Shown here piece by piece: positions 1 to 64,000 of a stretch of 64,000 nt of DNA; within the stretch, counting starts at the first letter, position 1, and each line of letters begins with the position of its first letter. The notes below the pieces were generated by a model, which worked only from the letters and a program-made list of their open reading frames with translations, was not told where the DNA came from and did no database searches. The stretch lies in NCBI GenBank assembly GCA_029717555.1, contig JAMDHS010000041.1, forward strand, positions 62,001-126,000, written 5' to 3'. Source of the DNA: Peribolospora baueri. Its lineage: Eukaryota; Basidiomycota; Peribolosporomycetes; Peribolosporales; Peribolosporaceae. The position numbers were made by a program, and so were the translations under genes.

Positions 1-3000
1 CGGTAGACAGTTTGTCTTCCGAGGCGCTGTCTCCCTTAGGCCAGGCGGGATGGAGGCCAAACATGTGAGAAGTCCCCACGTCTGTAGCTGCGGGGTCCTT
101 AAACATGCCACCAATGAGGGCAATGATGAGTGCGGCGGCGCCGAAAGCAGCCACGATGGACGTCGCTGTCCACAAAGTTAAGGGTTTGCGGTCTACGAAG
201 CTACTGGTGAAGCGGTTGTTCTTGCTACTCGAGGAACTGCTGCCGCGTCTGGCGCTGGTGCCGCTCACAGCAGAAAATTTGGACTGAATCATCTCGCAGG
301 CAGCGAGATGACCGGCGTCACTGGGCGGGCGCGAAGGGTCCACGAGGTTAGTGCCGACCGTGTGCAAGCCAGCCGCCCATGACGAGACTTTGGCGGCCGC
401 GGATAAGGCGGTGGATGAGGACAGCTGCCGGCTCGGCGCCTTGGCCTTGGCTTCTGTCTCGTTGTCGTCATCGGCGTTACGGAGGGACGCGCCAGGCTTG
501 GGCAAGACCTCGCCGACGTTAACAAGTTCCTTGACAATCCCAGCCACAGCAGCGACCTCCTCGTCTCGCATGGCGCAGAAATGACCGACGGCCCAGACCC
601 GCCCGGGAACAGGAACAATCTCGACGAGATTCCCCGGGTGGACAAAGGCACAAGAGTCCTTGACCCTTCTCCACTCGCGTGCCGCCATTTGAAGCTCTAG
701 AGCCAATTCGAGGGCTTCAACTTCGCGCTGGTCCGAACGAGAGTCCGAGCTGGTGTCGAAGCTGCTTAGACTGATGTCTTCGGCGTCAGAAGGCAATGGC
801 GAAGACAGGGAAGAGAGCGTAGGGCTTGGCGAGCCGCCGGACAAAACTAGACGGCGTAGGCTGCTTCCCGTCTCGGCGGCGTTGTCCGCGTTACCAGCCG
901 CAAAAGATTGTGAGGAATTCGGCGACGGCTCGCCCCCGTCGAGGTTGTTGGGAAGAGCGGGAAGGACGATGGGGAGAAGACGGAGGTCAATCATGTGGCC
1001 CCTTCCTGCTTCAAGACCATGAATCGAATGGAGCATGGCGTGTAGCTGGTTCTCCAAGGCGTCCGCCCACTCGTTCTTCTCCATCCAGCAGATGGCCAGG
1101 ACGCCGTACTCCCTCGTGTCCAGGCGCGGAACGAGAGACTCCAACAAGGTCCGTGGAGACAGGAGCTTGCTACGCACGCACTCTCCGAGCTGGGCGGCAC
1201 CGGGAGCAGAAAGCGGTATGGTGGCGTCTAAAGCGTGGAGGGTGAGCGACGGCGTGATGGACTCCTTCGAGCCCTTATGCTCTTTGCCTCCAAGCAACGT
1301 GAAGGGTTGGACAAGCCCCAAGAGCCGCCCACCGAGCCCATTGTCGGACTGTCCTTCGGAATTGTGACGAGAGCCGGCGTTCGCGGCCCCGGCGCCGAAA
1401 CCATATCGCTCGAGGCGGGCATCGGAATAGAGGTCGCAGGCACGCCAGTCTTTCACCTTGTTCGATTCGTCGGGGGAGCAGCTGGTGCAATACTCCCGAG
1501 CAAGGACTTCGTCCGCATCAACAGCACGGTCAACCCCTTTTTGACCGAGGACCAACGTAATAAGCATGCTTGTGACCTTGTCCTTTAGCGAAGGAAACGG
1601 CATGGAGCCAAGATGAATGATCCTCAAGGAAGCGGGAAGATTCGCGTGCGCATGCACCCTCGAAGCAGCCTGCCGCAGGAATCAGGGAGGATGTGGAAAA
1701 AAAATGCATACGGAAACATTAGAGTTAGTGATCGCCAGATTCGGCACGAAACGCACACTGACTCTGTCAACCTTGCTGTCTTTGCCGAAAAGAGCGGCCG
1801 TTCGACGGTCGACGCTGACGGTGAGATGCGAGGTGCCTTCACTGGATTCCTCGCCCCCAATGGTGGACGTCGCCTTGGATTTGCCAGCGATGGACTGCTT
1901 GCAGGAAGAGAGGTGGCTCGGAAGGCCACATCTGCTGCCGAGCGGTGTCGCGTCGTCACTTCCGGCGGCACGAATCGTGTTTGCCGAGCTTTCCACACCG
2001 CTCCGGCTGTCGGTGAGGCTGTCCGCAACGGTGGCGTGAGCCGTCTTCTCAGACGGACGGACGCGTATGGTGTCCTGCTTGCTGTTATCGACCTCGGATT
2101 CCGAGTATGTAGAGGCAAGAGGATCGGGGAACGCAAAGTAGGACTCGTAGCCGATCTCGGAGAGACTGTCCAGCTTACTGTGGTCATCGCCACTAGCGGA
2201 TGAGGTGCGAGAGGAGATCGAGCCGGAGCGGTCGCCGCCTGTGCGAGAGGAGTGGCGCTCTGACTTGGTGTGCTCTCCAAAGAAATCAAGCGTAGTCCCG
2301 CTGGTTTGAGAATGATTCGATGGAGGACAACGGCGATGGGGGTGAATGCCGGATCGGACCTTGACAGGCCTCGTGCTGTAAGGCCTAGCTCTCCACGAGG
2401 AGTCACTCCTGCCGGTGCGTTTGACAGACGTAGGCGGTGATCCGCTTTGGACAAGTTGCCTGATGGCCATGGTTGGACTAGAAGGACGACGGGAGCGTGG
2501 ATGGTCACTCAAGTCGTCCGAGGCGTCAAAGGACTTGCTCCAGCTGTCGCCGAGTTCGTCCGAATCAGTATTATGATTGTCGCTGTGGAGGCCATGGGCG
2601 CCGATGTCAGGGTCGGATGAGCGGCTAGGAAGAGGGCCGGGACTGGGTGAATGTCGTCCTTGCGAACGCACAGGCGCAGTGTCCGCGCCTTCGGGCCATT
2701 CGCTCAAGTCGGCCGAAGCGTTGGCAGTGTGTGTTCCGGGCAGACGATCGTCGACGTCACTGTCGGTGTCGTCCCGATGGACGACTTCGTAGCCGTAGTG
2801 TTCGAGTTCGGTGGCGTCCAGCGAACTCACTTCCGAGAGGGCAGCGTCATCGAAGGTGGACGTGGTGCTCGGGGACGGAGAGGAGGCAGCGGCTGAGCCA
2901 TCAACGGATGCCGAGTGGGTGCGAGAGAAGGGGACGGCAGAGGATAGAGCGTCTGAGGGTAAAAGGGGGAGCCGGGGGGATGGCGGCGGGTTATCTGGAT

Positions 3001-3007
3001 GAGCCAT
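1..3007 (-). CDS. Unknown protein with one C-terminal membrane segment (C-terminus cut by window edge)
   Basis: Two exons: 3007-1712 and 1669-1 (minus), joined by a 42-nt GT-AG intron (1711-1670, donor GTATGC). The frame stays open across the join and to the window edge, giving at least 988 residues. The first ~430 residues are rich in Ser, Pro, Asp and Arg and look disordered. Exon 2 holds a more ordered part (for example LDTREYGVLAICWMEKNEWA near 3' coordinates 1130-1080, and a conserved-looking VHPGNLVEIVPVPGRVWAVG at about 640-580). One hydrophobic stretch at about residues 926-953 (WTATSIVAAFGAAALIIALI) should span a membrane, followed by a short tail. There is no N-terminal signal peptide, so a C-terminally anchored protein facing the cytosol is an inference. 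I do not recognise the family. Start: first ATG of the open frame. The gene is divergent from ARO1 across 2.2 kb. Confidence 0.75.
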
Positions 3008-4438
3008 GGTGAGCAGAGGTGGACTGACGGACGCCGACGCCCGTCTCTTCTCCTCTTTTCTCTTCTCTCGACGTCTTTGCGTCCTTGGTCGGGACTGGCT
3101 GGGAGCAGTGAGGCGTGTTGGAAGGACGGAAAGAGGCGATTGAGTAACGCTGACTACTTATGCGGTTGGTTTTTCTGTCTCAGCAGTCTGGTTGTTTGCG
3201 CGATAGAGCAGCCCCTCTCCGCACGCACGCCGGGCGCACTCGGTGGCAGCGCACGCACGCAGTCACGAGACGGCCGCAACCGAGAGTGAACAAGGCAGCA
3301 GCGGCAGCGGCAACGGCGGGCCGGACTGCTCTGCTCTGCTCTGCTGTTCTGATGGGCAAGACGGAGCTGGTCGACGCTGGAGCCTGGCCGGCAAGGTGCC
3401 TATAGACCGACAAAGATAGGGGATGGTGGTGTGCACGAGTCGGCTTATTCACTCGCCCGCTCACTCGCTCATTCGCCACTCACCTGTTGCCTTGGCTTGC
3501 GGGCCGAGTGCGAAAGGCAAAAGGCGAGATGGGAGGATGAGAAGGCGGAGGATAACGAAGGAGATGGTGTGTGTGGACCAGAATTGTGTGTATGTCTCCT
3601 TTCCCTCCCGACTCGGGCGACCTCGTATCGATTGCCGCCCTCTCTCCACGCTCCGCTCTCCTCCCAACGCAACTGACCCAGACTCACCGATAAATCGGGC
3701 TAAGCACGTGGCCCGTGGACGTGTCACTCCAGGACAGGGGCCACCGCTTAGTCAGCGTCGATTGCTGCGGTCCTCCCCATGGGTCGATGCGTGATCGACC
3801 CATACGGCTTGACCACTCCCACCAGCCACGCGACCAAGGGATCAAGGGATTTAAGGCGTCGGCTCGGCTTGGAAGGGAGGGAAGAAAGGAAGCACGAAAG
3901 AAAGAGAGGAAGAAGCACGAATGACCGCCTTCCATATTGTCTTCTATTCCACCCTTGCCTTTCGCTGCCTCACGCTGACCTGACCTGGCCGCCGCTGCTC
4001 CCGTTCTTTTAGGTCGGGTCGTCTGCCCACCCTTGTCTCTGCCCCCTCCCATCTTCCTTCTTCCTCACACCCAGCTCGGCCGCTCGTCCGGCCGGCCATC
4101 TGCCCCTCCTCCTCCTCCGCCACATCTCCTCGCCCTGAGCCTTTTCGGGTCAGTCGTGAAATGCGCAAGGGCCCGCGTAGGCGCTTGTCCTCGTCACCGT
4201 GCCGGACAAGGCGTACACACGTACGATTTCAACAGCATGTCCGTTTTCCAGCTACCCGGCACAGAATAAGTTGACCGCAGCTTGCCGAGCACACCGCCGC
4301 TGTACAACCAGCCCAGTTAGACAGGAGGGGAAAGGAGAGCAGGGAAGCAGAGAGGCAAGACAAGACTCAGGGACCTGAGCGGTGACAAAAGTATTCTTAG
4401 CTTGGGAAAAGGAGAGGTGGAGGCTCTGTCGGGCCTCC

Positions 4439-4446
4439 TATATATA
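4439..4446 (+). promoter_or_regulatory. TATA-box-like element
   Basis: A perfect TATATATA lies in otherwise GC-rich sequence, followed nine bases later by the 21-bp tandem repeat. It sits about 790 bp before the ARO1 ATG, far for a core promoter unless the 5' leader is long or spliced. It may instead serve an unannotated transcript. Confidence 0.3.
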
Positions 4447-4454
4447 CAAGGCAG

Positions 4455-4496
4455 TCGTGTCATCGGATCGGAGGGTCGTGTCATCGGACCGGAGGC
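4455..4496. repeat. Two-copy 21-bp tandem repeat
   Basis: Copy 1 is 4455-4475 and copy 2 is 4476-4496. They differ at one inner base (GGATCGG versus GGACCGG) and at the last base. A related CCGGATCGGAG occurs again near 4514-4524. The repeat lies just downstream of the TATA-like box. It could be a duplicated factor-binding site or a chance local duplication. Confidence 0.7.
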
Positions 4497-5052
4497 GGCG
4501 TTCCTGATAGTCCCGGATCGGAGTTCATGACAGTCGTACGCAGCTGGCCGCCTCAGTCAGGCGTCAAGGTAGATCCCCCTACGTTCACTTCCTCAGTTTG
4601 AGCGCCTTCCCAACACCACTTCCAGTACTTCTGGCGTCATCGTCCACGAAAAGACAGGATGGATGACCTCCTGTATGTGCTTCATGTAGTGTCCCTTCCC
4701 TTTCCCAGCGCCGCACCTTTCCCAAGAAGTGACATACGTTGCGAATCACCAACATCATTGGCCTGACAAACAAGCACATCCATGCGTCGCTTGGCAGGCA
4801 AAGCGCTTACCGGGGCGCCTTAGTTGTGTGAATGGATGCTGAAAGAGACCCATGGTTACCGCTCAATTTGCACGTCCAAGGCGGTACTACCTGTCAAGGT
4901 GAAACATGAACCAGAGGTGGATGGCGGTTCTGCCAGAGAAGATGGGGGGGGATGGGAAGAGAGACACGGGAGAAAGATGAGCCACAGAAGCCTCGATCAA
5001 AGCGCAGGAAGGAGTGGGAGAAGAGCAGAGGATGCCGGCATAGCTCGCACGT

Positions 5053-5058
5053 CACGTG
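5053..5058. promoter_or_regulatory. CACGTG (bHLH/Cbf1-type) site upstream of ARO1
   Basis: The hexamer lies in the palindrome ATCACGTGAT read on the minus strand (TCACGTGAT on plus), about 175 bp upstream of the ARO1 ATG. In fungi this core is bound by Cbf1-type bHLH factors, which act on sulfur, methionine and respiratory genes. That it works here is inference. Confidence 0.35.
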
Positions 5059-5232
5059 ATATCAGGAAGCAGAAGAGCGGATCAAAAGAGGTAGTCACAA
5101 ACAACCGAGAAGAACGGCTCTTGAGGTCTATACCATACGCACATCCTCTCCAGCCGTCCTCTTCTCCTTCCCCTCATTCTCACACTCGCTTGCTTGCCCG
5201 TGGTCAAACCTGGGCCAGCTCAGGTCACCGAC

Positions 5233-10683
<5,451 letters not shown>

Positions 10684-11056
10684 GAGATAGTGGGTTTGCT
10701 GCTTAATTTCTCATTTAGAATGGGTTGGGTCTGATAATGCCTCTTGAAATACAAGTGCCAAAGTACGTTATTCATGGCTCGCTCAGAATGGAGGCAGCGA
10801 TTCTCGGATGTGCACTGGCCAAGTGACGAACGAGCCAGGGAAGAAAAAAACTGCTGTAGCGAGCGTGCAATGGACGGTCGACGTGAGGTCCAAAACAAGA
10901 CGGATTTGGATCCTCCGAACGTGGTGGTGTAGCCACTGCATAAACAGACTCTGAGCAGACCATTCATCCGCGTCATTCGTCCAAACATAGCGAACGTAGG
11001 TCGAATGCCCCTCTCCCTTAACCTATGCTGCTGGGCATCATCGCCCAATGCCTATT
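10684..11056. other. Convergent 3' region between ARO1 and DCP2
   Basis: These 373 bp hold the 3' untranslated regions and terminators of two convergent genes. I see no gene and no clear signal beyond A-rich stretches (for example near 10849). Confidence 0.5.
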
Positions 11057-13249
11057 CTACAGTTTGCGACCCCACCCTGGTGCAGAGCCGAATGGTTCTG
11101 GATAATAATGATGATGCTGTTGCTGCTGCTGCTGTGGCGGCGACGGCGGCGGAGCGAGCACGGGACGCTGGACGGCACCGGAGAGAGCGGCGTCTAAGCC
11201 CTGCAGGAGCGCCATCTGCTTTTTGCGTCGCTCCTCCGCGGGAGAAGGGTCACCTCCCACGAAGGTGGAAGGCTGTCTCGAGTGAGGAACGGTGTTCGGC
11301 CCAGAAAGGAGGGCGCGTAGCTGGGCGGTGTGATCCGCTGCGATGGGGGCCTCGAAGGCAGAAGGAGGTATCGAGTGAGGAACGGTGTTCGGCCCAGAAA
11401 GAAGGGCGCGTAGCCGGGCGGTTTGATCCGCTGCGCCGCGGTCCTCGAAGGCGGAAGGTGGTTTCGGCTGAGGACCGGCATTCGATCCGGAAAGGAGGGC
11501 GAGTAGCTGGGTGGTTTGATTTACTCCGCCGGGGTCCTCCGCCCGTGTGCAGGCAGCAGCTGATCGGACTACACCGGGTGACAGGGGAACGTTGGAGCGG
11601 CTAGAATCGAGTCCCAGTAAGGCCTTCAACGCTTCGCTGGCGTCCTGGGCGTTCGCCATCTGACCACCGACGTCCTCATCCTCCTCGTCTGAACTGGCCT
11701 TGCCGTCGAGGGCCTCGGCACCAGGATCGATGGCCGTCGAAGAGATGTCGGCGTCGTACGCCGAGCTGCTGGGATGCTCAAACTTGTGTCGGTTGGATGG
11801 GAGACGGGGATGCGTGCGCTTGTTGGCCTGCATCCATTGCTTGAGGCGTCTGCATGTGATAGACGAAAGCGGGAAACGTTCGTCAGGTCCCGCTCTCTAC
11901 CGTCTCTCTCTCGACATTTCATAGGAAAGGCGCACCCGATGAAAGGAGGAATGAGATAGAATTTCCCGCCCATATTCGCTGCGCCAGTGCCACTGAACGA
12001 TCTACTCTTCTTCCATGTTGGCAGGTCGGCCAGTCGGAACCAAGAGATTTTCTGATGAAAAAGCGAAGAAAAAATGGTACATCTCATCTCCCAGCGTGCC
12101 GATAGGGTGGTAAACACTCACGCTGATCTCCTTGCGCGTAAGTGTTTTGAAACTTGTGTTTTCCGGCACCCCCGGCACTATATAGAGGCGAACCTTCTGC
12201 TCTTTGATGGTGAGCTCGATAAAGTCAGGCGAATCTGGCGGCAGCAGCGGGGAGGGGTCAAAGCCAGTCTCCTCCAGAACCTATTTCGAGGCAACCATGA
12301 ATAAGATGAACGAGCTTAAGAGGGCAATTCTTCGGGCCTAAGCTTCGTGAACGTCTGCTCACTTCTCGGCATGCGCAATCCCTTTCAGGCTCGTCTTGGT
12401 TGATCTTCCCTTTCGGGAATCCCCACGCAGACGACGACTTCCAGCCTTTCACGAGCAAACACTTAAAAGGGCCAGGAACGGGGGGGTATGAGCGCTAAAT
12501 TCGCGACTCGTCCGGCTTGATCCAACTGACCTTGGTCCACGTCTCGTCCAACAAGATACATCCACAGACGGGAACGCGGGTCTTGTATTTCAGAAACTTG
12601 TCGAAAGCGTCTTCTCGGCCGTCGGACCCGGAGGAGAGGTACTGAGCGATGATGGGAAGGTGGAGCGAGGCGGTGTGGAGGAGAAGCGAGGAGAAGCGTC
12701 GGAGGGCGAAAGAAGGCAAGGAAGGGGAAACGCTGCGTAGAAAATCTTCGTAAAACCAATGTCTGAAAAAGCGAGCGTGGGCCAGAAGAGCAGGATACGA
12801 ATGTGGCTTTGAGTGTCGTGCGAGATGCGCGCGGAAAAGATCAAACGGGTGGAAAAGCGCTTGCTACTGACGCCTGCTCTACTTGAAAGCAAATCCGCTC
12901 AATGGATGCGAGTTCTTCGGACGGGAGGTTCACAATGAATCGACTAAATAGGACGCCAGAAGACAAAGGAAGGGAGATGATACGAATGTGAACACGAAAC
13001 CACACGAAATCAACGAGTCGGCGTATGCTCGAGTTCCGGCCACGCTCCGCCACGCTGAACCGCCTGCCCCCCCCCTTTTGGGCATGATGACGCCTCCCGA
13101 CCCTTCGAGTGTCACCCGGTGACCGTCATCACCTACCTGGAGAGGTCCTCAAGCACCTCCTGCAACGTTGCGTGCTTGAGCGCGGACGACGCCGGCGACT
13201 CGGCCTTCGTCGGCGTAGTCCCCGGGGCGGCGGCGGGGTCCGGCGCCAT
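11057..13249 (-). CDS. DCP2: mRNA-decapping enzyme subunit Dcp2
   Basis: Seven exons on minus: 13249-13137, 12943-12872, 12762-12531, 12461-12363, 12280-12122, 12051-11936, 11849-11057; 527 residues, all phases consistent. The N-terminal Dcp2 regulatory domain shows [19 protein letters not shown] and HWFYEDFLR, the stretch that contacts Dcp1. The Nudix box at residues 157-179 is intact ([20 protein letters not shown] then TGF), matching Gx5Ex7REUxEExGU; it hydrolyses the 5' cap to start 5'-3' mRNA decay in the cytoplasm and P-bodies. Box B follows ([15 protein letters not shown]). The C-terminal ~250 residues are disordered and contain repeated short leucine motifs of the LxALLxG type, three of them in 31-residue tandem repeats, plus a Gln/His run near the end. 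Such helical leucine-rich motifs bind Edc3 in other fungi. The protein ends shortly after the Gln/His run, with no long tail as in yeast. Confidence 0.95.
11260..11538 (-). repeat. Three 93-bp in-frame tandem repeats within DCP2
   Basis: Copies lie at 11260-11352, 11353-11445 and 11446-11538. The 93-bp period keeps the frame, so each copy encodes 31 residues around a core like [16 protein letters not shown]. The two copies at lower coordinates are nearly identical; the third is more diverged, suggesting a recent duplication on top of an older one. Confidence 0.9.
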
Positions 13250-14510
13250 GTACGAGACGAGTGAAGGGACAAATGGAGACGGGTGAAAGCAGGGATCCTG
13301 CCTTGGGACTGAAAGCCAGGTCGAGTGAGGGTGTGAAACAGGATGAGAAGGGAAGAAAGGAGGGAGGAGAGTCGAGACGAAACTGTTAGAGGATCGACAC
13401 GCAAGTACTTGATCGACGACGGCCGCGTATGACCGGACATCCCCGAAGGAGCCCCGGAATGACGTCTTAGCTGCGGGCACTCACTCCGAGATACGTTATT
13501 AAGGTGGGACGAGGCTGTCGAGTGTGTACATGGACGATGTAGGCAGCTTCTCCAGCTCAGATGGTCGACCATACTGTGTCTCCCGCCAAGCTCCTCTCAA
13601 CCACTGAGCGCAATTTTACTCGGCGGACGAGTCAAGTCAGGGGTCGGACAAGCGTGCTGGCCGATCGCTGCACGATACGCTTGTCTTGGACGGAGGCTTT
13701 CGAACTCCTCCCATCCATCCCCCTTTCGTATCGTATCCTCTTTCTCCCTCTCCCTCGTCGTTTTCCGTCTTGGCATGATCCCATAAGCGTCCACTCGCGA
13801 TGGAACATGCTTGTAGTCTAACATGTGTCGTGGAAGGGGTCCTCGAGACGGGACGTCCGTCCCTGTGCAGGGGAGCGGGACAACGGATTCGAATTCGGAG
13901 GAAAAAGATGGAGAAAAAGTGTCCATGACCAGAACCAAACCGCGAAAACGAAAGCAGAGCAATCGACAATCGACACGAGGAATATAGAACGAGGCAGATG
14001 CAGGGAGAGCCTCCGTGCCTGTCCGACCTCCACAGCCACGGGCAACATAGCAAAGAAAAGCAAGGACGAATGAGAAAAGAAGGGGTGGCGAAGGGCACGT
14101 CGGAGCGAGCGCGTCATCATTGCGACATTTTGGCGATATGACGGTAAAGACGGGAAGATGAGAGCGAGCAGATGCGAGTATGAGAGCGATGGCCGCGGCG
14201 AACGTAGCTGGCGAGCCGAAATGCGGGTGACGAGAGGGAAATACAGACGAGGCGAGCGGCCAAGTCGAACGTGTCGCAGAGAAGCGAGTCGAGTCGATAA
14301 TGAGGCGAGGCATGCTAGAAATCTATACGGTCGACGAGCCACCGGAACAAAAGCGTTGAATGAGGGAAAAAAAAAAAAAAGGCGTGGCGAGCATCGGTCG
14401 CACGTCGTCGTGCCGTTTTCAATGACGATAAAATGAGATGAGCACCGGCTTGAGGTGAGGGGAGGCGCGGTGGTGCGAAAAAAAGGAAGGACTAAGAACT
14501 GGAGGCGCTA
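13250..14510. other. Intergenic region: DCP2 promoter and 3' end of the channel gene
   Basis: Both flanking genes are on minus. Overlapping long open frames on minus (about 13600-14340) have low-complexity Ser/Arg/Phe-rich translations in several frames at once, as expected of pyrimidine-rich non-coding DNA. An A14 run lies at 14367-14380. No gene supported. Confidence 0.5.
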
Positions 14511-17500
14511 TCAAATAAGCTTCCTACCCTCGATACTGGGCGTGGCAGAAGCGCTTTGACGTTCTTCAGGGGTGAGCACGCCCTCCCCGCCCCTCCGCGC
14601 CTGGACAGTTGCGTCGGGGAGCCAAAAACGAGCTTCGGGGACCTCCTCCGGTGCAGCTGAGGAAGCGGGTGCGGGTGCGGCTGAGGCAGTTTGACCAGTC
14701 ATCTCAGCACCTGAAGGCTGAGTTGGTAGCTCGACCACTTTCGTCGAATCGGCGCGCGAAGCGGGCTGTTTGGCCACTCCATCGCGACCACGGGCACGGG
14801 TGTCAGCGCTGCCAACCGTAGGCGGTCTGTTCCCCGAAGGTCCAGCGGCCGAAGATCTAGACTGAAGGTCCTCCGAGGCAGCTCTTCGCGCCGGCATGCG
14901 GTTGCGCACCACCACGAAACTCTTCCCACCCGCCGGCGGCGCTGTGGTGGTGCCTATGCCCTCTTCGCCCTCTTCCTCTTTTCCATCCTCATCCCGCCCC
15001 TTGCCTCGAATGCCCAGACCGGCAGCGAGCTTGCCAAAAGTCCACGTCCAGCGCCTGTTCTTGCCGTCATCTCCCCACACACCGTCGCCATCGTCCTCGT
15101 CCTCATCGTCGTCCGTCCAAGAATCGGCCGAGTCCTTCCGAACCGACTTTGCAAGGCCAAACCATCCCTTGCTCTTGCCCTTGCCCTTGCCTCCACCTCC
15201 AACGTCCTCCTGCTGAACGTCGCCTTGGGCCCCAGTGGCGAGCGGCGCAGAGACAGCTGGAGAGAGCACCTGGCCTCCACTGTACCGTTGCGGATTCATC
15301 TCCGGGCTCCGTTGCGGGCTGCCAGACGGGAAAAACTCAATGATGGCGGTCTGGCTCCGCGGTCGCGGCCCGGGCACGACGCTCCTGCTCGCCACATGGG
15401 AACTGTCCGGGCGGTTGAACGGGATGATGCCCAGACCTCCCGCCGACGCAGAGTGAGCATGCTGACAGATCCTCCGATTGGGATCGGGAGGTCCAGGCAA
15501 AGGAACGTTGGATCGATAGAATGCCCCGGGCGATCGTCGCGCGGCGGACGAGGAGGGCGAATAGGGCGAGGTGTCCGTCGCGCGACCGCCGCCGATTCTC
15601 ACGAAGCCGGCCTTGGGGCTGCTGGGTGTCGTGCTTCTGCCGATGGGAGCATCGCCTGGGCCGGCGCCCCACGGGCTCGGTCCTCTCGGAGGTGGGGAAG
15701 GAGGCCCGCCTTGGTGAACAGGTATGTAGCCACCGTGGTTGCCCCATCCCGGCGTGGTTGGCGGCAATGCGGCCATGATGAAACCCTCATCGTGATCGTC
15801 GCTTCGGAGGTATGCTGAGTACGGTCCCGACGCGGCCATGTCGAGCGGATTGCGGTACATAGGGTCGTTGAGATAGCTGGTGAAGCTGGTCTGACGACTG
15901 TGGCTGATCGGAGCATGCGACACGGTCCCTCCGGGGGTGTTGACTGCGCTGCCGGTGGGGATGCCACCAGAGGGAGGGCGACCGACATCGCGGAGCATGA
16001 GCGTCTGCGTATTCACGCTTCCCGAGCGATTCAGAGCTTCTCGGCTCGCCCGACCGCCACCATTGTTCCGGTGCTGCTGCTCCTGACGCTTCTTGATGCC
16101 ACGAATCGCCCCACCGAGGCCAGCGACGCGGGGTGAAATGCGCTCATCGAACGGCACATGTCCGAATAGACGCACGAGGCCCTCGATGACCTTGAAGAAC
16201 AGCAACAAAAGGAAGAAGACGTATACAATGCCTTGGACCTGCGAGGAAAGGTTGCGTAAAGGCTCTTAGTGCGTGTGCGAAGAGTTTAGCGATCGACGGC
16301 GGAACTCATGCAGAAGTCCAACTCACCAGCAGCACGACGTAAGCGATCCAGCCGGCGCCCGTCGTCCCAATGCCAAGAGCAGGTGCGAGCAAGAGGACGA
16401 GAACGGCAGTGATGATCTTGCAGACGCAAATTCCAAAGCTGACCGGCCCCATGTTCGCTCCTTCCCCCCACGGAAGCCAAAGGCTCGTGGCGAGCGTCAT
16501 GCCGATCTCGAACGCGAGAAGGACGATGGACTGCGCGAGGCCGTATCTCTGCAGCGCGCCGATGACGATGCCGATGACGACGTCATACGATAGCGACACG
16601 AGGCCGAACAGTTGCGAGCCGGGGGCGTAGGTATTGTAAAGGGGCCCAAAGACGAGGAGGGTCCGCACGCTGTCGTAAAGACGATTGGACGGCGTGCGCG
16701 AGAGGCGCCAGATGAGAAAGGCGGGTATGAGAACGCCAAGGAAAGCGAGACTGAGAGCGGCTAAGGCGACGCTAAGCTTGGTGGCGACAGTGGTGGCGAG
16801 GGAGAGCTGGTAGGTGGAGAGGAGGACGATGGGGAGGTGAAAGAGGACGAGACATCGGGTAAGATTGCCAGCCATGGCACGCATGTGCGTGTCCGTGCTG
16901 CTGCTAAAAGTCACCGCCACGCTAGGGCCAGAAAGGGCGGCGGACCGGTAGGCGCCGCGTCGCGCGGCCCGTCGAGCGCGCCACTGCGGGAACCACAGAC
17001 TGCCCAGCCGTGTTCTTCCATTGTCGACGTCGTCCGACTCGTCCCCGTCTCCATCCGGACCATCGGCACGATCGCGCACCGGAGAAGCGGGATGGGCTTG
17101 TACGGACGGCTGAAGCAAGTCCGTGCCCGCGGTGCTTCCCTTGCTATGCACCACCGAGCCATGGACCGTTGAACCGGCCCTGCCCGAGGTCGGCCCAGCG
17201 GCGATGGCAGCCAGGCTCTTGGGAAGACCTTCTCCCGAACCTCCTACCTCCCTCCTACCCTTGGCGCCCCTGATCGCATCACCGATAAGATCTGCGGTCC
17301 ACGCCACGGCGCTGATGACGAGCACCGCGGCGACGATGATAAGCCAAACGGCCATGGCAGTACCGAAAAGGTCTTGCTTGCGCAAGCCAATGATCGCTGC
17401 CACGGATTCAAGGCCCGGTTGAGCGGAGCTCAGATGGAGGAGCTGCGAGGGTACTTGGGGATTGAGGTAGAGGGGCGAGGTGGGGTCAGAAATCTGATTG

Positions 17501-18899
17501 GCGAAGAGAGATGGTGGGGTGAAATTGGTTTGAAGAGTGAAATAACGATCGGACGAGGCTTGGGCACCTTGGACGAGCGTGACATCTGAAAACCAGACAG
17601 TTGACAACAAGCGCATATGAGTACACGAGACAGACAGAATCACCTATGCATGCCACACTGTTTGTACACACTCTCAAGGAGGCTCGCCCATGCGGCTTGC
17701 CTAAAGAACGGATCTGAAGGAGGACAGGGACAACGATCGAACGATGGCTTGAGCACCAGGTCTAGCGTAGAATTGGAAACGACCGCAGAGAAGGACGGAC
17801 GGACTCACATACGAATTCGGGCCACGAGACGCTGACAGAAGCGATGAGGAGCACCCATTGGGTATGGAAGATCACATCCCACGCACCGGGGGTGGCGAAC
17901 CTGAGCAGGCCCGGACTGGCAACGAGCTGCTCGCCGCTAATGGCTCCGAGCACCGTGGGTCCAATGGTGTCCCTCCACAGCGTCGGTCCGCTGCCCTCCC
18001 TCGCGCGGTTGCGGAAGGCGCGCGACCGAGAGGTGAGAGAGGTGATGGCGCGGCTCGAGAGGGCTAGGAAGAGGTAGCTCGCAGCGAGAGCTATCGGAAG
18101 GTAAAGGAAGAGATCGAAGTACCATTTGTCCGGGTAGTAGGGTGTCACGCCAAGGTTGTAGCATGCCAAGTAATTGGGAGGGTGGTTGGTATCCGTGACA
18201 CGCACTTGAGTCCACACCGTGCCAAGGGCGTAGCTGGACTGGAGCGGGATGACGGCACCGAACGCGACGTCTCCCGGGCCGTAGGGACATCCCGAGCCGG
18301 TGGAGTTTGTGATGGCCGTCGGATTGTCAGTGCCGCCCGGTATCGTCGACGTGGTGGGGTTTCGCACCGCTTGACAAAATTTGGAGTTGTTGGAAAAGAG
18401 GGAGAAGGAGAGGAGACTGCTGTCGAGTTGGAGTGTGACTGCGACCGTGGCGACGAGAGAGGTAACATGGTGAGCGACAGGGCAACGAACCGTATGCCGC
18501 CCTCTTGCGCGGAGCGGGCATCCGCAACAGGCACTCACCCAGGTAGTTGGTCCCGTCTGTGTTGTTGCTCTCTCCAGTCTGCTGGCTGCCCGTCACACCC
18601 ACACTCACGAGTCGCAACCCGTAAGGCGGTCCACTGGGCCCGCCGCCTCCCTGGTCGGGATCCAGAGTGCCATAGTAGGGGTCGAGCTGTGCGTAGACGG
18701 CAGAGATGTTGAAGAGCTCGTCCGAAGCGCCTGGGGGTGCTACGGAGGGTGGGCAGTTGTGAAAGGAGGAATAGTACTCCGAGGAGGGGCCAGAAGAGGG
18801 AAGGAAGGTGAGCGCGGCCTGGGCGTTCACCGAGGCGGCGAGGCGGGAAAGGAGAAGAAGAAGAGGGAAGGAGGAGGCAAAGGGCGATAGTGGGAGCAT
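14511..18899 (-). CDS. TRP-like channel / Flc-family membrane protein
   Basis: Four exons on minus: 18899-18539, 18438-17809, 17585-16327, 16238-14511; 1325 residues, all phases consistent. A signal peptide (PLLLLLSRLAASVNA) leads into an ML-like luminal domain (to ~residue 200, with N-glycosylation sequons and paired cysteines such as KFCQ and GCPYGPGDVAFG). The multi-pass TRP region follows, with about nine or ten hydrophobic segments up to YVFLLLLLFFKVIEGLVRLF. The order ML-like then TRP is typical of fungal Flc1-3 and Pkd2-like proteins, which act in calcium release, FAD handling at the ER, and wall integrity. The last ~560 residues are predicted cytosolic and disordered, rich in Ser, Pro and Gly, with an acidic run (DDDEDEDDGDG); this tail is long for the family. 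Start: the ATG that opens the signal peptide. Confidence 0.88.
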
Positions 18900-19919
18900 T
18901 TGCGAGGGCGAGACGAGATGTCGCCGTGTGCGCGTACGCAGACGACGCTGCTTGCTCTTGCTCTTGCTCTTCGGCTGCTCGCGAGTATGGCCGAGGTACG
19001 ATGGAATGGAGGGAATGGGGTCGGACTATGGGCCCCTCTGCGCACACGACCGACGTCCGTCCAAATAGGTCGCTTCTCTCTTCCTGGCACCCTTGCTTAG
19101 CCCCCACCGCCAGCCGAGGACACTCCGAGCTGTTGGGCGGCCCAATCCGAGACGTGAGCCAGGCGGGTGTCGTGAGGCGCCGTCGAGGTTGGATGGAGAG
19201 CGTGGTGAGGAGGACGACAGAGGGAGCGAAAGTCGATCCGTCCGTTGGAAGAAGACGGAGAAGAGCGACGCGGCGGGATGATGGGCGAGGGAGATCGGAG
19301 GGAGGCGAGACGCCGCCGTTGACGTCGCCGGACAGACGGACGTAAAGACGTGCCGTGTCTTCGATGGAGGAGAGATGTGAGCGGCGACGATGATGATGAT
19401 CCCGGACGAGATGGAAGAGAAGGAGGGGAGGATCGAGAGGAGCGAGGCGGAGGGATGAGCCAAGCCAAGCCACCAGCGAGCGTCGACCAGCAAAGCGAGC
19501 GCCAGCCAGCCATCGCCGGGGTTGAGTTGAGATGGAACCATATTTTCGGACCTGATCGTTTGTTAATCCTCCCGCCGCCCTTAATCATTCCACCGCCGTC
19601 CAACTACAAATCGGCAAAGTGGGAGGGAAAGAGACGTAATAAATTGCTCGAGGCAGTGCGACGTCCGCCGGCTCCTTCCTTTCCCTCCCTCCATGTCGAA
19701 CGAACCACACCGCGCCAGGTTTCTTCATCGTCGCCTTCGATTCGATTCTGCTTCTCATAGCTACTCCTACTTGGCCGAGGTAGCCGTCCAGCTGCTCCAG
19801 TGCTTCCGCCCCATCCACACCTCCGCGTCCCCCCGTTTCCTACCTGCGACTGACACGCCCGACGCAATGCGAGTGGACATAGCCATAGCCAGCCAGACAG
19901 ACACACGTCACACCGCGCT
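18900..19919. other. Intergenic region upstream of the channel gene
   Basis: About 1 kb, mostly GA-rich on plus (CT-rich on minus), between the stop of the lactonase-like gene and the ATG of the channel gene. Short repeats of TTGCTC occur near 18951-18971. Open frames here are low-complexity and overlap in several frames; no gene supported. It should hold the channel promoter and the 3' end of the next gene. Confidence 0.5.
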
Positions 19920-22194
19920 TCATTCCCAAACCTCCTTCTGTCCCCACAGGCTCTGCACGACATCCAAATCGTGTCCCGGTACGACCCGGGCGCCGGTGCG
20001 TTTCTGCAGCCGCCGCACACGCTCGTTCGAGGTGAACCACCTGTCCGGAACGAGAGAAACGGGAGAGAAGGGACGGGCCAGTCACATGAGCAGGGCGAGC
20101 TAACGAGGAAGGGATAGTGTAGGAAGCGTGACGTGGAGCTCACGCTTGGTGGTCTCTCGCTAGCCAGCCTTGAGGGATGCCGGGATCGATGTTTTCCTGG
20201 CGCGCGAAAAGGACAGATGGCGAGGATGGGGAACCGAAGCGAAAGTGTCAGCTCGACGACGCCCTTGCTCTCCTTGTCCTCCTTTCTTCCTTCCATCCAC
20301 TGCACTTATCCGACGCGCCCAGCCGCTGATCGCCGCACCTTGACGTGCAAATGGTCGCTGGTGAACAGGAACGTGCCGTCGGTCGGCAAATTGATCTGCA
20401 TCCCCACGAGACCGGCGGTGTGTCCAGGGAGGTGGTGGAGGCGAACGCCTTGGGCAAAGTCTACCTCGCGCTCCGTGAACGTCTTCCAGTTGAGTCGGGT
20501 CAGGGAAAGGTAGTGGGGCAGGTAAACGCCTTTATCTGCGCCCCTGTCCGATGGCGTGACGTTCCAGATTCAGCGAGTGGACAAGGCAGGGCCCGCCGAG
20601 CGCTCACACTCACGTCGCGACTGTAATCCGAGCAGACCGTCAAAAGAGTCTCTTTCATCAGCCTCTGGACGGAGGAAAGAGCTGACGGAGCGAGTCGATC
20701 ACTTGCCTGCCCATAAGGCCGACTTCAGCTCCTCGTCTGTCCTTCGCCAGCGGCGAGGGAGTGGCCGCCAAAAGATACGTCATCAAAGGAAACCAACATG
20801 GGCGCCGGTCGTTGCGAGGAGAAGAAACGCAGAAGGGCGCCGTAGGTGGCGCATATTTTCTCACCGTGCACCCATATGGGTACGTCCGTCCCCATAAACT
20901 GTTCCAGACCGCCAGCTAGGCGAGACGCTTCGCTATCAGCTTCGCTATCAGCTCGATACGGAGGTCGCCGGACGGGCGAGCAAGACAGCCACCCACCATG
21001 GTCAAGGTGCAGATGACCCAAGACGACGTGCTTCACGTCACAAATATCATAGCCGGCTTTGCGGATGGCCGCATTTAGCTCGTGCTCGGGGCGGTAGTCG
21101 ACCCTCTGCAATGGGAGACATGGGCGACCAACATCGACACACAAGTTCAGCCGCCGTTCCATTCCGTCGGGAAGAGAAGTGACAGGACGTAGGTAGACGA
21201 GGACTGAAACTCGCCGCAAAGATATCAGCGATCTCCGGGCCCCATACCTTGGAGTCGTCAGCGAGTCGGAGCGGTGGAGGTCATAAGGGGATGATGAGCT
21301 AAAGACAACAAGCGTTTTCTGCATCTCCGCAAACAAGACGGCTCACAGAGGGATAGTCCTTCCCCCCGCCGGTCTCCCAGAGGATCAAGCCCTCCTGCGG
21401 GTGGTCACTGCGTGCGGAAGCCGTCAGAAGATGTGAACACAGCCGCACTGACGCTCTCGAGCGGATATCCGGTCTAAAATCGCACAGCTCACATGAGCAC
21501 TCCGTATATACTCAGCTTACGGCGCTTGTGTGGTGGGTGTGGATCGCTGGCTGTGGAGCTGTTGGCGCCTCGGACTTGTACGAATGCAAAGCGATACGAA
21601 CGCAGCGAGCTATGAGTCTCACAGGTCATGGGCGCAGGCATTCGAACTCCTGTGTCCCGTCAGCGAAGAGGCATGTCACGAAGAGAGAGAGCGCGCACTA
21701 AACCAGCCCTCATCGGCTTCTAACCTCCCCAAATCCAACACCCTCATCTTCGTCCCGGAAGGACAGACGTCCAAAGCGGCGTGAAGCGCGTCGGTGGCCT
21801 CCTCGGCCGCTTTGCGCGCCAGCTCTTTTTGCCCGCGGCCTTCTTCACCCTTGGGCGGTCCCTGTGGTTGATCGGAGGTTGATGGGGGAGGTTGGTCGGA
21901 GAGGAAGAGGGCCCGCGATTCGAGGCGCGAGGCGAGATCGGAGAGGGCAGTGATCATGGACGTCGTCGTACTGGAGGTGACCGACATATCCTCCTCGTGC
22001 TCGCGGTCGTCAACTGGACTGTCTACGTTCGCGCTTTGGCCTTTCTCTTCTTCGAGGTGATGAGAAAGCAGGCGAGGGCTTTGTGCAAGAACGAGGGAGA
22101 TGAGAAGAGGTAGGTACTGCTGCTGCTGTTCGAGGGCCGAGGAGGCTTTGGAGGAGGAAGATAGACCAAAGTGAACGTGCACGCGGACGGGCAT
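19920..22194 (-). CDS. Metallo-beta-lactamase-fold hydrolase, N-acyl-homoserine-lactonase-like
   Basis: Ten exons on minus: 22194-21699, 21574-21493, 21407-21347, 21247-21215, 21105-20997, 20915-20865, 20736-20703, 20543-20339, 20196-20144, 20040-19920; 414 residues in frame. The intron 21214-21106 needs a GC-AG donor (GCGAGT). Metal ligands look complete: HLHLDH with the following Gly-Gly, then LPGHTAG, TSDHLHVK and VPGHD, in the order of AHL lactonases. Other family matches are GLILWETGGGKDYPS, VWGPEIADIF and GIPQGWLARDH. The fold hydrolyses lactones or related esters; the true substrate is unknown. The start is uncertain: the ATG at 22194 gives 149 Gln/Ser/Glu-rich residues before the conserved MRVLDLGRLEADEGWF, whose own ATG (21747) or one between could also serve. 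Confidence 0.85.
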
Positions 22195-22844
22195 GCGAAA
22201 AGGAGAGGAGGGTTCAAGAACGTCGATGGTGAGCGGAGAGCCGAGTCGAGGGCTTGCGGTGTTCGCTAGAGCTTTTTACTCATCAAAGCTGTCCTTCCTC
22301 ACCGAGCACGAGAGAGGACGCAACACATTGTGTCGCTGACTGATACCTCCCAAGATGTTAATTCTGTAGAACGTGATACACCAGCAACGTGGAAAAGAAG
22401 CGGTTTATGTAGGTACGGGTCTGCGATGGCCCCGATTCGTCAAGGTCGGTCTTCTTTAATTCTTCACCGTCAACCATGCAATTAACCCCTACTTGCCATG
22501 GTCTTACCCCCGTCATGCTTTCAACCACTTGCCCGAAACGTGCACCCGCTTTGCACGTGTTTGTTTGTAGACGTGCGCTTCGGAGATTTAGTGGCGAAGG
22601 AAGCGGGAGACGACCCATCCGCCTTTTTAACTCGTCGCGTTTCTCGAATTAGGATGGCGTTTCTGATGCTGTGATCCTCCTTGTTCCTTCAACGATTGGT
22701 CTACATGAAAAGCAGGACTATGAGCTCTGCGCGGGACAGCCGGTCGGGAAGAGAAACCAACCCAAGCCCGCTCCACTCTCGACGTCGTTCCCCACTCCTC
22801 GGAGAAACCGCCAGGTCGAGAGCTTTCAAGCCAGCCTGGGCGGA
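22195..22844. other. Intergenic region between the lactonase-like gene and QCR6
   Basis: Both genes are on minus, so this 650 bp holds the QCR6 3' end and the lactonase-like gene promoter. A CACGTG lies at 22554-22559, about 360 bp upstream of the longest lactonase-like start. No gene supported. Confidence 0.5.
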
Positions 22845-23728
22845 TCAAACCAGGCGACGGAAGATTCGGGGCGCGGCGCAGTTGTCGGCGCAGTGCATCA
22901 GGTGGACTATAATAACGGAGTCGCGTATGATGCGGAGGAAAAGTCAGCAACTTGCGCAGGATGTCTCGATGATGGTACCAGGCATTCAGTGTCGACTTAC
23001 AGCTGTGGCATGCGATTCAGAATCGTGAGCGAAAAGAGCATCCGAGGCGCGGTCAGCGGTCAATGCGCATTGAGAAAGCGAGCTTGCTTTAGAGAAATCG
23101 AGATCTATTCATCGATCGGATAGGTGTGCAGCTTCTGATAAAAACTCACAGCTCTTCGACGCAATCCTCTCCCTTGTAGCCTTGACCAGTCTCTACGCGC
23201 TTTTGGCACTCCTCGAAGTGGTGCTTGGCAGGAGCGCAAGGCTTGGAGTTCTCGCACTCTGTCGAGCGCAAGCAGCCGAGAGGAGGGTTGAGCGAAGAAA
23301 GTAAATCGATGGGAGACAGATGAGCGAGACAAGTTGATGATGCCAGTCAGATACTGCCTTCAGCTCTCGTCACAGCTCTCATGACCGATGAGAGCCGTAG
23401 CAACCAACGGACAAAGGAAGGCAGCAGGATAAGCTTCGCATCCACTCACCCTCGTGAATTGCCGGAGCAGGCTGACAGTGCGGGAAGAGAGAAAGGAGGG
23501 GATGATGATCAATGGCCATCCCACACCGATCGGAACGAGGCAAACCGCGAGCAGGCTCACGTCTTCAGGCTCCTCCTCCTCTTCCTCCTCCTCGTCTCCG
23601 GCCTCCTCGTCATCCTTGCCTTCGTCAGCGTGGGCGACGGGGAGCAAGCTCGAGAAAAAGCTAGACACGGATGAGAAGAGGGACTCGGACGCAGAGGCGT
23701 CGGCGGCGGTGGTGACGGAGGTCGACAT
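22845..23728 (-). CDS. QCR6: Cytochrome bc1 complex subunit 6 (hinge protein)
   Basis: Exons on minus: 23728-23561, 23471-23450, 23258-23150, a proposed 2-nt exon 23002-23001, and 22906-22845; 120 residues. The hinge protein sits on cytochrome c1 in complex III and helps it meet cytochrome c. Visible hallmarks are an uninterrupted acidic run (eight Glu before PED), then the twin CX9C-like helical hairpin with ECENSKPCAPAKHHFEEC, GEDCVEEL and FHLMHCADNCAAPR. The N-terminal ~35 residues are Ser-rich and hydrophobic in part, a likely targeting region. Joining GEDCVEEL to FHLMHC in frame is impossible with one GT-AG intron. It works with a 2-nt micro-exon (CT) between a 147-nt and a 94-nt intron, or with a single GA-AG intron ending the exon at 23148. 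Head to head with COG2 over 307 bp. Confidence 0.9.
23001..23002 (-). other. Proposed 2-nt micro-exon of QCR6
   Basis: On minus the local sequence reads GCCACAG, CT, GTAAGTC: a good 3' splice site, two bases, then a consensus donor. Including CT restores the frame between the exon ending at 23150 and the one starting at 22906, and yields Leu-Phe as the family expects. Each flanking intron has a CTGAC-type branch site upstream of its acceptor. Confidence 0.5.
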
Positions 23729-24035
23729 GGTGCCTTGCGGTGTAGGGAAGCGCTGTCCGGAAGGGACGAGAGACGAGAGGGCTGGGAACGATGAGCAGGA
23801 GGAGATAGATGTCCAGCCGCCGCGAGCCGGATCGGTCGGAGAAGCCGCGAAGAAGCGGGCGAGAGCGGGCGAGAGCGTCGCCAACCCTAACCTCGCTCCC
23901 GACCAATCGATTCTTCTCACGCGCCGCTCGATCACATGACCAGCGACAGTGCGTCGCGATGACCCAAGTCCGAAGTTCGGGCCGCTTCTAGAGGTCGGGC
24001 CCACGAAGCGTCAGATAGATGGTCTCCCCCTCACC
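23729..24035. promoter_or_regulatory. Bidirectional promoter region, QCR6 / COG2
   Basis: These 307 bp separate the two start codons. A TCACATGACC lies near 23933-23942. I see no TATA box. Both transcripts must start here unless 5' leaders are spliced. Confidence 0.5.
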
Positions 24036-27000
24036 ATGTCCGTCCATGGGACTCCAGCCAAGGATCCCGCTAGAAGCGTCGATGACCTCCCCACCGAGCC
24101 CCTCGAGCTTCCCTTTGCTCCCGCACTCTCGCACTCTCACCCCCTCCTCGACCCCTCCCGATCTCCCATCTTCTCCGCCGATGACTTTCTCCTTTCCTTC
24201 CGACCCGCCAATGATCTCGGCACGATCAACACGGACTTGAAGAACTACTTGGCTTCACTCAAGGAGGAGCTCGTCCAGCTCATCAACGAGGACTATGTGG
24301 ACTTTATTGCTCTTGGCACGGGGCTCAAAGGAGAAGGGGAGCGCATAGAGCGGCTCCAGAAGGCGCTCAAGGCCGGTCAGACAGAAGCGAGCTTGACGGT
24401 GGGACGCTTCGCTCCGCGGTAGTTATCATTTTGGGTCGGCCAGTGCTGACCTGTGCGGTTTTGCTGGTACAGGAAGCACAACGGGCGCTTCGGACCGTGG
24501 AAAGCCAGGTGGAGAGAATTTTAGACGAGCGAGGCGTCGCTCGAGCTCAAAAGGTGGGCCACCTGGATGCACTTGTAGAAGCGGATGCATGCTTGCGCGC
24601 CGTGTCTAACCGTCGTGCCTCTACTCTTTATTGACAGACTAAGATGGACCTCTTGCTTCAACTGAACGACTCCGTAGCTCGCTGCGAGGCCCTCCTTCTC
24701 ATCCCGACTGCGTCGGAGGAGGAGGCAATTTCCGAGTCGGAGGAGGAGGACGTCGTCAGACGGCCACGGAAGAGCTCAGGTTTTGGGCTGGAGGGTGGTG
24801 ACACTCGTCGGTGAGCGCCAGGAATGTCGTATTTACTCTTGCTGCGTCGGCTGACTATATCTGTGCTCCTTTCCTCCATGCAGGCGGCTTTCTCACCGCC
24901 ATCCCAAAACCGGCTTACCACTTCCTCTTCCCCAACGCATCCAACGCGTCTCCGCCGAGCACTCACAGCTCACTTTCCTTGTCAAAAAGGCTCAAAGTGA
25001 TGGCCTCGGTGCCTTCGTGGGCGGGCTGCGAGGGAGGATCGACGAGATCGTCAACACGCTGCAGAGGGATTTGACCATTTTGCTTTCCGAGCTGCTTCGC
25101 GATGACGAGCAGGCGCTAGACCGGTTGAGCCCAATGCCCGCGGAAAGCGGCGGCAGTGGAACGCCGGAGGACAAGGAGAGGGCACGGTTCGAGTGGCTCA
25201 AAGAGTGCTTCTCGGTGTATTGTGCGATCGGAAAGCACAAGGAAGCCGAAGAGGTCGTCAAGAGAGAGATCGTCCAAGATTGGGTGCGGAAGGTGAGGTG
25301 AGCGGCTGCCTTCTCCATCGTCATTTGGTCCGGCGTCTTACATTTCTCTCCCTCCATTGCAGACCATTCACGCTGGTTCCCTCGCCGCGCCTCAGTCTCC
25401 ATTTGCATCGTCTGCCGTCAACCCGTCGGAATCCCCTTCACCGCCGCATGGGTCCTCCTCTAATCGTCGGCTAAAACCTCCCCCTCAGGTTGCAGAGGAT
25501 GGGGACGATCCTTTAGCAAGGCTTTATAACGAGATTCTCCTCTTCGTTTCAAGTCGATGCTCGACCGTCTGCGCTGCCGCTGACGAGATTGCGCAGTCGT
25601 CTCGATCGGGCCCGGAGCGGCGGGGGGAAACCGGAGACGGGTCGACGCAGGACGAAGGAGGTGAAGATGTGCTGGACGTGTTCACAAATGTCGTCTGGGC
25701 TCCCATCGCGGAGCGGTTGATGAACGAGCTAGGGCAGGTCATCTTTGTTGTCGGCAGGACCGAGGTGTTTCACAAGGTGCGCTGGGGCGCGACATGGGTT
25801 GTCCTCACTGCGGACCTTCAGCCACGACTAACATTTTTTGTCATTTGTCTATTTTTGCATCGTCCGACACCGTAGAACTACCTCCTAACGTCCTCCTTTC
25901 TCCGCCAATTCTGCTCCCTATGCCCCTCCCGAGCCTCGCTTGCCCGCTTCCAATCCCATCCGACATACCAAAACATGCTCAGGCGATTCCAATTACCCGT
26001 CTACTTTCAGATGCGTCTCCGCGAGATCGTCGGCGGGCTGGAGGAGCACTTGTGGACAGGTCGGGTGCAGGTGCAGGTCGCTGCTAGAGACCTTGGTTTT
26101 GGGTCGAGAGGCGGCGTGAACGTCGTCAGGGATGAGGGCGGGACTGGGCGGCAGGACGAAGCGCCGCGCTTCGAGGCTACGCGAGCCGTCGTGACTGCTT
26201 TACGGCGCTGCTGGGACGAAGGCGTCTGGCTCGAACCGATCGGTCACCGGTTCTGGAGGTTGACGCTACAGGTGAGCAGTCGGATTTCGATTGCGTTCTT
26301 CGCATGTTGGTTGGCTGGCCTTGGTGTGGTCTGGTGCGTTGGTCGGCTCTCTGACGAGGACTTTTCGGCTTTGCAGATTATCAGTCGCTATAAGACGTGG
26401 CTAGACGTAGCCCTTCCGGATTACCCACGAGGTCCTCCGCCGTCATCGTCACACCCCGGCTCGCGAACCGGTTCGAACACCGGAAGCGGCTACCCGTCCC
26501 GTCCTTCCACTCCTCAACTCGGTGGTGCTGCTGCCGGCGGTTCCGACGGAGAAGGCGGAGACGAGTCATTGCTGAGCCAGCTCGGCCTCGTCGCTGCCGA
26601 GGTGATATGGCTCGACAGGGAAGTCGCGCGCATATGGAAGGGCAACATGGAACCGAAACTCGTGGGCACATCGGGGGGTCACCGGACGGAAAGCGTCGTT
26701 GATGATGAGACGGTCGCACTTCAGAGTGAGCCGGCCTTGCCAATGGTATCCCGTGCGGTCGCCGACAGCTTTTGACCATCCTCCCCTTCTGCATCGATTC
26801 CACACCTGTGTTTAGATATACTACGCACTGCCGTCTCCCCCCTGCTGTCCTCCCTTCTTCCCTCCCTCTCCTTCCACATCCAACAGCTTCTCATTACCCG
26901 CTGCGCCGAGAACCTCCGCCCCGTCCGCTCTGTCCTCTCTCAACTGCGAGGCAGCGGCAGCAGCGGCGGCGTTCGCGGGCACAAGGATCAGCTCAAAGGG

Positions 27001-27596
27001 GGCCGACCTCAGCCGAGCTATTTTGTGCCCACGCTCCTCGGTCCTCTCAAGACTTACTTCTCCGACGCCGCGGGGGCGGGAAAGGCCGTCGAGGCGGCCA
27101 TGGCTCGGAACGACGGCAACGCCGTTTCGGGATGGGAGGACGGGGGCGAGGTCAATCCGGGTGAGATGGTGTCGGTCGAGCGATGGAAGGAGACGGTGTT
27201 TGATGAGGTGGCATCCAGGTGAGACGAACGGCGATGAGATGGTGTGGTGAGATGGTTACGGGTGGAGACTGACACTGCGATGCTTCACTCGGCGTCGGGC
27301 TGCCTCTCGCATCTCATAGATACGCCTCCGTCCTTTCTGGCATGAACAAGACGTACGCTTCACTGTCGCGCCTCAAGAAAGGCACGCATGGGCTCTCTTT
27401 CCTCTCTTCCTCCGGCAGCAGCGGAGGCGGAGGCGGAGGAGGGGACGAAGAGGAGCGAGTGCGAGTACAGATGGAAGTGGACGTGCGCGCTTTCGGGGAG
27501 GAGGCCAAGGCGCTCGGCGTAGACGTGGATCGCTGCGTCGGGTGGAGGCAGCTTTTGAAGGCCGCGCTGGCCGCGAGCAGCGAGGGGGACGCGTAG
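24036..27596 (+). CDS. COG2: Conserved oligomeric Golgi complex subunit 2
   Basis: Nine exons: 24036-24398, 24473-24553, 24638-24810, 24884-25292, 25363-25776, 25876-26271, 26377-26725, 26816-27218, 27320-27596; 954 residues, all phases consistent. The N-terminal COG2 domain is clear: SADDFLLSFRPANDLGTI, then LKNYLASLKEELVQLINEDY and DFIALGTGLKGE, followed by heptad-like helices that assemble with COG1, COG3 and COG4. Later landmarks of the family are QLPVYFQMRLREI, IISRYKTWL, LLITRCAENLRPVRSV and the C-terminal block with MNKTYASLSRLKKG and a final FGEEAKALGVD. The COG complex tethers retrograde vesicles at the Golgi. Low-complexity insertions (Ser/Pro, Gly-rich) lengthen it beyond the human protein. 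Upstream in-frame reading begins with GTG; 24036 is the first plausible ATG. Confidence 0.93.
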
Positions 27597-29930
27597 CGGG
27601 GGTGTGGCCTCGTAGAGCGCTCGAGCACGAGCACACGAGCGTAGTAGAGACGGCACAGCGGCCCTGTTCATAACCGTGCTCGAACGGTTATCGTCAGGTT
27701 CTCACCTCTCGCTTAGTTTCGTCGTTCTGGAGTGCGTTTGAATATATACCCCACATCGACACATAATTACTTGGACGGGCAGGCGCCGGACGTGTGGCAT
27801 CGTCTAGGCACCAAGGGCATCCTTAGTCATTCGATTTTCGTCATGTCCATCCCACTCGCGTACATCGCGAGGCCGTGTAGGCCGAGATCAACAAGAAGGA
27901 CTGCATATGAGTCGATGAATCAACCGAGTCTCTTGAGCCCTACTAACTTACTACCGGAGTGCTGTGACCTCCGGCCCGCAGTCAGTTAATTGCCGAGGTG
28001 CGTGCGTGTATGGCAGTACACGGCTTTCATCGAATGAAAGGAGGTCGTATGCAAACGATTCGTCGTCCCAGTCCGCATACAGTCGCAGCCGCCATATGCT
28101 GACGAGTTTCGAGTCGACGTCGGGATCGCATGCTCCGCCTGTCTCGGGCGATCGAGTTACCCAGCCGCGGCGATCCTACCTCGCTCGCAGTCGACGGACG
28201 GTCCCTTCCGGCCCGCCCAGCCTAGTCCGTGCTTAGAACGAATGGACCATCTACGAATGCGGCTTCACGTCCCGTCTCGTCTCTCCTCTCCTTGATGGCA
28301 GGACGACGCCTGGTGGCCGTCCGACTCGAGGTTGAGTATGAAGGACTCGATCGAAAGCCCTGTCGGCTCGCCATTCAGGCCAAAAATGAAAGCGCCAACT
28401 TGGGAGAAAGGGCCAAGTGTGTATGCGCTTGCCTCACACTTCTCCCCGTGACTCGGAGCTGTCAAAGACAAGACATGAATGGCAGCAGAATGAAGAAATT
28501 ATGAAAATTGACGGACCCTTTGAGATGGTTTCGTTGCCGCCGCGCGGAGGTCAGCCCGAGCACGCCCTTTCTTCCCCCGCAGCCGCAGTCGCAGCCGCAG
28601 CAGCCGTCCCACTGGCTCCGCTCGCTCGCCTTGACAACGGCCGTGCGGACCATTTCACATCGGCCGGCCGGGATTCATGTGTCGTTCAAGCTGGACGTCG
28701 TTGGCCAAGATTTATACTATCTTGTGCTTCAAGCGCATACGCACGGGGGAGGACAAGGTACCATGGAGGCGAATGAGCGAGCGCAGAGCGGCGCTGCGTC
28801 GACAAGGCGCTTGCTTGTATCTCCGTAGAGTCTGGCTGACGCCATCGCCCGTCCACGCAGCTTCTACGCTGCTGCGTCATTGTCTCGACCGGTCATCGGT
28901 GGCTGGGCCGCTCTCTGTTTGGGCGTCTTGGTCTGCGCTGGCTGTCGGGATGGACACACATGGTTTTCAGAAGGAGAATGGGAGGAAGCGAGGGAGAGCG
29001 GTCGAACAGGGGAGCCCGATTGGGAAACGAGGGAGCGTGACGACGACCGGGAAAACAAAACGCGACGGCAGCTCCTCTCCATCCATCCTTTGACGCGCAC
29101 TCACTCAGCCCTGTCACCCTCGGATGTACAGCAGAGGCAACTCAACTGGTTGGCAGGTAGTAACGTTATTGTCGTCGTCCTGACTTTGTTTGCTTCGTTC
29201 GCCCTGCATCGCCTCCGTCGTCCAGTCATGTCAGGTCCCTTGTCCCGCCCAGCCCCTTTATAGACCCCGGTCGACCACCTTGTCCCAGCCCTCATTGCCT
29301 CTTCTCTCCCATCCCATACCCCGGACAGCTTGACGCTTCACCTCCCGTCCCCTTCTTCTCCCCTTTCGTTTCTTCGACGTCAGAAAAGAAGAGGTCTAGC
29401 TGGCTGGTCGTGAGTACCGTCGCGTCGCTGTCCGTCCTATTCTCCGCACTCCTTCATTCATGCGCAGTTCGCCGTGTTTGCTTCTGCGCACGGACCTGGG
29501 CGACATATGCGCGGCAGCACCAAAGTCAACCAGACCGCTCCGAGCTGACAGTTCCTCTTTGCTACTCCCTTCTTACCACTTCCCTCCCCTCGTCCTCGGC
29601 AGCTCCTGATATCCATAAAACAAAGACGTCTTCTTCTCTGCTTCATTCCCCTTCCAGTGCCACTGCATCTAACCCCCTCCAGCAGGACTGACCCCCGCTT
29701 CTCCCTACCTGCCCGTCGCCGTCTGTCCGGAACGACTCGACGCTCCTTTTGTTCGCTCACTCGCTTGCTCGGCACCAACTTGTCTGGTCCTAGCTTGACG
29801 CTACACATATAGAGGGACAGGCTTCCCATCACTTTCTTGCTTTCTTGACCCCGACGTTCATTCACATCCCTTTGAATCGCCACTCGCAAGCCCTCCCTCG
29901 CTTCTTTCCACCCCCTTCTCCATACTGACA
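27597..29930. other. Long intergenic region between COG2 and the aspartyl protease
   Basis: About 2.3 kb with no gene I can support. Short open frames on both strands have no recognisable family. Notable local sequence: an AT-rich AATATATAC at 27741-27749 just after COG2, a CAG/CCG-rich stretch near 28575-28610, and TTTATAGA near 29258-29265. No tRNA with convincing A and B boxes was found by eye. The protease promoter is at the right end. Confidence 0.45.
29804..29813 (+). promoter_or_regulatory. TATA-like box of the aspartyl protease gene
   Basis: ACATATAGAG lies about 120 bp upstream of the protease ATG in pyrimidine-rich DNA. Position and composition suit a core promoter with a ~90-nt leader; this is inference. 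Confidence 0.4.
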
Positions 29931-32900
29931 ATGGCCCCTCGCGCCACCGCCTTGCGCTCAAAGCGTTCCAGCCCGTTCTTTCTCTCCTTCGCCGCCCTCG
30001 TCGCTCTCGCCCTCCTCCTGGCAACCATCCCTTATCATGTGACCGCCTTTCCTCTCCACAAGCATCGCCACGTCTCTGCACGCGCGCTCGAAGAAACTCA
30101 AGCCGAGGCGCCCACGGCCTCGTCGTCGTTTGATCTGAGCGCGAGAGGCGTGACGATCCCGTTGAAAAAGCTGCAAGTCAGCCGCGGCATCCATGGTCAG
30201 ATGGTAAGTCCATGAGGGAGGGAATGTACACTCGGCTTGCGTATGCGCGTGATGAGTGAGAGTAGATGGAAGGACGGTGGGACGGGTGGAAGGGCGAGGA
30301 AGATTGGAGGATGGTAACCCAATTCGACCGGGCACACCTAGAGAGCGGATAGAAGTGCGGATGATGGGGCTCTCCTTCTCATAAGGCTCCTTCCCGTAAG
30401 GGTCGGTCCCTCGAAGGGAGAAACAGCTTCCCGCTGACGCCACATCGTCGTCTTTTTCACCCGGCAGTCGCTCCAACAACACCTCAATCGCGCCCGCGCT
30501 CGTCTGATCACCATGACCGTACGCTCTCCTGCCTCTCTCGTTCGTCGTGACGCCTCCGGCCTGAGCCTGGAAGACGAGCTTGCGCAACAGCGCCGCGCCG
30601 GCGAAGCTGCCCTGGCCCAGCGCAGGGACGACATCCTCTCGGGTCGCAACCTGGAGCGCCTCACCCCCGTAGGCCCGGCGCTACCGCTTGAGCAGAAGCG
30701 CTCGAACCCTCGTCTCGGTCACGCTGCCAGCACGGCCGTGACAACGGGCGAGCGCGGCTTGCTCGCAGTCAGCGAGTGGCTCAAGCGTCGCATTGTGGGA
30801 AGCCAGCCGGTGGAGGTGGACGAGACGCAGCTTCAGCAACTCGCGGCCGTACGCGGCTCCAGCTCGCCCGGCGCCGCTGCGTCCCAAGCGTCTGGTGCTG
30901 ACGAGGGCAACACCGCCGGCTTTTCCAATGCCGACCTACAGGCTGCCAACAACGGTGGCCTCACACCGTCCACCAACCCCACCGCTTCTGGCTCCCTGGG
31001 TTTGGAGATCGAGGTCAGTCTGGTGTTGCATGCAGGCTCGGCTGCCTGTTTATGACGTTTGTGTTGAACTTGACGTCTTTGTGTGCCCATTTTTTTTAAC
31101 CGCAGGCCAACGACGTGGGTTATATCGCCCCCGTTCAGATGGGGAGCTCCAAAACTCAATTCCTCATGCTGGTACGTCGCTTTCTGTCTTCCCTTGCCGT
31201 CAACCTCTCGACGTTTGTCAGTGCCATCTGTATCTGTTGCTGACGCGTCCCTCTCCTTTCGCCCCGCCATTTCCAATGACACAGATGGACTCTGGTTCCG
31301 CGGACACTTGGTGAGAGCCTGACGGATGACATTTGACCCCTCCAACGATGAACGTGAGCGCAAGTCCTCCATCCTGACTTGAATGTGCTGACCTTTGCCT
31401 CTGCGCCCTTGTCTAAATCGCAGGGTTTCCGGAGGCAACTGCAATTCGTGCGGCCCGCACAACGTGTTGGGCGCCAAGACTTCTACGTCCTTCCAGAACT
31501 CCAACACGCCCTTCTCTGTCACGTACGGCACCGGTAATGTCAACGGTACGCTTTGCAGGGACGACATGACCATCGCTGGCATGACTCTTAAAGCTCATAT
31601 CTTCGGGTAAGTCCCGCTTGGGATCGGTCTCTCGGTCTCGGTTGGCGTCCTTGTTGTTCACTTAAAAGCCGATCACCGATTATCTCGCGGATTTACGTGT
31701 TTGGTGGGGACTCCATAGGACCACCACTAAAGAATCGCCCGACTTTGGTGCCAGCGATGTGCCTTTCGATGGTTTGATGGGCCTGGCTAAATCTTCGTTG
31801 TCCGAACAGCGCACGGCCACGCCGATCGAGTCGCTGGCGGTGAACAACCTCGTCTCGCAGCCCGTGATGGGCTATAAATTGGGCCGCGTTGCCGACGGTA
31901 GCGACGGTGAGATCACCTTTGGCGGCGTAGACACGACCAAGTTCACCGGACAGCTCGTCGAAGTGGACAACGTCAGCCAGCAGGGCTTCTGGGAGGCCAA
32001 TGTGGACGGCTTCAGTGTGGATGGCAAGGACGTCGGTCTCAAAGGGCGGACTGCGATTCTCGACACCGGCACCTCGCTCATCGTTGCCCCTCACAAAGAC
32101 GCCCAGACCATTCACGCCGCCATTCCTGGCTCAAAGTCGGACGGCCAGGGCGGCTTTACCGTTCCGTGCACGACGAGCGCAAAGGTCGCTTTGACAATAG
32201 GCGGCCAGGCCTTCAACATTGACCCGAGGGACCTCGCTTTCCTTCCGGTTAACACGAACGATCTGACGGGTGACGTGAGTAGGCGATGTGCAGAGTCATC
32301 GCGAGGACCCCGCGCTGATCGCCCGATTCGGTCTCTTGCCTTCCCTAACCATCGTTCGCCAGTGCACGTCCGGCATCTCTGCGGGTGAGATTGGCGGTGC
32401 ACAGGAATGGCTCGTGGGAGATGTCTTCTTGAAGAGCGTAAGTCTTATCGTGCCCGGCAATCTCGCCCTAGGCTTTCGCGGCGCTCACCCCCCTTCCCTC
32501 TGGCCCCCCACGTAGGTCTACTTCGCCACCAATGTCAACTCCAACACTATTGGCCTCGCACCTTCGGTACAAAAGACCACCGCCGCCACAGGGCGTTAGT
32601 GCCGCTTCCCCTTCCCTTGGGCATGGTCAGACCTCCCCAATCCCCCCACCTTGCCACTCTCATCCCACGCGCGATCTCTTTGGCTTACGAACCGCACGTC
32701 GGCTTTTGCGTCCTTCTTCGCTGCCACAGAATCCGGTAAACAAGCGACCGCCAACGCTGCGATCGCCAATGGTACGTCCGTCAAGAATTTCCCCGTGGAG
32801 GCGCTCACGACCAACGAGGGCGCCAAGTCTTCAGCGTCCCCGTCCGTCCGGTCGGCCGTCTCGTCCCTCAACGGACTCGCTTCGCTTCTCGTAGCTAACT

Positions 32901-32932
32901 TGGCCGTGGCGATTTGGTTGGTTGCGGCTTAG
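29931..32932 (+). CDS. GPI-anchored aspartyl protease (pepsin family A1, yapsin-like)
   Basis: Nine exons: 29931-30203, 30468-31013, 31106-31171, 31285-31310, 31424-31606, 31719-32274, 32363-32437, 32516-32594, 32730-32932; 668 residues in frame. A hydrophobic signal sequence (FAALVALALLLATIPYHVTA) is followed by a long propeptide to about residue 272. The two catalytic aspartates are in MDSGSADTW (D297) and ILDTGTSLI (D480), the usual spacing for the two lobes. Flap-region YGTGNVNG and a Cys pair (GNCNSC) are present. The protein ends with a Ser-rich spacer and a hydrophobic tail (ASLLVANLAVAIWLVAA) that reads as a GPI-attachment signal, reached only by splicing 32594 to 32730; reading through that donor would stop at once and give a secreted form. 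Expected place: plasma membrane or wall. The ~230-residue propeptide is unusually long. Confidence 0.93.
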
Positions 32933-33801
32933 GGAGAAGGAAGGAACCCCGCAATGTAACATAAGCTTTTGACGCCCCCATCCCTCGCTCGGGACACCTT
33001 TGCGTGGCCCGTTCCATTTTTTTGTCGTCGTTTCGTGTCGCTATTCGTTGAATAGGGCTGCCGCCGTCAGTGGTATTCATCGCACGCGCGCGCCTGTATT
33101 TTGCCATATGAACGCCTGCAACGGCCCATCCTACCTACCTTCCTACCTTCCTTTGCACACCTCTCCCCGCCAAAGTGACCGACCGCAGTTTGTCCTCCCC
33201 CGTTCCGGTGCCGCAAACGGGAACGCCACTTGGGCAAAGGCAAGATGTCGGTCTTCAAGTCGGTCGGGCCTACGACCTTCTTGCAAAGCGGTTGAGGTTC
33301 AGCATGGGCCGAGGGCGATCAGCCGGAGGTGCCCCAATCGGCGGCCACCTCGTGTCGTTCGTCCGCGTACCACTGCCGCCTAGCGCTTTTTATTTCATAG
33401 GACCGCTTGAAAGGAAGGAAGAGTCGGCCGTCGTGACTACATGTGGGCTGGGAATGCGCATGGCAAAGTCATTGACAAGGTCGGGCTGACTCGCAGAACA
33501 AAAAAAGCACTCCACCGAGCCCTGCCAGTCCTGTCCGTAGCGTGTAGCGACAACAAACGGACTGACCGAGCACCCGAACGATGAATTAGCAAAGCGCGCT
33601 CTGCTCCCGTTCTGTCCCTTCACCATTTGTTGACGTCTATACTAAGAATCGTCAGATGTCCGTGACGCTTGGGGCACAAATGCACAGGGTTGGCTTGCTC
33701 CAGGGCGGCCCCGGGAGTCGAAGTCGAACGCGAGTTCAAATCCAGGTCTGGATAGATCCTCATTCCTCTGTCCTCGGAACCGTTCGAGATCGTCCTTCGC
33801 G
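32933..33801. other. Convergent intergenic region downstream of the protease
   Basis: Contains the protease 3' end and the 3' end of the next minus gene. A possible last exon of that gene lies here (minus, near 33649-33635; see its entry). Otherwise I see only short open frames without support. Confidence 0.45.
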
Positions 33802-35037
33802 TCAACTGGGCATTTCCGAAGCAGGCTCACCGCTGACGGCGTTGTATTTCGCCCAATAGTCCTCCTCTTCCTTCTTCGCCTTAGCCCTCGCTTCGTCCGC
33901 GTCGTCCATTTGGGAGACGTCTGGACCCGCCCCTTCTCCGTCACCACCCTCATCATCATCGCTCCAACCAGCCCAGAAGTCGTCGGCAGTCTGGATGAGT
34001 TCGCTGCTAGCTCTCCGTGAGTCCTCCGCGCCAGGGACCGTTCCGTCCATGCCCAACAACGAACTCATACCAGGACCTGTCTCGTCGGCGCGCGGACTTT
34101 TGGCATCCTCAATGGAGCTCAGCTGGTCACTCCACTCTTGTGTTGACGTTGCCATGGCCGGCCAGCTGAGCAATGAGGAAGTGGGAGCCAAGTCCGCGAG
34201 GGCAAACGCGGGTACTGGTGGAGTTGGAGAAATGGTCCCATCGGAGCTAACGTTGAAGGCGCTATCATCGACGGGACCTAAGGCCCATGGAGAGGCTGAT
34301 GATGAAGGACTCGGAGCCCAAGGATCCAAAGAAGCGGATCGAGCGTGTCCTGACGCCTCTGTCGGTGTGGCGTACCAAGTCCCGGGCAAAGTGGACGAGA
34401 GATGGAGGTCATCATACTTCCAGCTCGCCTCCAGTTCCGCCGAGGTTGTCGGGTGCTCGTCTATCACTGATATGCCGTCCATGGTGGCATCCTGTCCCGT
34501 TCCTAAAGCTGAACTGCCGATTCCGGCGGCGGTAGCGGCTGCCAGCAAAGCATGGGGCTCCGTAGACTCGTCCTCCCAGACGAGCACGAGCTCCAGGGCA
34601 GCGTCCTCATCGTCGATCTTGTCTTGCACACCGATCCTCGCCTCCGCTCCCAACGGGACAGAAGCCTTAAAAATGCCCTCCTCTGGACACGAAAACTTCG
34701 GTGCGCCAACGACGTCCTCTCCGTGCACCTCCACCTCCACCCGCAGCAAGCGCACTCTATCCCACACCGCTTCGCGCCTGCCCAATGAAACCTCCCCCGC
34801 TTCACTGACGCTCCCTCCTTGCGCCGCCACGCCTTCTTCCGCACCAGAAACGAGGTACACTTCGGGTGCATCAGAGGGATCGACGGGGACGAAGTGCTGT
34901 CGGGCTCGAAACGCGCCAGAGACGAGCGAGGAGGGCAGGTAAGGCGGGACGGAGACGAGGTGAGGGAGGAGGCGGAGCGCCGCCTGGCGGGCGCTTGAGG
35001 CCCACGCGGGAGGAGGAGCTGTCGGCGCCGAGGTCAT
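33802..35037 (-). CDS. Unknown fungal protein with acidic tryptophan motifs at the C-terminus
   Basis: One open exon of 411 residues. The first ~190 residues look folded, with a beta-rich stretch (RVEVEVHGEDVVGAPKFSCP, then LELVLVWEDES). The middle is Ser/Thr/Pro/Ala-rich. The end has two short tryptophan motifs in acidic surroundings, ADDFWAGWSDDDE and EEDYWAKYNAV, which resemble short linear motifs seen at the ends of some unnamed fungal proteins, as far as I recall. No signal peptide or membrane segment. The stop used here (after SEMPS) lies beyond a good donor (GTGAGC at about 33826). Splicing that donor to the acceptor before 33649 would end the protein with VSDVNKW instead. I cannot choose between them. 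I do not recognise the family or a function. Confidence 0.7.
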   Translation of the reverse strand: MTSAPTAPPPAWASSARQAALRLLPHLVSVPPYLPSSLVSGAFRARQHFVPVDPSDAPEVYLVSGAEEGVAAQGGSVSEAGEVSLGRREAVWDRVRLLRVEVEVHGEDVVGAPKFSCPEEGIFKASVPLGAEARIGVQDKIDDEDAALELVLVWEDESTEPHALLAAATAAGIGSSALGTGQDATMDGISVIDEHPTTSAELEASWKYDDLHLSSTLPGTWYATPTEASGHARSASLDPWAPSPSSSASPWALGPVDDSAFNVSSDGTISPTPPVPAFALADLAPTSSLLSWPAMATSTQEWSDQLSSIEDAKSPRADETGPGMSSLLGMDGTVPGAEDSRRASSELIQTADDFWAGWSDDDEGGDGEGAGPDVSQMDDADEARAKAKKEEEDYWAKYNAVSGEPASEMPS

Positions 35038-35579
35038 GTCGCACAGTACCAGTTAGCTAGTCGTCTTCGAGCGGGCGATCAGTTGAAGTTGACCTGACGG
35101 CATGTCAAGAATGATGGCTCTTCGTTCCTCTTCCGAGCCAGACTTGTAGTTGTTCTCCGTTACTACATCCGCTTACACCCGGCGCGCACGGGCCCCCTCA
35201 TGTGATCGGACGAGCGTAAGGAAAGGCTCGAAGGGACGACGTACAGGCAATCGTCATTTCATCAAGGGTCGACTAGAACACAAAGCGACACAGACAGGCA
35301 AGCTGCCAACGATAGATCATGTGGGTAGAGACGGATTGAAACAAAGGGTCAAAGGGAAATGAACACAGACACGAGGCCGGTAAACGGCCGCGAGATGATG
35401 AGGACAAAAGCCAGGATGAAGGAAGATAAAGCAGTAGGGAGCGTGCGTGCGACTTCCGCTCGAGACGTGGAGGTCAAGAGTTGAATGAACAGAGTATAGA
35501 CGAACAGAGCCAAGAGTAAGCGAAATCAAGTCGCGGGGAAGGGGTTGCAAAAACCCATGATTGAGGCGGGCGATGGCCG
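35038..35579. other. Intergenic region between two minus-strand genes
   Basis: About 540 bp holding the 3' end of the probable mitochondrial gene and the promoter of the unknown gene at 33802-35037. No gene, repeat or clear promoter motif seen. Confidence 0.45.
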
Positions 35580-37742
35580 TCAGAGCAAGAAAATGGACCT
35601 CCTAGACTCAGTCTGGAGCCTCTCCAGCTCATGGTTGACTATGGTCATATCGACCTGTGAGGCATCATATCCACCTGCGGAGCCAGGTAAGTCATAAGAA
35701 GACAAGGCCGATGCCGAGGAGACGGCGCGAGGAGACGGAGCCAGGGAAGACCAACCAGTGCTGCTGACGCTGGCGTCGTACATAGCTTCGTCGGAGTCGA
35801 ACGCTCTTGGCGAGGAATGTAGCGAGGTGCTGCCGAGGAGGCGAGGGGACGGAAGACTGGTGCCGTCACCGCCCCAGGCAGATGCGCTTGCGTCCAAAGC
35901 CACCGAAGCCCAGCGCTCTTCGCCGCTGTGTGGGCCACCGGCAAGGACAAGGCCGGAAGCAGACGTGGGGGAAGGCGAAAGGTTGAGAGACGGCATGATC
36001 ATCCCGTCCGGGTCGCTCTCGTGCATGCCTTCAAGGCCGAGACCTATGACACTCTCAACCTCTGCCTCTTCCTCACTCGCAGGGAACATCGACATCGGCT
36101 CCGACTTGACTGAGGGAGAAGCGCTGAACGCGACCATCCAAGCGTCGCTGTGGCTTGGGGGAGAAGTGACCATTGGAGAGGCGACCGGGGATAGCGAGGC
36201 ATATACGTCTTCCCAATCGGTCGCCACCGGCGGAGCTAAGGCTGTAGGAGACTTGTCCGGCGACTCGGACGGATGGTCGGAAGACGAAGGAGGGGAGAGA
36301 GAGTGACGGATTACACTCTCCACTGCGCTCTCTTCTTCCTCCGTTGTGCTGATCCCACCACTGCTCGATCGCCGAGAAAGACCGTCGGAGCGGGAAGCGG
36401 ACGTCTTGACCTCGACGATTTCGAACCATCTTCCGTTCCTGGCGCTTGTATCATCGACCCAAGAGCGTCCCAGCAATTGCTTGACCTGAGCCTTAGTGCT
36501 TCCTTTGAAGCTGACTCTCACAGCGAACCCATGTCCACCATTGGGCTGACCGGAGTTAGTGTCAAGGAGGTCCAACGGCGAATTGTCGTGTATGCCCGCT
36601 GGGCCCACCAGAGCCACCTGGACGCCCTCCAGCCCCAGCACGCCCGTGTCCTCCAGCCGTCGTACTATGCCGCCCACGCGAGCGGCGTGCGTCTCGTACG
36701 CTTGATGCAGCTGGTAGAGGTCGTGCACTAGCGAGGCGGATACCAGAGGGTCATCACGGGCAGCAAAATCGCCTGCACCACTGTGTAGGGAGGAGAGACC
36801 AGAGGCGTTGGAGGAGAGCAGGGCAGCCAAGCAGGGGTCGAGAGGAATGAGAACGTGTGTGGTCACTTCTCCCAACGACTCGTCGGCCGCGGGGGCCTGG
36901 GAAGACTGGGGGGGCTTGAAGAAGTGCTTGAGTGCTTTCTCCTTGCGAGCACGTCGGACGTCCTCCTTGCTCGTGACGTCGGCGGCAGAAGTGCACCCAT
37001 AGACGAACGACGACGTGCGTGCGTTCATCCGCCTGGCCTTCTCGGGCGTGCCACCAACATTAACGCTTTCCTTGCCAAAAGGCTTGCCGGCAACACGGCC
37101 CTGACGAGCGCGTTTCATTTTGCCAAACTTCTCGGCCTCATCCTCTGCCTCATCAGCGAGAGCTCGCAAAGTGAGGGGAGCATTGTGTACGAGGTTTTGG
37201 AAGATGGGGCGGGAAGAAGTGAAGGTTCGGGCGGTTCCTAGGCCCACTTGTCCGATGCCGCGAGAGACAGCCGAGGGAACCGGAAGACGAGGGCCGAAGC
37301 GAACCGCTCCTCCGCCGAGACGATTAGCTGCGCCAGCAAAAGAAGGTCTGGCTGCCGAACCGAAGCCACGGAAGGCAAAGGCATGCGCAGGAGCGTGAGC
37401 GCCGCCGCCAACGGTACGGCCAGAGGCAGACGAGGCGACGGTGCGGAAAACGGGCGCGACGAATTGAAGCAAGCTTCTGAAACGACCCGTGAGCCTCTGA
37501 GCGAAGGTGCGCGGTGCCGCGGATGCGCTATAAGCCCTCACAGAGGCAAGATTGCGGCGAGATTGTGGTTGAAGATTCGATTGGGATTGTAGCTGTGGAC
37601 GAGCCGTTGTCGATGACCGTCCCGGGCCGAGCCCTGGCACCGTTCGTCCCACGCCAGCATGATGCTGAGCATGAGCGGCGGCTCGTCCGGGGGCCTTGAG
37701 CGCTGGCCCCGCCACGCGGGCGAGGGTCGCGCTGGGCAGCAT
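35580..37742 (-). CDS. Unknown protein with a very long basic N-terminus, probably mitochondrial
   Basis: One uninterrupted exon of 720 residues, unusual in this intron-rich window. The first 196 residues contain no Asp or Glu and many Arg, Ala and Ser, as in a mitochondrial presequence; the stretch RTFTSSRPIFQNLVHNAPL looks like a cleavage-region motif of the type seen in fungal mitochondrial precursors. A central region (~290-450) may be folded, with THVLIPLDPCLAALLSS, LVHDLYQLHQAYETHAARVG and GHGFAVRVSFKGSTKAQVKQ. The C-terminal ~270 residues are Ser/Pro/Asp-rich and low in complexity. I recall similar N-termini in unnamed fungal proteins but cannot name a family. It is divergent from the CYC2-like gene with 269 bp between start codons. 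Confidence 0.75.
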   Translation of the reverse strand: MLPSATLARVAGPALKAPGRAAAHAQHHAGVGRTVPGLGPGRSSTTARPQLQSQSNLQPQSRRNLASVRAYSASAAPRTFAQRLTGRFRSLLQFVAPVFRTVASSASGRTVGGGAHAPAHAFAFRGFGSAARPSFAGAANRLGGGAVRFGPRLPVPSAVSRGIGQVGLGTARTFTSSRPIFQNLVHNAPLTLRALADEAEDEAEKFGKMKRARQGRVAGKPFGKESVNVGGTPEKARRMNARTSSFVYGCTSAADVTSKEDVRRARKEKALKHFFKPPQSSQAPAADESLGEVTTHVLIPLDPCLAALLSSNASGLSSLHSGAGDFAARDDPLVSASLVHDLYQLHQAYETHAARVGGIVRRLEDTGVLGLEGVQVALVGPAGIHDNSPLDLLDTNSGQPNGGHGFAVRVSFKGSTKAQVKQLLGRSWVDDTSARNGRWFEIVEVKTSASRSDGLSRRSSSGGISTTEEEESAVESVIRHSLSPPSSSDHPSESPDKSPTALAPPVATDWEDVYASLSPVASPMVTSPPSHSDAWMVAFSASPSVKSEPMSMFPASEEEAEVESVIGLGLEGMHESDPDGMIMPSLNLSPSPTSASGLVLAGGPHSGEERWASVALDASASAWGGDGTSLPSPRLLGSTSLHSSPRAFDSDEAMYDASVSSTGWSSLAPSPRAVSSASALSSYDLPGSAGGYDASQVDMTIVNHELERLQTESRRSIFLL

Positions 37743-38011
37743 TCCGAAGAGAAGCTCGCTGCTCGAGCACAGAAGATGCGAGGTGGGAAACAGGCCAGTC
37801 GAAGAGGGAAAGACGAAGAATCGGTGAGGTGCTACTGGAAGAGGACAAGAGGTGGCGAAGCTCGAATGGGCCGACCTTTTATCAGTAGTCGCCGGGGTCG
37901 ATGATCGCGGCTATCCCCGCGCATGGCCGCCCCCATGGCACGTGAACGCGCGTCGTTTCGACCTCGGCCGGCACAGGTCCTCCCCTCCTGCCGCAGCCTT
38001 TGCCGGCAGGC
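37743..38011. promoter_or_regulatory. Bidirectional promoter of two mitochondrial-type genes
   Basis: Only 269 bp lie between the two ATGs. A CACGTG (bHLH/Cbf1-type core) sits at 37939-37944. The short spacing means shared control is likely; both products have basic N-termini suited to mitochondrial import. Confidence 0.5.
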
Positions 38012-39653
38012 ATGGCCTTCGTACCACCACCACCGTCGATCGCTTGGAGAGGCGCTCGCATTCTCCGGCGCCGTCCCGCCGTCGTCTCGCTCGGCTTCCA
38101 GCGACCTTGGCTGGCGTCCAGGAGCGGATCAATTGATGTGTTCGGACATGCTCCCGCTGCTTTTCGCCCAGTCTCTACCGAAGCTGCCCCCCAGGCTGCA
38201 TCCTCGCCGCCTCCTTCGCGGCGACGCTCGTCCCTGGGCCGGCGGTTTAGGGTGGCCGTCTTGCTCGCCAGCGGAGTCGCCGCCGTGACCTTGTGGGCGT
38301 CGACCTCTTCTTCGTCTACTCCCCGGCTCACACCTTATGCTTTCACGCGCCTCACCGTCCACTCTGTCGAATCGCACACCCGAGACAGCAAGATCATCTC
38401 GCTTGCTTTGCCCGCCTCGCTCCTTCCCGTGCCGCCCGCACGGAACGAGGGAGACATTTCCTCCGAATGGCTCGCTCAAGGGCCTATCCAGAGCATCTTC
38501 ATTAAGGAGCCGAGCTTGCAGATTGAGCGTGCCTACACTCCTCTCGACGACTTCGATAGGTGCGAGAAGGCGGGCCCATCCCGCGATGCCGACCACCTGG
38601 TGCGCATCCTTGTCAAGCGGTATGAAGACGGGGAGGTATCCAGGTACCTCCATCGCCTTCAAGCTGGAGATTCTGTCGAAATACGAGGGCCCGTAAAGAG
38701 CTGGCCTTGGGAGGAAGGCAAGTATGACGATGTAGCCATGGTAGGTCAGCCGGTCCTTAATCGTGACCGTTCATGCAATGAATGGCCGTGAAATGGCTCC
38801 TGTCGGCTCACAACCTTGCGACTCTGGACTCGCTCTTGTTTGCCAATGGTTACAGATCGTCGGAGGAACAGGTATCACCCCCGCCTACCAACTGTTGCAG
38901 TCCCAACTCGCCTCCACTGCCGCCGACAGTCTACGCCGACCTCGCTTTACTCTCCTGTACGCCAGCCCCTCGCCTTCCACGGTCCTGCTCAGGCGCGAGC
39001 TAGACCGGCTCAGGGCTGCTCATCCGGATCGGGTCAGGCTGGCCTACTTCGTCGACCGACTCGACGAAGGGGATGCCCTTCCGCATCTCACAACGTCTAT
39101 CCCCGACCCTTCACTTTGGAGCCGGATAGCCTCCATCTTCTCTTTCTCTTCCCCCCCTTCGAACTCCCTTTCGAAGCAGTTGGCGGCAGAAGAAGAAGCG
39201 AAGAGGCGTCTCGGATTGGAGAAGATAGGGAGGATGGACGAGTCCGACCTGCACCGATGGCTTCCATCCCCTCGATCTTGGGATTCGTCCTCCACAAGCC
39301 ACGGCGACCCCGGTCCTTCAGAAGGGACGGCGAAGGGACCGCAAGTATCGCAGGTAGATGCGGAAGGAAGGAAGAGTGGAAACGCCATCGTGCTCGTCTG
39401 TGGACCGGATGCGTGAGCGAACTTCTCTCGTTCTTTTTCTTGCACCCCTCTTATCGCTCACGTTGCTTTTCCCCGCCCGCTCTGCTACACTTCTTTTCCG
39501 GTCTACCTGTTTCGCCCCGCTCCTTCGTCTCCCCCACCCAGAATGGTCGCCGCGATATCAGGCCCTCGCTCCCGCGACGGGCGTTCTCAAGGCCCCCTGC
39601 GCGGGATGCTAGGTCAGCTGAGATACCGCCCTGAGGAGGTCTTCAAGCTTTGA
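38012..39653 (+). CDS. Mitochondrial FAD/NAD(P)H oxidoreductase, CYC2-like (cytochrome b5 reductase fold)
   Basis: Three exons: 38012-38740, 38856-39412, 39542-39653; 465 residues in frame. The N-terminus is basic and lacks acidic residues until ~42 (a presequence), followed by one membrane segment at ~80-97 (RVAVLLASGVAAVTLWAS). Then comes the ferredoxin-reductase-like FAD domain with RAYTPL (~173-178) and the NAD domain with GGTGITPAYQLLQ (~246) and LVCGPDA near the end; it closes with GPLRGMLGQLRY and EEVFKL. Presequence plus single anchor plus this domain resembles yeast Cyc2, an inner-membrane flavoprotein that helps reduce heme for attachment to cytochrome c. Other b5-reductase relatives are possible, so no symbol is given. 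A low-complexity insertion lies at ~330-420. Start: upstream in-frame reading begins with TTG; first ATG is 38012. Confidence 0.88.
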
Positions 39654-40175
39654 ACATGGTGAGACCGCAGTCGCTCTCGTCTTCTGGCGTCACCCGTGAG
39701 ACTATGTAATACCTGCCAAGTGCCGCCAGCCGTCTAGGATTAGGAATAGATTAGATACTCGTCCCATCAAAGATAGTTCGTCCTGACGAGAGCAGTATAG
39801 TATATATATGTGTGTGTGTGAGTGAAGACCTCGGACGTGGAGCGCAAGAAGAGCCGACGGAGAAAAAGTGTAGAGGGTAAAGAGCGCGGGTTAGATGCTA
39901 ATGTTAGTCTCTACTGCTATCATGTCGGGCGAGGCGCCGGTGCAGAGACGCTCAAGTCGATCTAACACAAAAGTCCAGACGTGGATGGAGGCGGAAAGGA
40001 CGGGAACACAACGGTAAAGGAGTGTGACGGAGTGCGGGCACTCGGGATGGGCGAGAGAGCTCCAACGCTCACAGAGCGGAGTGAGTAGGGAATAGAGAAA
40101 AGAGAAGGAATGAGAATTGTGTGGATTTTCTCAATGGAGAGAAAGCAAGCTAGCTGCAGAGACGTCTGCCAGGTC
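39654..40175. other. Convergent 3' region between the CYC2-like gene and EFR3
   Basis: About 520 bp with a TA/TG dinucleotide run at 39801-39820. No gene supported. Confidence 0.5.
39801..39820. repeat. Compound dinucleotide microsatellite
   Basis: A TA run passes directly into a TG run over 20 bp, in the 3' region of convergent genes. Likely length-variable between strains. Confidence 0.85.
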
Positions 40176-43100
40176 TCAGACCTGATAGGGCGGGACGATG
40201 AGAGCGGGGGCCCTGTAGAGAGAAGGAGCAAGATGTACGAGTTAGTTCACCAGTCGCGCATAGCAGATCCGCAACCACTGTTCTCCGCAAACCAGCTCTA
40301 AGGAAAATTGCCTCACCTCGGCGCGTCCTCCTTTGGAGCCTTGAGCGTGCTATCATCAGCATCACCACTTTCCCCAGCACCGGCGGTAGCGCTCTCTTCC
40401 CTCGCCCCCGCATCCTCATCTACACCGGTACCGACCTTCAACCGGTCCAACAAGTCCTTCACCTCGTCCGTCGTGCCGCCCTTCATCGCCTTCCTGCTCG
40501 CCCTACGCCGCGCAGCCGTAGTAGGCGCGCCCGCGCCACCCCCCGTTTCGCTGGTGGAGGTGTACACTGTCCCTGGCGGGGCGAGCGAGTCACCCGCACC
40601 GGTGGAGTGCAATGACTGCTCCGTCGTCCCAGTCGTGTTAGGAAGATTGCGAGTCGAGGACGGTCCGCCTGTGGTGGTTGCCAGTCAAGGAACGAAGTAA
40701 GGTCGGACGTCCGAGTCCGTCAGTATCGACTTCGCTGTCCTAGGACGAAACCAGGCCCAGAGCCATGCGAGCAAGCACACCCTTGACTATTGACGGTGAC
40801 TCACCAAGGGCCTCGCGCAGGTCTTCGATACCGATTTCTCGACTGGCGTGCCTCCCACCAATGCCTGCCCCGTTTACGCTGTGGGTCTCGACGGAGGCTA
40901 AGGCAGAGGAGAGCTTGAGAAGAGGGGAAATGTCGCTGGTCCCACGAGCGCCGCCAGTATAGTCGAGAGGAGAGGTTCGCGCGACGGCTGCGCGGACGAG
41001 ACGAAGGCGGAATTGCGTATTAAAGGTGAGGATCAGTCTCATGCTTCTCGCAAAAGAAAATTTGCTGAAAGGTAAGCCTCACATTCCTTGACAGCGCTCT
41101 CGACGCTCCAATCCTTTGCGAACCACCTCTTCAACCCATCAGCCGAGAGGCCCGTCGCCTTTTGCACGCGCTCGTTCCGAATGAGGGTGTCGATAACGAG
41201 GGCGGCATCGAACATCGGGGAGCCCGTGGCAGAGGTCTCACCGTCGCGGATGAAGTCGAGCGAATCGGGGAATGCCGTAGGTTGGCCAGGCAGGGTGAGG
41301 ACAGGGGACAGGGGAGGTACCGAGGGTAGAGGGATGTTGGGGAGGGCGGAGAGGGCCTGTGTGTCGTCATATGCAAAGCTAGTGTCAGCATTACAAAACA
41401 GAAGTAGACAAGAAGACAACTTCGGAGGACGCTCTCACCTTCTGAGCGACGTCCGTTATTGGAGCGCTCTCCCACACCTGTCCAAGCTTCGCAAAGATCC
41501 TCGCAACAACCAACCTACACGTCACTCTCCTGTGCGTCTCGTGGTTCGCACCGCCGACCGGCCCGTGCCGGTCGTTTTCGCCATTCGCATGCGGCGGAGC
41601 GAGAAGTTGAGTTCCTGCGGCTCGATCGAGGGCGAAGAGCATGGGGACGAGCGTGAGTGTTGCAGGGCCGGGTAGTTCGACGACGGCAGTGGAGAGGATA
41701 TCGAGCAAGAGCGCAAAATCCATTGGCGTCGCGACGGGGGCCGGCCGGTCGGCGTCCTTGCCGTGCGGAGTCGGCGGCGAGGCGTCCCTTCGTTCGACGC
41801 GGGCGAGAACGTTGAGGACGAAGGTCCGCCGCGAGCCGTTACTAGCAACACCCTGCTTAACCTTGATGTCCTCGCGACCACCGCCCTCGTTGCTCTCGCC
41901 CGCTTTGGTGCTAGGGGACCTGCTGGGCGGGGAGCTGGTGAGGGGGAAGAGGCTATTGCTGACAGCGAGAGTGTACACGCTCGCGGCGAGGGCATGTAGA
42001 AACCGAGTAGCTTGGACGCTGCCTTCGGTCAAGGCGGCAAACGCCCGTGGTCCATTGGATGGACTATCGGCTAGGGGTGTCGTGGAGGTCGACGAGGATC
42101 GCATTATGGCAGGAATGGAGTTGGCCTCGCCGCCGCCGGGCTTACCGTTGGGGGAGGACACTGAGGCGGGCGCTACGGGCCCGTCGTTGTCTCTGACATC
42201 GCTCGACTTCAAACCATCCCTGGCCGGGACGTCGCTTCGCCCAACCCCGCCCCTTTCATCGTCGTCGATCTCATGCTCCAAAAAGGCGAGCAGAGCCTGA
42301 GCGTACGCAAGGCGGACGGCATGATTCGGCTCACAGAGCAAAGGTACTGTCTGCTGCCAGATCTCTGTCGATATCTTGTTGCGCATTCCCGCGCCAGTGA
42401 TGGCTAGGGGCGGTTCAGACCGCTCTCTGGTAGGCGTGAGAAGCGCGGGGGCTTTGCCCTTGGGAGAAATCTTGATGGTGTCGTCAATGCCAATATTGAC
42501 ATCAAGGCCCGCCTTTTCAGGATCGCTCGACTCGCCGGGGTCATTGCCGCCAGCAGCCGTCTTCACCTTTTCCTCTACCGCCATCTGCACTTCTCCGCCA
42601 CTAGCTTTGGCCGCGCTCATCACACCAGTCAAGCAAGACAGCAAAACGCGCATGGCTTCGTTGCGCTCCACCCGCTCCTTATCCGTCGGCGAGCTCTCCG
42701 AGCTGTCCTGTCCATCGATGTCCTCCCTGTAAAGGACTGGGCTGAGCTGAATGTCCGTGATGCGCTCGGACACCTCCTCCGCCACGTCGCTAATCTGGTC
42801 AGCGTAGTAGACATGCGTGCCCAAACCGCTCACGGCGCGCGAGAGCGGGGGCAACAGAGCGTCCTGGACATCGACCTTGATGCGGCGGATGACAACGTTG
42901 ATCAGGACGTTGAGCACATCCGACGTACTGAGTCCAACGAGCGAAATCTCGCGACTTGTGAGCAGGGTGGTGATCATATCGAGGAGCGTGCTGTGCTTGG
43001 ATGTTGTGGGAATGTCCGGCAGCGCGGCCAGGGCGGAGATCAAAGTGGAAAGCACTACGAAACGGTAGGGCAGCTGAGCGAAATGGGCGAGCGTCTCGGC

Positions 43101-44579
43101 CAGCCAGCCACACCATTCCGCGTTCGCCCAGGGTCCGGCCCTGTTGGCGGTGACGGCTTTTGCCCTGTCCGAGTCCATCCAGGCGATGACAAGCTCGGTA
43201 GCCTCACCGACTTGAATCGCATTGGCTTGGCGATAGAGCGTCTGAAAGGCGTTAATGGCGGACGAGGCCACATCTTCGTTGGAGGGACCTTTCTCTCCTG
43301 TGACATGCACGTTGATAGACGGGGCACGACGAATAGACAGAGGTCGGCGGCGGGATTGGAATTCCGGAAAAGAAGGCGCCTGAGGCTCGCCGCGCCTGGA
43401 CCTGTTCAAGGGAAGAATAGCCATGGGTTACACTCAAGTAGATGCCCTCGGAGCAGCGAGAGCATTGATCCAACTGAGGACACGTACTCGCTCCGCAAAA
43501 AGTCTAATGTTACCTCTTTGTCGAGGATGTTCTCTAAAAGAGCCGGGAGAATGGTCGAAGACTGTCGCTTGAAATCAATGGTGAAAAGAGCATCGCTCGC
43601 CACTGCTCCAGATAGGGCTCCCAGACCAATGAGACGAGTACTGGAAAACATTGGCAGGGTATTGTATGGTCGATCAGTGTGGTCCGGGACGTGCGCAAAG
43701 GGCACCTAAATAACATGCTTCTCACCGGTTTCGAGTTTCCAGATCGCCTTCTTCGGCCTTCTCAGAGGAAGCATTGGTGCCTCCGCCGCCGGCAGCTCCC
43801 CGTCCTCGAGCCGGCTCGGTGGAAAGGTCTGCAAACCTATGAAGGAGCTTGACATAGTCCCCCGAGAAGGTGTTATCGACGGACACCGTGGACGGGTCGA
43901 GGAAGGTAGAGAGCGCATAAAACTGGCGACGAGAAGCGTGGTTAGAGTTGAGCGGGCGTACTAAACATGACCAGCAAGACGATTTTGCGCTCTTCGAGAA
44001 CACTCACGCAACCAGCGGCCTTGGCAGTCACATCGAGATCCCGACCCCCGACGGTCGCCGCTTGACCGGAGATGGACGGTCCTGCGCGCGCAGAAAGCGC
44101 AGCGTCGACGATGGAAAGCGCAGGACGAGCAATATAGCTGATCGAGCGCCGACATTCAGTGATCAGATGCTTGAGGATGGAGAGGGTGATGATGAGTCCG
44201 CTGGCAAGGGCACCGGAGCCGACGGTTGGACGGGAGACCGTTAGAAGCGAGAAGCATGACACACGGAGCCGTGGAAAACCTTGACAGTCACTATTTTCAG
44301 GCCGCCTTGGGTCTGTAGACTCTCTCTCTCTCATACTCACCCCTTAGCCTTGACGCCTTTGCTCCCGCCCGCCGCCAAAGCTCTGGCGTCCTTCTGTGCC
44401 CTCTCCTCAAGCACCTGACCAAGCTTAGGCAGTTTGGCGGGCTTGTTGCTGGCATAGTAGGTCAGGCGAGAAAGCTCGGACGAGCTCGGCTTCCAGTCTG
44501 GGCTGGCCTGGAGGAGGATCTTGGGGGGCGGATAGCACTCGAGGACGAGGCGCCTGTGATTCTTGGTCGGAATACACAT
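40176..44579 (-). CDS. EFR3: EFR3-like plasma-membrane PI4-kinase scaffold
   Basis: Nine exons on minus: 44579-44341, 44200-44008, 43922-43726, 43640-43488, 43401-41439, 41356-41083, 40987-40805, 40668-40317, 40212-40176; 1196 residues in frame. The start is typical: Met-Cys-Ile-Pro-Thr-Lys then NHRRLVLECYPPP, with Cys2 a likely palmitoylation site beside a basic patch. ELSRLTYYASNKPAKLPKLG follows, then helical repeats (TLSILKHLITECRRSISY; LPALLENILDKE; INVHVTGEKGPSNEDV). Efr3 anchors Ypp1 and PI4-kinase Stt4 at the plasma membrane to make PI4P. Large low-complexity loops break the middle. The splice from exon 4 to 5 has two possible donors, GTACGT at 43487 (used here) and GTGTAA nearer the acceptor. 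The C-terminus (KAMKGGTTDEVKDLLDRL) is helical. Divergent from UBA1. Confidence 0.88.
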
Positions 44580-45060
44580 TGATCCGATCGCGTTTGCGCT
44601 CGAGGCGGGTGACGTGGGATGCTGCTGGCGAAGGGCGAAATCGAGCAAGGGGAAATAAGGGCTTCTGCTGTGGGTCGGCTTTCAGGCTCGGCAAGAGATC
44701 ATAGTCTGAGAGGTAAGGATCAACATGGCGGAGCTCAGGACACGGACAACCCGGTCTCGCTGCCCCCACGGAGCGAGCGGGGAGTCGAGCGTGACCAACC
44801 TTCCCGCCCAAGACACGTCCACGTGCGCGTGAGAAGGTCGGAGATAGGCGGACAAGGGGGATGGCGCAGGAGTGATCGGAGCGAACGACATGTGCGTAGA
44901 GACGGAAGGACAGCCAACATCCACCCATCCACCGCTTGAGACTGGTCATCAATCGCCTGTCGTCTTTCCACCATCCTCCTTCTGTCGTCGTTTCTTCTGG
45001 CCTCTACTTTTCATTCTGTTGTACCTCTCACCCGGACCGATTTGACATCCCCTTTTCGAA
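44580..45060. promoter_or_regulatory. Bidirectional promoter region, EFR3 / UBA1
   Basis: 481 bp between start codons. The side next to UBA1 is a pyrimidine-rich stretch (about 44965-45050), common before fungal housekeeping ATGs. No TATA box seen. Confidence 0.5.
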
Positions 45061-48000
45061 ATGGCTACCGCTATGAAGGTGGACGACGAAAACATCGACG
45101 AGGGTCTCTACTCTCGCCAGCTGTGCGTCGGCCCCTTCTTTGACGTTTCGTTCCCGCTTCGTTCCTTGCCTGCGTAGAAAGAGCGTGCTTATTCTTTTTC
45201 TTTCTCTTGTTATTCTTTCAGATACGTGCTCGGCCACGATGCCATGAAGCGCATGGCCGTGAGCAACGTCCTCGTTGTCGGTCTTAAGGGCCTCGGTGCT
45301 GAGATCGGTGAGTGGCGACGAGGTGCAAACGCTCGGCTGTCATAACCGTTTCTCATCCCTTTTCTTCTGCTTTTTTACATTAGCCAAGAACATTGCTCTT
45401 GCTGGCGTCAAGTCTGTCACTCTCTTCGACCCTGCCCCCGTTGCCATCTCCGACCTCTCCACCCAGTTCTTCCTCCGTCCTTCTGACATCGGCAAACCGC
45501 GCGCAGATGCCACCGCGCCGAGGTTGGCCGAGTTGAACACTTACGTCCCTGTGCGAGTGCTCCAGGAGGAATCCTTGACGCCGGAGGTTTTGGCCCGCTT
45601 CGAGGTGAGCACGGCTCAATGCCAGCACAGTTCGATCGTGCCTGCTTGCTGTCGGTGGCACCTATCTCACATACTCCTCGTCTTCAATTTGCGTTGATCA
45701 GGTTGTAGTGCTCACAGATGTGGACACGTCGAGACAACTGGAGATCAACGACTGGACGCATGGGACCAGGACGAAGTTCATCAGCGCCGACGTGCGAGGA
45801 TTATTTGGGTACGTCTTCCTTCACCTCTGTGATAACCGCGCAGTCGCTGCCTATGGTGCGGAGGATTGAATATTGTATCATGTTCCACTTCGTAGGTCGG
45901 TCTTCACCGATTTCGGCCCGGAGTTTCCAGTCATCGACCCAACAGGCGAGAACCCCCTAAGTGGCATGGTGACCTCGATCGAGCAGGAGTCTGATGCTCT
46001 TGTCACAACCTTGGACGAGACGCGGCACGGACTCGAAGATGGTGACTATGTCACATTTTCAGAGGTCAAGGGTATGGAGGAGGCGAATAACTGCGCTCCG
46101 CGCAAAGTGTCTGTGAAGGGTGAGCATTTACTCCCGATGGCGCGACGTTTCGAAACGGCCTGCTGATCAGCGCGTTGGACCTCACCACCAAAGGACCATA
46201 CACGTTTACCATTGGCGACACGTCCGGTTGGAGCCCGTACAAGAGTGGCGGTATCTTCACACAGGTCAAGGTGCCGAAGGTGATCGACTTTGTGAGTATC
46301 TCAAGTCCCACGCCAGACGTCAGCTATAGTGCTTAGTGGTGACATTTTACTCGTTCTTCTAGAAACCCCTGAGGGAGTCCTTGAAGTCCCCAGAGATCCT
46401 TATGACCGATTTCGCAAAATTCGACCGACCTCCTACCCTGCATGCCGGTTTCCAAGCTCTATCTGCTTTCCGCGAAGCGACCGGGCGGCTCCCAGCGCCG
46501 CGCTCAGATGCGGACGCCGCCCAGATCATTTCTCTGGCGAAGCAAATCCACACCCAGGCGCAGGGTGAAGGGGAGCTTGATGAGAACGTTTTAAAGCAGC
46601 TCGCCTACCAAGCTATGGGCGACCTGTCCCCCATGGTTGCGGTGATCGGTGGGTTCGTCGCCCAGGAGGTGCTGAAGGCCTGCTCTGGCAAGTTCCACCC
46701 GCTGGTACAGCACCTTTATTTCGACGCCCTCGAGGCCCTACCTGTCAAGGTAGCGGCTGGCGAGGTTCCTGCCGAGGACTTCCAGCCTATTGGATCGCGG
46801 TACGACGGTCAGATCGTCGTCTTCGGAAAGGAGTTCCAGAGCAAGATTGCGGACTATCGTCAATTCCTCGTAGGCTCTGGTGCCATCGGATGTGAGATGC
46901 TGAAGAACTGGAGTATGATGGGCCTCGCTTCCGGCCCCAAGGGTCAGATTCACGTCACGGACATGGACCAGATAGAGAAGAGCAATCTCAACCGCCAGTT
47001 CTTGTTCCGCCCCAAGGACGTCGGTAGCTTCAAAGCTGACACCGCTGCTGCTGCCGTCGCGGACATGAACTATGACCTCAAGGGCAAGATTAAGAGCTAC
47101 CAGAATCGCGTCGGCCAGGAAACGGAGGGTGAGCGTCTTTTTTTGTGAGGTTGGAATGGGCGACCAGAGGCCTGATATCGTGTTCGCTTCCAGACATTTA
47201 CGGTGACAAGTTCTTTGCCAACCTCGATTGCGTGACCAACGCGCTCGACAACGTCGCTGCTCGTCAATACATGGACCGGCGCTGTGTTTACTACGAGAAG
47301 CCTCTGCTCGAGTCTGGCACACTTGGTACCAAGGCCAACACGCAGGTGAGTTTGCTTTTTTTTTTTGTCTCTGTCCCGTCTCGATGTCCAGCGAGACGGA
47401 GCCGCCGCAACTCACCTTTGCTGATAAACTGCCGCAGGTCGTCATCCCGCACCTTACGGAGTCGTATTCCTCATCGCAAGACCCGCCCGAGAAGTCCATC
47501 CCCGTGTGCACGCTGAAAAACTTCCCCAACGCGATTGAGCACACTATCCAGTGGGGCCGCGAGCTCTTCGACGAGTACTTCGTAAAGCCTGCGGAGACAG
47601 TCAACCTCTATCTCTCTACTCCCAACTTCGTCGAGGGCACGCTCAAACAGTCCGGCGATCCTAAGGGCCAGTTGGACCAGATCAAGAGCTACCTCGTGGA
47701 CCAAAAACCTATCTCGTTCCAGGAGTGCATCGTTTGGGCGAGGCTCAAATTTGAGGAGAACTACAACAACACGATCAGGCAGTTGCTGTTCTCTCTTCCC
47801 AAGGACGCCGTGAGTTCTGCGCTTTTGTCTTCTGTCACCGATCACACTTCGCGCGGCTGACGTCAGTTCTGTTCTTCATCTGCTCTTACACAGGTCACCT
47901 CTTCGGGTCAACCCTTCTGGGCTGGTCCTAAGCGAGCTCCGGATCCGATCACCTTCGATCCTGAGGATGTGAGTTGCATTACCCCGCTTCGATTTGCCTT

Positions 48001-49417
48001 CCATATTTCCCCTTATGCGGCTCCTCACATGCCCGATCATCTTCTTCCAGCCCCTCCATCTTGACTTTGTCATCGCAGCTGCGAACTTGCACGCCTACAA
48101 TTATGGCCTCAAGGGCGAGATCGACTCGGCGCTCTTCAAGAAAGTCCTCGCTGATGTCATCGTACCAGAGTTCGCTCCGAAGTCAGGTGTCAAAGTCCAG
48201 GTGAACGAGAATGAGACGCCGGGGAACGGCAACGAGAACGTCGGTGAGTATTCAGACTTAACTTGGACTAATGGTACTAGCGTGTCTCTTCAGTTGCCCG
48301 ATGGTTTTGGGCATGCTAGCTGACTTGGTGTCTCCCGGTTCTTTGACTGACAGACGATGATGCCATTGCGAACCTCGCCGCTGCCCTCCCTCAACCATCT
48401 GCCGTCGCCGGCTACCGTTTAACGCCGATCGAGTTCGAGAAGGACGACGATACCAACTTCCACATGGATTTCATCACCGCCGCAAGCAACCTGCGTGCCA
48501 TCAACTACGGCATCACGCCCGCTGACCGCCACAAGACCAAGTTCATCGCGGGTAAGATTATTCCCGCCATCGCAACCACCACTTCGCTTGCTACGGGACT
48601 GGTCTGCATCGAGCTTTACAAGGTGAGGTTTCCTCGCACTTTGCAGACTGTGGCGATCGGAGGAAATCGAAGCTGATTGCGTGTCCATTGCAACGGCACC
48701 AACACGGTGTAGGTCATTGACGGCAAGAACAAAGTGGAGGATTATCAGAACGGGTTCGTCAACCTCGCCCTGCCGTTCTTCGCCTTCTCGGACCCGATCG
48801 CAGCGCCGCGCATGAAGTACAATGATACGGAGTGGACCTTGTGGGACCGCTTTGAGATCAATGAGGATGTCACGCTCAGGGAATTCATCGACTGGTTCCA
48901 GAAGGAGCATCAGCTCGAGGGTGAGCTCAACGTTTGAAGGGAGATATCTGCCACAGAAGCCCTCGAACCTGACGATGCGTTTCTTCCATTACCCTCTCCG
49001 CAGTCACGATGTTGAGCTCTGGTGTGTCGATGCTCTATGGCTTCCTGTCCAAGAAGAAGCTTGAAGAGAGACTCAAGATGCGCATGTCCCAGCTCGTCGA
49101 GACGGTTTCTAAGAGTGCGCACCCGTACCCTTTTTGCGTATCCTGTCATCCCTGAGCAGCCTCTCGGGGGGCGGGGCTGGAGCTGTTACTGACCTGTCCG
49201 TTCTTAATTTGGTCCGAATCGAAAGAGGCCATCCCGCCGCACGTCAAGGCGTTGCTCGTGGAGGTCATGGTGAACGACAGAGAGGGCGAAGACGTCGAAG
49301 TGCCCTTCGTGAAGGTGAGCTTCCTGAGGCGCTTCCATTTTTGGTAGGACCGCTTGAGAGGCGTCCTATAACCATCCGGAATCTTTCCTTCCTTCGATCA
49401 AGGTCAACATCCGTTGA
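45061..49417 (+). CDS. UBA1: Ubiquitin-activating enzyme E1
   Basis: Sixteen exons: 45061-45122, 45222-45307, 45384-45604, 45702-45808, 45896-46119, 46194-46291, 46363-47128, 47194-47345, 47438-47809, 47894-47968, 48051-48243, 48354-48622, 48713-48920, 49004-49114, 49226-49314, 49403-49417; 1015 residues, in line with yeast Uba1. It adenylates ubiquitin with ATP, binds it as a thioester and passes it to E2 enzymes. Seen: inactive adenylation half ([14 protein letters not shown]), active half ([16 protein letters not shown], then [17 protein letters not shown]), catalytic Cys596 in [11 protein letters not shown], second catalytic-half helices, and the C-terminal ubiquitin-fold domain ([20 protein letters not shown]) that recruits E2. 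The last exon encodes only VNIR and the stop. Cytosol and nucleus. It is the most intron-rich gene here. Confidence 0.97.
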
Positions 49418-50203
49418 GGACTTCGCGCATCGCATGCGCTCCCTCTCATACCTCGTACCGTCTCGTCAGCACCCGCCGCTCGTCCGCTCGCTCATAATGC
49501 TCGTGCGGCCTGTATCCATGTCATGGACCCTCACAATGAGATAGTATATTGATTGTCCATCGTTGAAGGAGCAAGCTTTCGTGCGCGCTTGTAATTCGTT
49601 GCAGCTGCTGCGGCGCATTGCTCTTGCTTGCACGCCGGATCTGAAGATGTTCATTAGCGAGCAGAGCCGCGTCGCGGAGGGGTAACAGAAGAGGAAGGAG
49701 AAAAGGGGATGGGATGAGAAAGAAGTACGGTCATGTCTTCCTTTGCATGGCGGGTCTCACCATCGCGACGAGACTGCGTTCCCATCCCGAAAAGTAGCTT
49801 GCGTCGTCTCCGTTCAAGTCTACTTGCGCCGGGCAAGCTGTTGGAGGACGTTGGGACACATTTGCGAGTGAGTGACATGTGACCGTCGCCGACTCATTCA
49901 AGTGATGATCACAAGACACCAAATGCCGCCCTCCAATATTAATATTAAAGCGAACGGCCCGATCGGGGCGGATGGATGGACTTGCTGTCCCTGCTCTCGT
50001 CCTCTCGCTATAGCTACTTACTGGACGACGACAACGACAACGACGACCGCCACCATCACCACCACCACCACCATTGCCACCACCGTCACCGCACCCATCT
50101 GACGCGGCACGGCTTCGTTGATTTTAATGCAACCCCTCCCGGACACCAATCATAGCACGATCCGGCCTACCTTCCTCCGCGTGTCTCAAAAACGACGCCG
50201 ATA
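49418..50203. other. Intergenic region after UBA1
   Basis: About 790 bp. It holds the UBA1 3' end, a stretch at ~49600-49690 that reads weakly like coding on both strands (see rejected items), and a triplet-rich tract just before the next gene. No gene supported. Confidence 0.45.
50022..50094. repeat. GAC/CAC-type triplet-rich tract
   Basis: Imperfect GAC/AAC triplets pass into CAC/CAT triplets, about 110 bp upstream of the ATG at 50204. It probably lies in the promoter or 5' leader of the NTF2-like gene. Confidence 0.7.
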
Positions 50204-52871
50204 ATGACGACCTCGGTCTCCTCCCTTTCTACCTCCAGCAGCGACGCTCATCTTTCCTCTGTCAGCCAGGGACCCTCCTCGCCCACCTCCGCTCGCACCC
50301 CGCGTCCCCGCCCTCGCCGCCATCTGTCCGCTTACGACGCGCGCTCACCGCTGTTTGGCACCGGCACACAGAGAGCAGTTGACGCACCGTCTTCCGCCTC
50401 TTCCTCCGTCGGCTCTTCCGCCATCTACGTAGACGGCGCACGAAAGGCCACAACGGCGGCGACGAACGCGGCCGACTCGAGCGACGACGCCAGCGCGGTC
50501 ACCGCCCGGGACAAGCACGCGCTCTCATCCAGAGGTGTGCAGACGTTCCCTCCGCTTCGCATCGACATCCCCGGCCCACCTCCTCCGCCTCATCCTCCCC
50601 ACCAACATCAGCACGTCTGGGGAAGCATGACCTCTTTCTGGGGCCCCTCCATGAGCCCGTATCCTCTTCCCGCCGGCTCCAACATCCGACGGACGCCCAG
50701 CACGCCGTCGCTCTCCACCTCCATAATCCCCTTCCCTCACGCCTCCCAGCCTTCCTCCTCCTCTTCGAGCTTGTACCAGGCTCCACTGCCAGTCTCTGTT
50801 CCGCCGCCTCGGTTGACGCCCATCATCTCTCCCGACGCTCGTCCTCCCGCCGCCGAGACAAATGTAGACGAGCCCAGGACCGAGACGCCATACATGCACC
50901 CCCGTGCCTCTGCTTCTGACTACGTGGGAGGTCAGGACCCGTCGTCCAAGCCTGCCGGCCACTCGTGGCGCAACCCACAGGCGCCACACGTGGACCAGCA
51001 GTCGCCATACGTGTATCGGCAGGAGGAAGGACCGGACACGAGCGGTCATATGGGCGATGACATGTATCGAAGCGGCCCGCCGAGCCCTACGACGCTCACG
51101 GACGTGCTGCTCGAGATTCACGAGACGCTCTACGGCGGGGCAGCGGCCAGGACGAAGGAGGAGATTGAGGAGATGTTGTCGAGATTCTATGAGCAGGATG
51201 CGGGTGAGTCTTCACGGCATGGCCTCCGCTCCTCGGGGTAGCCTCCGCACGTTACCCGTCGGCAGTTTCCTCCCTTCGCAACTGGCGGTTAACCATGACC
51301 AATCCATCTTTCCCGGCGTCCGCCCAGTCTTTGAAAACCCACTGCTAACCGCGCTCGGCAGGGATAAGATCGCGGACCAATTCGTTCTCGCTTTCTCTCT
51401 GCCCGCTGACGCCTTTTCCGTGCTCACCGACATCAGTTGCAGCGAGTTTACGTTCGGTGAGCGCCGTTCCTCCCTTTCGAAGCACCGAAGCGGACAGCTC
51501 TGACCTGACCGAGATGCATATCCGTCTTCGTTCGCATCTCTCAGACGGCTTCCGTTCAGGGATCATCGACCATACGCTCTACATCTCCTTTGTTCCTTCA
51601 CTTCACGACCAAGGCTTTTCCCCACATATGAGCGCCGGAGGGCACACTCCAATGTCATCCTACTCCACCGCCGCTCCCAATAATCCACTCCTAAAAGCCG
51701 CCTCCTACCTCGACGCCTCCATCAAGCCGGGCGAACCGTCCGGACCAGCTCATGGGAAGGGCACCTTCGGCTCCTCGACTTGGTTTTCCCACCTTCCCTT
51801 CCGGAGTCGGTGGCTGGCGAACTCGAGAGAGTCGCTCATAAGCGCCGTCGGTCCTCCAGAGTCTCCGTCGGGTTACTTCTCCTTCGGAGAACGCTCTGCC
51901 GGTCCCAATACGCTCACCGCGCTCCTTTGGCCGCTCCTCCACCCGCGCTCTATGCTGAGGGAACTGACCACCATACGGATCAGGCTGTTGAGTCGCTTGG
52001 AGTTCAACGAGCGCGGAAAGGTCACTCGGCACGAGGACACTTGGGGCATCAGGGAGATCATCGAGGGCATGGTGCCGTTCGGAGCTACTGGTGAGCGACA
52101 TTGGTCAGAGAGGCTCAGAACACGGCAACGGAAGGACTGGCCTCGACATTTATCTCTTCATCCTTCCATTCGCCAGTGTACTCCATCAACAGACGGATCG
52201 CCGGCGTCCTCACGTCCTGGGCTGCGACCTCAGGTCTCTCCCTCGCCAACCGCATCCTACGGCGCTCGCAATCGACCAGAGATCTCGGCTCCCGACCCGC
52301 CTACATCCCGACGCACCTACCTTCAGCCTCCGCCCCCGCCCCCGCCGGCTTTACAACTCCCCACCGGGCCACCTCTCCGCTCCTCTCCCCCGCTTGTCCC
52401 GTCTCTAGATCCCCCGCTCGGTCGCGCAGTCAGACCATGGCGTTCTCGAACGAGCAGTATTACAGTTTGAGCACCAAGGCGGCCGGCGGGAGCAAGGCCG
52501 CTAGCCCACTATATTCCAGGTTCAAGGGCGGCCTCAGTTGGCCGGGTTCCGGGATCGGAGCACCTGGAGGCGGCTCTGGGAGCGGAGGTGGAGTTGGTGC
52601 GGGGAACGTAGGCCAGGGGACGCACCAGCAACAGTTGAGCTCGCACGCCGCCGCTGGACCTGGCCCTGGCGCTGTCTCCATTAACGCACTGGGGCTCGAC
52701 CCGTCCTACATGGTACATCCTTTTTATGACGCCCCCTCCTCTTCCGCTCTCGCGGCCGCCGGAAGTCGAGATGGGGATCCGCCTGGCCAAGCACCACTTG
52801 ACCAGGACGAGGAAGTGGACGTGGATAGCCAAGACGGCGAAGGTATCATAGTCGGGACTCACGTCGCTTGA
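50204..52871 (+). CDS. Fungal protein with a probable NTF2-like (SnoaL/SigF-type) domain
   Basis: Four exons: 50204-51203, 51328-51456, 51545-52090, 52177-52871; 789 residues in frame. The first ~290 residues are disordered (Ser, Pro, Arg, His). A folded region starts at ~295 with TLTDVLLEIHETLYGG and EEMLSRFYEQDAVFENPLLT, then GRDKIADQFVLAFSLP; this pattern of a helix, a Tyr/Phe-rich turn and ENPL is how many NTF2-like domains begin. It continues after a loop with IIDHTLYISFVPS, then TTIRIRLLSRLEFNERGKV and HEDTWGIREIIEGMVPFG, the strands expected at the end of that fold. A positively charged helix follows, then a Gly/Ser/Pro-rich tail and an acidic end. I assign the fold by pattern only; function is unknown. 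No signal peptide or membrane segment. Confidence 0.78.
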
Positions 52872-53310
52872 GCCGGCGCGAGGTTGGCAGCATGCGTCGC
52901 ATCTGCTCCAGCGCGGCGTGTGGTGCGTGTGCGTCGTCAGTCATTTGTTAGCTCCGTCCGCCGGCGTCTTGCTTCGTCCTTGCATCTGTTATCAGCTAGC
53001 TATGTATCTGTCCCTTGCCCAACGATGTCCTATTGCCATGTACGATAGCGTGCTCCAGTGCAGGTGCTACATCCAGCCGATCATTCGGTCCTGAAGAGAT
53101 GCTCGAATGGGTTATCTCTGTATTCCAAGGAAACGCTGCTGTCTTCTTCATAACATGGAACTCCTGACGACAAGGACGCTTGGCTTAGGTGATCGAAGGG
53201 ATCGGATCGATCGACTTCTCAAAAATCGCCCCATGTCTCACGCCGCTCCTTGCCATCATCGACCCAGCTAGCTGGTGTGCTCCAGACGAAGAGCAACATT
53301 CACACTCGGT
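52872..53310. other. Intergenic region before the complex I gene
   Basis: About 440 bp holding the NTF2-like gene 3' end and the promoter of the complex I gene. TATGTATCTG at about 53001 and CATGTACGATAG near 53038 are AT-richer stretches that may be 3'-end signals. No gene seen. Confidence 0.45.
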
Positions 53311-55222
53311 ATGGCACTCTCTCCCAGTTGGAGACGTTTTGCCCAACAGGGCGTAAACGCAGTGAGGGGGCCGAGGATGGGAGGACGGAAAGTGGTGGTC
53401 ATCGGTGGCAGGTGAGCGAGCGAGCGACCGAATGCCAGCATAGGTCGTAGGAGCGGTTGTGGTGGGGTAAAGACAGCTTTGGCAGACGTTTGCAGGTACT
53501 CTGAGCTGATGGCCGGGGGCGTTTGCTGTTTTTCCGTCTGGGTGCCGCTCGTTTGCTTCACTCCTCAGCGGCTTCCTCGGTGAAGTCTGACTTTCCCTAG
53601 CAATTGGAAGTGGCCAGTCGTCAGCGCTTTTCCAGCTGACAAGGTGGTCTGGTTTGTTTTGGACATCGGATGATTGATTCCCACTTGACAGGCAAATACG
53701 TCGTCCAAGCACTCATATCCGACCCGACGACCCGCATACAGATTGCCTCTCGGAACCCTCAAAAGGCTCAAGACTCGCTCTCTCACCTTGGCACGCAGCT
53801 CCTTCCTCCTGCTTCCATCGACATCACCTCGTCCTCTCCCACCGCGCTCGAAGAGACTTTGGATGGCGCTGACGCCGTAGTGTCCCTCGTCGGCTTGCTC
53901 TCCGGAGACCTTGAGAAGGTCCAGGTGAGAGGCGCAGAAAACGTTGCGCGGGCGGCTAAGGAGGCCGGGGTTAAGGTGGTGCATGTGAGCGCGATCGGCG
54001 CAGACGAGGGAAGCCCGTTGGGCTACTTCAAGACGAAAGGTGAGCGTCGGACCGGCGTTCCTGTCGATGCCGTACCGTTCAGGAAGGAGCGCACGCAGGG
54101 TAAAGGTGGTGCAGAACGGCGTTGTTTATGAGTCGCCGATCTACATTTGCCCACCCAGCCCTCGGAGAGAAAGCGGTTCTGTCAAGCATGCCAGACGCGA
54201 CTATCATTCGACCGTCTTTGGTCTTCGGACCTGGCGACGGCTTCTTCACCGTAAGTGCGCAGGAGGGGGAGACCTGAGGATGGGCCTCCTGGACAGATAG
54301 AGACAGGTCGAGTCTTCCCTCTTTTTTTGTCTGTCTCCTGCTTTGCTTCGCTCGTAGCGTTTCGACAAGCTCTCGTCGATGCTCCCCTTTTTACCCGTCT
54401 TCGGTGGTGGCCGAGCACGCTTCGCTCCCGTCTACGCGGGCGATGTCGGTCGCGCCGTGGAGGTATCCACACGCCTCGAGCCAGAAGTCAAGTGTCTGGT
54501 GGGCGGCAAGGTTGTCGAAGCTTGCGGACCCGATGGTGAGCTCGAGGTGTTGTCGCACACTCACACGACCCGCCTATAAGCCCGCGGCCTACCCGCTCAG
54601 ACTCGTTCCCCTGCCCGATCAACCGACCAGTATACACCTACAAGCAACTCATGGAACAAATCCTGCGCTATTCCGGACGGACGCGACCCATAATATCACT
54701 TCCGTTCGCGCTCGGAAAGGCCCAAGGAGCGGTCATGGAGATGTTGCCGGAGAATCTCTTCACGCTCACGCGAGATCAGGTGCGCGAGCCCGTCAGGAGC
54801 GATGCGATGTGATGCGATCCCAGCGGTTTCTGTGTTTTTTTCCTGACCTTTGGTGATAACGGTTCTCGGCTGTTTGTTCTGGCTGGTAGGTGGAACAGCT
54901 CAAAATGGATTCCACGCCATCTTCCCCGATGCCGGAAGACCACCTACACATCGCGACCCTCCTCTCGCGATTCCAACGACCCGGTCTCACAGCCGTCCCC
55001 GCTCAGTCATCCTTGTCCGACGACCCGCTCTCCTCCCTCACTCCTCTGTCCAGCGTGCTGCGCACATACATCGGCTCAGGTCGCAGTGGCCCCGTCAACG
55101 GCAAGCGAATGCATGGAAGAGCGGGAGAGGGCATGGACGAGATGTTCGCAGAGGTGCAGAGGATGACGGAGGAGGCTAAGCGCGTGTCTGATGCCAAGCG
55201 TGGCAGGGGTGGGGCGCGTTGA
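53311..55222 (+). CDS. NADH:ubiquinone oxidoreductase 39/40-kDa subunit (NDUFA9-type)
   Basis: Seven exons: 53311-53411, 53569-53579 (11 nt), 53692-54039, 54159-54250, 54358-54535, 54631-54779, 54890-55222; 403 residues in frame. The first 22 residues (MALSPSWRRFAQQGVNAVRG) form a good mitochondrial presequence. An SDR-type nucleotide fold follows: KVVVIGGSGFLGKYVVQALI, where the Ser-Gly-Phe-Leu-Gly part comes from the 11-nt exon and its junctions. Further landmarks: ADAVVSLVGLLSG, VVHVSAIGAD, then ATIIRPSLVFGPGDGFF and YAGDVGRAVEV. In complex I this subunit binds NADPH and stabilises the junction of the matrix and membrane arms. The C-terminus (last ~70 residues, charged, EMFAEVQRMTEEAKRVSDAK) is longer than usual. 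The upstream ATG at 53311 is preferred over 53377 because only it gives the presequence. Confidence 0.9.
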
Positions 55223-55496
55223 CGATGGCTCGTGCTACTACTCATCGAAGAGCGCGCATGTTATAATGATGGCTCCACATGTACAGTAACCATGCACAGT
55301 ACTATGACACACCGCTCACCGTCAAGCCGCGAAGATGGTGCCACTCGTACTTCGGAAAGGACCCTGACTTTCATCCCTTGCGCTGATCTCAATACACGCC
55401 GTAGCTGCGGCTAGTGGAGCCTCGATCGCCTACGTCCACAACCCTTGGAGTGCATTCGATTCGAGGTAGCGACCAAGATCCATCCTACTCGGTAGC

Positions 55497-58400
55497 ATGG
55501 ATACCCCGCCCCCGACCATGCCACATGTCTACGAGGGAATGGCCAGGAAGGCCATGGCCGGGGGCAATGCCCTTCCGGACGCCTCGACTCTTGCGGCCAC
55601 CATGGCACTCAGCGCTGGCCAGGAGCCTCAGACGCCGGCGGAATACGCGTTCCACATCCTGTTCAGTCGATTCATCGCTCTTGCGGAGAGGAAGATGGAC
55701 ATGCTGCTCGGGAAGGTTGTGGTGAGCCCGCGACTCTCTATAAGATCAGCATGTCTTTTCGTCTTTGCGTCACTCGCACGTCCCTCTGACTTCGTATGGC
55801 CCTCGTCGGACGCGCGCTGCAGGACATGGCCGAGCCTCAACTACCACTCTACCTCGGACCCAACCTGGATGCTTCTTTCGACTCGCTCCTCCAGTCGCTG
55901 GCGCACATTGCTCGAAGAAAATCCAAGGTGGTGATTGACTCGCTGCTGCGATGGTGGAAGGGACAATGCAACAGTCCGATCGACCCTGGGCTGGTCAAGC
56001 GGAACATGTGCGTCTGAGTTCTGCTAACGCCTGTTTTTCAAACTCGTACGCGTGTGTCTGCTGACCTTGCTGCCTCGCGCTCACCGATGATGTGTATCTT
56101 TCTTTTTCCGGGGATAGGGTCGAGTCTCCGAGTACTAACCCTGCCGCACGGTTCCGGGACGTAGCAACGATCCTGAGTGACCGAAAATCGGTGAGCCGCC
56201 CATGCTTTCCGCTCGAGCGTCATGCTCGATCAACCGATACCAAGTGACTTTTGCATCCTTTCCATCAGCTCGTCGCTCTGTACATCGTATGCCGGGCTTT
56301 GATTGAGGTAGCGCGGGCGCTACCGGTCGAAGCTCTCAGTGGGGCTCACGGGGTCGCATTGGAGGACACCATCTTCAAGGAGCTCAAGTCGCTTTCGGCG
56401 TAAGTGGTACTATTTGTTTTCTCCCTAACGACGATATTATAGGCTAAACCATACCCATCTTGCCGATCTTGGTTTTTACTCTCGATAGAGAGGCAGTTGG
56501 CGGCTCGGCCAACCAGCAAGTCTGCTTCGACATGCTTTCCCTTCTTCTAGGGGAGCTGTCCAAGAACAGGTTCATCACGATCAGCGACCGTTTTATTGCG
56601 GACTTTGAACACAGCGACCTGAAAACGGCGTCTAAATATGGCGATCCGCAGACAGAGCTCATGATCCGCGGCATGCGACATCTGCACTTTAAGGTCAGCA
56701 CCCTTCGATTGGTGCGATCTATGTGCTGCTGTGACTGAAGCGACTTTGTTTTCCCTTTTTTGTAATCCCTCTGCGTGCAGATCTATCCGTTGGAGGCGTT
56801 CGAGGAGGCCGCCGAGTTCGCCGAAACGCTGTCGAGGTTTTACTCGGCCGCGCACGGGTATCGAATAAAGAGTGCATTCGCGGAGACGTTCATCCACCTC
56901 ATGTTGCCCGTCGCCAAGGTGAGTGTAGGGCATGCGACAGGCAGGACACATCCGTGTAAGAGTCATGTTTTCTCACTTGTCGTTATTATATCCCTCGCCC
57001 ACTTTCCAGTCTGCTACGGCCGAGATTAACCATCCGACGTGGATGAAGACCATCGAAACTATATACCCCAAAGCGCTGGCGATGAGCGGGAAGCCTCGAT
57101 ATTGGAACATCGCTTTCCCGCTCGTGTGTACTCTGCTTGCCGCGTCTCCGGAAGAATTCTTCTTGGATAAGTGGCAGACTTTAATTGATGCCAGCACAAC
57201 CAAATTCAAGGTGAGCTACGCTTTATTTGCTAATGCTTCAGAGGCCCGTGGCATTTTGGGCAAGTCAGCGAAGCCAAATGATTGCTCATCGCGTTTGCCG
57301 TCTTGGTTCCCGCAGGACAAGGCCAGCCGGGCCATCGCACTGAATTGTCTTTGTCGGCTACTTTGGGTCTACATCTACCGCTGCCACGAGACCTCCTCGG
57401 CGACGACCAAGACGCTTGAGGGCTTCTTCAAAGCCGTTTTCCCCGCCAATCGTCGCTTGCCCAGTTCTCCTGACGCGTCCCTGGAGCTGTACACCTGTAT
57501 GGTCTACTTCGTGATGCAGAAGCATTTCGAAGCCGGCAAGGAGCTCGTCATGGATTTCCTTCACTCTTCGACCCTGTCCGGCAAGTCGATCACCCTCGCA
57601 TTCGACCATTTGTCTCCGGAACGCATGACGATAGCCATCCGCTCCATCCTGCTCACCCTGGGTGGCTTTGAGCGGGAGGAAGCTCCGGCCTTCCCCGACA
57701 GTCCTAATTTCTCCAACTTCACCGTCGGCCCAGAGTATGGCTGGTCTAGCGCGGAACTTCCAGACGACTTTTCTTTCCCTCAGCCTAAGATGCGCGACGC
57801 ATTTGCCCATTTTGGCGACTTGATAGGCAAGATCGCCCTCATCCTCGACCATCACGTCGTGGACATCACCATCTTCGATGAGCGCAACGTCATCCTACGA
57901 GGCTCGGGCACGGCCGCTCTCGCTGCTGACAGGGCTGCGATAGACAAGGATGGCTATCTGTGGAGGACGCACGGCGCCATCACGGTCGCGTACAGCAAGG
58001 ACCACCAGCCATACTTTGATCTTCTGCGAGTTTGCTTTGAGGCCTGGCCACGTTGCTTGAATCCCAGCATCAGCGTCCAACGCATTCTCAACGTCGTCTT
58101 CCGGTCCACTTTCCACGCCGATCCCGCCGTGGGCGAGGCGGCGGCGGAAGCTTTGAAGCGGATGGCTCGGCAGCGAAGGGGCGGTACAGTCGTCGATGGC
58201 TTCATGCGTCACGTCTTCTCCACAGAGACCGTCTTCTGGGAGGAGCATTCGAGCCAGCGCTTGATCATGCCCAAGGTGGAGAGCGCCGTCAAGCTGTGGG
58301 TCGAGCTACTGAACACTTGGCTCGACGAGCTTCGTAGCACGAGCGCTTCGGACGGCGGAGCAAGGAAGGGAGAGGAGATGGAGCGTACCAGCGCTTGGGC

Positions 58401-61400
58401 TGTTCTCGATGAGGTCGAGGGTCACGCGCTCATGCTGCTATGCTCCGCGTGGCGGCCGTTCAGGCGTTCAGCCGTACAAATTCTTCGTCTAGTCGGTGTC
58501 CTCGACGACGTCCTCTCTAGCCCGGGTGCAAGGCTAGAGAACAAGGGGCAAGACGAAGAAGAACCTCGGCGGATTATCCACTTGCTCGAACGACCATGCA
58601 ATACCTTCTTCACCGACGAGGACGAACAACGTCTAAATCCTCTGCAGAAGCAGCGCATTCGAAGGTGGCGCCGGCCAGACACCGTGGAACCGCTGCTGCT
58701 CTTGGCGGAGACCGAGAACTCGACGGACGTATCGCTTTGGCATCAAGTCCTCCCGACCTTCTTACAGACCTGCTGCGAGCGATTTCCGACAACCATCGCC
58801 ATGTTCCGGTCCACGCTCACATCTCGTGTCATCCAGATGGAACCCATCGTTTCTGTCGCTGCCGGCATCGTCCAAAAGGCCGCGAGCACGCCGTTGGGAA
58901 CGATCGCCAAGCTGCAGACACCGTCTTCTTACGCCTCTGTTGACCAAGTGCTCATGGCTGAGCATTGGAAGTCATACGTGCTCGCTCTTTGTACTACGGC
59001 AAACACCACCGACACGGCTTACACGGCGCCTAGAACGAAGAGCCACAGTCGAAAGGGTTCCGAGAACAGCGGCATCACCGAGCAGGTGGTGTCCCCGCGG
59101 GAACTTTTCCAGCGCCTTATCCCATTCCTTGGCTCTGATGTTAGCCGCTATCGCGACGCCGTCGTGCCAGCTATGGGTCACATCAGCCCTTCTCTCTACC
59201 CGATTCTGCTGGAGAGCCTGCAGTCCGTCACTCGCCAGCTAAACGACGACTTTCGAAATCGGCAAGCACAACGGGCCACATACCGTCGAAGTCGCCGCCA
59301 GGATCGCCTTCGCACTGCCGTAGCTCAAGTCCATCAGCTGACATCAAAGTTCATGAGCGCCCCGTCCTCCATCGGCAATTCCACTGTCATCACTCTGATT
59401 CTATACTGGGTCAAGGAAACCTTCAACTTCCTGACCGACCGCGATGTTCGCAACGATTGGGAGTTCCAACGGCTGCGCAAATTCTTCTGCGGTGTCGTGG
59501 AGGAGCTGTTTAACGGCCTTGCGCTCCTGGAAGAGTCGGAGCGCTTCTTCTCATTCGACACCCGCGTGCGCATGTTTCGTCTTTTTCGCGAGTGGCACTC
59601 GTACGGTCAGCAGATGGATGATGGGCAAGCCAAGCTTCAGGCCATGCTCATTCAGGCCGCGGAGCAGTACAAAGACGAGAAACAGAAGGAGACGACGCTG
59701 CAATTTCTTCGTTCGGAGACGCAGGCGCTGTCTTTCTCGGCGGCCAGCGCGATGGCTTCGCTATGCGTGAGTATTCCAGAGCTACAAAGGTTTGGAGCAC
59801 GGGACCATGGCTGAGGCTGGCTTGGTTCATTCATTACAGCAAGGCGCTATCGCCATCAGCCAAGCAGATCCCCCGCCGGGAAACGGTAATGGGAACTACG
59901 TGCCCCCTTCCATGGATATCCCGACTCTCTTCTCGTGGCTTGGCAGCCTCTTCGCCAACCCTTCGGCGCAGTATCATACTGTGGGCAGGTGAGCTGATTA
60001 CTTTTGTCTTCGCGATGCGCGTGTCACCCTTGCTTACGTTTATCTTCGTCACGTGGGCCTTATAGACGAGCGCTGCGAGCCCTCCTGGTCCATAATGAAC
60101 GTCAAAAGGGTTTACTTTCGCAGGCTGTCGATCATTGCTTTGCTGAGCCGGAACGAGCAAGCGTCGGACGCTCCTTCTTTGCTGTCCTTGCGGATGTCAT
60201 TGTGGACAAGGAGGATTTTGCGGTACCTTCGCATCAGGCTCTTTGTCTGTCGCTCGTCAAACTCGGTCATCCGGACACGGAAGTTCGACGCAAGGCCTTG
60301 GCTCTTTTGACCGCTACGCTGGAAAGGGTTTCCGCCGACGTGTCCGTTCACGAGTTCGAAGTCAGCGTCTGCAGCGCTCTGCCAGGTATCTACCTGCGCA
60401 CTCAGCGTCAGATCTCTGCGCACCTGGCAGCTCATCATCAACATCTCAAACCTTCGCTCATCTGCGAATACACACTTCGGATACCGCAAATTGATCACGC
60501 GCGACGAGCGACGACCTTGGGGCTGCTTCCTGAGTGGATCGAGGACGTCGAGCTGTTGCCCGACCCGAAAAGCGAGCAGCTCCCGTTCCAGACCTACTTG
60601 ATCCTCTCGAACCTACTCTTTCTAACGGTCAAGTATGGCGAAGCGCACAGCTTTGAGGTGCAAGACATATGGAGCAGTCTCGCGAGCGAGGCTCATCCGA
60701 TGAACGGCAACGCTATCATCAAATTCCTCATCGAACAGGCTCTCCGATTACGAAGTCCAGAATTCATCCTCCATGCCAAGCGAGTCGTCTCCTGCCTTTC
60801 GCAGAGCGCCGTCGGCCGGAGAATGTTTGACGAGCTATGCGGTTTTATTGAGCCATCGTCGATGATTCCCATCCCTCGCGAGGATCCAAGCCAACGCGTC
60901 TATAACGAATCGCCCTTGCTCTTCCTCGCAAACCTTGACGATCTCTTACCTCCTAGTTCGCGACGCCAGGTCTTCTCGCCTGGGCAACTGGCGCTTCTGT
61001 TCGTTGGCGAGTTGGCCTACGAGCGCACCGAGCAGCTACACACGCATCTTGCCGTCCTGCTTCATGCCATCCTCATGCAAATCGATCATTTCTCAACCTT
61101 CGTCCAGGACCAAATTCAGGCGATTTTACAGCAACTACTCCTCGCTGTCATCTCCACCACTCCGGACGTCGATGGGCCCGAGGGACGTATTCAACTGCGG
61201 AAAAGGGTCACGAAACTCTTCTCCCGAGGCACAACTGGGTTTTGGTCCCACGACGACATGAACGCGGCTCTTGAGCCAACGCGGACACCTAAGAATATGA
61301 AGCTCGTCATTACCGAGATTCTCTCGGTTGTCCATCCGTACAATTCCGATCTTCGCCAGAATTGGGGCAAGGTGGCTCTGCTTTGGGCTACTTCGGGCCC

Positions 61401-63168
61401 TGTGCGGCACATGGCTTGCCGATCGTTCCAGGCTTACCGCGTGCTCATGCCGCGGGTGACACCGACGATGCTGGCTGACATGCTAGGCCGTCTGTCGAAC
61501 ACGGTTTCGGATCCCACCGAGGACATCCAGTCTTTCGCTTTGGAGATCCTCTACACACTTGCAGCCGTCATTCGCGACGTAGATGCTTCAGAGACGGAAG
61601 TGCTCTCGCAGGCATTCTGGGCCACGATGGCGTGTCTCTCGACGTCTAATGAGCGCGAATTCGCCGAGGCGATCAACATGGTGGATGGTCTGCTCGACAA
61701 ACTCGACCTTGGCGCCGTGGACATCATCCAGATGCTGATGGTCAAGCGTCCGGAAGTGTGGGAAGGGAGCCGACCGGCGATGCAACCGCTTGTCTTGCGC
61801 GGCTTGCGCTCCTCGGTCACCTCGGCCGCATCGCTGCGAGTGCTCAGCCGATTCGCCGTCCTGAGTGACTCGACGCTCGTAGATGCTTCATTGGAGCGAC
61901 TGCCGCTCCTCTTTGTCGCATCGTTGCCTTGGTTCCTTCACGCTCTAGAGATGGGTCATATCGACGAATCGCTGGCTGGCTTGGCCCTTGACATCGCTCG
62001 CTTGGCTGATAGCGAGGGGCGTTCAGACATATCTCGCATCGCCACTTCCGTGGCAAGGTCACGTTTCCGCACCAAGGACGACTTTGTGCGTCAGGCGGTC
62101 GCTTGCGTCACCAACAACTACATGGCATCCCTGGGTCCCAGAATCGTCGTCCTTTTGTTGTCGTGCGTCCTCAATCAGACGGAGTGGATGAGGTCGACAT
62201 CGATGCAGCTCGTCAAGGTCGTCTTCCACAATGTGGACATGCGCACGCCGGAGTATGCCGACCTGGGCACAGAGCTGCTCATGCCTCTCCTCCGACTCCT
62301 TTCTACGAACCTGGCAGCTCAAGCTCTGGACGTCCTGGACGAACCACTCGTCGTGTCCGGCGGGCCCACGCCAGCACAGATCCTACGCATGAGTGTGTCC
62401 GGTCGGCTTTCGAAGACTAGAGAGCTTCTCGCCAGCGGCTCCGTGTTCGGAGAGCCAGACGACAGTGGCTGGTGCACTCCCGACCCATCAGCTCAAATGG
62501 CGGTCACTCGGCTTAACGTTCAGGCTGTCTTCAAGGTCTGTGAGGCCACCTTAGATATCGCCCCAATGTCATCCAACGTGGACTTCGTTATGGATGATTA
62601 CTACGGCGACGAGCCGTTCACGGCAATCGGTGCACACGTCGCGCCTGACGCGGCCGAGACGTCCAGTCTCGGAGATATGGTCTCTCAGCTTCATGACCTG
62701 TCTTCCTTCTTCGGGGACGACGCGGTGCCGACCCCCAATTCCATGCGCTACCCTCACACCGAGCTTAGCGCTATGTATCCCCACGCGAACACTTCCCACG
62801 CGCAGATAGCTGCCATCCTCTCACGATCAGTCGCGCCCTCAATCGCCTCTGATGACGTTTCTTCCATCGGCCCCTCCTTGGCCTCCATTCCGGAGGAGCG
62901 GGATCGGGACCGAGACGTCTTCTTCGAAGCACCATCGACCCCAGTGGACGCTATGACCACTGCTCACTCCTCCGTCATCTCGCCTCAGTCGTCAGAGGGT
63001 AGCAGTGAGGAGGCCGGTGCTTTTAATTTGGAGCCCGTGCGCACGCCACCGCGCAAGTTCCGTCTTACAATGCCACGTAAGGTTCCTCGACCACCGATGC
63101 CGACCACTCCGAGCCGGCATGCTACTTCCCCTTCGTATGACAGCCAAAGGAACCGCGGTGGCGGCTGA
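55497..63168 (+). CDS. TAO3: Cell morphogenesis protein PAG1/TAO3/Mor2 (Furry homolog)
   Basis: Ten exons: 55497-55721, 55823-56007, 56118-56190, 56269-56399, 56489-56693, 56781-56918, 57010-57210, 57316-59766, 59840-59988, 60066-63168; 2286 residues in frame. Furry-family proteins are long HEAT/ARM-like scaffolds that support NDR kinase (Cbk1/Orb6) in the RAM/MOR polarity pathway at growth sites. Seen: N-terminal AEYAFHILFSRFIALAERKM and DASFDSLLQSLAHIARRKSK; middle YPKALAMSGKPRYWNIAFPL; MVYFVMQKHFEAGKELV; C-terminal KLGHPDTEVRRKALALL, then WATSGPVRHMACRSFQAYRV, and FALEILYTLAAVI. The last ~200 residues are acidic or Ser/Pro-rich. Most introns are in the first quarter; the last exon is 3.1 kb. 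The start is the first ATG before conserved sequence; only 274 bp separate it from the complex I stop, so upstream exons are unlikely. Confidence 0.93.
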
Positions 63169-63556
63169 GTTTCCATGAACAATATTTGTGAACACTTTAG
63201 TGGACTGTATTCGTGTCCGTTCTTGTCCCACCGCCGTTCCCTTGTGCTCTTCCCGGAGTCATTCGTGCGCCAAGTCGCAATGTATTTTACAGCAGATCTA
63301 GTTATACAAATGATTTGAAATGAGTTCTGCTAAGGTCGCCACGGACATCGAGGACCGCCTGGCGGCTGAACCAAGTCCGCGTGTATGACCATGCATAGTA
63401 CATACATACATAGGCGGCGTGAATGCTGTTCTACAACAGTCCGACCTTGAGAAGCTCGACATGTGACAACCTGCTCACTGGTTTGCATTGAACTACATTT
63501 CGGAGGAATTCGTCCAACGGTTGCTGGGACGAAGGGGCTGCCCGGGGAAGTTTCGA
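63169..63556. other. Convergent 3' region between TAO3 and MLH1
   Basis: 388 bp with the 3' ends of two convergent genes. CATACATACATA lies near 63400-63411. No gene seen. Confidence 0.5.
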
Positions 63557-64000
63557 CTAGCAGCGCTCGAAGACTGGGAGCGGAAAAGTTGCGGAAGATC
63601 AGCAGAAAGTCGACATTTTAGGTACGGGCGGAACTCCTTGCTCACCTCTGTAAAGGCTTTGGAGATCCGTGACCTGAACGACGTCCTCCGCCTCCAGCAA
63701 CCGTTTTGGGGCGACGAAGTACTTCCTCAGCCCAGACAAGAACGTATGCTGGAGATGCCACTTCTCGGAAGCCTCGATCTGCTTCTCCCGAGCGCGGTCG
63801 GCTTCCAAGGTCTCTCCGTCTGCGTCATTCTCTGTCACCTCGCCGGACGAACCGGATGGAACCGCAGGAACGTAGAACCAAGCGAGCTCGCGGAGGAACG
63901 TTTCGAAGCAGGCCCTCTCGTCACTCCAATCCACCTGCGGCCCTAGCCGCATGAGAAAGTCGGGTAGCCGGTCGAGGTTTGGAGTGTAGCCTTTGAGGAG
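63557..64000 (-). CDS. MLH1: DNA mismatch repair protein Mlh1, C-terminal part (5' part beyond the window)
   Basis: Two exons on minus: 64000-63646 (continuing beyond the edge) and 63573-63557. The reading covers the last ~124 residues. Recognisable: LDRLPDFLMRLGPQVDWSDE, then ACFETFLRELAWFYVP, LRKYFVAPKRLL and VVQVTDLQSLYR. The small last exon completes the ending Arg-Val-Phe-Glu-Arg-Cys, the near-invariant FERC terminus of Mlh1, which in MutL-alpha contributes to the Pms1 endonuclease site. The splice (AGA G|GTGAGC to CCCAG|TC) is what restores that ending. Mlh1 pairs with Pms1 in nuclear mismatch repair. Only the C-terminal dimerisation domain is in view. Confidence 0.95.

Follow-up and report, generated by a model that had tools for sequence, protein, structure and literature searches.

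Can an exon of two nucleotides be a regular part of a core respiratory gene? The question is raised by a minus-strand gene in the window (the whole stretch of 64,000 nucleotides of Peribolospora baueri DNA that was analysed), for which a preliminary description had noted that an exon ending GAAGAGCT (at position 23150) and an exon starting TCCACCTGATG (at 22906) cannot be joined in frame by one GT-AG intron. Two models had been offered there: an exon of 2 nt, CT, lying between two introns, or a single intron with a GA donor. The frame problem itself, the motifs around it and the positions given for them were confirmed in the sequence. We asked how far each model holds when single introns and inserts over this region are tried, and when a second copy elsewhere in this genome is considered.

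The QCR6 gene and its reading frame

On the evidence of profile and structure-database matches, the minus-strand gene is QCR6, which encodes the acidic hinge protein of complex III in the respiratory chain. With CT included, five exons yield a product of 120 residues, the C-terminal end of which is GEDCVEELFHLMHCADNCAAPRIFRRLV. This product matches the Pfam family UCR_hinge with 98 bits, against a curated cut-off of 27.2, over positions 1-64 of 65. In the PDB, 31 distinct sequences were matched at E<=0.001, nearly all of them named complex III subunit 6, QCR6 or bc1 complex, the best being 8q1b_F (cytochrome b-c1 complex subunit 6). Among the matches listed for these 31 sequences, EE[LF]F aligned without gaps to QCR6/UQCRH chains in five of five alignments.

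Exon 1 (23728-23561, minus strand like all that follow in this gene; 168 nt) encodes the acidic N-terminal region and starts at a putative ATG, to which the reading frame and an LPVAHAD stretch common to the second copy both point. It is followed by an exon 2 of only 22 nt (23471-23450) and by exon 3 (23258-23150; 109 nt), which holds the bulk of the hinge domain and terminates in GAAGAGCT. Intron 3 (23149-23003; GTGAGT...CCACAG) separates exon 3 from the proposed exon 4, CT (23002-23001), and intron 4 (23000-22907; GTAAGT...TTATAG, the donor GTAAGT occupying 23000-22995) separates the latter from exon 5 (22906-22845; HLMHCADNCAAPRIFRRLV), the last, which has 62 nt including the stop and the start of which reads TCCACCTGATG. 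The intron lengths reported earlier, 147 and 94 nt, were verified. Diverging from QCR6 is a gene for COG2, an oligomeric Golgi complex subunit, with several introns (24036-26775, plus strand), for which a Pfam scan of two frames gave 55.9 bits to COG2_N and 86.3 bits to COG2_C. Downstream of QCR6, the open frame at 16306-17643 (minus strand) matches Pfam TRP, the domain of fungal TRP ion channels, with 85.3 bits; the next frame, at 17762-18538 (minus strand), gave no match in the Pfam scan.

Exon 3 breaks off after the second base of a codon (GAA GAG CT) and exon 5 starts with the last two bases of a codon (TC CAC CTG ATG); therefore, two bases are missing between them. CT would complete the Leu codon begun by exon 3 (CT+C) and provide the first base of the following Phe codon (T+TC), giving Glu-Glu-Leu-Phe-His. 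As the preliminary description had claimed, joining exon 3 directly to exon 5 loses the frame, the conserved hairpin and the stop: without CT, the product, shortened to 126 aa before scanning, matches UCR_hinge with 56.6 bits over 45 positions, the match ending at position 45, and in full the product runs beyond the normal stop.

To place these two bases, single introns and inserts were tried over the region. Firstly, 419 donor-acceptor pairs with GT-AG, GC-AG, GA-AG or AT-AC ends were tested as single introns, with donors from 30 nt inside exon 3 to 60 nt beyond it and acceptors reaching at most 30 nt into the last exon. Nine of the 419 get to the conserved C-terminus (APRIFRRLV) in frame, and CVEELFHL is kept intact by only one, a GA-AG intron at 23147-22907. 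The other eight delete hinge residues, two of them also adding foreign ones, and the lone in-frame GT-AG intron (23186-22907, donor GTCAAG) likewise loses hinge residues. Thus no single GT-AG intron of this trial joins these exons with the protein intact, and the earlier observation stands. Secondly, inserts of the form AG-(3n+2)-GT, 2-59 nt in length, were tested with the exon-3 donor and the last acceptor fixed and with neither intron shorter than 40 nt. The C-terminus is restored by a single one of these, CT at 23002-23001, with a perfect GTAAGT donor, and both introns beside it have canonical ends (GTGAGT...CAG and GTAAGT...TAG). That CT between CCACAG and GTAAGT restores the protein had also been proposed, and the match to 64 of 65 UCR_hinge positions mentioned above bears it out. 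Together, the single-intron, insert and Pfam trials indicate that inclusion of CT is required for the conserved protein in the window copy.

A second QCR6 copy with the same two bases

Two QCR6 copies were found in the genome, and both carry CT at the corresponding place. The second gene, on contig C92 (L001 2239-999, minus strand), was read by hand and has the same five-exon layout: exon 1 at L001 2239-1982, exon 2 at L001 1865-1844 (22 nt), exon 3 at L001 1613-1505 (109 nt), the proposed exon 4, CT, at L001 1200-1199 between ATAG and GTGAGT, and exon 5 at L001 1060-999 (62 nt), all on the minus strand. CT is preceded by CATGATAG and followed by GTGAGTGC, and the introns beside it read GTGAGT...TAG and GTGAGT...CAG. 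The acidic N-terminal region of this copy is longer, and the small exon 2 has equal length in both copies (window 23450-23471, minus strand; second copy as above).

In the second copy, 14 AG-(3n+2)-GT inserts reach the C-terminus; CT has the best donor match among them and alone yields EELFHLLHC without added residues. In the single-intron trial, 31 of 489 candidates reach the C-terminus, and all of these except the GA-AG intron at the end of exon 3 delete hinge residues or add foreign ones. Two GT-AG introns using exon 3's own donor are in frame and would insert 46 or 33 residues into the hinge, the first by retaining intron 4 wholly and the second by retaining it in part. Both were rejected, as they would disrupt the conserved hairpin and the window copy offers no equivalent. 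Given these in-frame GT-AG alternatives, the 2-nt exon is needed in the second copy only for an intact hinge, unlike in the window copy.

From ECENSK on, 47 of 57 residues are identical between the two copies, and their fourfold sites differ in 9 of 17 cases. Their four intron pairs give matches of 7 to 11 bases only (E 0.16 to 2.6); there is no convincing similarity between the introns otherwise, while AG-CT-GTRAGT stands in both. Since this motif is found in both copies amid almost completely changed sequence, the most economical explanation is that the 2-nt exon predates the QCR6 duplication and has been under selection since, and the retention of CT between introns diverged beyond recognition points the same way. 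As the copies come from one ancestor, this would be one origin kept twice, not an independent gain. The duplication may be specific to QCR6, with QCR7 appearing single: its family, PF02271, has two exon matches that lie 181 nt from each other on a single contig and were taken as one gene. On this apparent single-copy state of QCR7, a thin basis of one gene, the idea that the second copy came from a doubling of the whole genome was set aside.

How often would such a motif be present by chance? The 243-nt (window) and 444-nt (second copy) intervals were each subjected to 20,000 dinucleotide shuffles and the motif was sought in the interior; the resulting figures describe chance presence of the motif, not independent gain. 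AG-CT-GTRAGT was present in 1 of 20,000 shuffles for the window and in 5 of 20,000 for the second copy. When all letters that keep Leu-Phe were allowed (AG-NT-GTRAGT), the counts rose to 7 and 26 of 20,000, respectively, with inserts of 2, 5, 8, 11 or 14 nt before GTRAGT to 69 and 271 of 20,000, and with the loose form AG-NT-GTRNG to 147 and 563 of 20,000. Genome-wide (a draft assembly of 178 contigs and 22.1 Mb; GC 0.56-0.61), AGCTGTRAGT occurs 93 times on both strands, versus 122 for the backwards control, and one of the 93 occurrences is the exon-3 donor of the window QCR6 itself. Nothing in these counts suggests that the genome makes common use of CT exons of this form.

The splice signals around CT were also compared. 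All eight introns of the two QCR6 genes start with GTGAGC, GTGAGT or GTAAGT and end in AG. The CTGAC branch-like sites reported earlier are present in window introns 3 and 4, 50 nt and 37 nt before the acceptors, respectively. As an argument they are weak, because the second copy has no YTRAY at the corresponding acceptors: within 8-70 nt before the acceptor, YTRAY is absent from three of the eight introns, including introns 3 and 4 of the second copy. The acceptors preceding CT are weak in pyrimidines, with shares of 0.61 and 0.50 in the last 28 bases before AG, the lowest two of the eight (the others range from 0.64 to 0.89). Neither the missing YTRAY motifs nor these pyrimidine shares settle the matter.

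Proposed splicing route and alternative explanations

We estimate at roughly 0.9 the probability that QCR6 has five coding exons with a genuine, conserved 2-nt fourth exon, CT, and that the ordinary GT-AG introns flanking it are removed successively. The sequence of this exon, the need of the reading frame for it and its sharing between two gene copies are direct observations; that the transcript is spliced via CT, that the introns are removed successively and in what order, we infer. Only two bases would separate the acceptor of intron 3 from the donor of intron 4, and the binding sites at the two would overlap; an exon of this size could not accommodate the machinery of both splice sites simultaneously, so that the two introns would have to be removed one after the other. 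Either order would leave a normal second substrate. If the upstream intron is out first, the product would be GAGCTCT/GTAAGT, an ordinary exon end followed by a strong donor; if the downstream intron is out first, it would be CACAG/CTTCCAC, a normal exon start. Fungal introns are short and are spliced as they are transcribed, and for this reason removal of the upstream intron first would be the favoured order. The predicted mature junction is GAGCT-CT-TCCAC in the window (GAGCTCTTCCAC) and GAACT-CT-TTCAT in the second copy.

The alternative of a single GA-AG intron would remove everything in one step (GAGCTGT/GAGTTT...TATAG/TCCAC) and give an identical protein, with GAGCTGTTCCAC at the window junction and GAACTGTTTCAT at that of the second copy. 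This intron exists in frame as had been described, although its length is 241 nt and not 242. It has in its favour that it is the one single intron in the window trial to spare the protein, that it is in frame in the second copy too, and that GA-AG introns exist in some animals (PMC7072748, partial text). However, that it is also in frame in the second copy follows automatically, as any GTGAGT donor has GA at +3, and lends no support. A GA-AG intron would also bypass a consensus GT donor only two bases upstream. Furthermore, the GA-AG sites of Eurytemora and Oikopleura, as given in the same partial text, have AG upstream and A downstream, and the QCR6 sites, TGT/GAGTTT in the window and TGT/GAGTAT in the second copy, are unlike these. 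The U1 snRNA profile RF00003 had no match in this genome, nor in any of 14 controls, a result that speaks neither for nor against a GA-AG intron. Most importantly, a GA-AG intron leaves the AG-CT-GTRAGT of both QCR6 copies unexplained, and its presence in both makes this alternative, like an assembly error, unlikely; we consider it quite improbable. Thus, the two-model reading is supported, and the second copy favours the 2-nt exon.

A second alternative is that the two introns form a nested unit of the stwintron type, in which the upstream intron must be removed first and CT would be the remnant of a recursive splice site rather than an exon. Removal of the upstream intron would indeed put a strong donor, CT/GTAAGT, against exon 3, and stwintrons are numerous in some fungi (PMC12403724 and PMC9024468, partial texts). 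In a stwintron as defined in these texts, a splice element of the outer intron is split by the inner one; in the parse followed here for QCR6, two complete canonical introns lie with two bases between them, and we give this alternative a very slim chance. A sequencing or assembly error hiding a normal GT-AG intron or exon boundary, for which no support was found in this draft of 178 contigs, has a next to negligible probability, the same two bases being missing at the same place in two copies with unrelated introns on separate contigs.

The 2-nt exon therefore remains our preferred reading of the locus. A broader proposal can be put forward tentatively, at somewhat below even odds: the exon may be ancient and fixed in the QCR6 genes of a whole clade of fungi, long kept together with a compulsory splicing order, and assembly of complex III in these fungi may depend on its accurate use. 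We expect that standard annotation would probably be wrong at the end of the QCR6 protein, here and in relatives. If the 2-nt exon is real, few known exons would be as small as CT, which lies in a core respiratory gene, and it would offer a compact natural test of the spliceosome against an exon too short for both splice-site complexes.

Comparison with known tiny exons

A phrase search of the literature for a two-nucleotide exon returned no relevant title, most subscription journals being outside its scope, and among the matches listed for QCR6/UQCRH with microexon the word microexon was absent. Pattern searches for QCR6 relatives in prokaryote and virus contig collections gave 20 and 22 matches, respectively, none of which was confirmed. 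Exons of phenylalanine ammonia-lyase (PAL) from this genome matched several PAL chains with E-values close to one another (2e-13 to 1e-12), the two best being enzymes of red yeasts, and so gave no placement of the fungus; its many introns, its GC content and its genome size would suit a basidiomycete.

Tiny exons as a kind are already known from published 1-nt exons in plants and Fusarium, and the CT of QCR6 would be a further case. Exons of 2-5 bp have been reported in Arabidopsis, Drosophila and human (Volfovsky et al. 2003, as cited in the partial text of PMC12940212); this size class includes 2 bp, as in QCR6, but the hosts are non-fungal. The fungal stwintrons resemble the arrangement proposed for QCR6 in having two adjacent U2-type introns removed successively at one place, but they are nested, whereas the QCR6 introns are complete and CT would be left between them (PMC12403724 and PMC9024468, as above). 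In plants, APC11 and VPS55 contain one-nucleotide microexons supported by RNA-seq and RT-PCR (PMC8831610, partial text). As is proposed for CT, these are required by the frame, overlooked by annotation and long kept, and the VPS55 GTRAGT donor is conserved; they differ in host, in having one base and in their RNA-seq and RT-PCR evidence. A further likeness is with the CYP621A P450 genes of Fusarium, where a one-nucleotide exon is documented by 24 genes and RNA reads (PMC12940212, partial text). In both systems a tiny exon of a fungal gene sits in a conserved motif with an AG-N-GT layout, is common to related genes and was discovered through two good exons that could not be joined in frame. The CYP621A exon has one base, lies in a P450 gene and is backed by reads, whereas that of QCR6 has two bases, lies in a core respiratory gene and is predicted from the sequence of two gene copies.
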